This document shows, piece after piece, positions 1 to 64,000 of a stretch of DNA of 64,000 nucleotides. Position 1 is the first letter of the stretch, and every line of letters starts with the position of its first letter. The notes under the pieces were generated by a model. It saw only the letters and a list, made by a program, of their open reading frames with translations, searched no databases and had not been told where the DNA came from. The stretch comes from Pirellulales bacterium. GTDB taxonomy: Bacteria; Planctomycetota; Planctomycetia; Pirellulales; JAICIG01. The stretch lies in the NCBI GenBank assembly GCA_035533075.1, contig DATLUO010000281.1:1-64000 (forward strand). Reading direction: 5' to 3'. The position numbers were made by a program, and so were the translations under genes.

Positions 1-21
1 CCTGACGCCTGAAACCTGACG
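1..21. repeat. GCGTCAGG-type repeat, partial copy
   Basis: The sequence CCTGACGCCTGAAACCTGAC is shared with one arm of the hairpin at 9760-9819. At both places it lies just before a REP-like repeat (starting at 30 and 9826), so the two repeat families seem to occur together. The copy may continue beyond the window edge. Confidence 0.6.
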
Positions 22-29
22 GCGCTATC

Positions 30-64
30 GGTGGGCCGGCGCTCGCAAGCTCGCTGGTCCCACC
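30..64. repeat. REP-like palindromic repeat, single copy (R1)
   Basis: This 35-nt element begins GGTGGGCCGGCGCTCGCAAG and ends GCTGGTCCCACC, so its ends are complementary (GGTGGG...CCCACC) and it can fold into a long hairpin. Related copies are at 4640, 5538, 5591, 6282, 6335 and 9826. It lies 22 nt past the stop of glyA and might act as a 3' hairpin, but no T-tract follows it on the glyA strand. Confidence 0.85.
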
Positions 65-86
65 CTACGCTCTTCTTTTGCCCCGA

Positions 87-1337
87 TCACGCCCCCAAGG
101 CCGCGGCGGGCACGGGAAACGATTCGCACAGCTCGCGCACCTCGCCGCGCACGCGCCGCGCCAGGCCGGCGTCGTCGGCCGAGCGCAACACCTCCATGAT
201 CCAGCCGCCGATGCGCGTCATCTCGTCGGGTCCCATGCCGCGCGTGGTGAGCGCCGGCGTGCCGATGCGAATGCCGGAGGGATCGAGCGGCTTGCGCTGG
301 TCGTAAGGAATCATGTTCTTGTTGACGGTGATGCCGCAACGGCCGAGCGCCTCTTCGGCCTGCTTGCCGGTCAGGCCGATGGTGGTCACGTCGGCCAGCA
401 TCAAGTGGTTGTCGGTGCCGCCGCTGGCGAGTTTCAGTCCGCCGGCCACCAGCCGCTGGGCCAGGGCTTTGGCGTTGTCGATGATGCGCCGCGCGTACTC
501 TTTGAAATCGGGCCGCAGGGCCTCGGCGAAGCAAACCGCCTTGCCCGCGATGACGTGCATCAACGGCCCGCCTTGCAGGCCGGGGAAAACGCTGCGGTCG
601 ATGTCTTTGGCATAATCGCCGCGGCACATCGTCATGCCGGCCCGCGGACCGCGCAGCGTCTTGTGTGTGGTGGTCGTGACAAAGTCGGCGACCGGCACGG
701 GGTTATGGTGCAGTCCCGCCGCCACCAGTCCGGCATAGTGGGCCATGTCGACGAACAGCTTGGCCCCGCAATCTTCGGCGATCTCGGCGAAGCGGTCGTG
801 CGGAATCTCGCGCGGATAGGCACTTGCCCCGGCCACGATCATCTTCGGCTTGTGCTCGCGGGCCAGCGAGGCGACCTGGTCGAAGTCGATCAGGTTCGTG
901 TCGCGCGTCACGCCGTAGCTGATGAAGTGGTACAGCTTGCCCGACAGGTTCAGCTTCATGCCGTGCGTCAGATGGCCGCCGTGGGCCAGGTCGAGTCCCA
1001 GCACGGTGTCGCCAGGTTCCAAGGCGGTGATGTACACCGCCTGATTGGCTTGGCTGCCGGAATGGGGCTGCACGTTGACGTGTTCGGCGCCGAACAGGGC
1101 CTTGGCCCGGTCGCGGGCCAGCTCTTCGACGCGATCGACGCATTCGCAGCCGCCGTAATAGCGCCGGCCGGGATAGCCCTCGGCGTACTTGTTCGTCAGC
1201 ACGCTGCCCACGGCCTGCATCACGGCCGGGCTGACGTAGTTCTCGCTGGCGATCATTTCCAGGCCGTCCTGCTGGCGGTCGATCTCGCCGGCGATGGCGG
1301 CCCAAACGTCCGGGTCTTCTTGCTCGATGAAGTTCAT
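87..1337 (-). CDS. glyA: serine hydroxymethyltransferase
   Basis: A cytoplasmic PLP enzyme that interconverts serine plus tetrahydrofolate with glycine plus 5,10-methylene-tetrahydrofolate, feeding one-carbon metabolism. The product is 416 residues, the usual bacterial length. Visible family motifs are [13 protein letters not shown] near the N-terminus, [15 protein letters not shown], and [14 protein letters not shown], whose lysine binds PLP. The start at 1337 gives the conserved N-terminus [15 protein letters not shown]; the reading frame stays open to 1385, but that extension looks non-coding. It is divergent from the GlmU-like gene at 1488, with about 150 bp between them for both promoters. 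Nothing is missing or odd. Confidence 0.97.
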
Positions 1338-1487
1338 GATCGCCTTACTATAACGGAGGCGTGCGGCCCGTGGCCAGTAGGCCAATCAATCGTAGTCGAT
1401 GGCCCCATCCCCTGGAACCGGCGCCCCATTCATGGCAAGATGGAGCCTCGTCGCGGTGCGCATTCCCAAAAACATCAATCGTGGCCG

Positions 1488-2243
1488 ATGAGTAAACGTG
1501 TTGCCGTAATCTTGGCGGCCGGAAAAGGGACCCGGATGAAGTCCGATCTCCCCAAGGTGCTGATCGAGGTCTGCGGACGCCCGATGATCGACTACGTGCT
1601 CGATGCTCTGGCCGAGACCGCTGTCGATCGCGTGCTGGTCGTGGTCGGCTATCGGGCCGATCTCGTGCGGCGGGCCCTGGCGGACCGGCCCCAGGTCGAA
1701 TTCGTCGAGCAGACGGAGCAGCTCGGCACGGGCCATGCCGTGATGGTCTGCCGCGAGGCCCTCGCCGGACATGAGGGTGCCGCGCTGATCGTGACGGGCG
1801 ACTCGCCGTTGGCCCAGCCCGACTCGCTGCGGCGGCTGCTTGAAGACTTCGACCGCGACCGGCCGGCCTGCTTGCTGGGCACCGCGCACAAGGAAGACCC
1901 GCACGGTCTGGGGCGGATTGTCCGTGACGCGCGGGGCGAGTTTGAGCGGATCGTGGAAGAAAAAGACGCCAGCGACGACGAGCGGCGGATCGGCGAAGTC
2001 AATATGAGCTGCTACGTTTTCGCCGGCCCCGACCTGCTTTTTGCACTCGACCATATCCGTCCGGCCAACCGTCAATCAGAATACTATTTGACCGACTGCC
2101 CCGGCGTATTGAAGGCGGCGGGCAGAACGGTGCGGGCGTTGCCGGTGCTCAAGCCGATCGAGGCCCTCAGCATCAACACCCGCGAAGAACTGGCGGCCGT
2201 CGAAGCGGTCGTGCGCAGCGGCCGGCACCGGGCCGGTTTTTGA
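1488..2243 (+). CDS. GlmU-type UDP-N-acetylglucosamine pyrophosphorylase, uridylyltransferase domain only
   Basis: A sugar-nucleotide transferase of 251 residues that probably makes UDP-GlcNAc from GlcNAc-1-phosphate and UTP. The nucleotide-binding signature LAAGKGTRMKSDLPKVL is at residues 8-24, followed by GRPMIDYVLDAL, EQLGTGHAV and VTGDSPL, all typical of the GlmU N-terminal domain. The ALSINTREELA segment matches the end of that domain. Bacterial GlmU normally continues into a left-handed beta-helix acetyltransferase domain of about 200 residues. That domain is absent here, so acetylation would need another enzyme. The start at 1488 opens directly on the conserved MSKRVAVILAAG; the upstream open frame to 78 is antisense to glyA. 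It precedes prs by 39 nt, an order also seen in Bacillus (glmU-prs), so the two are probably co-transcribed. Confidence 0.85.
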   Translation: MSKRVAVILAAGKGTRMKSDLPKVLIEVCGRPMIDYVLDALAETAVDRVLVVVGYRADLVRRALADRPQVEFVEQTEQLGTGHAVMVCREALAGHEGAALIVTGDSPLAQPDSLRRLLEDFDRDRPACLLGTAHKEDPHGLGRIVRDARGEFERIVEEKDASDDERRIGEVNMSCYVFAGPDLLFALDHIRPANRQSEYYLTDCPGVLKAAGRTVRALPVLKPIEALSINTREELAAVEAVVRSGRHRAGF

Positions 2244-2282
2244 CTGCTGCTTGGTAATCCGCATGACCTACGTTAGGAACCC

Positions 2283-3227
2283 ATGAACGACTTGAAGATT
2301 TTCAGCGGCCGGGCAAACCGCGAGCTGACCACGCGCATTTGCGAATATCTCGGCTTGCCGGTCGGCGCCGTTTCGATCGGCAATTTTCCCGACGGCGAAA
2401 TTTCGTGCAAAGTCGACGAGGACGTGCGCGGCCGCGACGTGTTTCTGGTGCAGCCCACGTGTCCGCCGGTCAACGAAAACCTGATGGAGCTGCTGATCAT
2501 GATCGAGAGCTGCATGCGGGCCAGCGCCGAGCGGATCACGGCCGTCGTGCCGTATTACGGCTATGCCCGGCAAGACCGCAAAGACGAGGGCCGCGTGCCG
2601 ATCACCGCCAAGCTGGTGGCGAACCTGATTACGCGGGCCGGGGCCGACCGCGTGCTGGCGATGGACCTGCACGCCGCTCAAATCCAGGGTTTTTTCGACG
2701 TGCCGGTCGACCACCTTTACGCCTCGCCGGTGCTCAACGACCATTTCGCCCGCATGAAGTTTTCTGAGGACGAGTTGGTGGTGGTCAGCCCCGACGAAGG
2801 GAGCACCAAGCGGGCGCTGGGCCACGCCAAGCGGCTGGGCACGCGGCTGGCGATCGTCGACAAGCGGCGGTCGAGCGCCGAGAAGACGCGGCAAGAGTAC
2901 ATCATCGGCGCCTCGGTCGAGGGCAAAATCGCGCTGATGTTCGACGACATGATCAGCACCGGCAGCTCGATCTGCGGCGCCGCCAAGAAGGTGCATGAGG
3001 CGGGCGCCCGCGAAGTTCACGTGGCCGCCACGCACGGCGTGCTCTGCGGCAAGGCGATCGAGAACATCGAAAAGGCGCCGATCAAGAGCATGGTGATCAC
3101 CGACACGATCCCCCTTTCGCCCGAAAAAAAGCTCCCCAAAATCCAAGTGCTGACCGTGGCCCATCTCTTGGGCGAGGCGATCAAGCGCATCCACCGGAAC
3201 GAATCGGTGAGCAAGCTTTTTGTTTGA
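2283..3227 (+). CDS. prs: ribose-phosphate pyrophosphokinase (PRPP synthetase)
   Basis: Makes phosphoribosyl pyrophosphate from ribose-5-phosphate and ATP for nucleotide, histidine and tryptophan synthesis, in the cytoplasm. The 314 residues are the normal class I length. Motifs seen are FSGRANRELTTRI, FPDGEIS, VVPYYGYARQDRK, the metal-binding DLHAAQIQGFF, and the PRPP loop MFDDMISTGSSI. It begins with ATG 39 nt after the GlmU-like gene and probably shares its transcript. The next gene converges on it with only a 16-nt gap and no obvious T-tract terminator between them. Confidence 0.97.
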   Translation: MNDLKIFSGRANRELTTRICEYLGLPVGAVSIGNFPDGEISCKVDEDVRGRDVFLVQPTCPPVNENLMELLIMIESCMRASAERITAVVPYYGYARQDRKDEGRVPITAKLVANLITRAGADRVLAMDLHAAQIQGFFDVPVDHLYASPVLNDHFARMKFSEDELVVVSPDEGSTKRALGHAKRLGTRLAIVDKRRSSAEKTRQEYIIGASVEGKIALMFDDMISTGSSICGAAKKVHEAGAREVHVAATHGVLCGKAIENIEKAPIKSMVITDTIPLSPEKKLPKIQVLTVAHLLGEAIKRIHRNESVSKLFV

Positions 3228-3243
3228 TCGCGGTCGTGCGCCG

Positions 3244-4464
3244 TCACGTACGGGCACCACAACACTTCTTGAATTTTTTGCCGCTGCCACATGGGCAAGG
3301 ATCGTTGCGTCCGACCCGTGGCGCCCGAGCGGGCAGCGGCCTGGCCGCCATGGGTTCGCGAAGCGCGGTGACGGACGGTGCCGGCGACGTGGGGAGACCA
3401 GCCAACAAGGGAACCCGCCTCTCGGCGGGCGATGGCCTGGGTTTCTCTTGAAAACTGGCCCAATGTCGCAGCTCCTCGATGGTGTCCTCGATCGGCGTTG
3501 GCGGGCACTCGTCGAGAGAGCCGCGAATCTGCGCCTCGCCCTCCGCCAGGCTTTGCTCGATGTACGGCAAACTGATGATGCTGGGATCGGCAACGCCGCG
3601 CCGGTAGGCTTCGCGAATGTCTTCCATCGCTTCCCGCGGAGCGAAATCCGCCAATTCAGAAATGAGGCCGCCGGCAATCTTGTGATCGTTTTCGTCGATT
3701 GCCCGCCGCAGAAGCTGCTGCAATCGCCGGACGGCCTCGTCGCGCTCCATGCGGCCGTCGCGCACCAGGTGTAGGTAGGCGTTGGCGGCGGCCCAGCGGA
3801 CGTACTCATTCAATGCTCGGTCGCCAATCAGCGCGTCGATCGCTTCCGGCCGCTCGCCCGAGAACAGGACCAGCGCCCGCGGGAGCGCGGAATGTACGGC
3901 CTCACCGAACAAGTCGAAAGGCAAGTCACCGGGCAGCGAAAACGCCTCGACCATAACCGGAAGCGCTTCCGCCACCTTGAACTCAAGCAGCAGGAAGAGG
4001 GCGAAGAAGTGGGCGTTGCCTTTGGGCGGCTCGCCGGCGCGGGCCAGGGCGACCGCGCTTCGGATGACCTCGATGAGTCCGGGAATCATCAAATCGCGGT
4101 GCTTGCGGGCCTGGCGAATCGCCTCCTCCGGCAACCGATGAACGCCCGCGTCGAGCTCAGCCAAGATGTGTAACGACCCCGCCTGCGCGGCCAACGACGC
4201 CGCTTCGTCGGCCAGATCGAGCAGGCGTCGCAGATCAGCCTCGCTGAAGCTTTGATCGTCGCCTTCGTGCGGCGGCGAGTACCGAGCAAGCTTCTCCCGA
4301 ACGCGGGTCAGGCCTGCTGACAACTCCTCAGCGCCTTCGTCGAGATCAGCACGCAGCAGTTCCGAAAACGCCTCGACGACCCGAGTCAAACGTTCGTAGT
4401 TCGGCAGCGACGCATCGCGGATCACGGCCTTTAATTGCCCCGCTTGTTCGATGAGATCCGGCAT
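3244..4464 (-). CDS. DUF1186-like protein with C-terminal SEC-C zinc motif
   Basis: A 406-residue protein of unknown function. The C-terminal [16 protein letters not shown] is the SEC-C motif, a short zinc-binding tail also found at the end of SecA and on many unrelated bacterial proteins. The remaining sequence is helical and charged, with [21 protein letters not shown] and [14 protein letters not shown], as in DUF1186 HEAT-like proteins. The N-terminal 150 residues may be a separate helical region. A proline- and arginine-rich linker (around residues 340-385) joins the repeats to the zinc tail. No signal peptide or membrane segment is seen, so it is probably cytoplasmic. It converges on prs. 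The DUF1186 assignment is from memory of the family; the SEC-C assignment is certain. Confidence 0.75.
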
Positions 4465-4613
4465 CGTCGTCCCTCCATCTCGTTGTCGAAGTAGGATACA
4501 CCACTAATGCCCTAATGATACCGGCGTTTGGCAAGATTGCTCGTCCTGCACCCCTTTCCCAGCCTCCCGTAGAACTGGCCTGTGCCCGAATGGCCGATTC
4601 TCGCTAGAATCCC

Positions 4614-4674
4614 GGCCCACCGTAATGGACGTTGCCAACGGTGGGCCGGCGCTCGCAAGCTCGCTGGCCCCACC
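4614..4674. repeat. REPIN-like composite with truncated left half (R2)
   Basis: A full REP copy at 4640-4674 is preceded by the last part of an inverted copy (GGCCCACC ending at 4621). The 18-nt spacer is GTAATGGACGTTGCCAAC. The same spacer length and a central ACGT occur in the complete composites at 5534-5629 and 6278-6373. It lies in the 289-bp gap between the SEC-C gene and the phosphatase gene, which holds nothing else recognisable. Confidence 0.8.
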
Positions 4675-4753
4675 TTACTGCTTCCCTGTGCCAAAAAGGC
4701 CGTGCTGCCCTGTACCCTGAACCCCGGACGCCCCGCAGGCGGCGGCTGTTTGA

Positions 4754-6265
4754 ATGACGACGGTCCAGACGGACATCTCCACAACATCTCCACCGGCCGC
4801 CGCCGCGCGCTCGCCTCGCAGGCGCTTTATCCGGCGCGCCTGCTTGCTGGCCCTTGCCGTCGCGGCCGCGTATGCCGGATGGTGGGCCTTCTGGCACCAC
4901 CACGCGAAGCGCTTCCAGGAGGTCCGCAAGGGCGTTTTCTATCGCGTCGCGCAGCCTTCGGAGCTCGGCTTTCGCTATCTGGTCAACGATGTGGGCGTGA
5001 AGACGGTGCTCAGCGTGCAGCTTTACGACTTTCGGCTGCGCCGGGGGCTGGTGAGCTTTGGCCCGACCGATGGCTGCCGCGAGTCGGAATACGTCGAGCA
5101 GCTTGGTGCCCGGCCGGTGCAGTGGCCGATGGGCGTCGAAAAAAGCTGGCCGTGGCTCACGCCCTGGCAGTTCGAGCAGTTCTTCCGGCTCATGGACGAT
5201 CCCGATAATTGGCCCGTGGCCGTTCACTGCCAAGGCGGGCGTCACCGCACGGGCACGCTCTCGGCCCTGTTTCGACTGGAATACGATCGCTGGCCGGCCG
5301 ATCGGGCCTTGGCCGAAATGTACTCGTTCAAGTTCGGCGGAGCGATCCGGCTGCAAGAACACAACCTCCGCACCTATCTGCCGCGGCCGCACCCCGATGC
5401 CGCTGAATGGAACTCACTGGCGAGCTTCTGCTCGGCGCTTGTGGCCGGTCCGTGCGCCGATTACGAGGAACTTGTGCGGCGGTTGCGCGCCCTTCGCGAG
5501 GCGTTGAGGAGCAAGGCCGCACAGCATGCCGATGCAGGGTGGGACCAGCGAGCTTGCGAGCGCCGGACCACCGATAGCCACGTGCATGATGGTGGGCCGG
5601 CGCTCGCAAGCTCGCTGGTCCCACCCTACGAAGCCGGCAGTCTGCCGGAAGTCGACGAGCAGTTGTCAAACTACATCCAGCACGACGGGCACTTCGCCAT
5701 TCCGCTAACCCAGCGGTTGATCGACCAGCCCGACGACCCGCTGGTGCCTGTCGTGGCGGCCAAGGCGGCGGCCAGCGTCGAAAGCCTCGATGCGGGCAGA
5801 GCGAACTGGTCGATGGCGGCCGCCTTGCTGGCCGATTTCGGCGGCCAAGACCAGCAGCGGCGGCTGCGAGCGGCATTGAGCGATGCGGCGTTTCAGCAAG
5901 CGTCGCCCGAACGCTTCGACGCCTTGGTCGACGGCGTGACGAACCGCTACACACCCAACCGCATCGCCTTTCTGGTGCCGCTGCTGGAGAACGAGGCAGG
6001 GCACCTTCGCGACGGTGCGCGGCAGTATCGCTATTGCGATACGGCGGTGGCCCGGCTCTCGGCGATCGTCGACGAGAATTTTCCCGACATCGTGCCGGGC
6101 TGGGGCATCGACGCCTGGAACAACGGCCGCGTGGCGGCGCGTGCGTGGCTGGCATCGCATCCGGCGGAGACCGAGCTTCGGCCGCTTGTGCCTGCCTCGG
6201 GCCAGACCGAGGTCTTGCCCGGCGACCCCGCACCGCGCGAGGATCTCAGCCGGGCAAAACTTTGA
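4754..6265 (+). CDS. membrane-anchored tyrosine/dual-specificity-type phosphatase with a repeat-derived insert
   Basis: A 503-residue protein. Residues 1-22 are polar, 23-46 form one membrane segment (ACLLALAVAAAYAGWWAFW), and the next 200 residues are a phosphatase domain. Its P-loop VHCQGGRHRTGT fits the CX5R signature, with catalytic Cys159, so it probably removes phosphate from tyrosine or a phospholipid/nucleotide substrate at the outer face. The second half (about 295-503) is helical and HEAT-like, without a clear family. Between the two, residues about 261-292 are encoded by a complete REPIN-like repeat (5534-5629) that keeps the frame. It converges on yidC. Confidence 0.75.
   Translation: MTTVQTDISTTSPPAAAARSPRRRFIRRACLLALAVAAAYAGWWAFWHHHAKRFQEVRKGVFYRVAQPSELGFRYLVNDVGVKTVLSVQLYDFRLRRGLVSFGPTDGCRESEYVEQLGARPVQWPMGVEKSWPWLTPWQFEQFFRLMDDPDNWPVAVHCQGGRHRTGTLSALFRLEYDRWPADRALAEMYSFKFGGAIRLQEHNLRTYLPRPHPDAAEWNSLASFCSALVAGPCADYEELVRRLRALREALRSKAAQHADAGWDQRACERRTTDSHVHDGGPALASSLVPPYEAGSLPEVDEQLSNYIQHDGHFAIPLTQRLIDQPDDPLVPVVAAKAAASVESLDAGRANWSMAAALLADFGGQDQQRRLRAALSDAAFQQASPERFDALVDGVTNRYTPNRIAFLVPLLENEAGHLRDGARQYRYCDTAVARLSAIVDENFPDIVPGWGIDAWNNGRVAARAWLASHPAETELRPLVPASGQTEVLPGDPAPREDLSRAKL
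5534..5629. repeat. REPIN-like composite inside a coding sequence (R3)
   Basis: An inverted copy at 5538-5572 and a direct copy at 5591-5625 are separated by an 18-nt spacer, GATAGCCACGTGCATGAT. Counting the GTA/TAC-like edges, the unit is about 96 bp, which is 32 codons. It has no stop in the phosphatase frame and encodes a peptide beginning GWDQRACERR. Confidence 0.85.
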
Positions 6266-6277
6266 GGCTTTTCAGAT

Positions 6278-6373
6278 GTAAGGTGGGACCAGCGAGCTTG
6301 CGAGCGCCGGCCCACCGTAAGCGACGTCTTTCACGGTGGGCCGGCGCTCGCAAGCTCGCTTGCCCCACCTTAC
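6278..6373. repeat. REPIN-like composite, complete (R4)
   Basis: An inverted copy at 6282-6316 and a direct copy at 6335-6369 are separated by an 18-nt spacer, GTAAGCGACGTCTTTCAC. The outer edges read GTAAGGTGGG and CCCACCTTAC. It fills most of the gap between the convergent phosphatase and yidC genes. It may act as a bidirectional hairpin there. Confidence 0.88.
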
Positions 6374-6413
6374 GCCTACTGGCCAAGACCAAAAACCCAA
6401 GACCAAAGACCTT

Positions 6414-8753
6414 CTACTTACGATACCTCTGCTTGGACTTGCGCGAGGAGGTCTTTCCGCTGCCGTTCGAGCCGGGCGGCGAACTGAGGCGGGCGGCAGA
6501 TTCACCTCCCGCGGTGCCGCCGCTCTGCGGGGCCGGTTTGGGCAGCAGCTTGCGCTCGGCGATGCCCCAGAGGCTCGAAGCGATGAAGTACAGGCACAGG
6601 CCGCTGGCCACCTTGAAGAACATCACGCCCATGAAGATCATCATCCATTGCATCATCTTCTGCTGCATGGCCGCCTGCTCGTCGGTGGGCGGCGGCAAGA
6701 ACATCTTTTGCTGCACGATGAACAGCGCGATCGTCAGCAGCGGCAAAACGTTCAGATAGGGACCGAGCCAGCCGGCGGCCTCGTCGGTGAGCATGTCGAT
6801 CGGCAGGTACGGCTTCCAATACCAGAGCATGTCGGGGGCGCCGAGGTTCGAACACCAGCGGACCGACTCGCTGATCAGCGGCGCCTGCCGCAACTCGATG
6901 TCGACGGCCAACGAGCGGTACAAACCCAGGAAAATCGGCAACTGCACCAGCGCCGGCAAGCAGCCGCTGAGCGGATGATAGTCGTGCTTGCGAAAGAACT
7001 CGCGTTGGGCGCGCATCCGCTCTTCGGGGTTCTTGTATTTGTCGGCCAGCTTTTTCAGTTCCGGCTGCAGCTCCTGCATCTTGGCCGCGTTGAGCGCCTG
7101 CTTGCGGCTGAGCGGAAACATGCCGGAGCGGACCAGCACCGTCAACATGATGATGGCCAGGCCATAGTTGCCGACAACCCCATAAAAAAAGTGCAGGATG
7201 GCCAGCATCGGCCTGGAGACCCAGCCAAACCAGCCGTAGTAAACCAAGTCGCCCAAGCCATAGGGCCGCACATACTGATCCAAGAGATCCGGGCGCTTCG
7301 GTCCGGCGAAGATCTGGAACTCCTGAGCCAGCGGTTTCTCCGGTTCCAGCGTGGCCACGTCGCTGATCAGGCGGCAGGAAACGTCGACCAGCTTCTTCTT
7401 GTATTTGTCGGCGGGCACTCGGCCGACCCGCAACGGCAGCAATTCCTTGAATCTCACCGACGCGTCGCCCGGCACCTTCGGAATCAACATCGCGGCGACG
7501 TATTGAGCATCGACGCCGGCGTAGACCAGGTCGACTTCCGTGTACGGTTTGGGTAGCTCGTCTTCGGCGAAGCGGACCGCATTGACCTGATCGTACTGAA
7601 AGCGTTTGTTGAGAATGCGGCCGATCGCCAGGTCGCGTATGCCCGGTGATCCGGACTGCCCGATTTTCGTGTTGAGCGAGTACCACCAGCCCTCGATGGG
7701 CAGCCCGGTGGGGCCGTCGAGCCGGTAGGCCACCTTCTTGCCCTTTTGGCCGAGGTTCTCGACTTCCACGCGCAGATTCAGATGATAGGCCGGCGCGTGC
7801 AGGTCGTCTTGCTGCTCCGGCGTCAGTCGAGCGATGCTGTAGGTCTTGACGACCCGCAATTGCTCCTTGTCGAGCAGATACTCGAACGACACCTCGTCGG
7901 GCTTCGCGGGGTCGCGCGGAAGCACGGTCCAGTTGGAGGTCCGCAGGCGCAGGCCGGGCAACTCTTCGTCGCCGGCCGCCAACGTCTTGTCGCCGATCTG
8001 GTTCAGGGTCAGCAGGAAGGAAAGCGGATCGGACCCTTCGGGCTTGACCACCTCCAAGGGGCGCCGGGCAAGCTTGGCGTTCAACGTTTTCTTTTTGCCC
8101 GCGCGATCGACGGTGAGCGTCACCGAATCGCCCGGCTTGTGCCGCTGCAAAAGATCGCCGAATTGCCTGACGGCAATGACGGTATCGTCATCCACCGCCG
8201 TGACGACGTCGCCCGGCTTCAGCCCGGCCCTTGCCGCCGGCGTTGCGTCGCCCACCACGCGGACGAGATACCCGGCCTTGTCCGGCGGCCTGGCTCCTTC
8301 GAGATGCCCGATGTAGCCGCTGCGGTCTTCCAGGTCGTGAAAGCGGGGACTGTTCAGCTCGATGCGTTGGACGGCCGCGCCACGGCTGGTGATCGTCGCT
8401 AGCATGCGATAGGGATCGTCGGGGTCCGCCGAGCCGAGCGTCGCGAACACCAGCTCCGGTTCCTTGCGCGCGGGTTCGGCCGGGGCGGGGCCATCTTTTT
8501 CGGCCTGCCGCTCATGCTTTTGCGCTTCGGCCTTTTGCTTGTCCGCTTCGGCCTTTTGCTTGTCCGCTTCGGCCTTTTCCTGTCCGGCTTGGGGCGTCTT
8601 TTCGGCCTTCTTGACCGCTTCTTTGGCCGCGACTTGCGCCGGCTTTTTCGGCGGCGCGGGGGGTCGATTCTTCTGCATCCACCACAGCGCGGCGAAATTG
8701 CAGACGATCACCAGGGCCGACAGCGCGAAAAATAGGATGTATCGCTTAAGCAT
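6414..8753 (-). CDS. yidC: membrane protein insertase YidC with an extra PDZ domain
   Basis: Inserts and folds proteins in the inner membrane, alone or with Sec. The 779 residues are much longer than E. coli YidC (about 550). Order: N-terminal anchor (residues 5-26), a lysine/glutamate-rich linker with a KQKAEAD repeat (about 40-95), the start of the periplasmic domain, a PDZ-like domain (about 150-236, with GLKPGDVVTAVDDD), the rest of the periplasmic domain, then the conserved insertase core. The core shows VRSGMFPLSRKQALNAAKM with the essential membrane arginine, and LPIFLGLYRSL. The C-terminal tail is basic (KTSSRKSKQRYRK), as in many YidC proteins. The PDZ insertion is the unusual part; it might hold substrates or a protease. 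Confidence 0.95.
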   Translation of the reverse strand: MLKRYILFFALSALVIVCNFAALWWMQKNRPPAPPKKPAQVAAKEAVKKAEKTPQAGQEKAEADKQKAEADKQKAEAQKHERQAEKDGPAPAEPARKEPELVFATLGSADPDDPYRMLATITSRGAAVQRIELNSPRFHDLEDRSGYIGHLEGARPPDKAGYLVRVVGDATPAARAGLKPGDVVTAVDDDTVIAVRQFGDLLQRHKPGDSVTLTVDRAGKKKTLNAKLARRPLEVVKPEGSDPLSFLLTLNQIGDKTLAAGDEELPGLRLRTSNWTVLPRDPAKPDEVSFEYLLDKEQLRVVKTYSIARLTPEQQDDLHAPAYHLNLRVEVENLGQKGKKVAYRLDGPTGLPIEGWWYSLNTKIGQSGSPGIRDLAIGRILNKRFQYDQVNAVRFAEDELPKPYTEVDLVYAGVDAQYVAAMLIPKVPGDASVRFKELLPLRVGRVPADKYKKKLVDVSCRLISDVATLEPEKPLAQEFQIFAGPKRPDLLDQYVRPYGLGDLVYYGWFGWVSRPMLAILHFFYGVVGNYGLAIIMLTVLVRSGMFPLSRKQALNAAKMQELQPELKKLADKYKNPEERMRAQREFFRKHDYHPLSGCLPALVQLPIFLGLYRSLAVDIELRQAPLISESVRWCSNLGAPDMLWYWKPYLPIDMLTDEAAGWLGPYLNVLPLLTIALFIVQQKMFLPPPTDEQAAMQQKMMQWMMIFMGVMFFKVASGLCLYFIASSLWGIAERKLLPKPAPQSGGTAGGESAARLSSPPGSNGSGKTSSRKSKQRYRK
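8525..8580. repeat. 21-bp tandem repeat in yidC
   Basis: CTTCGGCCTTTTGCTTGTCCG repeats about 2.5 times in tandem and encodes the repeated DKQKAEA of the charged linker after the N-terminal anchor of YidC. The length of such repeats often varies between strains by slippage without changing the frame. Confidence 0.85.
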
Positions 8754-8874
8754 CCGCTCTCATTTCTGAATCCAGTCCGTGCGCCAGAGCGAGCCACGAC
8801 GCTTCCTCGCCCCATGCTGTTCGTCGGACTCGGGCCGTTCTTGTGCCGAATCTTCCACTGCGGACGGCGTTTGG

Positions 8875-9624
8875 TCAACGGCCCTCGCGGAGCCGGTCGC
8901 CCAAAAAATTGTCCAGTTCCGGCGTGGCGTAGATTTTCTCGATCGTCTTTTCGAACGGATACTCGATGCGGCGGAACTTGACCAGATCGTCTTCGAGCAC
9001 CACGTAGCAGGCGCGCGGGTCGCCGTCGCGCGGCTGCCCCACGGACCCCACGTTGATCATCGTCTTTTCCGTCGTCAGACGATATTGATAGCCCATCTCC
9101 TCCGGGCTGAAAAACGAGCAGCTTTGCGTGAACACGCCCGGCACGTGGGTGTGTCCCTGAAAACAGTGCTGTTCGATCAGCGAAAACAGTTTTTCCATTT
9201 TTCGTTGATTATAGATGTCTTCAGGAAAGACGTATTCGTTCAAGGGATTGCGGGCCGAGCCGTGGACGAACAGAAAGCCGTTTTCGCGCCGGTTGCGGGG
9301 CAGCTCGCCCAGAAAATCCCAGCGGACGGCGTTCTCAGCCGGCTTGCCCGGCCCGATCTCCAGTTGGTCGCGGGTCCAAAAGATGGCCCGTTCCGCGCCG
9401 GAGTTGAAGCCTTCGGGGTCGAACAAGGCGCCCTGATCGTGATTGCCCAGGATGCAGACATTCATCGTCATCACCCGGTCGATGCACTCGCAGGGATTCG
9501 GCCCGTAGCCGATAATGTCGCCCAGGCAGTAGATTTCAGTAATCCCCTGCGACTCGATATCGGCCAGCACGGCCTCGAGTCCCTCGAGATTGCTGTGGAT
9601 ATCGCTGATCAAGGCACGCTTCAC
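8875..9624 (-). CDS. metallophosphoesterase (calcineurin-like, YfcE/ApaH-type)
   Basis: A 249-residue two-metal phosphoesterase that is probably cytoplasmic. Motifs: [14 protein letters not shown] (D and H metal ligands), [16 protein letters not shown] (GD), LGNHDQGA (GNHD), FVHGSARNP and GHTHVPG (final histidines). These match the small bacterial family often annotated as diadenosine tetraphosphatase-like or YfcE-like phosphodiesterases; the true substrate cannot be read from sequence. The start is GTG at 9624, which opens directly on the conserved [12 protein letters not shown]. It lies on the same strand as yidC, 121 bp upstream of it. Confidence 0.9.
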
Positions 9625-9759
9625 GCCCGTCGACCTTATTGGTTAGAAGAACTGGCGCGCCACGAGCGCGCCCCGGCCGCCAAAAAATCGCCACAAACCC
9701 AACGCGCAGTCTAAGTTAGCGACCCACGGCGGTCAAGCCATCGGCCCGCTGGTTCCCGC

Positions 9760-9819
9760 GGCGTCAGGCATCAGGCATCAGGTTGTTTGTCTGACGCCTG
9801 ACGCCTGAAACCTGACGCC
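9760..9819. repeat. GCGTCAGG hairpin repeat
   Basis: The left arm GGCGTCAGGCATCAGGCATC and the right arm CTGACGCCTGACGCCTGAAA... ending CCTGACGCC are imperfect inverted repeats around a short loop (TTGTTTGT). Each arm is itself a short tandem of about eight bases. Part of it recurs at 1-21, again next to a REP-like element. Confidence 0.75.
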
Positions 9820-9825
9820 TTAAAT

Positions 9826-9860
9826 CGTGGGCCGGCGCTCGCAAGCTCGCCGCCCCCACC
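9826..9860. repeat. REP-like palindromic repeat, single diverged copy (R5)
   Basis: CGTGGGCCGGCGCTCGCAAG followed by CTCGCCGCCCCCACC is the same element as R1 with a few changes. It lies in the upstream region of tsaB. An in-frame GTG inside it (9827) would add a repeat-encoded extension to TsaB and is rejected as the start. Confidence 0.8.
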
Positions 9861-9910
9861 TTACGATTATATGCCGGCGGCACGCGAGTCTATTCCACGG
9901 CAGGACAATT

Positions 9911-10603
9911 TTGCACATTTTGGCCCTCGAAACCAGCGGAACCAGCGGCAGCGTGGCCGTTTTTGACGACGGCAACGTCTTGGCCGAGGTGCGGCTAGAG
10001 CCCGCTCAGCGCAGCGCAAGAGTGCTGGCACCGGCTATCAAGCGGCTCATCGAGCAGGTCGCCTGGAGGCCGGCCGACGTGGATTTGGTGGCCGTTGCCA
10101 TCGGCCCCGGCTCGTTCACGGGGCTGCGTGTCGGCGTGACGACTGCCAAAACGTTCGCCTACGCCGTCGGCGCGGAGGTCTTGGCCGTCAACACGCTGGA
10201 GGTCATCGCGGCCCAGGCCACGACGGCGGGCCACGGCGAGCTGATTGCCGCGGCCATCGACGCCCAGCGCGGCGACGTCTACACGGCGACGTTTCGCCGC
10301 CGCGCGCCGTTGGGTCTCGAAATCGTCGTCCCGGTGAGCATTCGCCGCGCTGACGAATGGATCGCCGGCTTGTCGGCTGGCACGCTGGCAACCGGGCCGG
10401 CGCTGGAAAAGCTGTTGCCGCGATTGCCGGCTGACGTGGCTGTTGCCGCCGGAGAACTCTGGTTTCCCCAGGCGAACATGGTTGGCCGGCTGGCGGCCGC
10501 GAAGCACGCCGCCGGGCAGCGCGACGACCTCTGGCGGCTGGCGCCCCTTTATCTGCGGGCCAGCGCCGCCGAAGAGAAGGCCGCTCGCCAAGGCGGCGAT
10601 TGA
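9911..10603 (+). CDS. tsaB: tRNA threonylcarbamoyladenosine biosynthesis protein TsaB
   Basis: A partner of TsaD and TsaE in making t6A at position 37 of ANN-decoding tRNAs, in the cytoplasm. The start is read as TTG at 9911, giving the conserved MHILALETSGTSGSVAV. The frame stays open upstream to 9827, but that part encodes repeat sequence. The 230 residues are normal for the family. AIGPGSFTGLRVGVTTAKTF is the TsaB/TsaD-like ASKHA signature. The last third is less conserved, as usual. TsaD and TsaE are not in this window. It is convergent with the response regulator gene. Confidence 0.92.
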   Translation: MHILALETSGTSGSVAVFDDGNVLAEVRLEPAQRSARVLAPAIKRLIEQVAWRPADVDLVAVAIGPGSFTGLRVGVTTAKTFAYAVGAEVLAVNTLEVIAAQATTAGHGELIAAAIDAQRGDVYTATFRRRAPLGLEIVVPVSIRRADEWIAGLSAGTLATGPALEKLLPRLPADVAVAAGELWFPQANMVGRLAAAKHAAGQRDDLWRLAPLYLRASAAEEKAARQGGD

Positions 10604-10727
10604 CAGATGGCCGTCGAAACGGCGCTGGCTGGGGCAGAGATTGGCCACGCTCTTCCTGGGCCGGTGAAAACTTGGGCTATTGCATGGGTTGACGGCATTT
10701 TGCTTAAAGGGTTTTTGTTCCGGCGAA

Positions 10728-10765
10728 GCGTAAGGCGGGGCAACCTCGCTGGCCCCGCGCTACGC
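10728..10765. repeat. GC-rich hairpin at convergent gene ends
   Basis: GCGTAAGGCGGGGC and GCCCCGCGCTACGC form a 14-bp stem with two mismatches and a 10-nt loop. It overlaps the stop codon of the response regulator gene (10760) and follows tsaB. It resembles a diverged REP element and may serve as a terminator for either gene, but lacks a clear T-tract on the minus strand. Confidence 0.55.
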
Positions 10766-11677
10766 GCCGGCCGCCACCGGCTCTTTCCGCTTGATCATCA
10801 GCACCTCGTTGCCGAGATCGTTGTACGTCACCTCGTCCATGAACATCCGCATCAGCACCAGGCCGCGACCGCCTTCACGCGCCAAGGGGGCCGGATCGTC
10901 GGAATCGGCCACCGGCATGACGTCGAAGCCGGGGCCTTCGTCGCGGACCAGCAACCGCAATTCTTCGGGCGAAATGTGTACTTTGACGAAAATCTTTCGT
11001 TCGCAGTAGGGAGCCTGGCCCCGACGCTGTTCGGCCACCCCCATGCTCAGGCCTTGCAACAGGTTGGCGCGGTCTTCCTGCATCTGCTCGAAGCTCAGCT
11101 CCAGGTTGCCGCGATAGAGCGCGTTGAGCAACGCTTCTTCCAGGGCGATGCCGATCCGCACTCGACCGGTAGTGTCGCAAAGCTGCACCTTATCGACCAG
11201 CCGTTGCACCACGTCCACCAACGGGTCGATCAGTTCCGCGTCGTTCTCCAAGTTCAGGGCAAACTCGGTCCAGGCCAGACACTGCGCCAGCCGGTCGAGG
11301 TTGTGGTCGGCCCGCGACACCGCCAGCACCTGCTCGACCGTGTCGACCAGCTTTTCCGGCAGGACCGATTTGGGCACATAACTCGCCGCGCCCGCTTCCA
11401 GGGCTTCGACGGCCAAATCTTCGCTGCCGAAGGCCGTCATCAGCACGACGGGCACGCGCGGATGGTGCATCCGCACCCGGCGGATCAGCCCGAGCCCGTC
11501 CAATTCGGGCATCTGCAAGTCGGTGACGACGATGTCCGGCTCGCGCCGCTTGAGGTACTCCAACGCGGCCACGCCGTTTTCGGCGGTCTCGACGCTGAGC
11601 GTCGTTCCCTGGCTCAACAGCAGGCTGGCCAAACGGCGATCGACGGGCGAATCGTCGACGACAAGAACAGAAGGCAT
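10760..11677 (-). CDS. response regulator fused to a RsbW-like ATPase domain
   Basis: A 305-residue two-domain signalling protein. Residues 1-125 are a receiver domain: VLVVDDSP holds the acidic pair, VVTDLQMPELDG the phosphoacceptor Asp, VVLMTAF the conserved Thr and SYVPKSV the Lys. Residues about 145-300 look like a GHKL/RsbW-type ATPase: IALEEALLNALYRGNLEL is the N box, RDEGPGFDV the G1 box and REGGRGLVLMRMFMD the G2 box. This output domain suggests control of an anti-sigma/anti-anti-sigma switch, or a histidine-kinase-like role, and not direct DNA binding. No signal peptide is seen. The Nudix gene lies 76 bp upstream on the same strand. Confidence 0.88.
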   Translation of the reverse strand: MPSVLVVDDSPVDRRLASLLLSQGTTLSVETAENGVAALEYLKRREPDIVVTDLQMPELDGLGLIRRVRMHHPRVPVVLMTAFGSEDLAVEALEAGAASYVPKSVLPEKLVDTVEQVLAVSRADHNLDRLAQCLAWTEFALNLENDAELIDPLVDVVQRLVDKVQLCDTTGRVRIGIALEEALLNALYRGNLELSFEQMQEDRANLLQGLSMGVAEQRRGQAPYCERKIFVKVHISPEELRLLVRDEGPGFDVMPVADSDDPAPLAREGGRGLVLMRMFMDEVTYNDLGNEVLMIKRKEPVAAGA

Positions 11678-11753
11678 CCGCGCGCCTCTTTAAAAAAATG
11701 GTTTCACGTCAATAGACCGCTGACGTGGCCGGGAGTCAAGTTTTTTGAAGGGT

Positions 11754-12299
11754 TCAGGCTTCATGTTCCGCAAAATAGAGCCCGGCGTAGACCTTCGGGT
11801 CGATCAGCACGTCGCGGCTCGCTTGCTCCTGGAGCCACTTCGCCACGCGATCGAGCCCAATGGCATGCACCTCGATCTGTTCCGATTCAACCCCGCCCCC
11901 GGCGGCAACCTGTTTCAGCCCCCTTGCCACCACCATGGCCACCAACTCAGTCGCCAGCCCCGACGTGGGCGGACCCATCGCCATCACGTGGACGCTTTCC
12001 GCTTCATAGCCGGTTTCCTCCAGCAGCTCGCGCCGCGCGGCCGTTTCCAGATCGTCAGTCTGCTGACCCTCGATGTCGCCCACCAGTCCGGCCGGCAGCT
12101 CGATCACCCGTTTGCCGACGGGGATTCGATACTGCTCCGCCAACAGCAGCCGCCGGTCGTCAGTGACGGCCACGATCACCACCGCACTCGTGGCTTTCGT
12201 CCGCTCGGCATATTCCCAATGCCCCTCGCGGACCAGCCGCAGGTGCTTTCCTTCCGCCAGAATCACACGACTGTTCTCAGTGTTCGATGGTTGGCTCAT
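11754..12299 (-). CDS. Nudix hydrolase (ADP-ribose pyrophosphatase-like)
   Basis: A 181-residue cytoplasmic hydrolase of nucleoside diphosphates linked to another group. The Nudix box is present as LPAGLVGDIEG ... LETAARRELLEETGYEAE, with the catalytic REXXEEXG. Compared with the usual spacing there are about five extra residues between the first Glu and the Arg-Glu pair. The N-terminal KHLRLVREGHWEYAER and the strand layout resemble ADP-ribose pyrophosphatases, so ADP-ribose is a reasonable guess, but the substrate is not provable here. Divergent from the gene at 12385, with an 85-bp intergenic region. Confidence 0.88.
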   Translation of the reverse strand: MSQPSNTENSRVILAEGKHLRLVREGHWEYAERTKATSAVVIVAVTDDRRLLLAEQYRIPVGKRVIELPAGLVGDIEGQQTDDLETAARRELLEETGYEAESVHVMAMGPPTSGLATELVAMVVARGLKQVAAGGGVESEQIEVHAIGLDRVAKWLQEQASRDVLIDPKVYAGLYFAEHEA

Positions 12300-12384
12300 A
12301 AACCTCGTTCTACTTTACCTAGCCGTAAAATCCTCACGCGCGGCCGGTCTGCGCGCCGATGTTTTTTGTCGGAAAGGAGTCCGC

Positions 12385-13611
12385 ATGCACCTCTCTGCCA
12401 CCCAATCCGCGCAGAACCCCGGCTCGACCGACACAAACCAGTTCGCCGGAAACGCCAGCCCCTTCTCCCATCAATCGTACACTGCCGAGGCACCGTGTGT
12501 GCCCTGCCATTATTTGCGGGCCGCCGCATCGCCGGCCGGCGGACCGGCGGAGTTTCGACGCCGAATGCGGGCGGTCGGCGACATTCTGGCCGCGTCGCGG
12601 GTGGGCGCAATCTACCTGGTGCATGGTTCCTTCGCCGCGCTCGATTCGCTGAGCATCCTATCGTCGCTGGCGCGCCATTACCTTGCCGGTCGGAGAATGA
12701 TCTCCCGCATTGCGTCGCAGATCGTCGATGCCGACGTCCGCGACGCCGGGAACTATACGCCACGCTACGCGGAGGTGTTCGAAGCGGCGACGGGCGGTCG
12801 CACGCCCGTGCGATTGGTCTCCTGGTCGAGCGAAAACCACCACCTTGGGCGGGCAGACGCCGCGGTGCGGCTGCTCGACGAGCTGGCGTCGTTGGAGCTG
12901 TCGGGCGGCCAACGCGTCATGTTTTGGGGGCACGGGCATGCCGGCAACGTGTTCGCCATGATGAGTCAGCTTCTGTCGGCTGAACCGGCGGTCGTCGAGC
13001 AGTTCTTCGCGGCTGCGTCGGTCTATTACCGCTGGCCGATGGCCGGGCTGGTCGATATCCCCGTCTGGCAGCGAGTGCGGCAACTCCTCACGCGTACACG
13101 GCACCGCCTTCAGCAGCGGCCGTGCGACTACGTGACGTTCGGCACGCCGGTGCGCTACGGTTGGCGGCTCCGCGACGACGACCGGCTGCTGCACTTCATT
13201 CACCATCGGCCGAGTGGCGGGCGGGCGGGGCACCTGGCCGCGTTTCCGGCCCGGCCGCAGGATTTCGAGCAGGCCGCGGGCGGCGATTACTTACAGCAAG
13301 TGGGTATTGCGGGAACCGACGCGCCGCCGTCGCCGCTCGCCTGGCGGTCGTGGTTGGCCAATCGCCGGCTGGGCAGGCTCTTGGCGCCCAGTTACGGCCC
13401 GCACGACCTGGCCGACCGGCTGCAAACCGGCGCGCGCGTTCCCGACTGCGGCACGACGCTGTTGGTCGATTATGGCACTTCCTTCGGGCCGTTGTCGGAA
13501 CACCTGGCGGGCCACGCCGTTTACACGCGGCCCGAATGGCTCTTGTTTCACGCCGAGAAAGTCGTCGAGCACCATTATGGCGGGAGCGACGCCCGGACTC
13601 AGGCCGCGTAG
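12385..13611 (+). CDS. unknown protein with an alpha/beta-hydrolase-like layout lacking the nucleophile serine
   Basis: A 408-residue protein I do not recognise. The ATG at 12385 follows GGAAAGGAG by five bases, a strong ribosome binding site. A segment IYLVHGSFAALDSLSIL near residue 85 and VMFWGHGHAGNVFAMM near residue 190 look like the oxyanion and nucleophile-elbow regions of alpha/beta hydrolases. The position expected to be Ser in GHSxG is Gly (GHGHAG), so classic esterase activity is unlikely. Late segments TTLLVDYG and LFHAEKVVEHHYGG could hold the acid and histidine. No signal peptide or membrane segment is seen. It is divergent from the Nudix gene and stands alone. Confidence 0.6.
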   Translation: MHLSATQSAQNPGSTDTNQFAGNASPFSHQSYTAEAPCVPCHYLRAAASPAGGPAEFRRRMRAVGDILAASRVGAIYLVHGSFAALDSLSILSSLARHYLAGRRMISRIASQIVDADVRDAGNYTPRYAEVFEAATGGRTPVRLVSWSSENHHLGRADAAVRLLDELASLELSGGQRVMFWGHGHAGNVFAMMSQLLSAEPAVVEQFFAAASVYYRWPMAGLVDIPVWQRVRQLLTRTRHRLQQRPCDYVTFGTPVRYGWRLRDDDRLLHFIHHRPSGGRAGHLAAFPARPQDFEQAAGGDYLQQVGIAGTDAPPSPLAWRSWLANRRLGRLLAPSYGPHDLADRLQTGARVPDCGTTLLVDYGTSFGPLSEHLAGHAVYTRPEWLLFHAEKVVEHHYGGSDARTQAA

Positions 13612-13731
13612 TGCTGACACTGCTGACACTTGAACCGTTTGACGTCGGGATACGGCCGACATAGAATCGAGATTCTGTGAACTTTTACGTCACTGTGGTC
13701 CGTATTTCTCGCCCTGTGGGAGACAGCGTCA

Positions 13732-14103
13732 ATGAAGAAGGCAGAGATGAAGGTGTACAAAGAGCGGCTCCTGGCGTTGCGCGCGCGTCTGCGCGGCGAT
13801 GTCAACCAGATGGCCGATGCCGCCCTGCGTAAGAACCGCATGGATGGTGGGAGCGAAATCTCCAGTATGCCGATTCACATGGCGGACCTGGGCAGCGACA
13901 ATTTCGAGCAAGAGTTCACGCTCAGCCTGTTGGAAAACGAGGGGGGCACTCTCGACCTGATCGAGCTGGCATTGGAGCGGATCGAAGACGGCACCTACGG
14001 CGATTGCGACGAGTGCGGATCGAAAATTCCCAAAGCCCGGCTGAACGCGCTGCCCCACGCGCCGCACTGCGTGAAGTGCGCGGGGCAAGTCGAACGCGGG
14101 TAA
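13732..14103 (+). CDS. TraR/DksA-type zinc finger protein
   Basis: A 123-residue protein with an N-terminal coiled coil (MKKAEMKVYKERLLALRARL) and a C-terminal C4 zinc finger, DCDECGSKIPKARLNALPHA followed by CVKC. This is the layout of DksA-like proteins that enter the secondary channel of RNA polymerase and modulate initiation. The acidic coiled-coil tip that defines true DksA (DXXDXA) is not clear here, so it may be a distant relative. It is followed after only 8 nt by lspA, so the two are very likely co-transcribed; this pairing is common in planctomycetes and some other bacteria. Confidence 0.88.
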   Translation: MKKAEMKVYKERLLALRARLRGDVNQMADAALRKNRMDGGSEISSMPIHMADLGSDNFEQEFTLSLLENEGGTLDLIELALERIEDGTYGDCDECGSKIPKARLNALPHAPHCVKCAGQVERG

Positions 14104-14111
14104 CGCCTGCC

Positions 14112-14663
14112 ATGAAGGTGGTTCCTGGTAACCGGTATTGGGCGTTCCTTGCCATCGCGGCCGCCGGCTGCGCCGCCGACCTGGCCTCGAAGGCCTGGGT
14201 GTTTGCGTTGCTGGGGGCGCCGGGCGGCCGCACGCTGTGGATCTGGCGCCCTTTTTTTGGGTTGCAAACCAGCCTCAACCAAGGCGCGCTGTTCGGCATG
14301 GGGCAGGGCATGGTGTGGCTGTTTGCCCTGCTGTCGCTGGCCGCGGCGGTCGGCATCGTCTATTGGTTGTTCGTGGTGGGGGCCGCGGTCGATTGGCGGC
14401 TGACGCTGGCTCTGGGCGCGATCATGGCCGGCATTCTGGGCAATCTGTACGACCGGCTTGGTCTGTGGGCCGTGCCCGGCCGGCCGGACCAGCGGGTCTA
14501 CGCCGTGCGCGACTGGATCTTGTTCAAGTACCAGAACTGGACGTGGCCGAACTTCAATCTGGCCGACAGCTTTCTCGTCTGCGGCGCGGCGATTTTGATG
14601 TGGCACGCCTTCCGCTCGCAGCCCAAGGCCGACGCCGCGGCGCGCAGCGTCGAGGGCGCGTAG
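14112..14663 (+). CDS. lspA: lipoprotein signal peptidase (signal peptidase II)
   Basis: An inner-membrane aspartyl protease that cleaves the signal peptide of diacylglyceryl-modified prolipoproteins. The ATG at 14112 gives 183 residues, a little above average. Family motifs in order: DLASKAWVF, NQGALFGM, GNLYDRLG (first catalytic Asp) and FNLADSFLVCG (second catalytic Asp). Four hydrophobic helices are visible. The frame is open further upstream to 14004, but that overlaps the zinc-finger gene. A 20-residue tail (SQPKADAAARSVEGA) is extra and polar. Confidence 0.95.
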   Translation: MKVVPGNRYWAFLAIAAAGCAADLASKAWVFALLGAPGGRTLWIWRPFFGLQTSLNQGALFGMGQGMVWLFALLSLAAAVGIVYWLFVVGAAVDWRLTLALGAIMAGILGNLYDRLGLWAVPGRPDQRVYAVRDWILFKYQNWTWPNFNLADSFLVCGAAILMWHAFRSQPKADAAARSVEGA

Positions 14664-14758
14664 CGCTCCGCGCGCATCGACAATTCCTTCAGATCCGCGA
14701 CGGCGCCGCCGATATTCTAGTGCTTGTTACCAATTCATCCTTGTAAGAGGCGCTGCGG

Positions 14759-14995
14759 ATGTCGACGCATTCCATCGAACCTGGTCAACGGCTGAAAGTG
14801 CAATCGGGATTCAAAACGGGCTTTGTTCAAGTGCTGGCGGAAGCGGTCGTGCCGGCGGGCTATTGGGTCTGCCGCGAGGAGGGTTCGGGGCAGCAACGGG
14901 TGATCGCACAAACGGCTCTATTCCCCATCGCCGCCGGTCCGCTCGTCGTCGACGCCCCACCCGTGCCGAGCGCAGCCACGCCGGCCGCGGCCTGA
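14759..14995 (+). CDS. small hypothetical protein
   Basis: A 78-residue protein beginning MSTHSIEPGQRLKVQSGFKT. It reads as a small beta-rich domain (LKVQSGFKTGFVQVLAEAVV, then WVCREEGSG) with a proline/alanine-rich tail. A possible ribosome binding site (AGAGG at about 14748) is seven bases upstream. There are no membrane segments or known motifs. It follows lspA by 95 bp on the same strand. I do not recognise it. Confidence 0.55.
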   Translation: MSTHSIEPGQRLKVQSGFKTGFVQVLAEAVVPAGYWVCREEGSGQQRVIAQTALFPIAAGPLVVDAPPVPSAATPAAA

Positions 14996-15007
14996 GTGCA
15001 GCCGCAC

Positions 15008-15305
15008 TTAGGCGTTACCGTTGTAAGACACTTTGCGCCGCCAACGTCCAGCGGCAGCCAGCACCGCAAGGCCGCCCGCCATGAGCGATAACGTCGACGG
15101 CTCGGGGACGACGGAAGGGCCGGATAGGGTGTACTGCGAGAGCGTCGGGGTTGACGAGTCGATGTTCGCAAACAGTACCGAATCGAAGCCAGACGGGTCC
15201 GTAGTGGCGACGGGCACGAAGGTGTTGGCGTCGAGGATGGAAAAGCTGAATGTGTCCGGAACGCCCCCGGTATTGAATTCAGTGGCAGCAGATCGTTCGC
15301 TTCAT
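15008..15305 (-). pseudogene. PEP-CTERM protein gene with an internal deletion
   Basis: A ribosome binding site (AAAGGTG) and ATG at 15305 open a frame reading MKRTICCH and then stop. The adjacent frame continues as TEFNTGGVPDTFSFSILDAN, then SQYTLSGPSVVPEPSTLSLM and a hydrophobic segment with an RWRRK end, which is a complete PEP-CTERM sorting signal. The start of the signal peptide and the C-terminal third of one gene are therefore joined out of frame, as expected if the middle was lost. Such proteins are exported and anchored by the exosortase pathway. The start and the sorting signal are seen directly; the deletion is inferred. Confidence 0.7.
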
Positions 15306-15402
15306 CGTTGCACCTTTGGCGATTGGGTGATGGAGGTAAGGTATTGCCGTAACTGAAACCTGGAGGCGATTGGCTGGGGCGTCGGGTCGCTGAGCCGGGC
15401 TC

Positions 15403-15937
15403 TTAGCTCGTGTGCTGCGTGAAGTATTCGTCGGAGCCGGTGAACCCGGCGATAATGTCTTCATTTCTCTTGCCGTCGGCGAACTGCCCCAGCCAGTAAT
15501 TCCAGGCCGCTGGGGTCGGCGGCGCGGCCCAGGTAATGGAAATAGTCGTCGTTCACCAGCAGCGAATCGTTTTCTTGACTGGCCGTGATCTCTTGCGCTA
15601 CCCGAAGGCGCGATTGCCCGTTGGCTAACTGCCGGCTCCAATAACCTTCGCCGCCGGCGTCGGGCGTGCGGCCCAGAACCCGCTTGTAAACGGCGTCGAT
15701 CCAGTCGAGGTTGGTGCCGCCGGCCTTCGCGAAGAATTCGTCGGTGGCCACGATTTCGGCCTCCACACCCTGATCGGTGAGACCGGCGTCCATTTGAGCG
15801 GCCAACGATTGAACCTCGGAGTCTTGGGCCGGCCGGCCGAGCAGCTTCAAGAAGTCGGGCCGGATCACGAAATTGGCGTAGTATTCGTCGCTGTGCGCGA
15901 TCGCCTCGGCCACGCTGCCGGCGTTGCGTAACGCCAA
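15403..15937 (-). pseudogene. DUF4214-domain protein remnant with a frameshift
   Basis: The readable part is two DUF4214-like repeats, with VYKRVLGRTPDAGGEGYWSR and YFHYLGRAADPSGLE. After SGLE the frame breaks: the expected YWLGQFADGKRNEDIIAGF, ending FTQHTS and a stop at 15403, continues one frame over. A single extra base at about 15498-15501 (AATT) accounts for it. Upstream, the frame runs into a stop and no start with a ribosome binding site is seen, so the N-terminus is also gone. DUF4214 domains occur in large secreted or surface proteins. Confidence 0.7.
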
Positions 15938-16065
15938 GCGGCGGGGATAACAAGGGCGCGTGGGCGGCGCGAGCCCGCGCCGCTGAGAATCCGGCCGTGC
16001 TCAACGCACCGGTGGAGGCCCGGCCGCGGTGGCGACGATGGCCCGGCCGGCCCGTCTTGCGCATG

Positions 16066-16743
16066 CTACACGCGGCCTGCCTTGCGGCGCCGTCGAGCAG
16101 CGCCGGCCAGCGCCACGAGCCCGAGCGCCGTCAACGTGAAGGTCGATGGCTCGGGCGTGACCGTCACCGGGGTGGGATTGAAGCTACCTGCGGAGATCGA
16201 AATTGAGTCCGCGTTGATGTCGGTGAAGAAAGTGCTCGGATTGCTAACGCTGTTGTAAGGTACGAGGCTGACGCTGAAGGTGTCGCCCAGAGGCGGCGCG
16301 GAGTTCGTCAGGGTGGTGACGGGCAGCATCGCCAGAAGTTCCGGCGTGGTACTCAACGGCACGAAGAAGTTCGTATTATTCGCTTCGTCGCCGCCAGCAA
16401 ATGTGGTGGTCGTGCTCGCAGTGCCCAATGGGTTGGCAAAAGCTTTGTCGCCGCTCGCGCCGAAGAAGACGTAATTCAAATTATTGAAGGTGGGGTCGAC
16501 CGACGGGGCCGGAGAATTGACGAATTGCACCGCCGTCGATCCGTTCGTGGTGATTTGAAACTCGAAGCTTGTCGCGGCCAGGTCCACTGTGCCGCTGTCG
16601 GTATTGATATAGACGGGAAGATAATCCACCGGACCGCCCGGCGTTACCAGCGAGCTGCCGACGGTGACGATGATCGCGGCTTGCGCGTGGGCCGCGCAGG
16701 CGAGAAAGACGGCGCACAAACAAAACCACGATCGTAAACGCAT
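16066..16743 (-). CDS. PEP-CTERM sorted secreted protein
   Basis: A 225-residue exported protein. Residues 1-22 are a Sec signal peptide (FCLCAVFLACAAHAQA). The middle part (IIVTVGSSLVTPGGPVDYLP, then TVDLAATSFEFQI) is a beta-sandwich of the cohesin-like type common in these proteins. The C-terminus is a full PEP-CTERM signal: TPEPSTFTLTALGLVALAG followed by RRRRK. It would be processed by an exosortase and attached to the cell surface or matrix; no exosortase is in this window. Function unknown. Confidence 0.85.
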   Translation of the reverse strand: MRLRSWFCLCAVFLACAAHAQAAIIVTVGSSLVTPGGPVDYLPVYINTDSGTVDLAATSFEFQITTNGSTAVQFVNSPAPSVDPTFNNLNYVFFGASGDKAFANPLGTASTTTTFAGGDEANNTNFFVPLSTTPELLAMLPVTTLTNSAPPLGDTFSVSLVPYNSVSNPSTFFTDINADSISISAGSFNPTPVTVTPEPSTFTLTALGLVALAGAARRRRKAGRV

Positions 16744-16845
16744 CTCACACCTCTCAGTTGTCAGCGCCCCGCGCGTTATCGGTTATCGAGCTGTTACAGC
16801 CGCTCACATTGTCATTCGCGGCGACGCAACAGTCAAGCAAATGAC

Positions 16846-19800
16846 TCAATCATCAATGTGCAGGCCGGCCGCCAGCGTGCGGCCCACCGACTTGGCGGCC
16901 AAGAGCCGGTCGTTGGGCGTCACCGCGCCGGCGCCGTTGATGTCGTCGTTCAATAGCGGACCCGTCTCGCCCACCGCGGAGCTGATGGCCGCCACGTCGG
17001 CCGCGGTGACCTCGCCGATTGGATTGCCGCTGACCGTCGAGCCCGTCGTCGTGGCGCCGCCGGTCGGGTTGCCGATCACGTCGCCAAAGAGGCGATAAAA
17101 GTCCTCCTCGATGTCATGCTGGCCGGTGCCGTCGGGGTTGATGAGCAGCTTGTAATAGCCGTCGTCGAGAATCAGCTTCGGCCAATAGGCCAAAAGGGCC
17201 GGCAGGTTTTCATCACCGCCAATCCCTCCCGCACCGAAGTCGATGGCCATCACGTGGTCGACCAGCGCGATCTTGTTCGTCAGGTCGATGTCGCCCAGGA
17301 ACGTCTTGCCGTCCAGGCCGAAGTGTTCCAGCGTCACGTGGGCCGCGTCGAGCGTCAGATTGGAAACCGGCTCATTGAACGTCAGGTCGAGATAGCGAAT
17401 GTACGAGCGTTCCTCCAGTCCCTTTTCGACGACGAACGAGGTGACGGCGGGCGACACGCTTCCGCTCGTGACCGTGGCCGTGGGCGATACGGCCACGGCC
17501 GGCGAGGTGTCGTGCGTGATCGTGACGCTGGCCGTGTAGGTGCCCGGCTCGGCGTAAGTGTTTGTGCCGCTGACGGTGAACACGCCGTTTGCCACGCTGA
17601 TCGTGCCGGCCGAGTTTTGGCCGTCGCCCCAGTTGATCGTGGCGGTGTAATCGGTCGTCGCTTCCGCACCGGCCGGATCGGTGAAGGTGGCCACATTGAC
17701 CGTGGCCGGCGCGCCGGCCGTCGCCGAAATGGCCACCGCCGCGGCGCGGACGCTCGGATCGCTGACGGTGGCCGTGCCGGCGATGGTGGCCGACGTATTG
17801 GCATTGCTGATCGTGACGCTCGAGGTGAACGTCCCTTCCTCGGCGTAGGTGTGGCCGCCGGAGACGGTGAACCCGGCGGCCTGGCTGCCCGAAATCGTGC
17901 CGGCCGACGACTGGCCGTCGCCCCAGGCGATGCTGGCGGTGAAGTCGCCGGCCGCGACCAGGAGATCGGCGTCGGTGAAGGTGACCACGGTCACGAGGCC
18001 GGTGGCGGCCCCTTCGGCGGCCGTGAAAGCCTGGCCGGCGGCGGTCACGGGCACGACTTCATAAGCGCCGATATCGACGGTGCCGCCCTCAATCCGTGGC
18101 AAGCCGCGCTGGTCGGTGGTCAGTGCGTTGCCGTTGGCGTCGACGGCCAGGGCGTTGGAGCCGGCGTTGATGGCCGGGCTGCCGGCCAGCAGGGCCACCG
18201 TCTCGGTGGGGCCGCCGTTGTTGGCCAGCGGGCCGATCTCGGGGTTCACGTTCAGCACGTTGTTGGCGCCGGCGATCGTGGCGCCCGCGGTCGTGCCGAT
18301 CAGGCTGTAGTTGGCCGTGAAGGCGTCGCCGGCGAGGTCGTTGGCGACAGCGGCGCCGCCGCCTTGGAAGTTGCCGGCCACGACGGTGTTGTTCACGTTG
18401 AACTCCACCTGGTCCGCGCTGCCATAGCCGAGACTTTCGAAGTAGGCGCCTCCACCGCCGGCCGAGGCTGTGTTGGCGGTATTGGCGGTGTTGGCGGTGA
18501 CCGTGCAATTGATGAGCGTGAACGTGTACGGCGCGCTGAACACGCCTCCGCCGTCGTTGCCGGCCGTGTTGCCGTAAAGGGTCGAGTTGATCGCCGTCAC
18601 GAAGCCGCCCGACTCGGGATCGTAGGTGGTCCCGTTGGCGATGCCGCCGCCGTCCTCCGTGGCGGTGTTGCCGTTGATAGTGCAGCCATCCACGATGAGC
18701 GTGCAGAGAAACTCGGCTTCGATGGCGCCGCCATAACGGGAGGAGTTCGCTGTAAAGGTGCTGTTGTTAACCGTGACGACGCCACCGGAGTCGTCGAGGG
18801 CGCCGCCGCGGCCAGAGGCCTGATTGCCGGTCAGGACGCAGTCGTCCAAAGTCGTGTTCGACTCCACGTCCGTGTAGATGGCGCCGCCGTAACCCGCGAC
18901 GTTGTCGGAAAAGGCGCAGTCGACCAAAGTCAGCGACCTGCCGCCGGAGTCATTCGCAATGGCGCCGCCGTGACTCGCGGTGTTGCCCGACAAGGTGCAG
19001 CCGGTCACCGTCGCCACGGCGGCGTTGTAGATGCCGCCGCCGTCGTAGCCGTCTGGGGCGGAGTTGTCGTCGATGGTCGAGCCCGACACGTTCAGCGTGC
19101 CCGCGTCGTTCGAGATGCCGCCGCCGTAGGGGCCCGAAGCATTGCCCGTGATCGTGCAGCCTGTGATCGTCAGCACGCCCGTGTTGTTCTCGATGGCGCC
19201 GCCCGTGTAGGTTGCCGAGTTGCCCGAGAACGTGCAGCCGGTGACCGTGAGCGTGCCGCCGGTGTTCTCAAGGGCGCCACCCGCGTAGGCGCCCGTGTTG
19301 CCGGAGAGCGTGCAATCGGTCAGCGCCAGGCTGCCGTTGCTGCTGATGCCGCCGCCGGTGATCGTCAGGCCCGACAGCGAGACCGTGCTGCTTTGGACGC
19401 CGCTGGGAGAGTTGGATCTGACGTCGAACACGCGGCCCTGGTTGTCGCCGGCCACGGTCACCCCCGCGGCCGGCGCGGTGATCGTCACATCGTCGGTGGC
19501 TTGCAGGGCGCCGCCGGTCAGGGTGATGGTCTGGTGCGTGGCGAACACAGTCGGATCGAAGGTGATGGTGTTGTCGAAGCCGGCCGTGTTCACGTCGATC
19601 AGCTCGAGCGCCTCGCGCAAAGAGAGGTGGCCGAAGCTGTAGTTGCCGTCGTTCTCGTCGGAGGTGGTGGAGACCACCAGGTGCAGGTCTTGATACTCGA
19701 AGGCGCCGATGTCGACGCTTGTGCCGGCGACGCGCGCGAAGGGGGCGCCCCGCTGATCGTACATCAGGGGGTTGCCGGCGGGGTCCACCGCCAGGGCGGT

Positions 19801-22800
19801 GGAACCGGCGTCGATGGCCGGGCTGCCGGGCAGCAAGGCGAACGTCTCCGTGGGTCCGCCGCCGTTGAGACTCGGATAAGGCGCCAGCTTGGGATTTTGG
19901 TTGAGCACGTTGTCGGCCCCGCCGATCGTGGCGCCGGCCGTGTTGCCGATCAGGCTGTAATTGGCCGTCGCGGCGCCGCCGACGTCGGTGGCGTTGCCGG
20001 CCACGAGCGTGTTCGCCAAGCTCACCGTGCCGCCGGTGTTGTCGATGCCGGCGCCGCAACCCGTCACAGTGACGTTGGTCAGCGTGACCGAACCGCCGCT
20101 GACGGTGACGCCGTCGAGGGCCTCGGAGATCGTGCAGTTGGCGAGCGTCACATTGCCGCCGGAGACGGACAGGGCGCTGCCGGCAAGAGTCCCGCTGAAA
20201 CCGGTGGAAGCGGCGGTGTCGAGGAACGAGTTGAGCAGTGTGGCTGTCGCGGCCGGCCCGTTGTCGATGCCGTCTTGCGTGGTCGAGTTTGTCAGCGTCA
20301 AGCTGCCGAGGTTCGTGACGCTGGAGGCCAGGACCATATCGGTGATGGTCGCCGTGCCGGCGTTGTAGATGCCTTCCTGCTCGAAGTATACTCTGCAGTT
20401 GGTCAGCGCGACGACGCCGCCGCTGGCATTGTAGAGGCCGCCGCCGTTGCCGTTGCCGTCGCTCTGTTCGTAGGAGAGATCGCAGCCCGTCAGTGTCACC
20501 GTGCCGCCGTTCTCGTTGGCGATGCCGCCGCCGTTTCCGCCGATGAAATTGGAATCGAAGGTCGTGTTGGCCGCCGTCACGACGCCGCCGACGTTGTCGA
20601 GGCTGCCGCCGTCGCCGCCGCTGACGTTGGCGTCGGTGCCGGGAAATACGTTGCCGTAATTGGTGGAGACGCTGCCGAGATTGGAGCCGCTGATCGTCAG
20701 CGCGCCCGTGTTGTAAACTCCTCCACCTCCTCCATTGGCCACGTTGTTGATGACGGTGCATTGGTCGAGCGTCAAGGCGCCGCTGTTGTCGATGCCGCCG
20801 CCATTGCCGGCGGCGTTGCCGTTTTCGATGGCCAGGCCGGAGAGCGTGGCCGTTGCCGCCGCGTCGATCACGAAGACCTGGCTGGTGTTGTTGCCGCTGA
20901 CCGTGAGTCCGGAGCCTGAGTAGACGATGTTGATGCTTTGACTCAGCACGAGCGGACCGTCGGCCAGCGTGATGACTCCCGTCAGTCCGGCGGCGAACTC
21001 GATCTCGTCGCCGCTGACGGCCGCGGCGATCTCGCCGCGCAGCGAGCCGTCGCCGGCGGTGAAGCCGCTGGAGTCGTTGAGATTGGTGACCATCAGGGTG
21101 ATCGGTGCGGTGACGGTTACCGTCGGCGAGACGGCCACCGTCGGCGCGGTATCGTCCGCGATCGTCACCGTTGCCGTGAAGCTGCCCACGTCGGCGTAGG
21201 TGTTCGTTCCGCTGACGGTAAAGACGCCATTGCCGTCCGGGCCGCTGATCGTGCCGGCCGAGGTGTGGCCGTCGCCCCAGACGATCGTGGCGCTGTAATC
21301 GGCCGTCGCTTCCGCTCCGGCCGGATCGGTGAAGGTGGCCACGTTGACGCTGGCCGCGAAGCCCGCGACGGCCGCGGTCGGCGACGGCGTGGCGTTCACC
21401 GCCGGGTCGCTGACCGTCGCCGCGCCCGCGGCCGTGGCCGAGGTGTTCGCATCGCTGATCGTGACGCTCGCGGTGTACGTGCCATCTTCCGCGTAGGTGT
21501 GGCCGCCGGAGACGGTGAACCCGGCGGCCTGGCTGCCCGAAATCGTGCCGGCCGACGATTGGCCGTCGCCCCAGGCGATGCTGGCGATGAAGTCGCCGGC
21601 CACGACCATGGGATCGGCGTCGCTGAACGTGGCCACCGTCACGAGGCCGGTGGCGGCGGCTTCGGTGGCCGTGAAGGTCTGGCCGGCGGCGATCACGGGC
21701 ACGACTTCATAAGCGCCGATATCGACCGTGCCGCCCAAAATCCGCGTCATGCCGCGCTGGTCGGTGGTCAGGGCGTTGCCGTTGGCGTCGACGGCCAAGG
21801 CGTTGGAGCCGGCGTTGACGGCCGGGCTGCCAATCAGCAGGGCCGCGGTCTGGGTGGGACCGCCGTTATCGGCCAACGGGCCGAGGTCGGGGTTCACGTT
21901 CAACAGGTTGTTGGCCCCGGCAATCGTGGCGCCGGCGGTGGTGCCGATCAGGCTGTCGTTCGCGGCGATCGTGTCGCCGGCGAGGTCGTTGGCGGTGCTG
22001 GTGGCGCCGCTGGTTTGCAGGTTGCCGGCCACGATGGTGTTGTTCAAGGTCAGCGAGCCGTAAGTCAGGCTGTTGAAATAGAGTCCGCCGCCGGCGCCGG
22101 CCTGGTTGGCCGTGAGCGTGCAATTGGTCACCATCGCCACGCCCACGTAAGAGGAAGGCGAAAGTTCAGAGCTGCCCTGGCTGTAGATGCCGCCGCCCTG
22201 AGAGGTGGCCGAGTTGCCGTACAGGGTCGAGTTGGTCACGGTCAGCGTGCCGCCGAACAAATACGCGGGTGACGAGTTGGCGATGCCGCCCCCGACAGCC
22301 GAAGCGGTGTTGTCGGCGATCGTCGAGCCCGTCACCGTCAACGTGGCGCCGAAGTAGTTGAACAGAGCGCCGCCCTCCGCGGCGGAGTTCCCCGACAGCG
22401 TGGAGTCGCTGACCGCGACGACGCCGCCGATTTCAACGTCAACCGCGCCCCCCTCGGAGGATGCCCGATTGCTCGTCAGCGTGCTGTGGTCGACGGTCGC
22501 GTGGCCCACGCTGTCGATCGCCCCGCCGACCGCGGCGGAGTTGCCGGTCAATGTCACCTGGGTCAGCGTCAGGTTGCCCATGTTATCGATCGCGCCCCCG
22601 GTGCCCCCGTGGTTGTCGGAGAGGGTGCCGCCGGTCAGAGTGGCCGAGGCGTGGTTGTAGACCCCGCCACCGTAACTGGCGGCAGTGTTGCCGTCGAAAG
22701 TGCAGGCCGACACCGTGGTGGTTCCTTCGAAGGCGATGCCGCCGCCCAGGTTTGCCGAGTTGCCGGAGAAGGTGCTGCCGCTCAGCGACAGTGTGGCGTA

Positions 22801-25800
22801 GTTGACGATGCCCCCGCCTTCGCCGCCGGCGGAGTTATTGTCGAAGGTGGAGCCCGACACCGTTCCGCCATACGTCGAGATGGCGCCGCCCACGTTGACG
22901 GCGGAGTTGCCGGTGAAGGTGCTGTCGGCCACGCTCAGCGGACTGCCCGCGTTCTCGATCGCGCCGCCGCCTGCGCCGGCGCCGGAGGCGGAGTTGCCGG
23001 TGAAGCTGCCGCCGCTCACGGTCAGCGAGGCGGATTCGGAGTTTTCGATCGCCCCGCCGCCCAGGGCCGAGTTGCCGCTGAAGCTGCTATCGCTCACGGT
23101 CAGCGTGCCGCCAGCGCCATTGAAGCTGGCGTTGAGAATGGCCCCGCCCACGTTGCCGTTGGTGTTGTCCGTCAGAGTGCAGCCGCTGACGATCAACGTG
23201 GCGTAGTTCACGATTCCGCCGCCCGAAATCGTCAGGCCGTCGAGCGTGACGGTGCTGGGCCGGCCGTTGGACGGAGTGCCGATTTGCAAATCGCGGCCTT
23301 GGCTGCTGTCGATGGTCACTCCCGCGGCGGGCGCGGTGATCGTCGCCTCGGCGGTCAGCAGTGGCGTGCCCTGCGTCAGGTCGATCGTTTGCGGCGTGGC
23401 AAACACGGTCGTGTCGAAGGTGATCGTGTTGTTGAAGCCGCCGACGTTCTGGTCGACGAGCTGGATGGCCTCGCGCAGCGAGAGGTGGCCGGAACTGTAA
23501 TTGCCGTCGTTTTCGTCGGCGATGGTGGAGACGACCGCGTGGACGTTGTAGTGCTCGAAGGCGCCGATATCGACCTGGCCGCCGCTCACACGGGCGTAGG
23601 GCGCGCCGCGCTGGTCGGTGGTCAACGGGTTGCCATTGGGGTCGACGGCCAGTGGGACCGAACCGGCGCCGATGGCGGGGCTGGCCGCGGCGAAGGCGAA
23701 GGTCTGCGTGGGTCCGCCGTTGTTGGCCAGCGGCCCAAGGTCGGGATTCACGTTCAGCACGTTGTTGGCCCCGCCGATGGTGGCACCCGCGGTGTCGCCG
23801 ATCAGGCTGTAATTGGCCGTCACCTGACCGATGACGTCGGACGAGTTCTGGCCCACGATCGTGTTGGCCAGGGCCACCGTGCCGCCGCTGTTGTCAATGC
23901 CCGTGCCGCCCTTGGCCACCGTGCTGTCGGTCAGCGTGGCCGAGCCGCCCGAAAGGTAGACGCCCGTGCCGGCCGCGGCGACGGTGCTGTTGGTCAGAAT
24001 TGCCGAACCGGCCGAGATATTGATGCCCGTGCCACCCGCGTTGACCGTGCTGTCGGTCAGCTTCAACGAACCGGCGGAGAGCTCGATGCCCGTCCCGTCG
24101 ATCACCATGTTGAAGGCGTTGAGCGTGGCGATCGTGGTGTTGACGGCGCCGAGCGAACCGCCGGCGACTTGGAGGCCGTCGTCGACCACCGAATTCAGCA
24201 GAGTGGTGGCGCCGGCGCTATCGATTCCGGCGCCTTGGCCGCCGCCGTTGACGTTGACGGCGAAGGTGCCGCCGCTCACCGTCAGCGTCGAAGTCGCGTC
24301 GTTGTAGATGCCACCGCCGTTGCCGCTGGCGGAGTTCTGCTCGATTTGGGAGTTGGAGATGGTCGCGGCGCCGCCGTTTTCGTTGGCCAGCGCGCCGCCG
24401 TTACCGGACGCGACCGCGCTTTCGAGCGACGAGTTGGCGAGCGACAGCGTGCCGCCGTCGTTCAAGATGGCGCCGCCGTCGCCGCCCGTCGTGCCGTTGA
24501 CGAGGGTCAGACCCGTGAGTGTGGCCGCGGCGCCGGCGTCGATCTGAAAGACGCGGCTGCTGTTGTTGGCGTCGATGGTCAGGCCCGCGGTCGGCGCGGT
24601 GATGGCGACGTTTGCCGCGCTCAGCTCCATTTGGCCGCCGGTGAGCGTGATGGTCTGGGCCGTGGCGAACACGGTCGGGTCGAACGTGATGCCGTTGACC
24701 GTCGAGTTGGCGTCGGCCAGCTCGACCGCCTCGCGCAGCGACAGGTGGCCGAAGCTGTAGTTGCCGTCGTTCTCGTCGCTGGTGGTCGAAACCACCACCG
24801 TGTGGTTGAACTCATAGGCGCCGATATCGACGTTGGGGCCGACGACGCGCGCGTAGCCGGGGCCGCGCTGGTCGGTGGCCAGGGCGTTGCCGGCGCCATC
24901 CACGGCCAGGGCGTTGTTGCCGGTGTCGATGGCCGGGCTGCCGACCAAGAGGGCCAGGGTCTGCGTGGGACCGCCGTTGTCGGCCAGCGGCCCGAGGTCG
25001 GGATTCACGCTCAGCAGGTTGTTGGCCCCGCTGATCGTGGCCCCCGCCGTGTTGCCGATCAGGCTGTGATTGGCGGTCACCGGCCCAACGATGTCCGTGC
25101 CGTTGCCGAACACGATCGTGTTGGCGAGCGTCAACGAGAGTCCGTGCTTGGCGGAGATGCCCACGTCGGAACTTGTGCCCGCGGCATCGTTGTTGTCGGC
25201 GACGGTGGAGTTGGTCAAGGCCACCGTGCCCAGGTTGTTCCAGATCGCGCCTGAGCCCTCCGCCAGGTTGTCGGCGACGGTGGAATTGAGCAGCGTCAGC
25301 GTGCCCGAATCGTTGTAGAGGGCGCTGACCGCGCCTTGGTTGTTCGAGAGCGTGCAATCGGTCAAGGTCAGCGTGCCCGCGTTGTAAATGCCGCCGGCGT
25401 TGTAGAGATCGGTGCTCGGAGAAAAGCCGCCGCTCACGGTCAACCCGGCCATCGAGACCGTCGCGCCCGCGTCGACCTCGAAGACGGTGCTCTGGCCCTT
25501 GCCGCTGACCGTCACGCCGCCTCCGGCACCGACGATGCTCAGGTCTTGGTTCAGCACCAGCGGGCCGTCGGTCAGATCGATCGTGCCCGTCAGCCCCGCG
25601 GCGAATTGGACCGTGTCGCCGCTGGCGGCGGCGGCGATTTCGCCGCGCAGCGAGCCGTCGCCGGCCGTGAAGCTGCTGGAGTCGTTGAGATTGGTGACCG
25701 CGAGCGTGGTGAGCAACTGCCGCTGTTCCAGTGGCTCGATTGACATGGACTTGCGGCGTTCGAGCCCCCGCGGGCCGGAAGCGAGGGTTCCGGGCGAGAA

Positions 25801-25899
25801 CAAAAACGGCGAGCGGCGCGCTGTCTTGCGGCGGGCCTTCGGCTTGGAGGAGCGGTCGGGGAGGGAGAGCAGGTTGGGCAGCCAGCGAAGTGCGCACAT
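16846..25899 (-). CDS. giant secreted beta-helix protein with PKD-like domains and dockerin-like end
   Basis: A 3017-residue surface protein. The ATG at 25899 is preferred over 25953 because it begins MCALRWLPNLLSLPDR, with a basic stretch and the planctomycete export motif MSIEPLEQRQLLT around residue 55. Two right-handed beta-helix blocks follow, rich in short repeats such as SGGTLTVSDSSFSGNSA and NGGGIYN. Each block holds choice-of-anchor-Q-type ends (pattern NGGPTQT...GSPAI...VDIGAYE), five in all, near 24.9, 23.6, 21.8, 19.8 and 18.2 kb. Each block closes with two PKD-like domains (ATFTDPAGAEA, IAWGDGQSSAGTISG). The last 70 residues resemble a type I dockerin (DINGAGAVTPNDRLLAAKSV). It probably binds or degrades a polysaccharide, or is an adhesin; no catalytic site was recognised. 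Confidence 0.88.
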   Translation of the reverse strand: MCALRWLPNLLSLPDRSSKPKARRKTARRSPFLFSPGTLASGPRGLERRKSMSIEPLEQRQLLTTLAVTNLNDSSSFTAGDGSLRGEIAAAASGDTVQFAAGLTGTIDLTDGPLVLNQDLSIVGAGGGVTVSGKGQSTVFEVDAGATVSMAGLTVSGGFSPSTDLYNAGGIYNAGTLTLTDCTLSNNQGAVSALYNDSGTLTLLNSTVADNLAEGSGAIWNNLGTVALTNSTVADNNDAAGTSSDVGISAKHGLSLTLANTIVFGNGTDIVGPVTANHSLIGNTAGATISGANNLLSVNPDLGPLADNGGPTQTLALLVGSPAIDTGNNALAVDGAGNALATDQRGPGYARVVGPNVDIGAYEFNHTVVVSTTSDENDGNYSFGHLSLREAVELADANSTVNGITFDPTVFATAQTITLTGGQMELSAANVAITAPTAGLTIDANNSSRVFQIDAGAAATLTGLTLVNGTTGGDGGAILNDGGTLSLANSSLESAVASGNGGALANENGGAATISNSQIEQNSASGNGGGIYNDATSTLTVSGGTFAVNVNGGGQGAGIDSAGATTLLNSVVDDGLQVAGGSLGAVNTTIATLNAFNMVIDGTGIELSAGSLKLTDSTVNAGGTGINISAGSAILTNSTVAAAGTGVYLSGGSATLTDSTVAKGGTGIDNSGGTVALANTIVGQNSSDVIGQVTANYSLIGDTAGATIGGANNVLNVNPDLGPLANNGGPTQTFAFAAASPAIGAGSVPLAVDPNGNPLTTDQRGAPYARVSGGQVDIGAFEHYNVHAVVSTIADENDGNYSSGHLSLREAIQLVDQNVGGFNNTITFDTTVFATPQTIDLTQGTPLLTAEATITAPAAGVTIDSSQGRDLQIGTPSNGRPSTVTLDGLTISGGGIVNYATLIVSGCTLTDNTNGNVGGAILNASFNGAGGTLTVSDSSFSGNSALGGGAIENSESASLTVSGGSFTGNSASGAGAGGGAIENAGSPLSVADSTFTGNSAVNVGGAISTYGGTVSGSTFDNNSAGGEGGGIVNYATLSLSGSTFSGNSANLGGGIAFEGTTTVSACTFDGNTAASYGGGVYNHASATLTGGTLSDNHGGTGGAIDNMGNLTLTQVTLTGNSAAVGGAIDSVGHATVDHSTLTSNRASSEGGAVDVEIGGVVAVSDSTLSGNSAAEGGALFNYFGATLTVTGSTIADNTASAVGGGIANSSPAYLFGGTLTVTNSTLYGNSATSQGGGIYSQGSSELSPSSYVGVAMVTNCTLTANQAGAGGGLYFNSLTYGSLTLNNTIVAGNLQTSGATSTANDLAGDTIAANDSLIGTTAGATIAGANNLLNVNPDLGPLADNGGPTQTAALLIGSPAVNAGSNALAVDANGNALTTDQRGMTRILGGTVDIGAYEVVPVIAAGQTFTATEAAATGLVTVATFSDADPMVVAGDFIASIAWGDGQSSAGTISGSQAAGFTVSGGHTYAEDGTYTASVTISDANTSATAAGAATVSDPAVNATPSPTAAVAGFAASVNVATFTDPAGAEATADYSATIVWGDGHTSAGTISGPDGNGVFTVSGTNTYADVGSFTATVTIADDTAPTVAVSPTVTVTAPITLMVTNLNDSSGFTAGDGSLRGEIAAAVSGDEIEFAAGLTGVITLADGPLVLSQSINIVYSGSGLTVSGNNTSQVFVIDAAATATLSGLAIENGNAAGNGGGIDNSGALTLDQCTVINNVANGGGGGVYNTGALTISGSNLGSVSTNYGNVFPGTDANVSGGDGGSLDNVGGVVTAANTTFDSNFIGGNGGGIANENGGTVTLTGCDLSYEQSDGNGNGGGLYNASGGVVALTNCRVYFEQEGIYNAGTATITDMVLASSVTNLGSLTLTNSTTQDGIDNGPAATATLLNSFLDTAASTGFSGTLAGSALSVSGGNVTLANCTISEALDGVTVSGGSVTLTNVTVTGCGAGIDNTGGTVSLANTLVAGNATDVGGAATANYSLIGNTAGATIGGADNVLNQNPKLAPYPSLNGGGPTETFALLPGSPAIDAGSTALAVDPAGNPLMYDQRGAPFARVAGTSVDIGAFEYQDLHLVVSTTSDENDGNYSFGHLSLREALELIDVNTAGFDNTITFDPTVFATHQTITLTGGALQATDDVTITAPAAGVTVAGDNQGRVFDVRSNSPSGVQSSTVSLSGLTITGGGISSNGSLALTDCTLSGNTGAYAGGALENTGGTLTVTGCTFSGNSATYTGGAIENNTGVLTITGCTITGNASGPYGGGISNDAGTLNVSGSTIDDNSAPDGYDGGGIYNAAVATVTGCTLSGNTASHGGAIANDSGGRSLTLVDCAFSDNVAGYGGAIYTDVESNTTLDDCVLTGNQASGRGGALDDSGGVVTVNNSTFTANSSRYGGAIEAEFLCTLIVDGCTINGNTATEDGGGIANGTTYDPESGGFVTAINSTLYGNTAGNDGGGVFSAPYTFTLINCTVTANTANTANTASAGGGGAYFESLGYGSADQVEFNVNNTVVAGNFQGGGAAVANDLAGDAFTANYSLIGTTAGATIAGANNVLNVNPEIGPLANNGGPTETVALLAGSPAINAGSNALAVDANGNALTTDQRGLPRIEGGTVDIGAYEVVPVTAAGQAFTAAEGAATGLVTVVTFTDADLLVAAGDFTASIAWGDGQSSAGTISGSQAAGFTVSGGHTYAEEGTFTSSVTISNANTSATIAGTATVSDPSVRAAAVAISATAGAPATVNVATFTDPAGAEATTDYTATINWGDGQNSAGTISVANGVFTVSGTNTYAEPGTYTASVTITHDTSPAVAVSPTATVTSGSVSPAVTSFVVEKGLEERSYIRYLDLTFNEPVSNLTLDAAHVTLEHFGLDGKTFLGDIDLTNKIALVDHVMAIDFGAGGIGGDENLPALLAYWPKLILDDGYYKLLINPDGTGQHDIEEDFYRLFGDVIGNPTGGATTTGSTVSGNPIGEVTAADVAAISSAVGETGPLLNDDINGAGAVTPNDRLLAAKSVGRTLAAGLHIDD
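17460..18300. repeat. duplicated DNA segment, copy 2
   Basis: The part around 17850-17960 (PKD-like domain and the following anchor segment) is nearly identical in DNA to 21495-21610. Long stretches match with single-base differences. This indicates recent duplication or gene conversion within the beta-helix gene. Confidence 0.8.
21120..21960. repeat. duplicated DNA segment, copy 1
   Basis: Partner of the segment at 17460-18300. Both encode two PKD-like domains followed by an anchor-Q-type end, in the same order. Copy 1 closes the first beta-helix block, copy 2 the second. Confidence 0.8.
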
Positions 25900-26085
25900 G
25901 TCGTGAGGCGTCCTGTTGCAGGGGCGGGTGGGAGCGTCGCGGCCGCATTCCAAGTCAAACCGCGCGCGAACAGCAAAAAACGACAGCGGCCGCGGCGTCG
26001 CGCCGCGGCATATCGCCTGTTACCCTAGAGATCGTAGGGAGTGTGACACGAATTTTTTTTCAGGCGCCATCCCTCATCCCTCATC

Positions 26086-26673
26086 CTACGAAGGCAGCAG
26101 CTCGCCCAACTCCTCGCGCAAGCGATGCAGCACGCGCGATTTGGCCTTGCGGACCGCCGCTGGCGTAACGCCCAGGTCGGCGGCGATCAAGGCGGGCGAT
26201 TGGCCCTCGACCGCCGCCCGCCAAAACGCCTCCCAGGTGCGTTGCTCGAACTCGCCTTGCACCAGCTCGAGCGCACGATGGTAAACCCCGCTCAGCTCTT
26301 CGGCGGTGTCGTCGGGCCATTCTTGCTCGGCCACCTGCTGCAACTGCAAGTGGGCCTCGGTGCCGCCCTGGGCCTGGGGGTCCTTGCCGCGGCGGCGAAA
26401 ATGGTCGAGCAGCTTGTTGCGCGTGACGCCGCGCAGCCAGCCGCGAAAGGTGTCGCCCGGCCGGTCGCGGCGAAAACCCTCCAGGCCCGTGGCCACCGCC
26501 TGAAACACCTCTTGCTGGATGTCGTCGGCGTCCTGGCCCGTCACGCCGCGATGACCGCACCAGCGAGCGACCAGCGGGCCGTAGAGGTGTACCAGGCGTC
26601 GCCAGGCCTCCTCGTCGCCGTCGCGCACCCGCCCCAACAACGTCAAAGAGGTCTGTTTGTCCGGCGGATTCAT
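26086..26673 (-). CDS. ECF-type RNA polymerase sigma factor
   Basis: A 195-residue sigma-70 family factor of the extracytoplasmic type. Region 2 reads WRRLVHLYGPLVARWCGHRG and DADDIQQEVFQAVATGLEGF, with TFRGWLRGVTRNKLLDHFRR for promoter melting. Region 4 reads FWRAAVEGQSPALIAADLGV then TPAAVRKAKSRVLHRLREEL, the -35-binding helix-turn-helix. The start at 26673 gives MNPPDKQTSLTLLGRVRDGD, a typical N-terminus; the longer frame to 26886 runs through a palindromic repeat. It is divergent from a Ser/Thr kinase gene whose N-terminus has an anti-sigma-like zinc motif, so the two probably work together. Confidence 0.93.
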   Translation of the reverse strand: MNPPDKQTSLTLLGRVRDGDEEAWRRLVHLYGPLVARWCGHRGVTGQDADDIQQEVFQAVATGLEGFRRDRPGDTFRGWLRGVTRNKLLDHFRRRGKDPQAQGGTEAHLQLQQVAEQEWPDDTAEELSGVYHRALELVQGEFEQRTWEAFWRAAVEGQSPALIAADLGVTPAAVRKAKSRVLHRLREELGELLPS

Positions 26674-26741
26674 GGAGTGCTTTCGGCCTTGCCAGGGCGA
26701 GTCTACTTCACGCGGTTGAGAATGACACCCGAGCCGCCGCT

Positions 26742-26835
26742 TCTGTAGGGAACGCCCTCCGTGGCGTTCCACGGCTTCGCCCGAGGAGAGTCCATTGGTA
26801 AGCCGCGGAACGCCACGGAGGGCGTTCCCTACAGA
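26742..26835. repeat. long perfect-arm palindrome between sigma factor and kinase genes
   Basis: Arms of 36 nt (26742-26777 and 26800-26835) match with one mismatch around a 22-nt loop. The core is TGTAGGGAACGCCCTCCGTG on the left and its complement on the right. It sits in the 344-bp divergent intergenic region, which holds no other recognisable feature. It may be a mobile miniature element, or a strong hairpin in one of the two 5' leaders. Confidence 0.92.
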
Positions 26836-27017
26836 GACTTCGGGACCAAGGATCTTACTTCCGGGCGCGTGAAGTATAACGCACAAGATGTCACAGCCGC
26901 CGCGATTAGGTTAGTATGTTGTGAGTTTGTCGAAACGCAACCCCCGATCGCTTTTAGGTTCTGTTTTCTCCGTCAGCCACCCAACCCCCCTCCCATCGTC
27001 TGAGAGCGACCCGCCCC

Positions 27018-30000
27018 GTGCTTCGTAATTGTCCTCCCGAACCCGACCTGCTGGCTTTCCATTTGGGAACGCTGGCCGACCACGAAGTCGATCGCGTGGC
27101 TGAGCACCTGGAGACGTGTTCGGCCTGTGAAGCGGTCGTCCGACTGCTCGAAACCGAGGTCGACCCGTTGTTGGCCGCGCTGCGCCGACCGCACTCCGCG
27201 CCTTCAGACACTTTCGGTCTTGCCAGCGGGCGACGGCCTGAGCGGCCCGAAGCGGACGAGGCCGCGCCGGTCGGGCACGAATTGCCCGGCTATGAAATCC
27301 TGGGCGTGCTGGGCCGCGGTGGCATGGGCGTGGTATATCTGGCCCGGCAAATCGGCGTCAACCGGCTGGTGGCCCTCAAACGATTGCGCACGACCAATCC
27401 GAAAGAAGCGGCACGCGCCCGCGTCGAGGCCGAGGCGCTCGGCCGCCTGCAGCATCCTTATATCGTGCAGATCCACGAAGTGGTCGAGCACGAGGGGCGC
27501 GTCTACCTGGCGTTGGAGTACGTCGAGGGCGGCTCGCTGCAAGCCAGGCTGACCGGCAAGCCGCAGACGAGCGAGGCCGCCGCAAAGCTGATCGAGCTGG
27601 TGGCGCGGGGCGTCCACCACGCTCACCTCAACGGCATCGTCCACCGCGACCTGAAGCCGGCCAACATCTTGTTGGCGCGCGGCGCGCAGGAGTCGGAACT
27701 GTGCGCGACAAACCACGGCGCGCGAACGACGTCCTACGGTTTGCCCAAGATCGCCGACTTCGGCATCGCCAAATGGCTCGCCGACGACTCCGGCCACACC
27801 GAGCATGGCGACGTGCTGGGCACCGCCACCTACATGGCCCCCGAGCAGGCCGCCGGCAACTTGGACCAGATCGGGCCGGCCACCGACATCTACAGCGTCG
27901 GGGTCGTGCTCTACGAACTGCTTACGGGCCGCGTACCGCTGCAAGGGATCACCACGCTGGAAACGCTGGCCCTGGTGCGCGGCGAGGAACCCGTTTCGCC
28001 GCGCCGGCTGCAACCGCAGATTCCGCGCGATCTGGAAACGATTTGTCTCAAGTGCTTGGAGAAGGAACCGTCAGCCCGCTACTCCAGCGCGGCCGCGCTG
28101 GCCGACGATCTGGACCGCTTTTCGAACCACGTGCCGATTCATGCGCGGCCGATCACCTTCTGGGAACGTGGGTGGAAATGGGCCAAGCGACGGCCCGCCG
28201 TGGCGGCGTTGTCGCTGGCTTTGGTGCTGGTGGCGGTCGCCGCAGTGGCGGCGGTTACCCGGCAATGGCGGCTGGCCGAGGAGCAGGCGGCGAATGAGGT
28301 GGTTCTTCGCGGCACGGCCGAGCGGAACGAACGTAAAATCGAGCGCCTGTCCGCCAATATGATGCTCGATCGGGCCGCCGCGCTGTGCGAGGCGGGCGAC
28401 ATTCGTCGCGGCTTGCTGTGGATGGTCGAGGCGCTCGATGCCAGTTTGCACGCCGGCGACAGCGACCTGGCGCGCGTGGCCCGCCTGGACTTGGCGGGCT
28501 GGATGCCCTTTGTGGTGAGCGATCGCGCTCAGTGTTCGCCCGTCGCCGTCACCGCGGCGATGTTTGATCCGCGCGGCAACGTGCTGCTTACCGGCGGCCC
28601 CGATGGCCAGGCACGGCGATGGGACGCCCTCACCGGCCAACCCCTCGGTCGATCGCTGGAACACGCGGGGCCGATCCGGGCATGCTCCTACAGCGGCGAT
28701 GGGAAAACCATCCTGATCGGCTGCGACAACGGGTCCGGGGGCGGAGAGGCGCGCGTTTGGCACGCTGCCACGGAGAAGCCGCTTTGTCGCGCATTGATGC
28801 ATGCGCGGCCGGTGATTCAAGTTGCGTTTTGCGGCCATGACCAAACGTTTATAACGGTCACCGCCGACGAAACCCGGCTTTGGAGCAGCGATGGCCGGCC
28901 CATCGGCCAAGCGATGACGCACGATCCGCTGTACGTCGACGCTGCCGGCCGTCCGCGGCCGATGACGGCGTCCGTCAGTCCGGATGGTGCGTTGATTGCC
29001 ACGGGAGGCAGCGATCTGATGGTGCGTCTTTGGAACGCCGCGACGGCCGAGCCGGTCGGCCGACCGTTGGAGGCCACGCACGCCGTCGTCGCGCTGGCCT
29101 TCAGTCCCGACAGTAAAGTCGTGCTCGCCGGCGCCGCCGACGGAGGCGTGCGGATGTGGGACGCCGGCACCGGCGAGCGCCGCGGCGAAAGCCTGAAAAT
29201 GCGCGGTATTGTCAACGCCGTCGCCTTCAGTCCCGACGGCCAGATTGCCGCGGCGGCGGGCGCGGTGGGCGAACCGCACCTGCAACCGTCCGGCGAGGTG
29301 CAGCTTTGCCAGGTGGAAACCGGCCAGAACCTGGGAGCTGCCCTGGCCCACCCCCGTCCCGTGCGAGCGCTGGCCTTCAGCCCGGGCGGCCGGCTGTTGC
29401 TCACCGGTTGCGACGACGGACAGGCGCGCTTCTTTCTGACCGCCACGGCGTCGCTGCTGGGCCAACCACTGCACCACGAGGGCCCCGTCACCGCCGTGGG
29501 CTTTAGCGCCGACGGCGGCACGGCGGTAACGGCAATCGCCACGGGCGACAGCCCTGCCTGCGCCCGTCTGTGGCAGACCCCGCGCGAGCAACCGTTGGGC
29601 AGACCCTTGGTCTTGCCCGGTGAGCTCGACAACATCGCGTTCGCTCCCGACGGCGCCCTGCTTGCCGGCACTCGCGACGGCTCGTCAAGGCGATGGGAGT
29701 TGAACGGCGACGTAGCGCGCAGGGTGCCGGAGCGGCGCGCGGGGCCCCTTGCCGCCCCCGCCCCTGGCGGGCGCGGCCGGGCAAACGATTCAGACGCCGG
29801 CCCCAATTCCGTTGATTCGCCCGATGGCGGCTACATTCTGGAGGCGGATACCGACCAGCACGCGCGGCTCCACGATGCGGCCACAGGGAAGGCCTTTGGG
29901 CCGCCGATCGGCGGCAAGGATGTCTGCTGCATCGCCTTCAGCACCGACGACACGCGGCTGGCTGCCGGCAGTTCTGACGGCCGAATCGCTCTCTGGAACA

Positions 30001-30164
30001 GGTGGCCGCCGCTCAACGGAGATCCGGAGCGCGTGCGTTTGACCATTGAACTGCTGACGGGAATGGAGTTGATCGCGCACGAGTCGGCTCGCAAGCTATC
30101 GCAGACCGAACTGGAAGATCGCCGTCGCCGCCTGGACGAGTTAGGCGGTCCATGTGTCTTTTAG
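27018..30164 (+). CDS. membrane Ser/Thr protein kinase with zinc-finger N-terminus and WD40-like repeats
   Basis: A 1048-residue receptor-like kinase. Residues 30-37 carry HLETCSAC, the HX3CX2C motif of zinc-binding anti-sigma factors. The kinase domain (about 90-360) has LGRGGMGVVYLA (P-loop), VALKRL (Lys), HRDLKPANILL (catalytic loop), DFGIAKW and MAPEQAAGN. About 20 extra residues (ELCATNHGARTTSYG) lie between the catalytic loop and DFG. One membrane helix follows at about 391-415 (VAALSLALVLVAVAAVAAV). The outer part has at least seven WD40-like repeats (e.g. AFSPDSKVVLAGAADGGVRM). The start is GTG at 27018. The order suggests that an external signal through the propeller changes kinase activity, and that the zinc motif docks the divergent sigma factor. 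Confidence 0.9.
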   Translation: MLRNCPPEPDLLAFHLGTLADHEVDRVAEHLETCSACEAVVRLLETEVDPLLAALRRPHSAPSDTFGLASGRRPERPEADEAAPVGHELPGYEILGVLGRGGMGVVYLARQIGVNRLVALKRLRTTNPKEAARARVEAEALGRLQHPYIVQIHEVVEHEGRVYLALEYVEGGSLQARLTGKPQTSEAAAKLIELVARGVHHAHLNGIVHRDLKPANILLARGAQESELCATNHGARTTSYGLPKIADFGIAKWLADDSGHTEHGDVLGTATYMAPEQAAGNLDQIGPATDIYSVGVVLYELLTGRVPLQGITTLETLALVRGEEPVSPRRLQPQIPRDLETICLKCLEKEPSARYSSAAALADDLDRFSNHVPIHARPITFWERGWKWAKRRPAVAALSLALVLVAVAAVAAVTRQWRLAEEQAANEVVLRGTAERNERKIERLSANMMLDRAAALCEAGDIRRGLLWMVEALDASLHAGDSDLARVARLDLAGWMPFVVSDRAQCSPVAVTAAMFDPRGNVLLTGGPDGQARRWDALTGQPLGRSLEHAGPIRACSYSGDGKTILIGCDNGSGGGEARVWHAATEKPLCRALMHARPVIQVAFCGHDQTFITVTADETRLWSSDGRPIGQAMTHDPLYVDAAGRPRPMTASVSPDGALIATGGSDLMVRLWNAATAEPVGRPLEATHAVVALAFSPDSKVVLAGAADGGVRMWDAGTGERRGESLKMRGIVNAVAFSPDGQIAAAAGAVGEPHLQPSGEVQLCQVETGQNLGAALAHPRPVRALAFSPGGRLLLTGCDDGQARFFLTATASLLGQPLHHEGPVTAVGFSADGGTAVTAIATGDSPACARLWQTPREQPLGRPLVLPGELDNIAFAPDGALLAGTRDGSSRRWELNGDVARRVPERRAGPLAAPAPGGRGRANDSDAGPNSVDSPDGGYILEADTDQHARLHDAATGKAFGPPIGGKDVCCIAFSTDDTRLAAGSSDGRIALWNRWPPLNGDPERVRLTIELLTGMELIAHESARKLSQTELEDRRRRLDELGGPCVF

Positions 30165-30263
30165 CGGCGCGAAACTTTTCCACTTCCGCGGGGTTGGATG
30201 GGGCGGGCTTCTCGGACATGATTGGCTTTTACCAGCCCGCTGGCTGAGCACGGGAGACGGAAC

Positions 30264-30557
30264 ATGCTTCGACGCACATGGGCTGTGGCGGTGATGGCCG
30301 CGGGGCTGACACAGGCTCGGATGGCGAACGCCGCCGAGCCGGGACCGGGACCGGTGCCGCCCTGGGCGCAGGCGCGCGATCCCGACGAGGTGCTGGTGTT
30401 CAAGTGGCCCCAGGGCGATCTCAAATTGCACATCTACCGTCCGCAGGACTGGAAAGCCGAAGATCGTCGGCCCGCGATCGTCTTTTGGTTCGGCGGCAAG
30501 GCACAGGATGCCGGAGTTCGCTGCGAGCTATGGACCGCCGAGGAGGGATGTTACTGA
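30264..30557 (+). pseudogene. 5' fragment of a secreted alpha/beta-hydrolase (esterase) gene
   Basis: It starts with a ribosome binding site (GGGAGA) and ATG at 30264, then a signal peptide (TWAVAVMAAGLTQARMANAA). The next 65 residues, LKLHIYRPQDWKAEDRRPAI followed by VFWFGG, match the first strands and oxyanion region of acetyl-esterase-like hydrolases. The frame ends after WTAEEGCY, before any nucleophile GxSxG, so about three quarters of the gene is gone. It collides with another truncated gene on the opposite strand at about 30545. Confidence 0.75.
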
Positions 30558-31104
30558 ATCCCGAGCCAATAAGGCGCAAATCGATTGAGCCCTGATGCAC
30601 GTAAACGACCGGCGGATCAATCGCCGTCAACGCGAGCGGATCGGACGGCTCGCGGAGCACCGTGAAATCGTAGTTGTGCCCGGGCACGGGCGCCGGCAGC
30701 GGCCCCGTCTTCGCGTCGTCAACAGTGATGCAGACTCGCGCCGTCTGACGTCCCAGCGGCGCGTCTTTGGGCAGGTTGAACATGATATAGCTGCGGTCTC
30801 CGGCAACCGCGGTCGGCGCAAACGCGGCCGAGTTGCCCACCGTAATCTTGAAGTCAGCGGCCGAGGCGGGGAAGTTCGTGCGGAAGATGCAGACCTGCGC
30901 GCCGCGCAGGGCCTCGGCCGGCTCCAACTTTGCCACGGTCGGAATCGTCTCCGCCGCGGGAGGCGATGTCTCTTGCGCCGTCAGCGCGACAACAAACGGC
31001 GGGCCAAAAAACAGCAGCCAGCCAAAGACGATGCCGCACCGCCGAGGGTTGAATCGGCAGCCACGGTCTGCGGGCGTCAAGCGTATCGATGTCGCGCGAA
31101 ACAT
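30421..31104 (-). pseudogene. IPT/TIG-domain protein gene, 3'-truncated
   Basis: The first 185 residues look real: an N-terminal hydrophobic segment (FGWLLFFGPPFVVALTAQ), a first IPT/TIG-like domain (AKLEPAEALRGAQVCIF, YIMFNLPKDAPLGRQTARVC) and the beginning of a second one (LTAIDPPVVYVHQGSIDL, LIGSGFSNIPP). From about 30545 onward the frame runs antisense through the esterase fragment and has no sensible composition (RRTKRRSRADDLRLS). The gene therefore lost its 3' part in the same event that cut the esterase gene. Confidence 0.65.
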
Positions 31105-31190
31105 GGTTGACTGAACGCCGAGGGTGATTCACGGTACAAGACCAACCGCTTGTCCAGCCTAATCGCAGCGCCGGACGATTGCCACCCGCC

Positions 31191-34100
31191 TTAGCCGGCG
31201 GCGGATCCGCCAGCACCCGCACCGGCACCGGCCGGCGCGCCGGCCGGGCCGTTGAGCAAGGCCATATTTAGAACGTGAAGCAGGTTTTGTCCATTGGGGG
31301 TGCCCCAACCCGATGCCGCGTCGTAGCCGGGACCGGCGCTGTAACCGCCGACCTGCGAGGTGTTATTGTCGCCCGACTCGACGTCAGTGCAGCCGAGAGC
31401 GCCGACGGCCTGTGCGCCAAGCTTCTGATACAGGACCGGCGTTACATAACCGAGCCGCTTGCCAGGGCCGCGCTGGCCGTTGATGCGGGTGATGAGTGCC
31501 GCCACAAGGGGCGAGGCGGCGCTCGTCCCGCCGTTGGGCTGCGCGTGGCCGTCGACGACCAGCAAGTAGGGCGAAGCCGTCCAGTCAGCATTGGCCGATA
31601 AATCGGGGATGCAGCGGCCGAGGATTGCGCCTGGATTGACCGAAATGATGTTATCCAACCCCGCCTGCCAAGCCGGTCGCGGAAAGACAGCGCTGACGCC
31701 CCCGCCCGTGCTCCCGCCGTTATCGTTTCGCAAGCCATCTCCTTCTTTCCAGGCCACGTCGGGTGCCGATCCGTCATCGGCCAGGACCGTCGTGCCACCC
31801 ACCGATAGTACATACGGGCTCGATCCCGGAAAATCGACGTGGGCATGTCCGTCCAGGTCGGCGTCGCTCGATCCGTCATCACCGGCGGCGAGGCAAACCG
31901 TGATCCCCAAGTGAGCCGCTTCCAAGAAACTTTCATTCACCTGCGTCATCGCCTGCTCAGTCCAGATGTCGGTGTCTTCCGGCGCGCCCCAACTGATCGA
32001 CAGTACCCCAGGGTCGTTATGGCTATCCTGGATTGCGGCATCGAGGGCTGTGATCCATCCGATTTCCGTCCACTGGGCAAAATAGACGGCGATGTTCGCC
32101 TCGGGGCACACGCCGGCCACTACCTCGATATCGAGCATCACTTCGCCTTCGGCGCCATCCTTTGCCGACGTGGACGTTCCGTCTGTGCTAATGGCGGTCA
32201 CCGTCGGGGGTGAGATGCCCGCCAGACTGCAGAACTTCTTCAGGTCGTCGGGAAAGTACCCGCCGCCGAATTCCAACAGTCCGACCGTTTGTCCGCTGCC
32301 GTCGCCCGAGGGATAGTTGTAGTGAGCGGCGAGCTGTAGTCCGTCGAGATGCGTTCTCAGCGAGGTGTTGTTAGAATTCTCGGCCAGGCCCGGAACCGCG
32401 CATTGCAGAGATTGCCAGATCCGCAACGACGCCTCCAACTCGAAACGTCTCGGCAGGCGCGATAAGAGCAACCAGGCCAGCGCTTTGCGAGTCTTCCGCG
32501 GCAGCCGCTGGAAGGCGTCGGCCATCGGGTGCCGCGCCAGCCTTCGCAAGAGCTCTAAAAACACGTAGCTGCCCCAGAGAAATTGCCAGATGGTGAGCCA
32601 GAACAGGCCGACGACCGCGAGCCACGTTAGCCACACAACGGTGTTGAACTGCGCCGATTCGTAGGCCGCCAGGGAGTGTGCCCAAGCGACGACCAGGAAT
32701 AAGAAGGGGAAGATGATCAAAGTATGCCACGCCAAGACCCGCGACACGGAGGCAAAACCATGCCCGAGCACCGCTCGCCACGTGAAATCCTCGGCGTCGT
32801 TGCGGGACGGCCAGCCTCGGCCGCTTTCCAGGCAACCCACCAAGGGGCGGATAATCTGTGTCAAGCCGGCATAGTTGAGATCGCGAGGCTGTTGCGGCGC
32901 GCGCTCAAACGGATTCAACAATGGAAAGCGATCCGCAAAACTGCGACGCTGCAGATGGCCCCGGAACCACCAGGCGATCGCGATCGCCACAAAAAAGCAG
33001 GGAAGCGTGGGCGTCACGCGGTCGCCGAAGCGCGCCGATCGCTCCAAAAAAATCGCGGCGTCGGAAAGCGGCTTCGATGGATTGGAGACCAGATACAGCA
33101 CGACCGCCTCAACGGCCGCCGCCGCGATGAACGACCACGATACGGTACGCATGACCACTGCGGGCACTCGGGCACAGTCTTGGCGGATTCGTGGCCGCCG
33201 CATGGCGAGGACGGTGCCAACGGCAACGGCTGCGAAAACCGCGCCCAGCGCGGCGTGCTCGGTTGCCAATACAGCCAAGATCACGGCCTGACGCCTCCAG
33301 TTATCAGTCCCGAAGCAGAATGACACTCTACCGCGGAGCCAAAGCGAAAGATGAACGAGCGTGGGCGAAGCAAGAGCAATCTCGGCCGCCAACAACGAGA
33401 GAAAATAGGGCACCGGCCACCAGTAGTGCCGAAACGCGTCGTCGCCGCCAGCCGTCGCTACGATGTGGCCGGCCAGATAGCGCAGGGAGCTTACCACGCA
33501 AAAGCCGCTGAATCCCGTCGCGATGAGGCCCAGCATGCCGCGCAAGCCATCTTCAATATCTGGGTCGCCGTAGGTCGCAGACGAATCGCGATAGGAGTGA
33601 TGCGGCTTTTTCTCGCTCACAGCTCGTAGAACGTAGTGTCGGTCGTTTTCGCTGGCGTCTTGCGCGTTCCCTGGCGTGTCCCGGATAGTTTTGTCGTCGC
33701 CGTTCTTGGGCAGTTGCTGCTGTTCCAATGGTTGCCATTTCTCTCGCGGAACGACGGCGATGGGCCAAAATTCGCCGTTGCTGACGGCAGTCAACCATAC
33801 TGGCGGCGCGACGTGATATCCGTCGCCGATGTCCTCGAATGGCGTGCGGTATTCGAGTGGCTCAAACGCAACTCGACTCGCCGGGCCGTTTGCCGCCCGA
33901 GGCTGGTCGTCGGAGCAGCGCGACGACTCGCTGCCGCCGGGTACAGGCAAGTCGCTTTGCGCCAAAAGCGCCAACGTGGCATTGTAAACGCCCTCAGAGG
34001 CTACGTTGGTGAAGGAGATTCTGCGCGATGCGCTGCGCGGATCGAGCGCAGTCCACTTCTGATTCTTGCTGATGAGAGGATAGGTCGTTGCGATTAGCGA

Positions 34101-35675
34101 ACCTTCCAAGGCAGGCCCGACGTCGGGATGAGTAAAAATGGAATCCGCTCGAAACAGCACGAGTTGAACTTCGGGACAGTAGAACCGCACCTGCTCGGCC
34201 AGGAATAGCTGGTCGCGAACATCGGTGGCGATCAGACCAATGCAGCGAATCCCTCTGCGGGTCATCGACAGGAGAATGTGCGCGATGGATCGCTCCACGG
34301 AGGAAATCGTGGTTGGCGAAAAGGATGGCACGTGTTGCGGCGTCCCCCTTGTGTCTCCGAGTGAAAGATCGAGGTTCGATTTGGGTGCATTATCGACGTC
34401 GCGCCGCTTGCCGGTGAGCAGCCGCGAGTCTTTGTCGTACGCGCTTCGCATGGAGCTGATGTGCATCGGAAAAGGCACCTGAAGTACGTCGCCTTGGGGC
34501 GACGTTAAGGTTTGACTCGCCTTTTTCCCGGCGCCCTGCCGGGGCTTCGCTACCGGCAACAATAACTGTTCGCCAAAACTCGTGTCCGCCTCCGTGAGGA
34601 ACGCAACCTGATGCGGTTCGATGCCGTGTTGCCACAAATGGTCCAGCAGCACTTCGCGGATGACCGAATCGGGAATAACCGTGGCATGAAACGTTACGCT
34701 GAGGCCGGGCCGATTGGCCGACAGTTCGCGGAATTCGAGGACCGATTTATTGGATATCGCGGATGCAGAGCCAGATACACACGAAATTGCGACGGGCGCT
34801 TCGGCGCTATCTCCTCCAGACCATTCCTTGAACCACTCGCCGATCGCCAGGCGAATCGACGAGGCAGCCCCAGAAAAGAACGGCGCCACGAGATGAAGCC
34901 GCAAGCTCGTCTTCGACAGTGGATCCGGCGGCGCGGACGGTTCGGGCCCAGCGGAGACCGGCGCTCGTGGAGTTGCCTGCCAAAAAGACAAAAAGTCGAG
35001 CGATCTTCTGAGTGCAACCTTATCGACGCCTGTGGTCGGGGTTTCACCAACGACGAAGACCGCTAAGACGTCGCTCGCATTTCCGGAGCAGCGAAAAAGA
35101 ATCAGCCCGGGCGCATGGTCGGCTGTCTTGGTTAAGACGCCGGGGCTCACCCCAGGTCCATCGCGTGCGGGTGCCCACGGTAGCCAGTAGCGATCGAATA
35201 CGTAACCTCGACGTTCGGCAGCACGCTGGAGTCCGTCGAGGGTGATGTCGCTAAAATAACCCAAGTTGGAATCAATCGGGTCGGGCACCGATAGGATCAA
35301 GAATCGAACGCGAATTCCGTGCTCGTCGGCTGCCGCACGAAGCGAACCGACTTCCGCAAGCGTCGGCGGACTGGGGCTAGGCGGGCTGATGCCAGCCGCG
35401 CGGCTCACCGCCGCCGCTAACGCATCGAAGAAGCCAGGAGAGCTGGGGTTGAATTCGGCGCTGTAAAACTCCTCGATCAAACGTTCCGGATCTTTGCCGC
35501 GAATCGATGCTAGGGCAGTGTGGGCGTCGATGCCCCCGGTGGTTTGCTCCCGCACGGGGGCGGCGCCGCAACCGTTTGCGGTAGTAAGCGGACGAGTATC
35601 CGGTCCAAGGCGCATAGCAAAGGCAGCAACCAGTCCTAACAGAAATGCTTGACCGATGGTTCGATTCATAGACAA
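31191..35675 (-). CDS. fusion of periplasmic-binding-like region, seven membrane helices and S53 (sedolisin) peptidase
   Basis: A 1494-residue protein. Residues 1-25 are a signal peptide or anchor. Residues about 30-660 are extracytoplasmic; parts such as RGIRCIGLIATDVRDQLFLA and VQLVLFRADSIFTHPDVGPA resemble type I periplasmic-binding folds. About seven membrane helices follow (roughly 700-1060). From about 1115 to 1460 there is a complete sedolisin domain. It begins QLAAHYNYPSGDGSGQTVGL, with Glu1178 and Asp1182 (EGEVMLDIEV), Asp1266 (AAGDDGSSD), Ser1385 (GGTSAASP), and a Ca-site region DVESGDN...GWGTPNG. All catalytic residues have family spacing. Sedolisins are normally secreted with a pro-domain, which is absent here. 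By helix count the peptidase would face the cytoplasm. A glycine/alanine tail ends the protein. Confidence 0.85.
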   Translation of the reverse strand: MSMNRTIGQAFLLGLVAAFAMRLGPDTRPLTTANGCGAAPVREQTTGGIDAHTALASIRGKDPERLIEEFYSAEFNPSSPGFFDALAAAVSRAAGISPPSPSPPTLAEVGSLRAAADEHGIRVRFLILSVPDPIDSNLGYFSDITLDGLQRAAERRGYVFDRYWLPWAPARDGPGVSPGVLTKTADHAPGLILFRCSGNASDVLAVFVVGETPTTGVDKVALRRSLDFLSFWQATPRAPVSAGPEPSAPPDPLSKTSLRLHLVAPFFSGAASSIRLAIGEWFKEWSGGDSAEAPVAISCVSGSASAISNKSVLEFRELSANRPGLSVTFHATVIPDSVIREVLLDHLWQHGIEPHQVAFLTEADTSFGEQLLLPVAKPRQGAGKKASQTLTSPQGDVLQVPFPMHISSMRSAYDKDSRLLTGKRRDVDNAPKSNLDLSLGDTRGTPQHVPSFSPTTISSVERSIAHILLSMTRRGIRCIGLIATDVRDQLFLAEQVRFYCPEVQLVLFRADSIFTHPDVGPALEGSLIATTYPLISKNQKWTALDPRSASRRISFTNVASEGVYNATLALLAQSDLPVPGGSESSRCSDDQPRAANGPASRVAFEPLEYRTPFEDIGDGYHVAPPVWLTAVSNGEFWPIAVVPREKWQPLEQQQLPKNGDDKTIRDTPGNAQDASENDRHYVLRAVSEKKPHHSYRDSSATYGDPDIEDGLRGMLGLIATGFSGFCVVSSLRYLAGHIVATAGGDDAFRHYWWPVPYFLSLLAAEIALASPTLVHLSLWLRGRVSFCFGTDNWRRQAVILAVLATEHAALGAVFAAVAVGTVLAMRRPRIRQDCARVPAVVMRTVSWSFIAAAAVEAVVLYLVSNPSKPLSDAAIFLERSARFGDRVTPTLPCFFVAIAIAWWFRGHLQRRSFADRFPLLNPFERAPQQPRDLNYAGLTQIIRPLVGCLESGRGWPSRNDAEDFTWRAVLGHGFASVSRVLAWHTLIIFPFLFLVVAWAHSLAAYESAQFNTVVWLTWLAVVGLFWLTIWQFLWGSYVFLELLRRLARHPMADAFQRLPRKTRKALAWLLLSRLPRRFELEASLRIWQSLQCAVPGLAENSNNTSLRTHLDGLQLAAHYNYPSGDGSGQTVGLLEFGGGYFPDDLKKFCSLAGISPPTVTAISTDGTSTSAKDGAEGEVMLDIEVVAGVCPEANIAVYFAQWTEIGWITALDAAIQDSHNDPGVLSISWGAPEDTDIWTEQAMTQVNESFLEAAHLGITVCLAAGDDGSSDADLDGHAHVDFPGSSPYVLSVGGTTVLADDGSAPDVAWKEGDGLRNDNGGSTGGGVSAVFPRPAWQAGLDNIISVNPGAILGRCIPDLSANADWTASPYLLVVDGHAQPNGGTSAASPLVAALITRINGQRGPGKRLGYVTPVLYQKLGAQAVGALGCTDVESGDNNTSQVGGYSAGPGYDAASGWGTPNGQNLLHVLNMALLNGPAGAPAGAGAGAGGSAAG

Positions 35676-35772
35676 AAACCGGTGGGTTCGCCGACACGGC
35701 TAGAACTCGATACGCGACGATCCCTCCTGGACGGTTGACAGTGCAGACGGCGGTAATTTGGCAGAGGTGGAC

Positions 35773-35805
35773 TCGACGTTCAATCGACTTTCTCTCGATC
35801 TTCTC
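35773..35805 (-). promoter_or_regulatory. 11-bp iteron array A (3 units)
   Basis: On the plus strand: TCGACGTTCAA, TCGACTTTCTC, TCGATCTTCTC, exactly 11 bp apart. It lies about 100-130 bp upstream of the sedolisin-fusion start. Direct repeats at 11-bp spacing are the usual layout of OmpR/PhoB-family operators, so a regulator of that kind is the best guess. The 20 bp beside it are also similar to array B. Confidence 0.6.
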
Positions 35806-35850
35806 GCGAAGTCGCGGGTTTATTCCATTAGTCGGGCCCTGCCTCAGGGG

Positions 35851-36532
35851 CTAAATCTGGCCTGGAAATCGAGCCTGAAGGGCTTGCACAAAATGTCCGG
35901 CGAGTTGCTTGAAGCCGTCGGGATAAGGATGTAACTCGTTCGCCCAGTCGCCGGGCTTAAGCGTGCCTTGTGTGTTGACGAGAATGAAGTTGTTGGCGGC
36001 GTTGCCCGCCAAGCCGAGAAGCATCGTGTTGAAGGTGGCTAGTGCTTGCCGAACAATCGACGTGCCTTGCGCGAGGTTCCAGCCACAATAGTCGAGCGAC
36101 GGTTTGAGCCAAGGGCCGGCACAAGCCGGGTGCGAGCCGTTGGGAATCGCAAAGTCGTAGCTGTGAGCGAAGGGCCTGAATGATCCGCTCCTGCTTCGGC
36201 AGCGACATTTCTTCGGTGGTGGCGTCGCCAACGTGCGAGACGTGGAGGATCACCGGGCTTGTGTTGCCCATCAGCGCGAGCTGGGCGACGATGTCGGTGC
36301 TGTGGACCGAGACGTCGTTGCCGGCCAGGGGGTAGTCGAATCACGAGTCGCCGTGGGCCAGCATGACCAACGGCTCGGCGGGCACGGGCGCGCCGGCCAG
36401 CGCTGCCGCGGCGATCACTTGCGTGCTCGATTTCAGACGTGCGATGGTCCGCTGATGCGCGGCCGTCCGCTCGGCGATTTCATCGTCGATCGCGTCTCGC
36501 AACTGCTGCCGTAGTGCAATGCTTTCACGCAT
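35851..36532 (-). pseudogene. SGNH (GDSL-type) hydrolase gene with nonsense codon and frameshift
   Basis: It opens with MRESIALRQQLRDAIDDEIA and reaches LVMLAHGDS, then a TGA at 36341-36343. The same frame goes on as FDYPLAGNDVSVHSTDIV, VILHVSHVGDATTEEM. The family block I motif is GDSWFDYPL, so TGG (Trp) has become TGA. A second lesion at about 36165-36180 shifts the frame; the next frame gives AHSYDFAIPNGSHPACAG and the C-terminal block V, ELHPYPDGFKQLAGHF. Two independent lesions argue for real decay and not sequencing error. The enzyme would have been an esterase or lipase. Confidence 0.82.
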
Positions 36533-36595
36533 GACTTCCCCGCTTCATCGCCCGGTCATTTCACGAGCGATGGCGGTACTTTGGCACAGGCTGAC

Positions 36596-36639
36596 TCGAT
36601 CTTCAATCGACGTTCTCTCGATCTTCACTCGATTTTCTA
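36596..36639 (-). promoter_or_regulatory. 11-bp iteron array B (4 units)
   Basis: On the plus strand: TCGATCTTCAA, TCGACGTTCTC, TCGATCTTCAC, TCGATTTTCTA, each 11 bp. It lies about 65-105 bp upstream of the SGNH pseudogene and 18 bp past the end of the papain-like fragment. The order of unit types matches arrays A and C. Confidence 0.6.
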
Positions 36640-36656
36640 CGATCGAACTGGCGGGC

Positions 36657-37196
36657 CTAAAACGCCATCATTTCCCAGAGATACTTGTCGATGTACGTCG
36701 CGGAAATTTGGCCGTAGCCGATTTCGGGGGAGAAATAGCCGGGAGAAGGCGCCTGGGTGGCCCAAACGCTGCCCCAACTGTTGCGGAGGATGAACCAGCC
36801 GCCCACGGGTTCGGATGGGTCGGGTTCAAACCGAGTCACGCAAATTGCATGGCCGCCCGCCACCACCGACGTCGGTAGAGGGTCGATCACTCGGCCGTAG
36901 AGTGCGCCGATCGCCGTATTCCAGTTCGTGGCCAATGGGTTCAGCGCGTCGCGGAAAACGGGTACGGAAATGGCGACCGGGCGCTGCCCGCTCTGCAGAG
37001 CGCTCAGCACGGCGGCAGCACCGCCCGACGACTGATACAGCCCCGGGGTGAGAAGCCGACCGCCCGCGTCGGCCTGCGCAGCCGCGGAAGGATCGGCCGC
37101 GGACTGTTGGCCTATATTGCCCGGAATTGGAGTGCCGTTGTAATTCCAAAGCGCTTCGGGGCAGATACCGACGGTCGCCAAAGCGGCGCGTGCATA
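36657..37196 (-). pseudogene. papain-like (C1) peptidase gene, 5'-truncated
   Basis: About 179 residues are readable after a TAA at 37197-37199. The sequence ALATVGICPEALWNYNGTP, then SVVAGGHAICVTRFEPDP with the catalytic His and GGWFILRNSWGSVW with the catalytic Asn, are clear C1 family features. The part with the catalytic Cys (normally QGxCGSCWA) should lie about 40-60 residues upstream of the first readable residue. It is absent, and the space is occupied by a gene on the other strand. The fragment cannot be active alone. Confidence 0.75.
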
Positions 37197-37295
37197 TTAG
37201 AGGGGTCAAGGGACATTGGCGTGCTCCGCAGTTGGCTAATTTAACGGACTGTCTTCTTGCTTGAACTGCCGAAACGAATTAGAATTTGCTTTGAA

Positions 37296-37658
37296 ATGCC
37301 TCACCTGACCCTAAGACCTCTGTCTTTAAGACCTCTGGCGACCGCCACGACGCGGCCGGGCGATTTTGGCATTCGGCTGACCGGTGACGGGCTGCTTGCG
37401 CCCCGGAATATCCTGATTGAGCTAGAAAAGCTGGGTATCCGCGACGGCGTCCAGTTGGTGTCGTTCGCGAACGCATTTCCGTCGTCATTGGCGTCGGTGT
37501 TCGGATGGTCGGTTGATGAGGTCATCGGCGCTCGTGAAGCGCTGTTGAATGACTTGCGGGGATTGCTGCCTGACGAAGTTTTGAATCCGCCTCCCGCTCC
37601 TCTACGTGCCTTCGGTGCGATGCCGCCGGTTGCGGCCGACGAATCAGAGCCGAGTTGA
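37296..37658 (+). CDS. small hypothetical protein
   Basis: A 120-residue protein (start at ATG 37296; TTG at 37257 is a longer alternative). It reads MPHLTLRPLSLRPLATATTR, then ILIELEKLGIRDGVQLVSFA and VFGWSVDEVIGAREALLNDL, so it has an amphipathic helical middle and a proline-rich tail. There are no signal peptide, membrane segment or known motif. Its composition looks coding, unlike the antisense frames. It occupies the place where the lost 5' end of the papain-like gene would have been, and ends 13 bp before iteron array C. I do not recognise it. Confidence 0.5.
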   Translation: MPHLTLRPLSLRPLATATTRPGDFGIRLTGDGLLAPRNILIELEKLGIRDGVQLVSFANAFPSSLASVFGWSVDEVIGAREALLNDLRGLLPDEVLNPPPAPLRAFGAMPPVAADESEPS

Positions 37659-37670
37659 GTATCTCGGGGA

Positions 37671-37703
37671 TCGATCTTCAATCGACGTTTTATCGATCTT
37701 CTT
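37671..37703 (-). promoter_or_regulatory. 11-bp iteron array C (3 units)
   Basis: On the plus strand: TCGATCTTCAA, TCGACGTTTTA, TCGATCTTCTT, 11 bp each. Unit 1 is identical to unit 1 of array B. It overlaps the end of a doubtful minus-strand ORF and may have been the upstream site of the now truncated papain-like gene. Confidence 0.55.
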
Positions 37704-37917
37704 GGCGCTCGCGGCGACCATTGCGGCGGGCCGGCCGTTTGGGTTTGCCGTTGTGCGACGGGTGACGAGTCGCCTTTTTCTGCCGCCACTCCCAGCGGAC
37801 CGCACCGCCATCAGCGTGAAAGTCGATGTGCGTCTGCCGCTGGTTAAGCTTGTAAACCGCGTCGGCCAGGTGCGACGGCTCGTTGCCGTCGGGCAGACCA
37901 TTCAGCGGCTTCGCCAC
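37690..37917 (-). CDS. possible small hypothetical protein
   Basis: A GTG-started frame of 75 residues reads MAKPLNGLPDGNEPSHLADA and VYKLNQRQTHIDFHADGGAV, then becomes basic and repetitive. The first 45 residues look like real protein, the end does not; it may be a remnant of a longer gene. No ribosome binding site is clear. It is in the 365-bp gap between the gene ending at 37658 and the GH2 gene; the rest of that gap has no feature except iteron array C. Confidence 0.3.
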   Translation of the reverse strand: MAKPLNGLPDGNEPSHLADAVYKLNQRQTHIDFHADGGAVRWEWRQKKATRHPSHNGKPKRPARRNGRRERQEDR

Positions 37918-38023
37918 GCGGTCTTCGGGTTTCGGGGTCCATCACGCGGGCTGGCGTTCGCCGTGGGTCGGAACTAGACTTGATCTCCGTTGTGGCAACT
38001 GGGTTCGTAACGATGGGACGCCG

Positions 38024-40345
38024 ATGATGACGCGCACTTTATTGACGCTGGCCTGTTTCAGCCTGGCAATCGACACCGTATCCGCCGCGGACTGGCAGCC
38101 GGCCAAAGGGCCGCTCAAGACCCGCTGGGCCGACGACGTGTCGCCCGACAGGCCCCTGCCCGAATATCCGCGGCCCCAGTTGGTGCGGACCGATTGGCAG
38201 AACCTCAATGGTCTGTGGCAGTACGCCGTCCAGCCGAAAGCCGCCGAAAAGCCCGCACAGTACGAGGGGCAAATCCTCGTGCCTTTTCCCGTCGAGTCGG
38301 CGCTGTCGGGCGTGATGAAACGCGTGGGGCAGGACCAGCGGCTCTGGTATCGACGCACGTTCTCGCGCGACGATTCTTGGGCGGGCCGCCGCTTGCTGCT
38401 GCACTTCGGCGCGGTCGATTGGGAAACCAAAGTCTGGGTCAACGGCCGACCGGTCGGCGAGCATCGCGGCGGATACGATCCCTTCACCTTCGACATCACC
38501 GATGCCCTCCGCGAGCGCGGCGAGCAGGAAATCGTCGTCTCCGTGTGGGATCCGACCGACGCCGGACCGCAGCCCCGCGGCAAACAGGTCAACAAGCCCG
38601 GCGGCATTTACTATACGCCCACCAGCGGCATCTGGCAGACGGTCTGGTTGGAACCCGTGCCCAAGGGCCACATCGAGTCGCTGAAGATCGTGCCCGACGT
38701 CGATCGGCACGCCGTGCGGGTCACCGTGCGATGTGCCGGCCAAACGGGCGACGACCGCGTGACCGTGAGCGTAGCGGGAGCCAGTGCGGGAGAAAAGACT
38801 GCGCCGGTCAAGGCCGTTTCGGCGAACGGCCGGCCCGGCGAAGAGCTATTAGTCGAGTTGGCCGACGCGCGTCTCTGGTCGCCCCGCGAACCGTGGTTGT
38901 ATGACCTTTCGGTGACGCTCGGATCGGGCGACCAACCCGGCGACCGCGTGACGAGCTATTTCGGCATGCGCAAAGTTTCGCTGGGGCCGGACGAGAACGG
39001 CGTGACTCGCATCCAGTTGAACGACCATCCGCTGTTCATGTTTGGCCCGCTCGACCAGGGCTTTTGGCCCGACGGGCTTTACACGGCTCCGACCGACGAG
39101 GCTCTGCGTTACGACGTGGAGCTGACGCGTGAGATCGGCTGTAACATGTGCCGCAAGCACGTCAAGGTCGAGCCTGCCCGCTGGTATTATTGGTGCGACA
39201 AGCTGGGACTGCTGGTTTGGCAAGACATGCCCAGCGGCGACAAGTCGGTGGGGCCGGGCAAAGGCGAGATCGAGCGGTCGGCGGAGTCGGCGGCGATTTA
39301 CGAGCACGAGCTGCGGGCCATGATCGACAATCTGCACAACGCGCCCAGCGTGGTGATGTGGGTGGTGTTCAATGAGGGCTGGGGCCAGTTCGATACGGTC
39401 CGCGTCACCGAATGGACGAAGCAACACGACCCGTCGCGGCTGGTGAATTGCGCCAGCGGCTGGAACGACTTTCCGGTCGGCGACGTACACGACATCCACA
39501 ACTACCCGGCCCCCAACTCGCCCGAACCCGAACCGAAGCGAGCGGCCGTGCTGGGCGAATACGGCGGGCTAGGGCTGCCGCTGAAAGGCCACACCTGGCT
39601 GGGAGAGAAGAACTGGGGATATCGCAACTACGGCGACCGCACCGCGCTGGCCGATGCCTATTTCGGGCTGCTGTTTGGTTTGCGGCAGTTGACTTCGTCG
39701 CCGGGACTTTCGGCCGCCGTCTACACGCAAACCACCGACGTCGAGACCGAGGTGAACGGGCTGTTGACGTACGATCGCGAGTTCTTGAAGATTCCGGCCG
39801 AGCGGTTGGCCGCCGCGCATCGACGGCTCTACCTGCCGCCGCCGCGGCTGCTGGCGGTGGTTCCGACCTCGGAAGAAACCGCCACCGACTGGCGGTATAC
39901 CACCACCAGGCCCGCCGACGGTTGGCGGCAAAAGAAGTTCGACGATTCATCGTGGCCGCTGGCGCCGGCCGGCTTCGGCACCAAGAGCACGCCGGGGTCG
40001 GTGGTGCGTACCGAGTGGAACACGCCCGATATTTGGCTGCGGCGGACGTTCGACGTGCCGGACAGCGCCGTCGGCGAAGGGCTGTTCAGCGATCCGCACT
40101 TGATGGTCCACCACGACGAAGACGCCGAGATTTACATCAACGGCGTGCTGGCGGCGACACTGCCCGGCTTCACGGTCGGGTATGGCGCCTTCCCCATGCG
40201 GCAAGAGGCCCGCGCCGCCATGCGGGCCGGCTCGAACGTGCTGGCCGTGCATTGCAAGCAAACCGGCGGCGGCCAGTACATTGACGTCGGGCTGGTGGAC
40301 GTGATGGAAACGCCGGGCGAAGAAGGGATTCGCGCCGGAAAGTAA
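38024..40345 (+). CDS. secreted glycoside hydrolase family 2 enzyme
   Basis: A 773-residue enzyme of the beta-galactosidase/beta-glucuronidase type. Residues 1-23 are a signal peptide (RTLLTLACFSLAIDTVSA). Then come a sugar-binding jelly roll (LVRTDWQNLNGLWQYAV, WYRRTFSRDD, VWVNGRPVGEHRGGYDPF), an immunoglobulin-like domain, and the TIM barrel. The barrel shows MCRKHVKVEP, VVFNEGWGQFD (acid/base Glu) and LGEYGGLGL (nucleophile Glu). The last 150 residues form a second jelly roll (LRRTFDVPDSAVGEGLF, EIYINGVLAATLPGF). It is probably periplasmic and acts on a beta-linked plant or algal sugar. It stands alone and has no sugar transporter nearby. Confidence 0.92.
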   Translation: MMTRTLLTLACFSLAIDTVSAADWQPAKGPLKTRWADDVSPDRPLPEYPRPQLVRTDWQNLNGLWQYAVQPKAAEKPAQYEGQILVPFPVESALSGVMKRVGQDQRLWYRRTFSRDDSWAGRRLLLHFGAVDWETKVWVNGRPVGEHRGGYDPFTFDITDALRERGEQEIVVSVWDPTDAGPQPRGKQVNKPGGIYYTPTSGIWQTVWLEPVPKGHIESLKIVPDVDRHAVRVTVRCAGQTGDDRVTVSVAGASAGEKTAPVKAVSANGRPGEELLVELADARLWSPREPWLYDLSVTLGSGDQPGDRVTSYFGMRKVSLGPDENGVTRIQLNDHPLFMFGPLDQGFWPDGLYTAPTDEALRYDVELTREIGCNMCRKHVKVEPARWYYWCDKLGLLVWQDMPSGDKSVGPGKGEIERSAESAAIYEHELRAMIDNLHNAPSVVMWVVFNEGWGQFDTVRVTEWTKQHDPSRLVNCASGWNDFPVGDVHDIHNYPAPNSPEPEPKRAAVLGEYGGLGLPLKGHTWLGEKNWGYRNYGDRTALADAYFGLLFGLRQLTSSPGLSAAVYTQTTDVETEVNGLLTYDREFLKIPAERLAAAHRRLYLPPPRLLAVVPTSEETATDWRYTTTRPADGWRQKKFDDSSWPLAPAGFGTKSTPGSVVRTEWNTPDIWLRRTFDVPDSAVGEGLFSDPHLMVHHDEDAEIYINGVLAATLPGFTVGYGAFPMRQEARAAMRAGSNVLAVHCKQTGGGQYIDVGLVDVMETPGEEGIRAGK

Positions 40346-40397
40346 GTAAACTTCATGCGGCCGAGAATGAGACATTTGCCGCGCGAATAAAAGCGGT

Positions 40398-40487
40398 GGC
40401 TGGGGCAGAGCTTGGCCAGATAGCGGCTGGCGTCCTTCAATCGCGTGACGGTCAAGCGATGCCCCGGTAGTGCCACCACCGGGCATC
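40398..40487. repeat. short repeat and palindrome after the GH2 gene
   Basis: GGCTGGGGCAGAGCTTGGCC (40398-40418) recurs with one change at 10627-10647, just past tsaB. A separate small palindrome, GATGCCCCGGT ... ACCGGGCATC, is at 40458-40487. The 311-bp gap between 40346 and 40656 holds only these and the terminator at 40599. Confidence 0.5.
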
Positions 40488-40598
40488 CGCTGGCCGGTGG
40501 CGCGTATTGGTCGTTGCCGGGTCGTTCCCGGCCAGCTTCTGCCGCAGCCATCGCCAAGGCGTCATTCTCGGCCGCGCGACGAAGAATACGGTCCGCGC

Positions 40599-40627
40599 AA
40601 AAAAAACGCCCGGAGCATTTCCGGGCG
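40599..40627 (-). terminator. Rho-independent terminator of the YHS-type gene
   Basis: Read on the minus strand: CGCCCGG, a 7-nt loop AAATGCT, CCGGGCG, then eight T. The stem is perfect and lies 30 bp past the stop of the gene at 40657. Confidence 0.9.
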
Positions 40628-40656
40628 CCTGGCGCCGATCGCAACTCGACGTGGGT

Positions 40657-41100
40657 TTACTTCTTCGTGACTTCGAAGCCCTTCGCGAAAGCCTTGTCGC
40701 CGAAGACCTTCTCGAGTTTTTCATCGCCGCTCGCCTTTTCAACCGCGCCCTTGCAGTTGTTGCAGCAGAAGCAGACCGCGACGCCGTCGACCTTGATGGC
40801 GGTCGCCGTGTTCAGGTCCTTGCCGCTGAGCGGGCACTTCACTTCCTTGGCCTGGCCGGTGGCCACAAGCTGCATGTTCGCCTTGGTGGCAAACTTGGCC
40901 GTGTCCTTGGCGAACGCCTTGGGGCAGTTGTTGCAGCAGAAATAAACGGCGGCGCCCTTATAGGCGACGCCGGTGTCCTCCTTGCACTCCTTGCCCGACA
41001 CCGGGCACTTGGCCTTCTCCAAGCTCACCTTCTCCGCCGCGTAGAGCGAGGCGGTCAAAAGGGCCGCAATGGCCAAAGCAGTCACAGCACGCATCTTCAT
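40657..41100 (-). CDS. exported protein with two YHS-type metal-binding domains
   Basis: A 147-residue protein with a signal peptide (MKMRAVTALAIAALLTASLYA) and two related domains. Domain 1 has CPVSGKECKED and YFCCNNCPKAF; domain 2 has CPLSGKDLNTA and CFCCNNCKGAV. The paired CPxSGK and CCNNC sites look like YHS/TRASH-type heavy-metal (copper or similar) binding sites. A strong ribosome binding site (AAAGGAGAA) fixes the start at 41100. The gene has its own terminator. It is probably a periplasmic metal chaperone or sensor; the metal is unknown. Confidence 0.85.
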   Translation of the reverse strand: MKMRAVTALAIAALLTASLYAAEKVSLEKAKCPVSGKECKEDTGVAYKGAAVYFCCNNCPKAFAKDTAKFATKANMQLVATGQAKEVKCPLSGKDLNTATAIKVDGVAVCFCCNNCKGAVEKASGDEKLEKVFGDKAFAKGFEVTKK

Positions 41101-41340
41101 CGAAATTCTCCTTTGCCGCGGATTCGCGAAACAAGTAAGCACAATACCGCATCGGTATATGTCCTACAGATTATCGAGTCGGCAAGGCTTTGTCATCCCA
41201 TAATTTTCGGTTTATGCAACGATGCCTTAAAACGGCCATCCGCCCGGAAATCTCGTGACATAACATACTGTCGCCACACGACTTACGCATGTTAATCGAG
41301 GTCGAAAAAAGCCTCTGTATCGCGGATCGCTCAAAAAAAA

Positions 41341-42261
41341 TTATGAGATTTCGGGCCGCGGCTGGTCCGATGGCGGCGAAAGACCGCCCGTCTTCGCCTC
41401 TTTATCCGCAATAGGCAGTTGCTCCCACCGCGGCAAACTGGTCTGACCAGCGTCCATCAAGGCGTCCGCCGCCGGAGCTGGGGCGGCTCCCTCAAACATC
41501 CGTCGCGCCAAGGCCCGATAGCGGCTTCGCTGTCCGGTGGCCACCCAGAACAAGAATGCGTTGCAGCCGAGAGATGCGAACAGTCCAACTTGCATCAGCG
41601 ACGGCTTGAGCGGGGGGGCGACCGGCAGGCCCGGTTTGTGGTCCGAGGGAGAATCCTCTTTCTTCGCCTGCGCATGAACCTCGGTGTCGGTCGGGGTCTT
41701 GCTGTTCGAAGCCGGCTTTTGCGGCTCAGTGCGTTCGACATGGGGCGCCGCCGTGGCCGCCTCGCGATGTTCCGCCTCGTTCGGCGACGAATCGTCAGCG
41801 CCGCTGGATTTGCTGTGATAGCCCGCTACGCGGCTGTTGAGCGGCTCGGCATCTGCCGCGATGCGTCGGGGTTCATGGCCGGCGACACGCGGGTCTTCCA
41901 ATGTGAGAGCCGGTCGAAGCACGGGACCGGGCAACTGCGAGAGATCAATGTCGTTGGTCTCCGCCCCGGCATCGTCGTCGGCTGGGGATTCGCTCACCGG
42001 TCCGCCCGCCGGCACAACGGCCGATTCGGGCGGCGGCTCGCCGTGGTGCGGAAGCCGGGCCGTGCCGACCGTGATGCGATAACTGCGGACCTGGCGCACC
42101 GAGCCGGGCAGATCGCTGAAGATATCGTGCCCCGATTTCAAAGCGTCGAGCATTTGGGGTTCGATCTGAATGATGTATTCAATGCCGCCGCCGGCCACCG
42201 GTTGCCAACCATAATCGACGCCCAGGGCCGCGGCCGACAGACAGACCAGAATGCCGGTCAT
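41341..42261 (-). CDS. planctomycete-type hypothetical membrane protein
   Basis: A 306-residue protein. A short signal peptide (MTGILVCLSAAALGVD) leads into a conserved-looking N-terminal block, YGWQPVAGGGIEYIIQIEPQ and SDLPGSVRQVRSYRITVG. A long low-complexity linker (about 75-215) is rich in Pro, Ala, Glu and Ser. One membrane helix follows (MQVGLFASLGCNAFLFWVAT, about 225-245), then a 60-residue tail. The N-terminal block would be periplasmic and the tail cytoplasmic. I know this block only as a planctomycete hypothetical and cannot give a function. Confidence 0.65.
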   Translation of the reverse strand: MTGILVCLSAAALGVDYGWQPVAGGGIEYIIQIEPQMLDALKSGHDIFSDLPGSVRQVRSYRITVGTARLPHHGEPPPESAVVPAGGPVSESPADDDAGAETNDIDLSQLPGPVLRPALTLEDPRVAGHEPRRIAADAEPLNSRVAGYHSKSSGADDSSPNEAEHREAATAAPHVERTEPQKPASNSKTPTDTEVHAQAKKEDSPSDHKPGLPVAPPLKPSLMQVGLFASLGCNAFLFWVATGQRSRYRALARRMFEGAAPAPAADALMDAGQTSLPRWEQLPIADKEAKTGGLSPPSDQPRPEIS

Positions 42262-42464
42262 GGTTCAAATCTCCAGCGTTTGCGGATCAATATGACAATC
42301 CCCAATATAGCGACTGGGTAAACCCAAAAACGCGCCTGATCGGCCCGTTTGCGTCAGGCAACGGAATTCTTGCCGGCCCAGGTGCAATGCCGTTATCGGG
42401 CTGCTAGCATAATAGGGGTGAAAAAACGCCACACTAGGACGCAAACGAAAAGCGGTGCGGTACG

Positions 42465-43997
42465 ATGAGCATCACCGGCCAGTTGAGGGGGCGCCGTCTT
42501 TCTTACGCTACGAGCGTCTCCCTGACCGGGTTCTTGCTGCTCGGCCTCTGCGTGACGCATTTCGCGCAGCGCGATCATGCCGCGCCCGCCGGTATCGCCG
42601 CCCCGGCCCAGGCGGCCGCGACGGAACCGAACGCCGGCGCCTCTGTGGCGGTTGTCGAGGTGGCGGAATCGTCGGCGTCCGAGGCCCGCCAATCGTCTTC
42701 GCAGCCCGAATTCGACGCCAATACGGTGGTCCATGAATCGCCCGAAAGCGGCCTCGCGCACGACGGCGCGGACCGCAGCGCTGTCGCCGCGGCCGGCGAA
42801 AGCGTAACTCCCGTGTCGCCGGTCGGAAAAACCGTTGGCCAAGCGTCACCGTGGCGACTTGCGGCGGCGCCTCTGCCGGCGACCGCCACGGGCCGACCGC
42901 GGACGCGCGACGACAACGGCGTGGTGTTTGCCGGCCAGTCCGACCAAATCGCCAAGGTCAAGTCGCAGATGGCCGCCCTGCTGGCGCAGATGGCATGGAC
43001 CGCCAACCAGGTACTGGTGCGTGAATCGCCCGGCGGCGAGCGAATCGCTTATGTGCTCAACAGCCCGCCCGGCGACACGAACACGTTCGTGCTTTCGCGG
43101 CAGCCGCAGCTTGGCATCGGGCCGGAGATGATTACCTATACCAGCCGGCTCGGCCAGAAGAAGACGCTGGCTTTGGTCTCGCAAAAGGAAATCCTGGCCA
43201 CGATGCTGCAAGCCGGCCGGGCCTTTCTGTTCAGCGGCCCCAATTGCCTGGTCGAGGCGCTCAAGGAGCAAATTGCTCTGCGGCAGAACGTCGTGTATTG
43301 GGGACTGCGGGCCGACTGGGTGTTCCCCGAAGACAAACTATATCGTTACAACACGGGCGACTATTGGCAGGTAATGCAGGGCGACGACTGGACGCTCAAG
43401 CCCGGCATCAAGGCGGCACCGGCGATCGGTGACGCCTTTGTGGGCAAGTTTTTTTATCAGATCGGCTGCACCAGTGCCTGCCGCTTTATCTTCACGCACG
43501 GCATTTTCGATTTCTACCAGGCCGTCCGCCCGAATCCCGCCGTGCTGGCGAGGCTGAGCCAATTGCTTGACCCTGAGCGGCCGTTCGTCGGAATTGCCCC
43601 CACGGTCGACCGCAATCGCGTGGTGGTGAAAGAAGGGCGGCTGATGGAGCGGCATACCGACGTTCCCTGGAACCACTGGGTGCCCGGCGACTGGGGCTGG
43701 ATCAAGAACCCCGACGACAAGTCGGCCGAGGAGCTGGGGAGCGAAGGCTGCAACATCATCTATGCGGGCGGCGGCTTCTTCGTGAACTACTATCCTGAGC
43801 GGCCTCCCAAAACGCTCGACCAGGCCATCAAGCGGGTCTACGGCTGGCGTTTTGGTCTGGAGGAGTCGGAGTTGGATTTATCTGCCGACTTGATGCAGCA
43901 GCTTCGCCAGGACCCGCGGTCCGGCGGCATGCTTCGCGACGTGCGCGACTACCCGAAGCGATTCGGCGTCGTGGGGCCGGCGCCGCCGGGGGCGTAG
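42465..43997 (+). CDS. Tgl-like transglutaminase homologue
   Basis: A 510-residue protein. The N-terminal 40 residues carry one membrane segment (ATSVSLTGFLLLGLCVTHF); residues 45-170 are low-complexity. From about 255 on, the sequence follows the Bacillus spore-coat transglutaminase Tgl: CLVEALKEQIALRQNVVYWG, DDWTLKPGIKAAPAIGDAF, YQIGCTSACRF, PWNHWVPGDWGWIKNPDD, LGSEGCNIIYAGGGFF. Cys335 lies where Tgl has its catalytic Cys, and Glu427 where it has its second glutamate. The Glu next to the Cys in Tgl is Gly here. It may crosslink envelope proteins outside the cell. The match is from memory of the family and should be confirmed. Confidence 0.6.
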   Translation: MSITGQLRGRRLSYATSVSLTGFLLLGLCVTHFAQRDHAAPAGIAAPAQAAATEPNAGASVAVVEVAESSASEARQSSSQPEFDANTVVHESPESGLAHDGADRSAVAAAGESVTPVSPVGKTVGQASPWRLAAAPLPATATGRPRTRDDNGVVFAGQSDQIAKVKSQMAALLAQMAWTANQVLVRESPGGERIAYVLNSPPGDTNTFVLSRQPQLGIGPEMITYTSRLGQKKTLALVSQKEILATMLQAGRAFLFSGPNCLVEALKEQIALRQNVVYWGLRADWVFPEDKLYRYNTGDYWQVMQGDDWTLKPGIKAAPAIGDAFVGKFFYQIGCTSACRFIFTHGIFDFYQAVRPNPAVLARLSQLLDPERPFVGIAPTVDRNRVVVKEGRLMERHTDVPWNHWVPGDWGWIKNPDDKSAEELGSEGCNIIYAGGGFFVNYYPERPPKTLDQAIKRVYGWRFGLEESELDLSADLMQQLRQDPRSGGMLRDVRDYPKRFGVVGPAPPGA

Positions 43998-44091
43998 CCA
44001 TAAATGCTGTCGGGGCAGCGACACTTTTGTGCTATACTGGCCCGCCGTAGGGCACGCTTTCAGCCTGACATGTGTTGCCACGGAGTTCATC

Positions 44092-45267
44092 ATGGCTTTC
44101 GTCATTCGCGCCGGCATCATTTGGCTGCTCCTACTGTTCACGGCGTCATCGGCCCACGCGCAAACGGTCGCCCGTTGCGGACAAGGCTTCTTGGAAGAGA
44201 TCGATGGCTACCGCGTGCTGCACGTCAAAGGCCCGGCCTACGAGATGGGCTATCAGCATGGCGCGCTGCTGAAGGACCATATTCAGGGCAATATCGACTA
44301 TCTCTTCAATGTCAAAGCCAAGCAGAAGCCGCTGGCGTTTTTGGGCGTCGAACTCGACCCCAAGCAGTTGATCTCGATGATCGTCGCGATTCAGCGGCGC
44401 TATATGCCCGAACGGTTTCTCGAAGAGCTGCGGGGCGTGGCCGACGGCGCCGAGTGCCCGTTGGAAGACGTGCTGGTGGCGAACTTCATTCCGGAACTGT
44501 TCCATTGCAGCGGCTTCGCGGTGATGAACGGCGCGACGAAGGACGGCACGCTTTATCACGGCCGCGTGCTCGACTACTCCATCGATTGGCAGCTTCAGGA
44601 GCACGCCGTGCTGGTCGTGGCCCAGCCCGAAGGCCGCGTGCCGTTCGTGAACGTGACGTATGCCGGCTTCATCGGCTCGGTGACGGGCATGAACGCCGAG
44701 CACGTTTCGGTCGGCGAGATGGGCGGCGGGGGACGCGGGCATTGGGGCGGCACGCCGATGGCCTTCCTGGTGCGCCGCGTGCTCGAAGAGGCCAAGACGC
44801 TCGACGAAGCGGTGGCCGTCTTTCGCGACAGCCAGCGGACGTGCGAGTATTACTATGTGGTGGCCGACGGCGACGACAATTCGGCGGTCGGCCTGGCGGC
44901 GAGTTGGAACACTTTCGAGGTGGTGCGGCCGGGCGAAGCCCATCCGCGGCTGCCGGAGCCGACGCCCGACACGGTGCTCCTTTCGGCGGGCGACCGCTAC
45001 AAGGAGCTTGCCCGGCGGGTGCGCGAGCAAGCGGGCAGGCTCGACGCCCCAAGCGCGCTACGCCTGATGGATTGCCCGGTGGCCATGAAGTCGAACCTGC
45101 ACAACGTGCTGTTCGAGCCGCGTTCGACGAAGCTCTGGGTGGCCAACGCATCGCCCGACGGCCAACCGGCGGCCACGCAGCGGTACTATGCCTTTCAGCT
45201 CAGCGAGCTGCTCCAGCGAGAGCCGGATCCTGCCGCGCGCCGGATCGCGGAGAGAGATGAGCGATGA
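44092..45267 (+). CDS. C45-family autoproteolytic acyltransferase/hydrolase
   Basis: A 391-residue exported protein (signal peptide IIWLLLLFTASSAHA) of the isopenicillin-N acyltransferase (C45) superfamily. The sequence GPAYEMGYQHGALLKDHI is the typical N-terminal block. The catalytic Cys that becomes the new N-terminus after self-cleavage is Cys139 in ELFHCSGFAVMN, and VLDYSIDW and HVSVGEMGGGG are family segments. The start at 44092 gives a proper signal peptide; the frame is open to 44029. The substrate, an acyl amide or peptide, is unknown. It follows the Tgl-like gene by 95 bp on the same strand. Confidence 0.78.
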   Translation: MAFVIRAGIIWLLLLFTASSAHAQTVARCGQGFLEEIDGYRVLHVKGPAYEMGYQHGALLKDHIQGNIDYLFNVKAKQKPLAFLGVELDPKQLISMIVAIQRRYMPERFLEELRGVADGAECPLEDVLVANFIPELFHCSGFAVMNGATKDGTLYHGRVLDYSIDWQLQEHAVLVVAQPEGRVPFVNVTYAGFIGSVTGMNAEHVSVGEMGGGGRGHWGGTPMAFLVRRVLEEAKTLDEAVAVFRDSQRTCEYYYVVADGDDNSAVGLAASWNTFEVVRPGEAHPRLPEPTPDTVLLSAGDRYKELARRVREQAGRLDAPSALRLMDCPVAMKSNLHNVLFEPRSTKLWVANASPDGQPAATQRYYAFQLSELLQREPDPAARRIAERDER

Positions 45268-45332
45268 GGGCAATCCGATTCAAGCGCCGCTGGTCGCCGT
45301 CGGCGAAAAGTTTGGGTGTCTTGCTTTCGCCT

Positions 45333-45362
45333 CGCCGGCCAGGCGTTCGAGCTGCCGCGTGC
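45333..45362. repeat. 30-bp segment shared with 48650-48679
   Basis: CGCCGGCCAGGCGTTCGAGC and the next ten bases match 48650-48679 with one mismatch. Here it is intergenic, between convergent genes; there it is inside the small membrane protein gene. Confidence 0.7.
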
Positions 45363-45389
45363 CGCTCGCCTGGTACAGCAAAACCGTAC

Positions 45390-47240
45390 TCACGATGCCG
45401 GCTTCGTCACCACCTCCAGAATCTTCTGCTCGCGTGCCTCGAGCAGTCCGCCCTGCCAACTCAGGACCCATCGGCAAAAGAACGCTACCGCTACGCATTC
45501 GGCCACCGCCAGCGGCAGGAAGAGCGGCGCTGCGTGCGTCCAGCCAAGCTGTTCGTAGAGGGTTTCGATTCCCAGCGGTAAAAAGGTCGGCAACTGAGTC
45601 AGCGGAAAGAAGATCATGACCGCCATGAATTGCACCAGGACCGTTAACGCTTTGGGACTGGCGGGCTTCAGCGAGCCGGCGGCAAGGTAAATCGGCGTGA
45701 AAATCGAAAGCATGTTCATCAAGACGCAGAACAACAGATACATCGAGAGGAACTGCGGCGGCATCGCCGCCAGATGATCCAACCGCAACGGGCAAACCGC
45801 CTCCAACGCCGCCACCATAAAAGCCGTCATCCCGGCCGCCAGCGGGAAAAAAGCCAGGTTCTTGCCCAGCAGGATGTCGCGGCGAGAGGCCGCGCAGAGC
45901 ACAAACACCCGAAAGCCCTCGCGATCGAAACCGAACTGGTTGGCCATAAGCTGCATCATGCCGAACAGCACCACGATCATGGCCCCAATCGCCATCAGCG
46001 GCCGAAGCTCCGCCGGCAACGCATTCGGCTGCCTTAGCACCACGCCCCCCAGCACCACGCTCATGATGATGGGCGTCAACAACATCATTTTCGCTTCGGG
46101 CGACCGCAACAGCGAGCGAAAGCCGGCCAGCGCGATGGCCGACACCGGCTCTGACACGCCCGGCAAGCGCAGCTCCAAAAGCTGCGGGCCCGTCGTCCGT
46201 GCGACCGCCGGCGCGGGGGCGGGCGATGCGGCCACGGGCACCGGCTTGCCCTTCCGCGCGGTGAACTGGCCTTGGTAAAGCCGTAGCGTTGTGCGGTAAG
46301 ACCGCCACAGGCTGCCGGCGCCGATCGCCGTCAAACCTATCAGCGCCAGCAGCGGCACCCACAGGTTCCCTTCGGCCGCCTGCATGACACCCAGCGGCAG
46401 CCAGCCAATCGGCAGCACCCAATTCGATAGCGCGACTGCCCGCTGCCATTGTTGGGCGGTGGCGGCCATCGCCTCTTGGTTTTCGCGCTGATGTTTCTCC
46501 ATGATCTCCTGCTGACGGCGGAGATACTCCTGGGCCTCGCCTGGTTTCTTTTCGAATTCACGCTGCAACGATTCCAGTTCCCGGACATGTGCGAGGGAGC
46601 GGTCTGCCTGCTTCTGCCAGGGCGCAAACAGGTTCAGCACGTTGGGCAACTGGGCGATCAGCACGAACACGGCGGTGGCGCCCACAATCACGGTGCGGCG
46701 ACGGCGCGGGTTGGTCATCAGCGAAGCCAGCCATCCCTGAAACTGATAGCTCAGCGCCGTGACCATCAACAGCAACGCCGCGGCCAACGGCCACGCCACC
46801 AGCAGCAACAGGCCCTGCGAAAAAACCAGGCCCAAGGCGAACCCGAAGAGGATGGGCACGAACAGGATTGTGGTCAGCGAGACCAGCGAACTGAGATAGT
46901 TGATGATAAACGCGCCCTCCAGCGAGACCGGCAAGTGCAAGAACTTAGAGAGCGCCAGCGACTCCGTGCGCTGCAACTCGGTGAGCAGTCCAATTGCCCA
47001 GACGAAAACGAAGCCCAGTGCCAGCACGTCCCAGGCGTAAAGCAGGTTGATCGGCGCAACCTCGGCAAACGCATACCTGCCGAGCAGGCAGGAGCCGACG
47101 AACAAAGGCAGCGACGCGATGAGGGCGAACGCGACGAAGATGGCCGTGATCAAGAAGTTGATCCGGCCGCCGCGGCGCCAGCCATTGGCCAACAACCGCC
47201 AACGGAGCCAAACGAAGGCCCGCAGATGCTGCCAGTTCAC
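45390..47240 (-). CDS. ABC-2 type transporter permease
   Basis: A 616-residue membrane subunit with about 12 hydrophobic segments. A charged, predicted coiled-coil loop interrupts it near residues 225-275 (SLAHVRELESLQREFEKKPG, LRRQQEIMEKHQRENQEAMA). The first half resembles ABC-2 permeases (FLITAIFVAFALIASLPLFV); the second half again has six segments. The start is GTG at 47240, whose GTGA overlaps the TGA stop of the ATPase gene, a sign of coupled translation. With the ATPase it forms an exporter; the substrate is unknown. Confidence 0.82.
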   Translation of the reverse strand: MNWQHLRAFVWLRWRLLANGWRRGGRINFLITAIFVAFALIASLPLFVGSCLLGRYAFAEVAPINLLYAWDVLALGFVFVWAIGLLTELQRTESLALSKFLHLPVSLEGAFIINYLSSLVSLTTILFVPILFGFALGLVFSQGLLLLVAWPLAAALLLMVTALSYQFQGWLASLMTNPRRRRTVIVGATAVFVLIAQLPNVLNLFAPWQKQADRSLAHVRELESLQREFEKKPGEAQEYLRRQQEIMEKHQRENQEAMAATAQQWQRAVALSNWVLPIGWLPLGVMQAAEGNLWVPLLALIGLTAIGAGSLWRSYRTTLRLYQGQFTARKGKPVPVAASPAPAPAVARTTGPQLLELRLPGVSEPVSAIALAGFRSLLRSPEAKMMLLTPIIMSVVLGGVVLRQPNALPAELRPLMAIGAMIVVLFGMMQLMANQFGFDREGFRVFVLCAASRRDILLGKNLAFFPLAAGMTAFMVAALEAVCPLRLDHLAAMPPQFLSMYLLFCVLMNMLSIFTPIYLAAGSLKPASPKALTVLVQFMAVMIFFPLTQLPTFLPLGIETLYEQLGWTHAAPLFLPLAVAECVAVAFFCRWVLSWQGGLLEAREQKILEVVTKPAS

Positions 47241-48013
47241 GAGACGGCCCCCTGCAGCCAATCGAGCTTATGCGCCGCCTCGGGGTGCGCTCCCGCCTGT
47301 TCCAGAAAGCGGTCTTCCAGCGAACCGCCGCGGCGGATTGCGTCCAGCGAGTTCTGCTCGACCAGCCGGCCCTTGACGATGATGCCCAGGTGCGTGCAGA
47401 GGCGCTCGACGATCTCCAGCACGTGCGAAGTGAGAAAGACCGTCGACCCGCGGGCCACAAAGCCGGCCAGCAGATCGCGAATGACGCGCGACGTGACGGC
47501 ATCGACGCCTTCGAACGGTTCGTCGAGAAAGAGCAGATCGGGATTGGGCAGCAGTGCGGCGGCCATCGCCAGCTTTTTCTTCATGCCGTGCGAGTATTCG
47601 AGCGTGAGCTTCTTGCGTTCGTCGGCGAGTCCCAACAACCCCAGCAGCTCGTCCGAGCGGCTGTGGATGGTATCGCGCGGCATGAGGTGGATGCGGCCCA
47701 CGAAGGTCAGATACTCGCGGGCGGTGAGGTTGTCGAACAGCGCCAGGTCTTCGGGGATGACACCCACGCGGCGCTTGGCCTCGAGCGACTGGCGGCGGTC
47801 GAGCATGTTGCGGTCGAGCACGCTGATCTGCCCGGCGGAGGGCGCGAGCAGTCCCGTGAGCATTTTGATGGTGGTCGACTTGCCGGCCCCGTTGGGTCCC
47901 AGGAAGCCGTAAAACGTGCCGCGTTCGACCGCCAGGTCGATTCGATCGACGGCGCAGAAGTCGTTGAAGAACCTGCTGAGCTGGTGTGTCTCAATTGCCA
48001 GGCAGTTGGACAT
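47237..48013 (-). CDS. ABC transporter ATP-binding protein
   Basis: A 258-residue ATPase. Walker A is FLGPNGAGKSTTIKML, the signature is YSHGMKKKLAMAAALL (a variant of LSGGQ), Walker B is LLFLDEPFEGVD, and the switch His is in FLTSHVLEIV. The DrrA/NatA-type sequence fits an ABC-2 exporter. It is encoded first in a two-gene operon with the permease, overlapping it by four bases. Confidence 0.92.
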   Translation of the reverse strand: MSNCLAIETHQLSRFFNDFCAVDRIDLAVERGTFYGFLGPNGAGKSTTIKMLTGLLAPSAGQISVLDRNMLDRRQSLEAKRRVGVIPEDLALFDNLTAREYLTFVGRIHLMPRDTIHSRSDELLGLLGLADERKKLTLEYSHGMKKKLAMAAALLPNPDLLFLDEPFEGVDAVTSRVIRDLLAGFVARGSTVFLTSHVLEIVERLCTHLGIIVKGRLVEQNSLDAIRRGGSLEDRFLEQAGAHPEAAHKLDWLQGAVS

Positions 48014-48253
48014 GGGCGGCTCCGGCGTTCGCGTTGGGAAACCGACACTACGTTAACATAGCGCGGGGCCCGACGCCACCGCGGCGCAAAGATCGGGCCG
48101 CTTGCCGGTCCGCACGGCGGATCATATTATTCTTGCTGCGGTTCGCCTGACACGATCCTCACCCTATGAGCGTCCTACGAAAAGTATTCGGTCCCTCAAT
48201 CGACGAACTCTTGCGGCGGCTTCCGAGGCACAATTCCTGTGGACGTGTTGCAC

Positions 48254-48382
48254 ATGGAAATTCCGGGCCTGATCCTGGACATCGAGCGGCTGATTCCGCT
48301 TTACAACCTCTTCGGCGAAGTCCTGGACCAATTGTGCCACATTGGCACGGCGCACGAACATAATCCAAGAATCACTTTGTGA
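48254..48382 (+). CDS. possible tiny protein
   Basis: A 42-residue frame, MEIPGLILDIERLIPLYNLF then GEVLDQLCHIGTAHEHNPRI, has protein-like composition. A frame just upstream on the same strand (48166-) also looks coding for about 15 residues (MSVLRKVFGPSIDELL), so this may be a frameshifted small gene. A minus-strand frame at 48164-48361 is an alternative. It lies in the 505-bp gap between the ABC operon and the small membrane protein gene; nothing else is seen there. Confidence 0.25.
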   Translation: MEIPGLILDIERLIPLYNLFGEVLDQLCHIGTAHEHNPRITL

Positions 48383-48518
48383 CGCGATTGGAAACTGCCG
48401 GCCCTAGCTCCAGACGCTCCCCTACTTCAGACGCTTTCGGTTAAGGAACATGCCGGCCGGTCGTCGCCCGAAATGGCGAAGCTCGCCACCTTTTGATTAT
48501 AGTGATCGAACAGCCGTG

Positions 48519-48794
48519 CTACGGTTCGCCCTCTTCCGGCATGTCTTGCCGCTTCGCTCGCGGCCCCGCGCGATCGGCGAAGTCCACCGCCGCGAACGCC
48601 AAGGCGCACAGCACACATGTGGCGACGCCGGTGGCGAACAGCATGCCGACGCCGGCCAGGCGTTCGAGTTGCCGCGTGCTGAAGAGCGGCGTCTCGACCA
48701 GAAACACGACCACGGCCGCAATGGCCGCCAGCGCGCATATCGCCGCACCCAATATGAAAATGCCGAACAGGCCGCTTTTCATGAAATCGTGCAT
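48519..48794 (-). CDS. small two-helix membrane protein
   Basis: A 91-residue protein with two hydrophobic segments (LFGIFILGAAICALAAIAAV, VGMLFATGVATCVLCALAFA) joined by a short loop VETPLFSTRQLERLAG. The polar C-terminus ends EEGEP. It follows the VWA gene by 12 bp on the same strand and is probably in its operon. The function is unknown. Confidence 0.7.
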   Translation of the reverse strand: MHDFMKSGLFGIFILGAAICALAAIAAVVVFLVETPLFSTRQLERLAGVGMLFATGVATCVLCALAFAAVDFADRAGPRAKRQDMPEEGEP

Positions 48795-48806
48795 GCTTTG
48801 TCTCGC

Positions 48807-50201
48807 TCACTGATCGACGCGACGATACTCGCCGTAGTTGAGCAAGGCAAGGCCACTGAGGAACTGGTCGAAGGGGTTGAGCGGTCCGGGCGGCCCCACG
48901 CCGATGCCGATCGAGTTGATCGTCAGCCGCCGCGTCTGGTTCAGTGCGGTGAGCACGGCGACGATCTGCGCGGGGTTGTCGATCTTGCCGCCGGCCGGCT
49001 GACCGTCTGTAAGAAAATAGATCGACTCGGTGTCGAAGGCAAAAGCGGCTTCCAGCGCGTTATAGGAGGCCGTCTGCGGACCAAGGCCGCGCGACAGCAC
49101 CCAGGCGATCGCGGCGGCCTTGTTTTCGGGCGTCGAAGGCATCAGTTGGGCCGACCAGGGAAGCACCACGATGTCGAAGGAGAGCACGTTGAAATGCGTT
49201 CCTTCGGGCAGGCTGAGGATGGCGCTCGAAAGCTCGCGCTTGGCGGCCTCGATCCGCCCGCCCGCCATGCTGGCCGAGGTGTCGATCACAAACAGCAGCC
49301 GCGCCGCGTAGATCGGCAGCCCGTAATAGGTCGATTTCGACGGCATAGCCTGGGCCATGCTGTAAGTTTGCCCGGCGTCCTTGGGCGTCCCGCGTTGCTG
49401 GGCCTGCCACCACGTCATCCAGGCGCGGGGATCGACTCCGAACTTCCGGCCGCTGACGGAGGTCAGGTGCCGCACGATGTCGACGCGCACCTCGCCGGTG
49501 GCGGTCGCCAGGAGGTTGACGAGGGCTTCGGTCGACTTGAGCACCGTAATGCGGGTCAGCGATTGCACCACCGCGCGGCGGACGGCGAACAGGTTGTTGT
49601 ACGCACGCCGCTTGGCAATCTTCACCAGCGTGGCCACGCTGGTTTCGTCGTTCAGCAGGCCGAGCTGGTCGATCAACGTGAGCGCGATGGCCGCACCGGC
49701 ATGGGCGCGCTCGATGGTCTGGTCGAACAACTCCAGGGCGCGACGCTCGACGTCGGCGTCGCTCGACGCCATCACGGCCGCCAACGCGCCGCAAAGCGTT
49801 TCGCGCGGCTCCGAGCGTTTGACTTCTTTGGCCACGGTGTCGAGCAGATAATCGGCGACGGGACCGGGGCCGTTCAGTTCCAACAGGGTCTTATACGTTG
49901 TTTCCCGCACGTCGTCATAGGCGCTGGTGAGGCCGTGCTGGACGAGGAACCGGGCGGTTTCGGCGGCCGGAAAGGCCGCCAACTCACGGACGGCCGCCAC
50001 GCGGATGTTCGGCTTGCGGCTTTTCATTTTTTGCAGCACGGCGCGCTGCATTTCGCGTGAAGGCCCGGCGGGGGCCGCTTGTTTGTCGCCGTCCGAAGTG
50101 GGCGTGGTTTGGCTGGCCGAAGGTGGATTCGCGGCCGGTTCTGCCAGTGCCGTGCTTGCCGTAACGGCTGCGAAGAAGCCGGCGATGTGCAGCAATCTCA
50201 T
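48807..50201 (-). CDS. exported HEAT-repeat protein with a von Willebrand A domain
   Basis: A 464-residue protein. Residues 1-20 are a signal peptide. Residues about 55-230 are HEAT-like helices (IRVAAVRELAAFPAAETARF, VERRALELFDQTIERAHAGA). From about 300 a VWA domain follows: LLFVIDTSASMAGGRIEAAK holds the MIDAS DxSxS, and FLTDGQPAGG a further metal-site Asp. It would bind a protein partner through a metal ion in the periplasm or at the surface. Such HEAT/VWA proteins are frequent in planctomycetes. It is transcribed divergently from the PHP-like gene at 50325. Confidence 0.85.
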   Translation of the reverse strand: MRLLHIAGFFAAVTASTALAEPAANPPSASQTTPTSDGDKQAAPAGPSREMQRAVLQKMKSRKPNIRVAAVRELAAFPAAETARFLVQHGLTSAYDDVRETTYKTLLELNGPGPVADYLLDTVAKEVKRSEPRETLCGALAAVMASSDADVERRALELFDQTIERAHAGAAIALTLIDQLGLLNDETSVATLVKIAKRRAYNNLFAVRRAVVQSLTRITVLKSTEALVNLLATATGEVRVDIVRHLTSVSGRKFGVDPRAWMTWWQAQQRGTPKDAGQTYSMAQAMPSKSTYYGLPIYAARLLFVIDTSASMAGGRIEAAKRELSSAILSLPEGTHFNVLSFDIVVLPWSAQLMPSTPENKAAAIAWVLSRGLGPQTASYNALEAAFAFDTESIYFLTDGQPAGGKIDNPAQIVAVLTALNQTRRLTINSIGIGVGPPGPLNPFDQFLSGLALLNYGEYRRVDQ

Positions 50202-50324
50202 GGGGGCCTCTCAAGCTGGATGACACCGGTCGATTATAGTCGAAGCTGCCCGCGGGATCTTGCATCTGGTCCTGGAAAACGCTTCAATGACGGCGCTCGC
50301 CCAACAACATTAAGGAACCCCGCC

Positions 50325-53300
50325 ATGAAATGCTGCCGGTTTGCATCGTGGATCTTGGCGTTGTCGGCCGCCGCGGCCGTGCTGGTCTTTCTGGCCGCGC
50401 CCCCAAGGCCGGGATCGGGTCACGAAGAAGACGAAAAAGAAACCGAGCCGGGTCCGGCGATCGAGTTGCCCGAACGGCCTATCGAGCTGATCATCGAGCT
50501 CGGCCGCAAGGACGAAGAGCAGGTTTTTTGGGAAGGTGAGTTGAAGCTTTCGGAAGGAAAGATTCTCAACGTCGAGTTGATGCAGGCCGCCGCCAATTCC
50601 ACGCTCGACGGGGCGAAGTTCAAGGTCCGCGCGGCCCGGCGGCCCGGAGCCAAACCGGCCCAGCCGGGCAGGCAGAACCGCGGCGCGCAACGTCGTGCCC
50701 GGCAACAAAACCGCGCGGCCCGGCAGCAAGCCCGGCAGGCCAAGCCGCCGGCCGAGACTCCGGCCAAGGGCGATCAGCCGAAGCAGACCGCCGCGAAACC
50801 CGCCGCGCAGTTTCACCTGGTGCCCGTGCGAATGCGGGTGACGCTCGACGCGCCGCTCTCCGCCCGGCTGGAAATGGCCACCGATCGCGGCTCGTTCGAT
50901 TTTTCGCTGGAAGAAGCGACGTCGGGCGAGGAGCAGGAATATCTCGACGGTCAGGCCTCGGTGAGCGGCGAATTGGCGGCCATCCGCCTGACGGGCGCGA
51001 AGACCGAAGACGATTTCCCCGTCATGGCCAAGGCGCCCGACGGCACGGTCTGGCTGGCGTATGTCGAGTATACGCCGGGTCCGCCGGTGGTCTTCGAGCG
51101 CGTGGCGGCGGGCAATTTCGATCTGCTCGAACCGCACGGCCACGGCGACCACATCCGGCTGATGCAGTATGACGGCCGCTCGTGGCACGCGCCGCTCGAC
51201 GTGACCGAGGGCCAGCTCGACGTCTGGCGGCCAAGCATCGCCATCGACAAGCAGGGTATGGTGCGGCTGGCCTGGGCACAACCGGTCGACGGCGACTGGG
51301 AGATTTTCTCGCGCCGCTTCACTCCTCCGCGGCCCGGCATGCCCCGCGGCCGCTGGTCGGCCATCGAGCGCGTCACCAAGGTTGCGGGCACCGACTACAG
51401 TGTGCAGCTTGTCTGCGATGCGGGTGGGCAAGTCTGGGCCGCTTGGCAGGCCTGGCGCGACGGCAACTACGATATCCTGCTCGCCAAGGCCGGCGCCGAA
51501 GGCGGATGGAGCAAGCCCAAGACGATCTCGGACAGCAAGGCAGACGATTGGTCGCCCGCCGCCGCCGCCGATTCGCAAGGCCGCGTGTATGTGGCCTGGG
51601 ACACCTACGACCGCGACAACTACGACGTGAAATTGTACGTCGAAGGCGACAAGCCGCGGACGATGACGGTGGCCGATTCCGCGCGTTTCGAGGCCCGGCC
51701 GGCGCTGGTCTGCGACGCCGCCGACCGGCTCTGGGTGGCCTATGAAGAAGGCGACGAGCAGTGGGGCAAGGATTACGCTTCGGCCGACGGCTTTCGCAAA
51801 GTCGGCTTCGAGCGGAACCCAGGCTTCGCGTTGTACGTCAACCGCACGTTGCGGGTGAAGTGCGTGAGCGACGGCCAGTGGAAGCAGCCCAGCGCGTCGC
51901 TGGAAGAGGCTTTTGGCGACGTGCTGACGCGCGGCAAGAGCGTGCCGCGGCTGGCGACCGACGCCGCCGGCGGGCTGTGGCTCGCGTTGCGGCACCATCC
52001 GCTCAACGATGGAGCCGGTGAGGTCTGGCACAGCTACGCACTGCGCTACGACGGCAAAGAGTGGAGCGAACCGGTCCATCTCAACAATTCGTCGAACTTA
52101 ATGGATAATCGCCCGGCGCTGGTGCCGCTGGAGCAAGGGCTGCTGGCCGTCTACTCCAGCGACCGGCGCTATAACACACAGAACCGTGGCGAGGACGACC
52201 TGTACCTCACGCTGCTTGACGTGGACGGCCCAGCGGGCGAGCCGCAGCTTGTCGACGCCGAGGAGTCGCCCAAGGCCGAGGTCGAACCGGTGCATCCCCA
52301 TGAGAACGAGGACGTCGCTCGTCTCCGCGAGTTCCGCCTGACGGTGGGCGACAAGAAGCTGCGGCCGCTGCGCGGCGAGTTTCATCGGCACACCGAGTTC
52401 ACGGCCCACCGCGACCAGGACGGCCTGCTGGAAGACGCCTGGCGTTACGCGCTCGACGCCGGCCGGCTCGACTGGATGGGCGACGGCGACCACGACAACG
52501 GCAACGGCCACGAATATATGTGGTGGCTGATCCAGAAGACGACGGACGTGCATACCCATCCGCCGCACTTCGTGGCGGCCATGACCTACGAACGGAGCGT
52601 GGTGTATCCCAACGGCCACCGCAACGTGATGATGCCGCGGCGCGGCATCCGGCCGTTGCCGCGCGGCAAGCTGCCGGGCACGGCCGAAGAGGGCACTCCC
52701 GACACGAAGATGCTCTACGCTTATCTCAAGCACTTCGGTGCTATCTGTTCGTCGCACACCAGCGGCACGTCGATGGGCACCGACTGGCGCGACAACGACC
52801 CGGAAGTGGAGCCGGTGGTCGAGATTTACCAGGGACACCGCCACAACTACGAACACTTCGGGGCGCCGCGTTCGGCGACGGCCCAAACGCAGATCGGCGG
52901 CTATGAACCGGCCGGCTTCATCTGGAACGCTTTGGAGCGCGGCTATCGCCTCGGTTTCCAAAGCTCCAGCGATCACGTGAGCACGCACATGAGCTACGGC
53001 GTCGTGTTGGCCGAAGAGGCCTCGCGGCAGGGAATCATCGACGCCTTCAAAAAGCGGCACAGCTACGCCGCCACCGACAACATCATTCTCATCGTCCGCA
53101 GCGGCGACCAACTGATGGGCGACGAATTCGAGACTTCCGAGCGGCCGACGCTGGCGATCGAGGCCCACGGCACGGCGCCCATCGCCCGGCTGCACATCAT
53201 TCGCGACAACAAGTATCTCGACACGCTGGAGCCGGGCCAGCGCGACGTCGAGCGCACCTTCACCGATATGGACGCTCAGCCGGGCAAGACGAGCTATTAC

Positions 53301-53372
53301 TATGTCCGCGTCGAGCAAGACGACGGCAACCTCGCCTGGGCCTCGCCGATGTGGATCACGTACAAGCCGTGA
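50325..53372 (+). CDS. secreted protein with propeller-like repeats and a PHP-like metal hydrolase domain
   Basis: A 1015-residue exported protein (signal peptide SWILALSAAAAVLVFLAA). Residues about 30-170 include a basic low-complexity stretch (RGAQRRARQQNRAARQQARQ). Residues about 210-650 have repeats such as SIAIDKQGMVRLAWAQPVDG and AAADSQGRVYVAWDTYDRDN, as in a sialidase-like propeller. From about 680 a PHP-like domain shows GEFHRHTEFTAHRDQDG, WMGDGDHDNGNG and CSSHTSGTSMG, and later FQSSSDHVSTH, with the expected metal-binding His and Asp. It may cleave a phosphate or amide bond. The start at 50325 is chosen for the signal peptide and an AAGGAA ribosome binding site. Confidence 0.72.
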   Translation: MKCCRFASWILALSAAAAVLVFLAAPPRPGSGHEEDEKETEPGPAIELPERPIELIIELGRKDEEQVFWEGELKLSEGKILNVELMQAAANSTLDGAKFKVRAARRPGAKPAQPGRQNRGAQRRARQQNRAARQQARQAKPPAETPAKGDQPKQTAAKPAAQFHLVPVRMRVTLDAPLSARLEMATDRGSFDFSLEEATSGEEQEYLDGQASVSGELAAIRLTGAKTEDDFPVMAKAPDGTVWLAYVEYTPGPPVVFERVAAGNFDLLEPHGHGDHIRLMQYDGRSWHAPLDVTEGQLDVWRPSIAIDKQGMVRLAWAQPVDGDWEIFSRRFTPPRPGMPRGRWSAIERVTKVAGTDYSVQLVCDAGGQVWAAWQAWRDGNYDILLAKAGAEGGWSKPKTISDSKADDWSPAAAADSQGRVYVAWDTYDRDNYDVKLYVEGDKPRTMTVADSARFEARPALVCDAADRLWVAYEEGDEQWGKDYASADGFRKVGFERNPGFALYVNRTLRVKCVSDGQWKQPSASLEEAFGDVLTRGKSVPRLATDAAGGLWLALRHHPLNDGAGEVWHSYALRYDGKEWSEPVHLNNSSNLMDNRPALVPLEQGLLAVYSSDRRYNTQNRGEDDLYLTLLDVDGPAGEPQLVDAEESPKAEVEPVHPHENEDVARLREFRLTVGDKKLRPLRGEFHRHTEFTAHRDQDGLLEDAWRYALDAGRLDWMGDGDHDNGNGHEYMWWLIQKTTDVHTHPPHFVAAMTYERSVVYPNGHRNVMMPRRGIRPLPRGKLPGTAEEGTPDTKMLYAYLKHFGAICSSHTSGTSMGTDWRDNDPEVEPVVEIYQGHRHNYEHFGAPRSATAQTQIGGYEPAGFIWNALERGYRLGFQSSSDHVSTHMSYGVVLAEEASRQGIIDAFKKRHSYAATDNIILIVRSGDQLMGDEFETSERPTLAIEAHGTAPIARLHIIRDNKYLDTLEPGQRDVERTFTDMDAQPGKTSYYYVRVEQDDGNLAWASPMWITYKP

Positions 53373-53387
53373 GGTTCCCAGGTCTCG

Positions 53388-54110
53388 TCATGGATCAATA
53401 CCCAGTGGATCGTCGGCGATCGGCACGGCCTGGTTCAACGCCGCACGGGCCAGGCGGGCGATGAATACCGTGGCGGCGAAAGTGGCCAGCAGGCCGAACG
53501 CGAGAAAAACGCTTTGGACCATGCTACCCTGATAACGGCCGCCGGCCAATTCGGCCAGGCTCTCCAGCGTCGAGCCGAGCCAGACGTAAAGCACCGTGCC
53601 CGGCAGCATGCCGATCCACGACGCCAGCAGAAAATCGCGGAAGCGGATGCCCGTCACGGCGAACACGTAGTTGGTGAGCGCGTAGGGAAAAACCGGCGAC
53701 AGGCGGAGCAGGATCACGATCTTGAAGCCGTGGCGGCCGATCGCTTCGTCGAGCGCCCGAAAGCGGCGATTGGCGGAGACCCGTTTTTCCATCCAGCCGC
53801 GGGCCACCGTGCGGCCGATCCAGAACGCCGCCGCCGCTCCCGCCACACTGGCCAGCGAGACGACGGGCACCCCGAGCGGTACGCCGAACAGAAATCCCGC
53901 CCCCACCGTGAGGACCGCCCCCGGCACGAAAAGCACGGTCGCGACAACGTACACCGCGACGAGCGCGAGCGGGCCCCAGACGCCCATCGCCCGCACGGCT
54001 TGCAGAATCGCTTCCAACGCTTCACGAACAGGAAGCACGACCAACGCCGTCGCCACGGCCGCGGCCAGCACCAGGAACACGAGAATGCGCGCAGTCGGGC
54101 CGGGCTTCAT
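53388..54110 (-). CDS. TVP38/TMEM64-family membrane protein
   Basis: A 240-residue inner-membrane protein of the DedA/VTT superfamily. The core shows VPGAVLTVGAGFLFGVPLGV, then GAAAAFWIGRTVARGWM and FKIVILLRLSPVFPYALTNY, the family signature with the conserved Arg and Pro. Six hydrophobic segments are visible. Relatives are thought to be lipid scramblases or transporters. It is followed upstream by a ferredoxin gene 12 bp away on the same strand, with which it may form an operon. Confidence 0.9.
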   Translation of the reverse strand: MKPGPTARILVFLVLAAAVATALVVLPVREALEAILQAVRAMGVWGPLALVAVYVVATVLFVPGAVLTVGAGFLFGVPLGVPVVSLASVAGAAAAFWIGRTVARGWMEKRVSANRRFRALDEAIGRHGFKIVILLRLSPVFPYALTNYVFAVTGIRFRDFLLASWIGMLPGTVLYVWLGSTLESLAELAGGRYQGSMVQSVFLAFGLLATFAATVFIARLARAALNQAVPIADDPLGIDP

Positions 54111-54122
54111 GTCGAGCGTTCG

Positions 54123-54482
54123 TTACTTATCGACCCACTCGACGGGCTGCGGCTGGATGGTGTCGGCCGGCCGCGCTCCCGCGTCTTGGCGGCCGCTGCC
54201 CGCCAGCCGGCTGATGGCTTGGACCGTAATGTCATGGTCGCACGTCATTTGGCAGCTCAACCGCACGCCGGTAAGGCCGCGGGCGGCAAGCACGTTCTTT
54301 TCCGCCGCGGTCATTTTTTCCGGCTCTCCGGCAACGAAGTGGACGCGGCAGGTGGTGCATCGGGCGTTTCCGCCGCAGGCATGGAGCTGGTCGATGCCGG
54401 CCTCGTCTTCCAACGCCAGCACCAGCCGCTTGCCCGCGGGCACTTCGAATTCTCCCACGCCTTCCACGGTCAGCTTGGGCAT
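54123..54482 (-). CDS. 2Fe-2S ferredoxin
   Basis: A 119-residue electron carrier of the plant/adrenodoxin fold. The cluster ligands are in HACGGNARCTTCRVHF (CX5CX2C) and the distant LSCQMTCDHD. The start at 54482 follows GGAGAGGAG by a good distance and opens on MPKLTVEGVGEFEV. The longer frame to 54560 is not supported. The last 25 residues are proline-rich and probably disordered. Its partner reductase is not in the window. Confidence 0.9.
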   Translation of the reverse strand: MPKLTVEGVGEFEVPAGKRLVLALEDEAGIDQLHACGGNARCTTCRVHFVAGEPEKMTAAEKNVLAARGLTGVRLSCQMTCDHDITVQAISRLAGSGRQDAGARPADTIQPQPVEWVDK

Positions 54483-54507
54483 CGCGGTTTCTCCTCTCCA
54501 AGTGGTG

Positions 54508-54795
54508 TCAAAAATCCGGGTCTTGCCAATCACTGAGATCGAGGCCCGTTCGATCGGCAAGCCGGGAGTGGGCCACGTTCTCTCCCCGCGGGTGCGGGCC
54601 GGAATGGTTGGCGTGCGGCCCCGGCGCGCGCCCGATCCAATCCGCCTGATAAATCTCTCCGAGGTATTTTCCGGTGGTCGAGTAGGCCGTGGTGCCGGCT
54701 AAAAAACCGACGTACTGGCCGAGGTGGTCATACAGCGCGTCGTTGGAATACCAACCGGCGAACATGCCCGATCGCAACTTCCAGACCGGCGTCAT
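54508..54795 (-). CDS. 4-fold beta flower-type small protein
   Basis: A 95-residue protein. The first half, SGMFAGWYSNDALYDHLGQY followed by VGFLAGTTAYSTTGKYLGEI, has the short repeated turns of the small '4-fold beta flower' family. The tail (HANHSGPHPRGENVAHS) is polar. The start at 54795 is chosen to open on MTPVWKLRSGMFAGWYS. No signal peptide. The function of the family is not known to me. It lies 26 bp upstream of the ferredoxin gene on the same strand. Confidence 0.6.
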   Translation of the reverse strand: MTPVWKLRSGMFAGWYSNDALYDHLGQYVGFLAGTTAYSTTGKYLGEIYQADWIGRAPGPHANHSGPHPRGENVAHSRLADRTGLDLSDWQDPDF

Positions 54796-54985
54796 CCGAG
54801 CCTCGCGGACTGATAGAACCCTTTGTTGATCGACGCCTGAATGGTATCGGTCGCGGGTCAAGTTGTCCAGGAAAACCTGGCAATCGTGGCGACGGCAGCT
54901 TACAATAACGGTCGTTCGTGCGGAACGGAGCGAGGCATTGGATGTTCCCACACGTCGTGGGAGTCACTACCGAGAGGCCACGCCC

Positions 54986-56269
54986 ATGTCGATCTCCGTT
55001 GTTTGTCAGTGCGGAAAGAAGTTTCAGGCCAAGGACGAGCACGCGGGTGCGAAAACGAAGTGCCCGGTGTGCGGGCAGCCGTTGACCATTCCCAGGCCCG
55101 GCGGCGGCAAGCCGTCACCTGCAAGTTCCACCGCACGCGCCCCCGATGCGCCTCAAAGGCCGCTGGCGAGCACCCCCGCGCCCGTCGCCGCGCCCCCCGC
55201 CTATGAAGGCAAGCGGATTGCCGATTGGCTCGACCTCTTGCAAGTCGATGATCCGGCGGCCCGCAAGCACGCGACCGAGGTGCTGGCCACGATCGGCCCT
55301 GAAGCGGGCACCGAACTGCCGGTCTTCATCGAGCGTCTCGAAGCCGAGCACGTGTTGATGCGGCACTGGGCGGTGAGCTGCCTGGAAAGAATCGGACCGG
55401 CGGCGCGGCCGGCGATCGACGCGTTGGTGAAGCGATTGGACGACGAAGAGCCACTGATTCGAGAACGCAGCGCCGCGGCCCTGGAGCGAATCGAGCCGGC
55501 GTGCGCGGCCTTCGCGGCCCGCCTGCGCCGGGGGTTGAGCGACAAAAACTCCGCGAAGCGCGTCTCGGCGGTGGCCACGTTTCGCCGCGAGATGAAAACG
55601 CTGGGCATTTCTCGCTGCCGCTTTTGGGCATGTAGCTGCGGCAGCGTGTTTGAAAAAGACGATCTCGAGGAACGGCTCAGGCTGCTGGCCGACGGCGAGG
55701 AGATTGAATGGGAAGGTACGCGCGGTTGCAAGAAGTGCGGCCAGAGCCATGCCCTGCGTGACGTTTACGCGGGCAAGCATGATGTGCCGCGAAAATTCTG
55801 GCCGCAGTTGATCAAGCGCTTTGGCGACCGCGTGCAGGTGCCCGACGATCTGTTGGCCGACGCTTCGCAAGAACCGCAGAGCTATGAAATCAGCGACAGC
55901 CAGATGATGGATGTGTTGGCATTAGGCCTGTCGGCCATGCCGTCAACGATGCCCGTGATTCCGGCGTCGCTGGACCTGTCCGACGACGCGGGCTATGCCC
56001 TGGCCGAGCCTGCGCCGGCACACGCCACGCCGCCCCACCTGGAAACCGACGACGCGGACCAGGAGATGGTGCCCGGCGCCATCGTCCGCAAGTCGGGCAA
56101 CTACAAGTGTACGGCCTGCCATAAGATGCGCATGTCGCAGAGCAAGAGTGCTCTGAAACTTGGCCCGGCGGTACAGACCAAAACGGTGATGAAACACTTC
56201 AAAGCCGGACGTGCCTTTTCCGAGTGCCCGCATTGCGGCGATCTGACGGAGTGGCAGTTTGTGGAGTAA
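54986..56269 (+). CDS. zinc-ribbon and HEAT-repeat protein
   Basis: A 427-residue protein. The N-terminus VVCQCGKKFQAKDEHAGAKT plus KCPVCGQPLTIP is a zinc ribbon often found at the start of planctomycete proteins. Residues about 75-195 are HEAT-like (AARKHATEVLATIGPEAGTE, MRHWAVSCLERIGPAARPAI). A second zinc site follows (ACSCGSVFEKDD and KKCGQSHAL), and the C-terminal end has a third (YKCTACHKMRM and CPHCGDLTEW). The start at 54986 opens directly on the ribbon. No membrane segment. It may be a scaffold in the cytoplasm; no enzyme motif is seen. Confidence 0.7.
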   Translation: MSISVVCQCGKKFQAKDEHAGAKTKCPVCGQPLTIPRPGGGKPSPASSTARAPDAPQRPLASTPAPVAAPPAYEGKRIADWLDLLQVDDPAARKHATEVLATIGPEAGTELPVFIERLEAEHVLMRHWAVSCLERIGPAARPAIDALVKRLDDEEPLIRERSAAALERIEPACAAFAARLRRGLSDKNSAKRVSAVATFRREMKTLGISRCRFWACSCGSVFEKDDLEERLRLLADGEEIEWEGTRGCKKCGQSHALRDVYAGKHDVPRKFWPQLIKRFGDRVQVPDDLLADASQEPQSYEISDSQMMDVLALGLSAMPSTMPVIPASLDLSDDAGYALAEPAPAHATPPHLETDDADQEMVPGAIVRKSGNYKCTACHKMRMSQSKSALKLGPAVQTKTVMKHFKAGRAFSECPHCGDLTEWQFVE

Positions 56270-56314
56270 ACGCCGTGCCGCTGGCCGAAGTAGTCCGCTT
56301 CACGCGGGCCAGGT

Positions 56315-57685
56315 CTACCCGCTCAGCAGCAACCACTTGGCGATGGCAAAGTAGGCGACGATGCCCGTGACGTCGACCAGGCTGGCCAGTACGGGGTTCG
56401 ACATCAAGGCGGGATCGAAGCCGGTGCGCTTGAGCAAGAGCGGTAACAACGCGCCGACCAAATTGCCCCACAGGACAACCACGGCTACGGCGGCCGCCAC
56501 CACGATCGAGAGCTTCACCGGGTCGAGACCGTCCAACTTCGTGCGGTCGGTCAAATAGGCGCGCAGAAATCCGACCAATGCCAGGGCCAGCCCCAACGAC
56601 GCGCCCATCAAGATTTCATGCCACAGCACGCGGAACCAGTCGCTCGGCCTGACTTCGTCCAGCGCCAGCGCACGTGTGATCAACGTCGTCGATTGCGAAC
56701 CGCAGTTGCCGCCCGCTGAAATAATCAATGGCAGGAAAAACACGAGCGCCGGCAATCCCTTAAGCACCGGTTCGTAAATTTCCAAAGCGCTCGCGGTCAA
56801 GAAGCCGGCCACGAACAAGATTGCCAGCCACATCACCCGCTTGCCCCACAGCGTGGCAAACGGCGTGCGGAGGTAGCTGTCGCCCAAGGGTTCCACGCCG
56901 CCCAGGCGGTAGACGTCTTCAGTCGCCTCGTCGACGATCACGTCGATCACGTCGTCGTGGGTCACGATGCCGACCAGCCGGCCGTGGGCATCGACGATGG
57001 GCAGGGCAATCAAGTCGTATTCCCTTAGTTTCTGTGCCGCCAGCTCGCGGTCTTCGTCGACGGTGGCCGACACGACCTCGGTCTGCATGATCTGCGAGAC
57101 GGGCCGTTGCGGCGGCGCCAGAATCAGGTCCTTCAGCGAGACGAAGCCGATCAAGCGCCGCTCGTCGTCGAGCACGTAAGAGTAGTAAATCGTCTCGCGA
57201 TCGGGGGCCACGTGACGCAGCCGGTCGATGGCCTGGGCCGCGGTCATTTCGGCCGGCAAGGTGGCGTAGTCGCTGGTCATCACCGCGCCGGTCGTCCCTT
57301 CTTGGTAGGAGGCCAGCGTGCGGATGTCTTCGCGTTCGGCATGGGCCAACAGCGGCATGATCTGCTCGACCCGCTCCGTCGGCAGCCGGCTCACCAGGTC
57401 GGCCCGTTCGTCGTGCGACATGTAGGTGAGCAAGGCCGCCAGCGTGCCCCGCTGCATCAAGCCCGTCACGCCGTCCTGCAAATCCGGCTCAAGGTAGGAG
57501 AACACGGCCGCCCGCTCGCGGCCGTCGAGCAGATGGAGCACGAACACGACTTCGTCGGGCTTGAGATCGTCGAGCAATTCGGCCGAATCGGCCGGATGAT
57601 GGCCCACGAAGAACTCGCGCAGCCCGACCTCGTTTCGCTCGATGATGAGCTCGCGAAGATCGGGCGCCAGCAGGGGATTCCGCAT
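56315..57685 (-). CDS. mgtE: magnesium transporter MgtE
   Basis: A 456-residue Mg2+ channel. The N-terminal domain (HHPADSAELLDDLKPDEVVF) is followed by two CBS domains (TAAQAIDRLRHVAPDRETIY; KLREYDLIALPIVDAHGRLV), which gate the pore by Mg2+ level. The C-terminal five-helix pore shows IISAGGNCGSQSTTLITRAL, and NPVLASLVDVTGIVAYFAIA with the selectivity Asp. Length and domain order are normal. It is an inner-membrane protein and stands alone on the minus strand, downstream of the two AI-2E-family genes. Confidence 0.96.
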   Translation of the reverse strand: MRNPLLAPDLRELIIERNEVGLREFFVGHHPADSAELLDDLKPDEVVFVLHLLDGRERAAVFSYLEPDLQDGVTGLMQRGTLAALLTYMSHDERADLVSRLPTERVEQIMPLLAHAEREDIRTLASYQEGTTGAVMTSDYATLPAEMTAAQAIDRLRHVAPDRETIYYSYVLDDERRLIGFVSLKDLILAPPQRPVSQIMQTEVVSATVDEDRELAAQKLREYDLIALPIVDAHGRLVGIVTHDDVIDVIVDEATEDVYRLGGVEPLGDSYLRTPFATLWGKRVMWLAILFVAGFLTASALEIYEPVLKGLPALVFFLPLIISAGGNCGSQSTTLITRALALDEVRPSDWFRVLWHEILMGASLGLALALVGFLRAYLTDRTKLDGLDPVKLSIVVAAAVAVVVLWGNLVGALLPLLLKRTGFDPALMSNPVLASLVDVTGIVAYFAIAKWLLLSG

Positions 57686-57740
57686 GGTATGGAAAAAAGG
57701 GAGTGGAACGGACCCGCGAGAATTCTAGCGTGCAACGGCC

Positions 57741-58937
57741 TTACGATACATGGCCATTCAGCACCTTTTCGGCTTCTTCGACGATGGCCGCCAAGCGATC
57801 GACCAGGCTGGTGGCGTCGAAGCCGGGCCGCTTTGATCGCGACAACGCGGCGCGCAGCGACGCGAGCCGTTCGTCGTAAGAGCGGGCGGTGGGCCTTTGG
57901 GGGACCGGCTCCATCCGCATGCGCATCCATTGGCTGCCGGCGATCTGCAGGGCCGCCGCCAGCGGCGCTCCCAGCAGAATGCCCGGCAGGCCGGCGATTT
58001 CCGCCATGCCAAAAATGACCACCGCCGTAATCAACGCGTTATAGCGTCGCCGGTCGAAAAACCTAGGTTCCACGAACCATTGCAAGGCCAGCAACACGAG
58101 CAAGGTGTAGAGCAAGGCCAGCACCGTCACACCCCACGCCGTATGCGGACCGAGAACGATCGCCGGCAGCGACAACAGCAACACCGCCGTCGCCGCCAGC
58201 AGCACGCCGATCCACGGGATCAGCCACGCCGCGGCGCCCACCAGCGCCAGCAACAGCGGATAACGCTCGCCCAGCGCCCGGTAGCCGATCCACAACAACA
58301 CACCGGCCGCCAGGCTTTGCACCGCTTCGCTGCGCAGATAGGCCCCCACATCGTCCTCGACCGATCGCCACAACTGGCGGGCGGACGTGCGCCGCTCGAG
58401 CGGCAAAAGCGACAGCCAGAGTCGCTCGAAGTGTACCTGATCGATCGACCAATAAACGCTGAGGAACAGTACGATTACGAAGTCGACCGAGACGGCAATC
58501 AAGTCGAAGGTGGCGCCGACGACGGTGTGCAGCAAGGCCGCCCCCGGTTCGCCGGCCAGGGCGGCGAAAAAGTCGTCGGGCGCCGGCAGCCGCGCGGCGA
58601 TCGCCCGCTGCACCCGGCCGCCGTCGCGCCACTCGTCGAAGGCGGTTTGATAGGCGCTGACGAAATCGTCGCCCAGGCGCTGAATCTCGTTGAGAACCGG
58701 GCCATAGCCGAGCACCAGCAGAAGTGCCAGTGATCCGAACACCAACAGGTAGGCGCAGCCGATGGCCGGAGGACGCGCCAACCGGAGGCGCACCAGCCAG
58801 GCGGTCGTCGGACGCAGCGACGCCGCGATGGCCAGCGACGCGGCGAACAGCAACGCCGCTCCGCGCAACAGCCAGACGAGGTAAATGCCGGTCAGCACTG
58901 CCAGAACGACGACCGTATTAAGTGCCAGACGCGCCAT
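57741..58937 (-). CDS. AI-2E family transporter, copy 2
   Basis: A 398-residue membrane protein with about eight hydrophobic segments, such as LALNTVVVLAVLTGIYLVWL, and the family end IFGMAEIAGLPGILLGAPLA. Members export small molecules, Na+/H+ or the AI-2 signal; the substrate here is not known. A soluble C-terminal tail (SYDERLASLRAALSRSKRPG) is present. The start at 58937 is chosen to begin on MARLALNTVVV. It follows copy 1 by only 7 bp and is about the same length. Confidence 0.85.
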   Translation of the reverse strand: MARLALNTVVVLAVLTGIYLVWLLRGAALLFAASLAIAASLRPTTAWLVRLRLARPPAIGCAYLLVFGSLALLLVLGYGPVLNEIQRLGDDFVSAYQTAFDEWRDGGRVQRAIAARLPAPDDFFAALAGEPGAALLHTVVGATFDLIAVSVDFVIVLFLSVYWSIDQVHFERLWLSLLPLERRTSARQLWRSVEDDVGAYLRSEAVQSLAAGVLLWIGYRALGERYPLLLALVGAAAWLIPWIGVLLAATAVLLLSLPAIVLGPHTAWGVTVLALLYTLLVLLALQWFVEPRFFDRRRYNALITAVVIFGMAEIAGLPGILLGAPLAAALQIAGSQWMRMRMEPVPQRPTARSYDERLASLRAALSRSKRPGFDATSLVDRLAAIVEEAEKVLNGHVS

Positions 58938-58944
58938 GACGATG

Positions 58945-60225
58945 CTAGGGTTGCTTGAGCGACGGCCCTTCGAACGCGGTTTTGACCGAGGCGGCCAGCA
59001 AGGCGCGATCGAGATCGACGGCCAGCGACTCGACCGATTCTTCAACGCGGTCGCTGCGAGGAGTGGCCGCGCTTTCTTTCTGCCGGATCTGCTGTTGAAC
59101 GTCGCGCAGCAGTTCGCGGATCTGATAGCGCAGCAGGCTGAGAACGTCGCGGCCCGCGGGCTCGGGTACGTCGCTGGCCTCGGTCCGAAAGACCCAGCGG
59201 TCGAGCAGAAGCTGAATGACGGCCGCCATGGGGATCGCCAGCACCGCGCCGGGCAAGCCGAGCAACGCGCTGAAGCCCGCGATCGCCAGCAGCGTCACGA
59301 TGGCGTTGACCCCCACCGAGCGGTCCATAATCCGCGGCACCAAGACATTGCTTTCGATCTGCTGCAACACCACCACCGCGCCCAACACCCACAGCGCCGT
59401 CGAGGTGCTGACCGAGAGGGCCACCAGCAAGGCGGGAACCGCCCACAAGATCGGCCCGAACACCGGCACGGCTTCCAGCACGCCGGCCACCAAGGCCAGC
59501 GACAGGGCGTACGGCACCCCGAGCAGCCAATACGTCGCCAGCACCATCGAGGCCATGATCAGGCAAAGAAAGCCTTGGCCGCGGAGGTAGGCGCCGATCT
59601 TGGCTTCGATCTCGTCGATCAGTTGCCGCGCTCTTTCGCGGCGTGACGTCGGAACGAGCAACAGGAACGAGCGGATGGTGCGGTCGCCGTAGACCGACCA
59701 GTAAAACGCCAAGAGCGCAACGGCCACGACAAGGTAGACGCCCCTCACGACCAGCGCCGCATAGTCTAAAGCCTGCCCCACCGCGCTGATTGTCTCTTCG
59801 GCCGACGGCGGGGCTCCTTCATCGATGCGAAGCCTCAGCGGAAGCTGCTCGGCGAACCGCGCCACGAATTCGTTGGGAACATGCATCAAGTAGTCGCGGA
59901 GCTGTTGATAATCGTGCGGTAATTGGTCCAGCAGCGATCCAGCCTGTTGCCAAACGAAGGGCAGTCCGAGCAGGGCGACGGCCGCCAGCGAGCCACCCAC
60001 GGCCAGGTAGACCGCCACCGACGCCACGCCCCGCGACATGCCCCTTCGTCGCAGCAACTCGACGAGCGGGTTGAGCGCCATGGCCAGCACGATGCCCACC
60101 AGCAGTAGGAACAGAACCGTGCTGAAATAATAGAGCAACAAGAAGATGCTTACGACGCCCGCCACCACCAAAGTGCCGGCGGCAACTTGTCGCGGAGGCC
60201 ATAGACATGGATCAGCGTCGGGCAT
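58945..60225 (-). CDS. AI-2E family transporter, copy 1
   Basis: A 426-residue paralogue of the next gene. Motifs: VGIVLAMALNPLVELLRRRG near the N-terminus, LLGVPYALSLALVAGVLEAV, VPVFGPILWAVPALLVAL and SALLGLPGAVLAIPMAAVIQ (the family signature). The C-terminal tail is acidic and helical (DRVEESVESLAVDLDRALLA). Both copies form one operon. It is divergent from the gene at 60347, with a 121-bp region between. Confidence 0.87.
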   Translation of the reverse strand: MPDADPCLWPPRQVAAGTLVVAGVVSIFLLLYYFSTVLFLLLVGIVLAMALNPLVELLRRRGMSRGVASVAVYLAVGGSLAAVALLGLPFVWQQAGSLLDQLPHDYQQLRDYLMHVPNEFVARFAEQLPLRLRIDEGAPPSAEETISAVGQALDYAALVVRGVYLVVAVALLAFYWSVYGDRTIRSFLLLVPTSRRERARQLIDEIEAKIGAYLRGQGFLCLIMASMVLATYWLLGVPYALSLALVAGVLEAVPVFGPILWAVPALLVALSVSTSTALWVLGAVVVLQQIESNVLVPRIMDRSVGVNAIVTLLAIAGFSALLGLPGAVLAIPMAAVIQLLLDRWVFRTEASDVPEPAGRDVLSLLRYQIRELLRDVQQQIRQKESAATPRSDRVEESVESLAVDLDRALLAASVKTAFEGPSLKQP

Positions 60226-60346
60226 GGTGGTGGCGGGTGAGTCGTGGCTTGACGCGTAGGCCGGACTTTCCAGCCTGACCTACGAAAAGTACGGCATGCA
60301 CTTTGCAGAAATTGCGCCGGATGCTTGAATTCTGGAGGTCGCAATC

Positions 60347-61033
60347 ATGATCTGTGCCGCACGCCAGGCCGCTCTGTGGACCACGAGCGAAGCCATGTTG
60401 GAGTCGCGAGAAATCCACGCGGTCCTGTCGCTCTCTCCGGACGCCTTTGGGCTCGTGGGCATGTTTTACACCAGCGGCGAAAGCCGGCGGGCCGCGGTCC
60501 AGCAGGCCATCGCCGCGTCGCTCGAAAAACTGGGCATGGGCGTCTGCCGCGTCGAGTTGCTCGATGCGGAAGAAGCGGAGCAACCGGGAAAGCACCGCGA
60601 CGTCGGCCTGCTGGCCGACCGCATGCACGCCACGCTCGATATTCTGGCCACCCGCTCCGACACCCGTCGCCTGCCGTTGGCGATCTTGGCCAGCGAGGCC
60701 GCGGTGCCGGCGGCCATCGCCGTGGCCAACAGCCGGCCGCGTCAGGTGAATACGGTGGTGGCCTGTTACGGCCGGCCCGACCAGGCACCCGTTGATCTCG
60801 CGACGGCCACCGTGCCCACGCTGTTGGTCGTGCCCAGCAAGGATGCCGCCTTGGTCGCGCGCAACGAGCGCGTCTTCGAGCAGCTCAATTGCGCCAGCCA
60901 ACTGGCGGTGATCGTCGGCGCCAGCCGCCAGTTCAGTGAGCCGGGCACGCTCGTGGCCTGCGACTATGTGGTGCAGCAGTGGTGCGAGCGTCAACTGCGA
61001 TCGGCCGCGCGGTCTCCCAAGTCGCGCTGTTGA
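60347..61033 (+). CDS. dienelactone-hydrolase-like protein (alpha/beta fold)
   Basis: A 228-residue protein. GGAGG is well placed before the ATG. The layout FGLVGMFYTSGESRRAAVQQ, then DVGLLADRMHATLDILATRS and PLAILASEAAVPAAIAVANS, then TVPTLLVVPSKDAALVARNE fits the small alpha/beta hydrolases often attached to phosphoribosyltransferases. The nucleophile position would be Ser in LASEA, without the usual glycines, and the late acid/His positions are weak (DAALV, no clear His). It may be inactive as an esterase. Confidence 0.6.
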   Translation: MICAARQAALWTTSEAMLESREIHAVLSLSPDAFGLVGMFYTSGESRRAAVQQAIAASLEKLGMGVCRVELLDAEEAEQPGKHRDVGLLADRMHATLDILATRSDTRRLPLAILASEAAVPAAIAVANSRPRQVNTVVACYGRPDQAPVDLATATVPTLLVVPSKDAALVARNERVFEQLNCASQLAVIVGASRQFSEPGTLVACDYVVQQWCERQLRSAARSPKSRC

Positions 61034-61198
61034 GCGCGGCAACGTCTCTCGATGATTTTGTCAAGCCTGAAAAACCGGCCGCGTCGATGAGTGAGAAAAG
61101 TCTCTTTGTGCTCTCGGCCACCAAGCTTATAATGGGGCCTTCGTTTGCCGCCGCCGAGCGGCGCACCAGAACTGAGTTAACCCGGGGGAAACGGCGCC

Positions 61199-61741
61199 GT
61201 GCTTTCTGTTCGACCGAAGATCGCCGAGTTGGTGTTCCAGCTTTATGGCCGCTCACTGCATCCGGAGTTGTTCGAGATTCATGCTTCGCGCACCGTGCGG
61301 CGCGGTGATTATGAGGCGACCGTCAACATCACCAGCGCGGGCCATGTCGTCTGCTGGCGGTATCACGGCCTGATCCTCACCGAGGTTGCCACGGCGGCCA
61401 ACCACCCGCTGCCGCAGAAACGGCGGTTGCTCAGTCATCGTTTGAAAGGCGAACGCAGCGACCGCGTGGAATGCCGCGGCGGCGCGACCTACCAGGTCAA
61501 CTTCCAGTTGGAACCGGTCGAGCCGGAGGTGTTCTGGACGTTTCAGCAGGAGTTGTGCCACGATGGCGAGCGGCAGGGAATGTTGTTCCGCTTCAACTCC
61601 AGCGGCCGCATGGCCTTGGGCGCGCTGAGCTATGTCCACGTCGAAACGCGCAATCGCAGCCTGTCGGTGCAGGCGTTTCACACCTTCCCCGACGATTACG
61701 CCGTCGTCAAGAGCCAGTCGCTGTTCGAGATTCCCAAGTAG
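61199..61741 (+). CDS. DUF2617 family protein
   Basis: A 180-residue protein, starting GTG at 61199. The sequence MLSVRPKIAELVFQLYGRSL, HPELFEIHASRTVRR and VNITSAGHVVCWRYHGLILT, then SSGRMALGALSYVHVETRNR, matches DUF2617 as I know it. No signal peptide or membrane segment, so cytoplasmic. Function not known. A second small gene converges on it 4 bp away. Confidence 0.8.
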   Translation: MLSVRPKIAELVFQLYGRSLHPELFEIHASRTVRRGDYEATVNITSAGHVVCWRYHGLILTEVATAANHPLPQKRRLLSHRLKGERSDRVECRGGATYQVNFQLEPVEPEVFWTFQQELCHDGERQGMLFRFNSSGRMALGALSYVHVETRNRSLSVQAFHTFPDDYAVVKSQSLFEIPK

Positions 61742-61745
61742 CGGG

Positions 61746-61916
61746 TCATTGCCGGGCCAGTGACTGCAACGTCGCGGCCTGGCCCCGATAACGTTCGGCA
61801 CGGTGCAAATATCGTTTCTGCCGGGGCTTGCTGCCCGACTGCTTCGCCAGGCTTTCATACTTTTCGGCCAGCGCCAGCTTGACTTCTACGAGCGTCTTCT
61901 TCTTCACGGTCGTCAT
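61746..61916 (-). CDS. small basic hypothetical protein (56 aa)
   Basis: A short gene with a perfect ribosome binding site (AAGGAGAG) before ATG 61916. It reads MTTVKKKTLVEVKLALAEKY, ESLAKQSGSKPRQKRYLHRA, ERYRGQAATLQSLARQ, a highly charged, mostly helical product. The spacing and composition speak for a real protein. It could be a nucleic-acid-associated small protein; no family is recognised. Confidence 0.75.
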   Translation of the reverse strand: MTTVKKKTLVEVKLALAEKYESLAKQSGSKPRQKRYLHRAERYRGQAATLQSLARQ

Positions 61917-61979
61917 TGTTTCTCTCCTTGGTTGTCTCGGAATGGTTTTATAGTGGACGTTGCGGCGATTCGCCAGAGC

Positions 61980-62894
61980 TCAATTCGCAGGGCCCGAGAG
62001 GCACAGCGCCGCGAAACTGCTGGCGTTCAGGCAAAAATGAAGCGTCACCGACGGCATCAGGCGGTGCGTCTGCTGATAGAGATAGCCGAGTGCCAGCGCG
62101 AAAAAGAACAGCGGCACCGCGTCGGCGCCGTGTCCCAGATGCAGGAGGGCGAACACCAGCGAACTGACGATAATGGCACCGCGCCGCGGTTGCACTTGCG
62201 GAGCAGCCTCGCTATCGGCGGCGACGACGGGGTCGGGCGCTTGAAGCACGCGGACCGATTCGAGCCACCCTTGCAGCAACGCGCGAAACAAAAGCTCCTC
62301 CGCCAGCGGCGCGACGGCCACGGCCGACAGACCAGACAAAACGTACAGCAGCCAACTCGGATGCCGCTCGAGCACTTCGATAATCGGATGTCGTTGGGTA
62401 ACGAAAGCCGACAGTAGCGCCTGCAAGCCATAAATCGGCGCCGCAATCGCCGCGAAGGCGAGCAACCCAGCGCGAAGGTCGTCACGCACCGTCTCTCGGC
62501 GCCAGCCCAGATCGGACCAGGAGGCATCCGTGTGCGAAAGAATCCAGAGCAGGACGAAACCGATCGTCGCAAGGTTGCCTGCGGTATTCGACGCCAGGTC
62601 CAAAGCAAATTTGTCGGGGTCCGTCGAGTCAGGCGGAAGCGCCGCCAGCCGCGTGGCGTCGTCGGTCCAGCCGGCCGCGGACGCGATGACCGAACAGACC
62701 GTCCACAGCGCGCTTCTAGCGAAAACATAAAATACGATTACCATCAATAGGTCGAGGCCCCGCCACGGCACCGCCCGGCGCGGCGTCAAAGGCAGCATCG
62801 CCCGGCCCTGCCGCAGGCGATGGGCGATCAAGGTCCACGCCGCGACGCTCATGGCGAGCATCGCCAAAAAAACGAGGGCGGTGGGCCAATTCAT
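61980..62894 (-). CDS. CPBP (CAAX/Rce1-type) intramembrane metalloprotease
   Basis: A 304-residue membrane protein. The catalytic motifs of the family are present: APLAEELLFRALLQGW (EExxFR), LVFALLHLGHGADAVP (HxxxH-like) and SVTLHFCLNASSF (HxxxN). Eight or so hydrophobic segments. The start at 62894 begins MNWPTALVFLAMLAM. The frame is open farther upstream to 63158, but that overlaps the PQQ-type gene. It begins 2 bp after that gene's stop, so both are one operon. Confidence 0.9.
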   Translation of the reverse strand: MNWPTALVFLAMLAMSVAAWTLIAHRLRQGRAMLPLTPRRAVPWRGLDLLMVIVFYVFARSALWTVCSVIASAAGWTDDATRLAALPPDSTDPDKFALDLASNTAGNLATIGFVLLWILSHTDASWSDLGWRRETVRDDLRAGLLAFAAIAAPIYGLQALLSAFVTQRHPIIEVLERHPSWLLYVLSGLSAVAVAPLAEELLFRALLQGWLESVRVLQAPDPVVAADSEAAPQVQPRRGAIIVSSLVFALLHLGHGADAVPLFFFALALGYLYQQTHRLMPSVTLHFCLNASSFAALCLSGPAN

Positions 62895-62896
62895 AT

Positions 62897-64000
62897 CTAC
62901 CTGGCGTCGGTCACCTGCGGCGACCGTCCCACGCAATAGAGAACGCGATCGCTGCGCAGAAAGATCTGCCCGGCGCAGGCCGCGGGCGAAGCACGAAACA
63001 CCTCGTCGCCGGCCGCCGCGATTTTGTTCCGCGCAACCTCCTCGAACTGCCGGCCGGGCTTGATGACCACCACCGTGCCGTCCTCGCTCAGGAAATACGC
63101 CAGGCCGGCCGCCGCGATCGGCGACGCCGAACAGTTCCCCGCGACCCGCTCTTGCCAAACGACCGCGCCGGTCGGCGCGTCATAGCACACGGCAATGCCG
63201 TCCATGCCGACCACCATCAGATAGTCGTCGATCAGAATCGGCGAAGGTAGGTCGCGCCGCGACTTGCGAGGCGTGTGCCAGGCCATCCGGGTCTGCGTCA
63301 CGTCGCCTTGGCCGCCCGGCTTCACCGCGTAAATATCGCCGGGCAGGCCGTTGACCAGGAACACCAGTCCCTTGCCGGGCGTGGCGGTCGGCTCGCCGCG
63401 ACCGTTGAAACCCGCGCAAAACCAGAGTTCTTTCCCGCTGGCCGGAGCGTAGGCCGTCACGCCCGTGTGACCGTTCAAGATCAACTCTTGCCGTCCGTCC
63501 ACGTCGAGCAGAATGGGCGTGCTCCAGCCGCGATGATCGGGCCGCGGCACGCGCCAAACCGTCTTGCCGGTGCGCTTGTCATAGGCGGCCAGAAAGGCGT
63601 TGCTGTCGGCGTCGCCGTTTTGCACCACCAAGTCGCCGACCAGCACCGGCGAGGCCCCCACGCCCCAGGGATTGTCGAACTGGCCCAGGTCATTCGACCA
63701 AAGGTGTTTGCCCGCGACCGAGTAAGCGTGCAGGCCGGCGCGGCCGAAAAACGCCACCACCACTTCGCCGTCGGTGACGCAGGTGGGCGAGGCAAAGGTG
63801 TTCATTTTGTGCAGCCCCTCCGGCTGCCCGTCAAACTGCACGCTCTGCTTCCAGAGCAGCTTGCCGCCGCGGCGGTCGAGGCAAAGCACGTTGCGGCGGC
63901 GGCCGCCATCTTCGGCGCTGGTCAGAAAGAGCTTGTCTTGCCAGATTACGGGCGACGATTCGCCCACGCCCGGCAGAGGCGCCTTCCAGTCGATATCTCC
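62897..64000 (-). CDS. PQQ-type beta-propeller protein, partial (start beyond window)
   Basis: At least 367 residues; the start is past base 64000. The visible part is a series of propeller blades of about 45 residues with tryptophan-docking-like ends: LCLDRRGGKLLWKQSVQFDG, AYDKRTGKTVWRVPRPDHRG, AYAPASGKELWFCAGFNGRG, CYDAPTGAVVWQERVAGNCS. This resembles BamB-like and PQQ-like repeats common in planctomycete secreted proteins. It is probably periplasmic. No quinone-binding residues can be judged. It is first in an operon with the CPBP protease gene. Confidence 0.85.
   Translation of the reverse strand, partial: GDIDWKAPLPGVGESSPVIWQDKLFLTSAEDGGRRRNVLCLDRRGGKLLWKQSVQFDGQPEGLHKMNTFASPTCVTDGEVVVAFFGRAGLHAYSVAGKHLWSNDLGQFDNPWGVGASPVLVGDLVVQNGDADSNAFLAAYDKRTGKTVWRVPRPDHRGWSTPILLDVDGRQELILNGHTGVTAYAPASGKELWFCAGFNGRGEPTATPGKGLVFLVNGLPGDIYAVKPGGQGDVTQTRMAWHTPRKSRRDLPSPILIDDYLMVVGMDGIAVCYDAPTGAVVWQERVAGNCSASPIAAAGLAYFLSEDGTVVVIKPGRQFEEVARNKIAAAGDEVFRASPAACAGQIFLRSDRVLYCVGRSPQVTDAR

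Follow-up and report, generated by a model that had tools for sequence, protein, structure and literature searches.

A Pirellulales open reading frame joining a Venus-flytrap membrane protein to a kumamolisin-like S53 peptidase, a candidate receptor protease

What would a sedolisin-type peptidase do when it is built into a membrane protein with a receptor-like layout, and what would hold it in check? This question is raised by a single open frame at 31191–35675 on the reverse strand of the window, which is the whole stretch of 64,000 nucleotides analysed here, from a Pirellulales genome. The frame runs for 1494 codons with no internal stop; the product has 1494 aa from a TTG and 1492 aa from the ATG at 35669, which is codon 3 and the likelier start (Table 1).

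Table 1. Parts of the receptor-peptidase frame, with positions in the window
Feature	Position	Strand	Basis or detail
Receptor-peptidase fusion, whole ORF	31191..35675	-	1494 codons; ATG 35667-35669
N-terminal hydrophobic segment, ~residues 9-23: export signal or anchor	35607..35651	-	Hydropathy; model helix 10-20
Outer Venus-flytrap domain, residues ~112-650, predicted type I periplasmic-binding fold	33726..35342	-	AlphaFold model, Foldseek, homologues
Seven predicted membrane helices, residues 710-1048	32532..33548	-	Hydropathy, AlphaFold model, loop charge
Predicted cytoplasmic stretch past helix 7, residues 1049-1090, K+R rich, motif PxxxAFxRLP at 1050-1059	32406..32531	-	Family alignment
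Junction between family homology and peptidase, residues 1091-1111	32343..32405	-	Homology ends; third-position GC even
S53 peptidase unit, residues 1112-1470; E1178, D1182, D1266, S1385; predicted calcium site 1431, 1432, 1448, 1450, 1452	31266..32342	-	
C-terminal tail, end Ala/Gly-rich	31194..31265	-	

The protein was compared with PDB chains using phmmer. The results showed that residues 1112–1469 matched kumamolisin-As (1sio, E = 1.8e-80), and that the peptidase region also matched TPP1 (E about 1e-21). The sole Pfam match in the protein was to the related S8 profile (residues 1181–1398, E = 2.7e-12). The initial annotation had named a complete S53 catalytic domain with Glu1178, Asp1182, Asp1266 and Ser1385, and alignment placed all four correctly, as the catalytic Glu, Asp and Ser and the oxyanion Asp that mark MEROPS family S53. 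E1135 and W1229 were likewise kept, as were the residues of a predicted calcium site (D1431, V1432, G1448, G1450 and D1452). A model of residues 640–1494 had a low mean pLDDT (54.7), and its peptidase portion matched kumamolisin (E = 5e-26). Judged by alignment, residues 1112–1470 are an intact kumamolisin-like S53 peptidase. The unit shares with kumamolisin and kumamolisin-As the catalytic residues, the oxyanion Asp and the calcium-site residues, but it differs from them in having no pro-domain, in being joined to a receptor-like membrane protein and in being predicted to be cytoplasmic.

The outer region was modelled with AlphaFold from 38 aligned family sequences, and the model reached a pLDDT of ~85–95 over most of residues 120–575. 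Foldseek returned LivK (3td9) as the best match (E = 2.5e-5; TM-score 0.61 by target length) and also paired the region with the outer domains of GABA-B and mGlu receptors. No Pfam family matched residues 1–1090, and no periplasmic-binding profile of Pfam had a match in the fusion protein or in 22 relatives. According to the model, residues ~115–650 fold as a two-lobed, LivK-like Venus-flytrap domain of the type I periplasmic-binding class that is not filed in any Pfam family; the periplasmic-binding-like outer region noted earlier is thus matched by solved type I structures.

A whole-genome search revealed homologues of the outer and membrane parts in 32 of 398 class genomes, host included (~8%), with carriers such as Zavarzinella formosa (L137) and Gemmataceae and Isosphaeraceae MAGs. 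The family proteins (loci L032–L062, L065–L077 and L127–L137) are mostly 1000–1630 aa long, with a layout that resembles class C GPCRs. The fusion protein has the family's homologous outer domain and seven-helix part, and by this homology residues ~115–1100 place it in a planctomycete membrane family, new here, that is uncharacterised and has no matching Pfam domain. Shared with the family are the export segment, the outer domain, the seven helices and the motif after helix 7. The other members shown in the family alignment continue past helix 7 into a soluble stretch or loop and then three more helices, whereas the fusion protein lacks this C-terminal part and carries the S53 domain in its place; none of the family members inspected bears an S53 domain. 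Clustering of 345 neighbouring frames of family members, with Pfam scans, found no conserved partner genes beyond common kinase genes, so the operons give no function. PDB sequence matches to the family profile were weak, mutually inconsistent membrane-protein matches and were rejected. A match on a Methylosinus plasmid was set aside as well: it was to a distant relative, spanned a short N-terminal fragment and shed no light on function.

Which side of the membrane the peptidase faces depends on the helices that follow the outer domain. The AlphaFold model placed long helices at residues 710–741, 754–786, 792–825, 840–863, 890–916, 975–1000 and 1008–1048, and hydropathy likewise gave seven, in agreement with the approximate count first proposed. 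We computed the loop charge bias over 22 family members. The K+R fraction was 0.150 in loop A-B, 0.083 in B-C, 0.137 in C-D, 0.094 in D-E, 0.152 in E-F, 0.038 in F-G and 0.178 after helix G. By this regular alternation, helix 7 would end inside the cell and the S53 domain would follow it there, so that the peptidase is probably cytoplasmic, as had been suggested from the helix count. The call is independent of whether the N-terminal segment is cleaved, because the outer domain lies outside either way. In an improbable alternative, with the topology reversed or one predicted helix uninserted, the S53 domain would sit on the outer side of the inner membrane, and the family part would anchor and export what is otherwise an ordinary acid protease. 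This alternative is favoured by the exported or lysosomal location of characterised S53 proteins. The modest confidence of the model in the membrane region (pLDDT about 45–80) and the length of helices B and C, which could be counted differently, point the same way. However, the charge alternates consistently over diverse family rows, and both methods give seven helices.

Family homology ends at about residue 1090–1110, with residues 1049–1090, in which the PxxxAFxRLP motif is retained, as the last clearly shared part, and the S53 domain begins at residue 1112, where homology to mature kumamolisin starts. Third-position GC was 0.74 in the membrane part and 0.73 in the S53 part, and codon use was continuous across the junction. 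Domain borders on both sides, together with this level GC, speak for a real gene fusion, in which the native tail of the family was swapped for S53 at a clean boundary, over a random assembly join. An assembly error that joined two separate genes is very improbable: the genome is a draft of 296 contigs and the join is present in one assembly only, but the two parts share strand and frame, their compositions run on continuously, and neither an orphaned C-terminus of the family nor a pro-domain was found elsewhere in the genome.

The combination was then sought in related genomes. S53 matches were present in 44 of 398 class genomes; the receptor family was absent from all 20 S53 loci fetched from class genomes, and S53 was absent from all 33 family loci checked. 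A full-length search of 397 order genomes found both parts separately and no second fusion. This domain-architecture search covered about 800 class and order genomes in total, in overlapping and non-exhaustive samples, and returned no other protein with the same layout; literature searches in an incomplete library found no description of such an architecture. The initial annotation had taken the whole architecture to be undescribed, and this stands for the full layout within the searched genomes, but the outer and membrane parts are those of a planctomycete family and not a one-off. The fusion is an unusual and new combination, observed a single time, of parts that are each known or recognisable. 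Long S53 proteins of other genomes (L107–L114) were considered as further cytoplasmic fusions and rejected; those scanned carry PF09286, and none matches the receptor family.

The absence of a pro-domain had also been pointed out for this protein. A Pfam scan (E ≤ 0.5) found no Pro-kuma_activ domain in the fusion protein, and PF09286 had zero matches across the whole host genome. The absence therefore holds for both protein and genome, but it is not distinctive, since ten other planctomycete S53 proteins that were scanned also had no PF09286 match; core-only fungal paralogs have been mentioned as well (PMC6278154). The fusion carries an S53 peptidase domain, yet on these sequence comparisons it is not a typical pro-kumamolisin. 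The ten include a planctomycete pro-domain-less clade (L069, L072, L096–L098 and L100), which resembles the fusion in keeping its catalytic residues and in giving no match to PF09286; its members, however, are stand-alone proteins of 425–594 aa with no membrane part and form a separate, supported group in the S53 tree. One of them (L072) comes from the same taxonomic family as the host, and L069 and L072 have no obvious signal peptide as judged by eye. The fusion domain falls outside this group at an unresolved base, and proteins with a pro-domain are among the rows nearest to it by path length, so its pro-domain loss may be separate from that of the group. Three other proteins (L118, L124 and L126) have an S53 domain near the N-terminus, give no pro-domain match and extend beyond the peptidase in long tails that contain Ig-like or dockerin-type domains.

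Two genes upstream on the same strand are broken. The hydrolase-like gene at 35851–36526 (-) has an internal TGA in its HGDS...FDYP region and a frameshift, and the C1-type peptidase piece at 36657–37196 (-) lacks the N-terminal half, the frames of its relatives being 358–427 aa long. The fusion may stem from a rearranged patch of the genome, which makes a functionless product a serious rival: two genes would have been brought together in frame by a recent local rearrangement, giving a protein that is unselected or decaying. The lack of another fusion copy in the searched genomes fits this alternative too. We nevertheless consider it quite unlikely, since the frame runs through 1494 codons with no stop, every catalytic and calcium-site residue is kept, and the junction falls exactly at domain borders. 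The S53 branch of the fusion is long (1.06 changes per site in the tree); that frame and catalytic residues are intact despite this suggests selection for activity, though the branch may partly predate the fusion. Two further features of this region were observed. Within 30222–31104, a 227-aa frame (-) ends where it runs into a short esterase-like N-terminal frame (+), and the arrangement near 30550 resembles the junction of a rearrangement. A direct repeat of 11 bases (TCGATCTTCAA-like) forms three blocks (35762–35814, 36596–36637 and 37671–37701) and was found nowhere else in the 8.5 Mb genome with a 20-base probe; the blocks may represent sites for a regulator or remnants of a duplication.

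The best-supported mechanism, which we put forward tentatively, is that the sensor and membrane half of the Venus-flytrap family, joined to a mature, pro-domain-less kumamolisin-like S53 unit, acts as a ligand-gated cytoplasmic protease. Outside the inner membrane, the outer domain would bind a small ligand, and the seven helices would relay the ligand-induced change inward. The peptidase at the cytoplasmic face would thereby be positioned or switched on and would cut cytoplasmic or membrane proteins. It would have to be active at cytoplasmic pH and calcium, and the receptor half would take over the control that a pro-domain exerts. Several results count against this ligand-gated reading. The pH of the bacterial cytoplasm is near neutral. 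Characterised sedolisins are acid-active, have a calcium site and are usually made with a pro-segment that assists folding (PMC6278154). No second fusion copy was found in the genomes searched, and the broken flanking genes weaken the case for a working system. The native C-terminus of the family is no recognised enzyme in the members seen, which leaves the receptor half as a usual signaller unsupported. The low confidence of the membrane model and the 4 K+R in the protein's own B-C loop, which is predicted to be outside, weigh on the same side.

Because known sedolisins work best in acid, a latent role triggered by damage is a real alternative, though an unlikely one. The peptidase would then be a cytoplasmic sedolisin kept inactive by neutral pH and low calcium, acting on membrane breach or acidification as an effector of damage response or self-destruction, with the outer domain serving for placement or as a second input. 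The kept calcium-site residues, the cytoplasmic side indicated by charge bias, and the acid activity and calcium site of sedolisins (PMC6278154) are consistent with this. Against it, no adjoining defence or death genes were recognised among the families scanned. If the ligand-gated reading holds and the enzyme is active, it would be a cytoplasmic sedolisin under the control of a membrane receptor domain, a new kind of receptor protease. The locus also offers a way to test what lets S53 enzymes fold, and what keeps them in check, when no pro-segment is present.

The layout was further compared with that of class C GPCRs (GABA-B and mGlu). The fusion has the same arrangement, with a Venus-flytrap domain outside, seven helices and a C-terminus predicted to be inside, and the outer domains match by Foldseek. 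The output differs, being a peptidase, and the membrane part has no demonstrated similarity: whole-chain alignments gave an rmsd of 31–42 Å, and no GPCR family of Pfam matched the fusion protein or the 22 relatives. Kinship of the membrane part with GPCRs is therefore unsupported. That the fusion is a one-protein bacterial receptor of class-C-GPCR-like layout, whose output is a cytoplasmic sedolisin-type peptidase in place of a G protein or kinase and which is controlled by an outside ligand instead of a pro-domain, is possible but doubtful; if true and active, it would be a bacterial protein with a Venus-flytrap, seven-helix and cytoplasmic-effector layout. The locus also draws attention to a planctomycete membrane family, itself uncharacterised, that has the receptor-like layout minus the peptidase. 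In two genomes (L059 and L148), this family is apparently split into adjacent genes for the outer domain and the membrane part, and distant relatives elsewhere in the phylum (L140–L147) have mainly one lobe of the outer domain and several membrane helices in common with it.

Follow-up and report, generated by a model that had tools for sequence, protein, structure and literature searches.

A rare family of 11-bp direct-repeat arrays with a frozen core in Pirellulales as candidate binding sites for a DNA-binding protein

Three short arrays of 11-bp direct repeats lie in a cluster of peptidase and hydrolase genes in a Pirellulales bacterium, and they raise the question of whether they are operators, and for which genes, or an intergenic repeat without a part in gene control. 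A first-pass annotation of the 64,000-nucleotide stretch of DNA analysed here (the window) had described three arrays at 11-bp steps in the same orientation, and had read them as OmpR/PhoB-type operators of a small hydrolase regulon. A check of the sequence found arrays A, B and C to be real, all on the plus strand, and the coordinates given for them to be exact (Table 1). The units follow one another at exact 11-bp steps with a common order and orientation. That the same unit types recur in the same order, as had also been claimed, was confirmed across these three arrays and two further ones (D and E, below): unit identity is 86% at the same place in the array and 73% at different places. The unit had been given as TCGAYSTTC. 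The 11-bp repeat stands but the letters do not, as the middle unit of A has a T at the position given as S and the middle unit of C has a TTT end; TCGAYNTTY is the better consensus.

Two units in tandem, written as TCGAYSTTC-NN-TCGAYSTTC and allowing up to 3 mismatches, match the window seven times, and all seven matches are inside arrays A to C. Among 100 dinucleotide shuffles of the window the mean was 0.67 and the largest count 4, with none reaching 7. The arrays are spaced 823 and 1075 bp apart, with gene fragments in between. For A and B, the repeat is longer than the array, with 84% identity over 64 bp (35746-35809 and 36569-36632). This is the only pair for which the spacer flanks can be aligned between copies, and thus the array outlasts its surroundings.

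Table 1. Coordinates of the arrays, their flanks and the neighbouring genes (window positions, except for the last line)
Feature	Coordinates	Strand	Description
Sedolisin fusion ORF	31191..35675	-	Intact ORF of 1494 aa, with a match to kumamolisin-As at residues 1112-1469 (1sio, E 1.8e-80)
Left flank of array A, common to array B	35746..35772	+	Within the 64-bp, 84% repeat
Array A	35773..35805	+	Three 11-bp units: TCGACGTTCAA TCGACTTTCTC TCGATCTTCTC
SGNH-type frame	35851..36535	-	Broken: in-frame TGA and frameshift
Left flank of array B, common to array A	36569..36595	+	
Array B	36596..36639	+	Four units: TCGATCTTCAA TCGACGTTCTC TCGATCTTCAC, the fourth starting TCGATTTTC
Papain-like C-terminal fragment	36657..37181	-	5'-truncated; weak PDB match 3ois, E 0.052
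ORF between papain-like fragment and array C	37257..37658	+	133 aa; no Pfam, NCBIfam or PHROG match
Array C	37671..37703	+	Three units: TCGATCTTCAA TCGACGTTTTA TCGATCTTCTT
Gene X C-terminal fragment	37684..37923	-	66% identity with residues 208-298 encoded by the intact copy beside array E
Gene X, intact, beside array E	L029:415-1353	-	312 aa; contig JAICLL010000223.1

In the 8.54-Mb genome, the three-unit pattern found four arrays (five matches; reversed control, none): A, B, C and D, the last on another contig (C189). Array E lies on contig JAICLL010000223.1 of a Pirellulales MAG (G001) from another genus of this family. In a set of 57 genomes of the order, the pattern matched the present genome (G000), G001 and G014, and the reversed control gave one match (G052). 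When 3 mismatches were allowed, 5 of 396 genomes of the order matched; the three besides G000 and G001 did so with 3 mismatches each, and we treat these weak matches as chance. An array profile search of G000 and G001, in which 150 first-look candidates per genome (of 1836 and 1309, respectively) were scored, gave A to E 41-47 bits and the next match, inside a coding ORF, 15.7 bits. In this analysis these two genomes alone represent the bacterial family. The pattern that led to D and E contains the core defined below, and copies with a changed core could have escaped it; against that, neither the 3-mismatch pattern nor the profile, among the candidates scored, returned a further copy in G000 or G001. 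Decayed copies, at between 16 and 41 bits, were likewise not seen among the candidates scored. The exact pattern had no match in viral contigs, and plasmids gave two matches at chance level (E 3). Contig matches in Myxococcales, Polyangia, Methanosarcina and Clostridia were rejected as relatives: they are tandem repeats with different flanks. Given four arrays in G000 and few matches elsewhere, the element is rare and lineage-restricted. The first-pass annotation had named hundreds of copies, none linked to promoters, as the outcome that would make the arrays a dispersed repeat; the genome search found four in 8.54 Mb, and a dispersed high-copy repeat is rejected.

The proposed hydrolase regulon is not supported by the genes around the arrays. 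One of the five, A, lies just upstream of an intact hydrolase ORF, about 100 bp from the sedolisin ATG, and A alone is clearly in the promoter region of an intact gene. B is 62 bp upstream of the broken SGNH frame, C faces a plus-strand ORF that intervenes before the 5'-truncated papain-like frame, and E is upstream of an SGNH fragment, and D is some 237 bp upstream of an AAA_25 ATPase gene. Of the three arrays in the window, each of which had been placed before a minus-strand hydrolase gene (in the third case only probably), A alone is thus just ahead of an intact one. The distance from an array to the next start codon also differs, from 62 bp to several hundred. We found no sigma-70-like promoter in 35500-38100, and the ORFs of the window that were scanned near the arrays include no OmpR-type regulator.

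A wider set of two-unit sites is not indicated either. Were the arrays the strongest members of a larger regulon, weaker sites of two units would be expected in spacers. With up to 2 mismatches, the two-unit pattern has 33 matches besides the arrays in G000, where its reversed control has 5, and 22 in G001, where the control has 6. A 0.92-Mb sample of this genome, made up of 45 stretches and including two contigs chosen because they bear arrays, contained 6 two-unit matches outside arrays, a mild excess over 30 shuffles (mean 1.4, largest 4), and all 6 are in probable coding ORFs. Since 19 of the 23 distinct non-array places examined fall in probable coding ORFs, the excess is mostly codon usage.

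What the arrays have in common is their position behind genes. All five, in one orientation, either overlap a minus-strand gene or gene fragment at its 3' end or lie within 0-45 bp of that end, so that a role at 3' ends fits their positions at least as well as an operator does. Read along its minus strand, the window has the gene X fragment followed by array C, then, past the plus-strand ORF, the papain-like fragment and array B, and lastly the broken SGNH frame, array A and the sedolisin. The order in G001 is intact gene X, array E and an SGNH fragment ended by the contig edge; that is, SGNH-array-X there versus SGNH-array-papain-ORF-array-X here. The SGNH DNA is 81% identical over 248 bp between the two genera and the gene X DNA 77% over 137 bp, and the spacers between the two genes can be aligned only in the array. 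The SGNH label is that of the first-pass annotation, and no Pfam family matched; the single open stretch of this frame is its C-terminal 126 aa (35851-36231), a part present in 3 of 146 genomes. Array E overlaps the gene X stop codon, and the reading frame of the gene X fragment in the window, which has one internal TAA, extends into array C. D is located between the ATPase gene and a gene fragment that runs into the array; we take this fragment to be Calx-beta-like, and it had no Pfam match. In all, four of the five arrays have a broken gene or a gene fragment as a direct neighbour on one side or both, and A follows the broken SGNH frame. A conserved peptide-coding unit was rejected as the source of the repeat, as the frame entering the array is the same in the two gene X cases (C and E) and another in D.

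The units themselves have changed very unevenly. With E as the reference, we defined the core as the unit positions identical in all three E units (1-4 and 7-9). Compared with E, arrays A to D are changed in 1 of 84 core cells and in 11 of the 48 cells at other positions (Fisher p 5.6e-5), and the picture is the same with any of the five arrays as definer. If shared changes are counted once, 1 of 11 changes falls in the core, which makes up 21 of the 33 columns (binomial 3e-4, on events counted by eye). The order of the loose positions is partly common to the copies, which indicates common descent, and the five copies in this test are thus related rather than independent. At the free-position rate, about 19 changes would be expected in the 84 core cells where 1 was observed. 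That rate, 23%, is near the 19% by which the neighbouring SGNH DNA differs between the two genera; the free positions therefore evolve as if neutral and the core stays frozen, and this is also the case in copies adjoining broken genes. Two features of OmpR/PhoB/ArcA-type sites are present, direct repeats of one turn (11 bp) and constraint on the same positions in every repeat. The frozen core looks like the mark of selection on a one-turn direct-repeat candidate binding site, and we infer that protein-DNA binding, not use in RNA, is the cause. The arrays are real, they are rare, and they probably have a function in DNA recognition.

Tentatively, and with a little less than even confidence, we suggest that the arrays are candidate docking sites for a DNA-binding protein that binds side by side, and that they are old in the family, have been copied and have kept their core. 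One protomer would occupy each 11-bp turn, so that protomers would be lined up on one face of the helix, and the protein would read TCGA and TTC in each unit while ignoring positions 5, 6, 10 and 11. Such a layout, of three or four direct repeats, is that of ArcA/PhoB-type operators. The element would be old in the family, being found in two genera; local duplication would have given A and B, D would be one distant copy, and every copy would have retained a readable core. The exact 11-bp steps, the same seven frozen positions in each copy, the lack of decayed copies among the candidates scored and the likeness to the layout of ArcA and PhoB sites all support an operator-like site. It counts against a working operator that B, C and E have only broken genes, or none, downstream, which would be odd, that the start-codon distance varies, and that no promoter-like hexamers were found. 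The first-pass reading is thus supported in part, for its operator-like layout and not for its hydrolase regulon.

Several known systems are comparable with the arrays. In E. coli, the motif of ArcA, an OmpR-family response regulator, occurs in 158 of 176 bound regions; its sites hold two to five direct-repeat elements, mostly with an 11-bp centre-to-centre spacing, and 92 of the 158 have three to five (PMC3798270). The arrays share the direct repeats and the spacing but not the unit sequence, and here there are four genomic sites, several of them by broken genes, for a putative binder. The PhoB box is composed of two 11-bp repeats, in each of which 7 bp are conserved and 4 bp less so (PMC2648988). 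The arrays have the same 7 + 4 split into frozen and loose positions, although the frozen ones are themselves divided (1-4, 7-9) and the sequence is unrelated to CTGTCAT. The RptR operator, which is bound in a modular way, consists of three direct repeats that each contain the short palindrome TAGCTA (PMC12255303), as the units here contain TCGA; its repeats are 9 bp, however, and RptR is a defence-island regulator of Gammaproteobacteria. The TAACTGA repeats of Beggiatoaceae and Cyanobacteria, which are reported to have no known function (PMC4679880), are also short intergenic direct repeats, but they are heptamers, and one genome contains 169 sets, most of them immediately ahead of start codons. 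The arrays share the architecture of the ArcA, PhoB and RptR sites; membership in none of these can be claimed, as the sequences differ and the binder is only putative. A literature search for '11-bp direct repeats' together with 'operator' and 'response regulator' found nothing, and one on ATTCGTCATTC had no title on Planctomycetes among the matches listed.

The strong rival to docking sites is a family-specific intergenic repeat that plays no part in controlling genes at these places. The arrays would be this family's own form of such a repeat, and duplication and rearrangement would have spread it beside gene fragments, in spacers that tolerate rearrangement. We regard this as possible, if on balance doubtful. 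It is strong because other 11-bp arrays occur in the spacers of relatives: Pirellulales spacers carry direct repeats that we call TTCGTCATTC-type and ATCCGTGTTTC-type (the names are our own), often as the arms of long hairpins, and their existence makes the 11-bp step by itself weak evidence for an operator. Like the arrays, these are direct repeats that advance by 11 bp and are located in spacers of this order and of this genome; they differ in unit sequence and usually have long inverted-repeat arms. Arrays of TCGNNNTTC at 11-bp steps occur in six further genomes of 396, and of the five inspected, four are TTCG-N-CATTC-like spacer repeats, three of them with inverted arms seen by eye. The 0.92-Mb sample contains eight period-11 arrays, four of the TCGAYNTTC family, compared with a mean of 0.8 and a largest count of 4 in ten block shuffles; the remaining four include two ATCCGTGTTTC repeats that have inverted arms. 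The frequent broken genes beside the arrays also suit such a repeat. What it does not readily explain is the single core change, since a neutral repeat of this age should have acquired many more, or the empty interval in the profile scores, where decayed copies should appear. Nor does any of A to E have an inverted arm nearby. The arrays are set apart from the other 11-bp repeats by the frozen core and by having neither inverted arms nor, among scored candidates, decayed copies.

The position of all five arrays directly behind or overlapping minus-strand 3' ends, in one orientation, would also suit an element of the RNA, in which the minus-strand transcript (GAAGAUCGAGAGAACGUCGAUUGAAGAUCGAG in B) ends transcripts or binds an RNA-binding protein after each gene. 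We consider this unlikely. Folding z-scores of the minus-strand RNA for A to E (-0.66, -1.54, -0.65, -2.51 and +0.61) are not unusual, no terminator-like hairpin with a T-run was found on the minus strand at the arrays, and there was no Rfam match in 35500-38000 at E up to 1; with no consistent folding and no Rfam match, RNA structure was rejected. Of the five genes preceding arrays, two are moreover only fragments, that of gene X at C and the Calx-beta-like one at D. The same arrangement, with the spacing and intervening gene fragments in the window and the difference in gene order between the two genera, could be expected if a gene and its downstream array formed a movable unit with the arrays as integron-like recombination or cassette boundaries, an idea we hold to be very improbable. 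An integron itself was rejected, as neither genome has an integrase (TIGR02249) over the cut-off; both have only lower-scoring tyrosine-recombinase matches, as do all 14 control genomes. Hairpins at the arrays are not consistent (in folds with RNA parameters, D is the one exception to unexceptional values), and the viral and plasmid searches, with no match to the exact pattern in the one and only chance-level matches in the other, argue in the same direction.

If the docking-site reading is right, a protein must read the arrays, and gene X is a candidate binder by position only, being encoded beside C, as a fragment, and beside E. Relatives of gene X were found in 14 of 39 genomes searched, G000 and G001 included. 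The protein had no match in Pfam (E up to 0.01), NCBIfam or PHROGs; three relatives had no Pfam match at E up to 1, with no receiver or Trans_reg_C domain recognised, and a gene X profile had no match among PDB sequences at E up to 1. A structural model of a relative (mean pLDDT 83.8, pTM 0.48) has an N-terminal domain like the MarR winged helix (best Z 10.0, 86 residues, 2.2 A) and a C-terminal domain with the order strand-strand-strand-helix-strand-helix-strand-strand, which we take to resemble that of OmpR-type DNA-binding domains. With a first model (mean pLDDT 66.5), Foldseek listed the DNA-binding domain of SaeR as one weak match (4qwq, E 2.3). OmpR-type chains were absent from two further fold-search lists, which barely covered the C-terminal domain, so that their absence excludes nothing. 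Gene X represents an uncharacterised planctomycete family, predicted to have two winged-helix domains. When the 14 gene X genes were examined for 11-bp arrays, only E and one C-rich stretch (L038, 7 of 11 columns) were found; as the 13 other homologues, this stretch excepted, have no comparable array, gene X is not generally tied to arrays. It is a distinctly long shot, in our estimate, that the arrays are a portable 33-bp operator, kept in every copy by selection while the adjoining genes decay and read by gene X; one protein would then mark and control a shifting set of genes.

In Planctomycetes, few regulators have known sites. If protein-bound, the arrays would provide a compact, testable planctomycete operator and an example of a binding site that outlasts its genes. 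If they are not, they show that spacers of this order repeatedly take the form of direct repeats at 11-bp steps, and they warn against calling operators by layout alone.

Some further observations concern other repeats and genes. Gene X relatives have a conserved C-terminal motif around 'FEEEGWPxRIDDPLPP...RRLHDTIKSLNRNQ...RFxGDGxGEGIRWE'. The sedolisin has about 1100 residues ahead of its kumamolisin-like peptidase without a Pfam match but with apparent hydrophobic segments, and elsewhere in the window a minus-strand gene for a Sigma-70 region 2 / ECF-type sigma factor (26086-26886) lies beside a protein kinase-WD40-like ORF (27018-30164). Tandem arrays of TCGATCTTCNN or TCGACCTTCNN at 11-bp steps were seen in the Polyangia MAG Co_bin.371 (L030 and L031, two in one MAG) and in Myxococcales (L026). 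Spacer hairpins with 11-nt direct repeats of the TTCGTCATTC or ATCCGTGTTTC types on both arms recur in Pirellulales (L124, L125, L126, L164 and L143), and a pyrimidine-rich spacer of G360 (L127, near 9945-10019) contains seven perfect TCGCTCTTCTT-type repeats at 11-bp steps.
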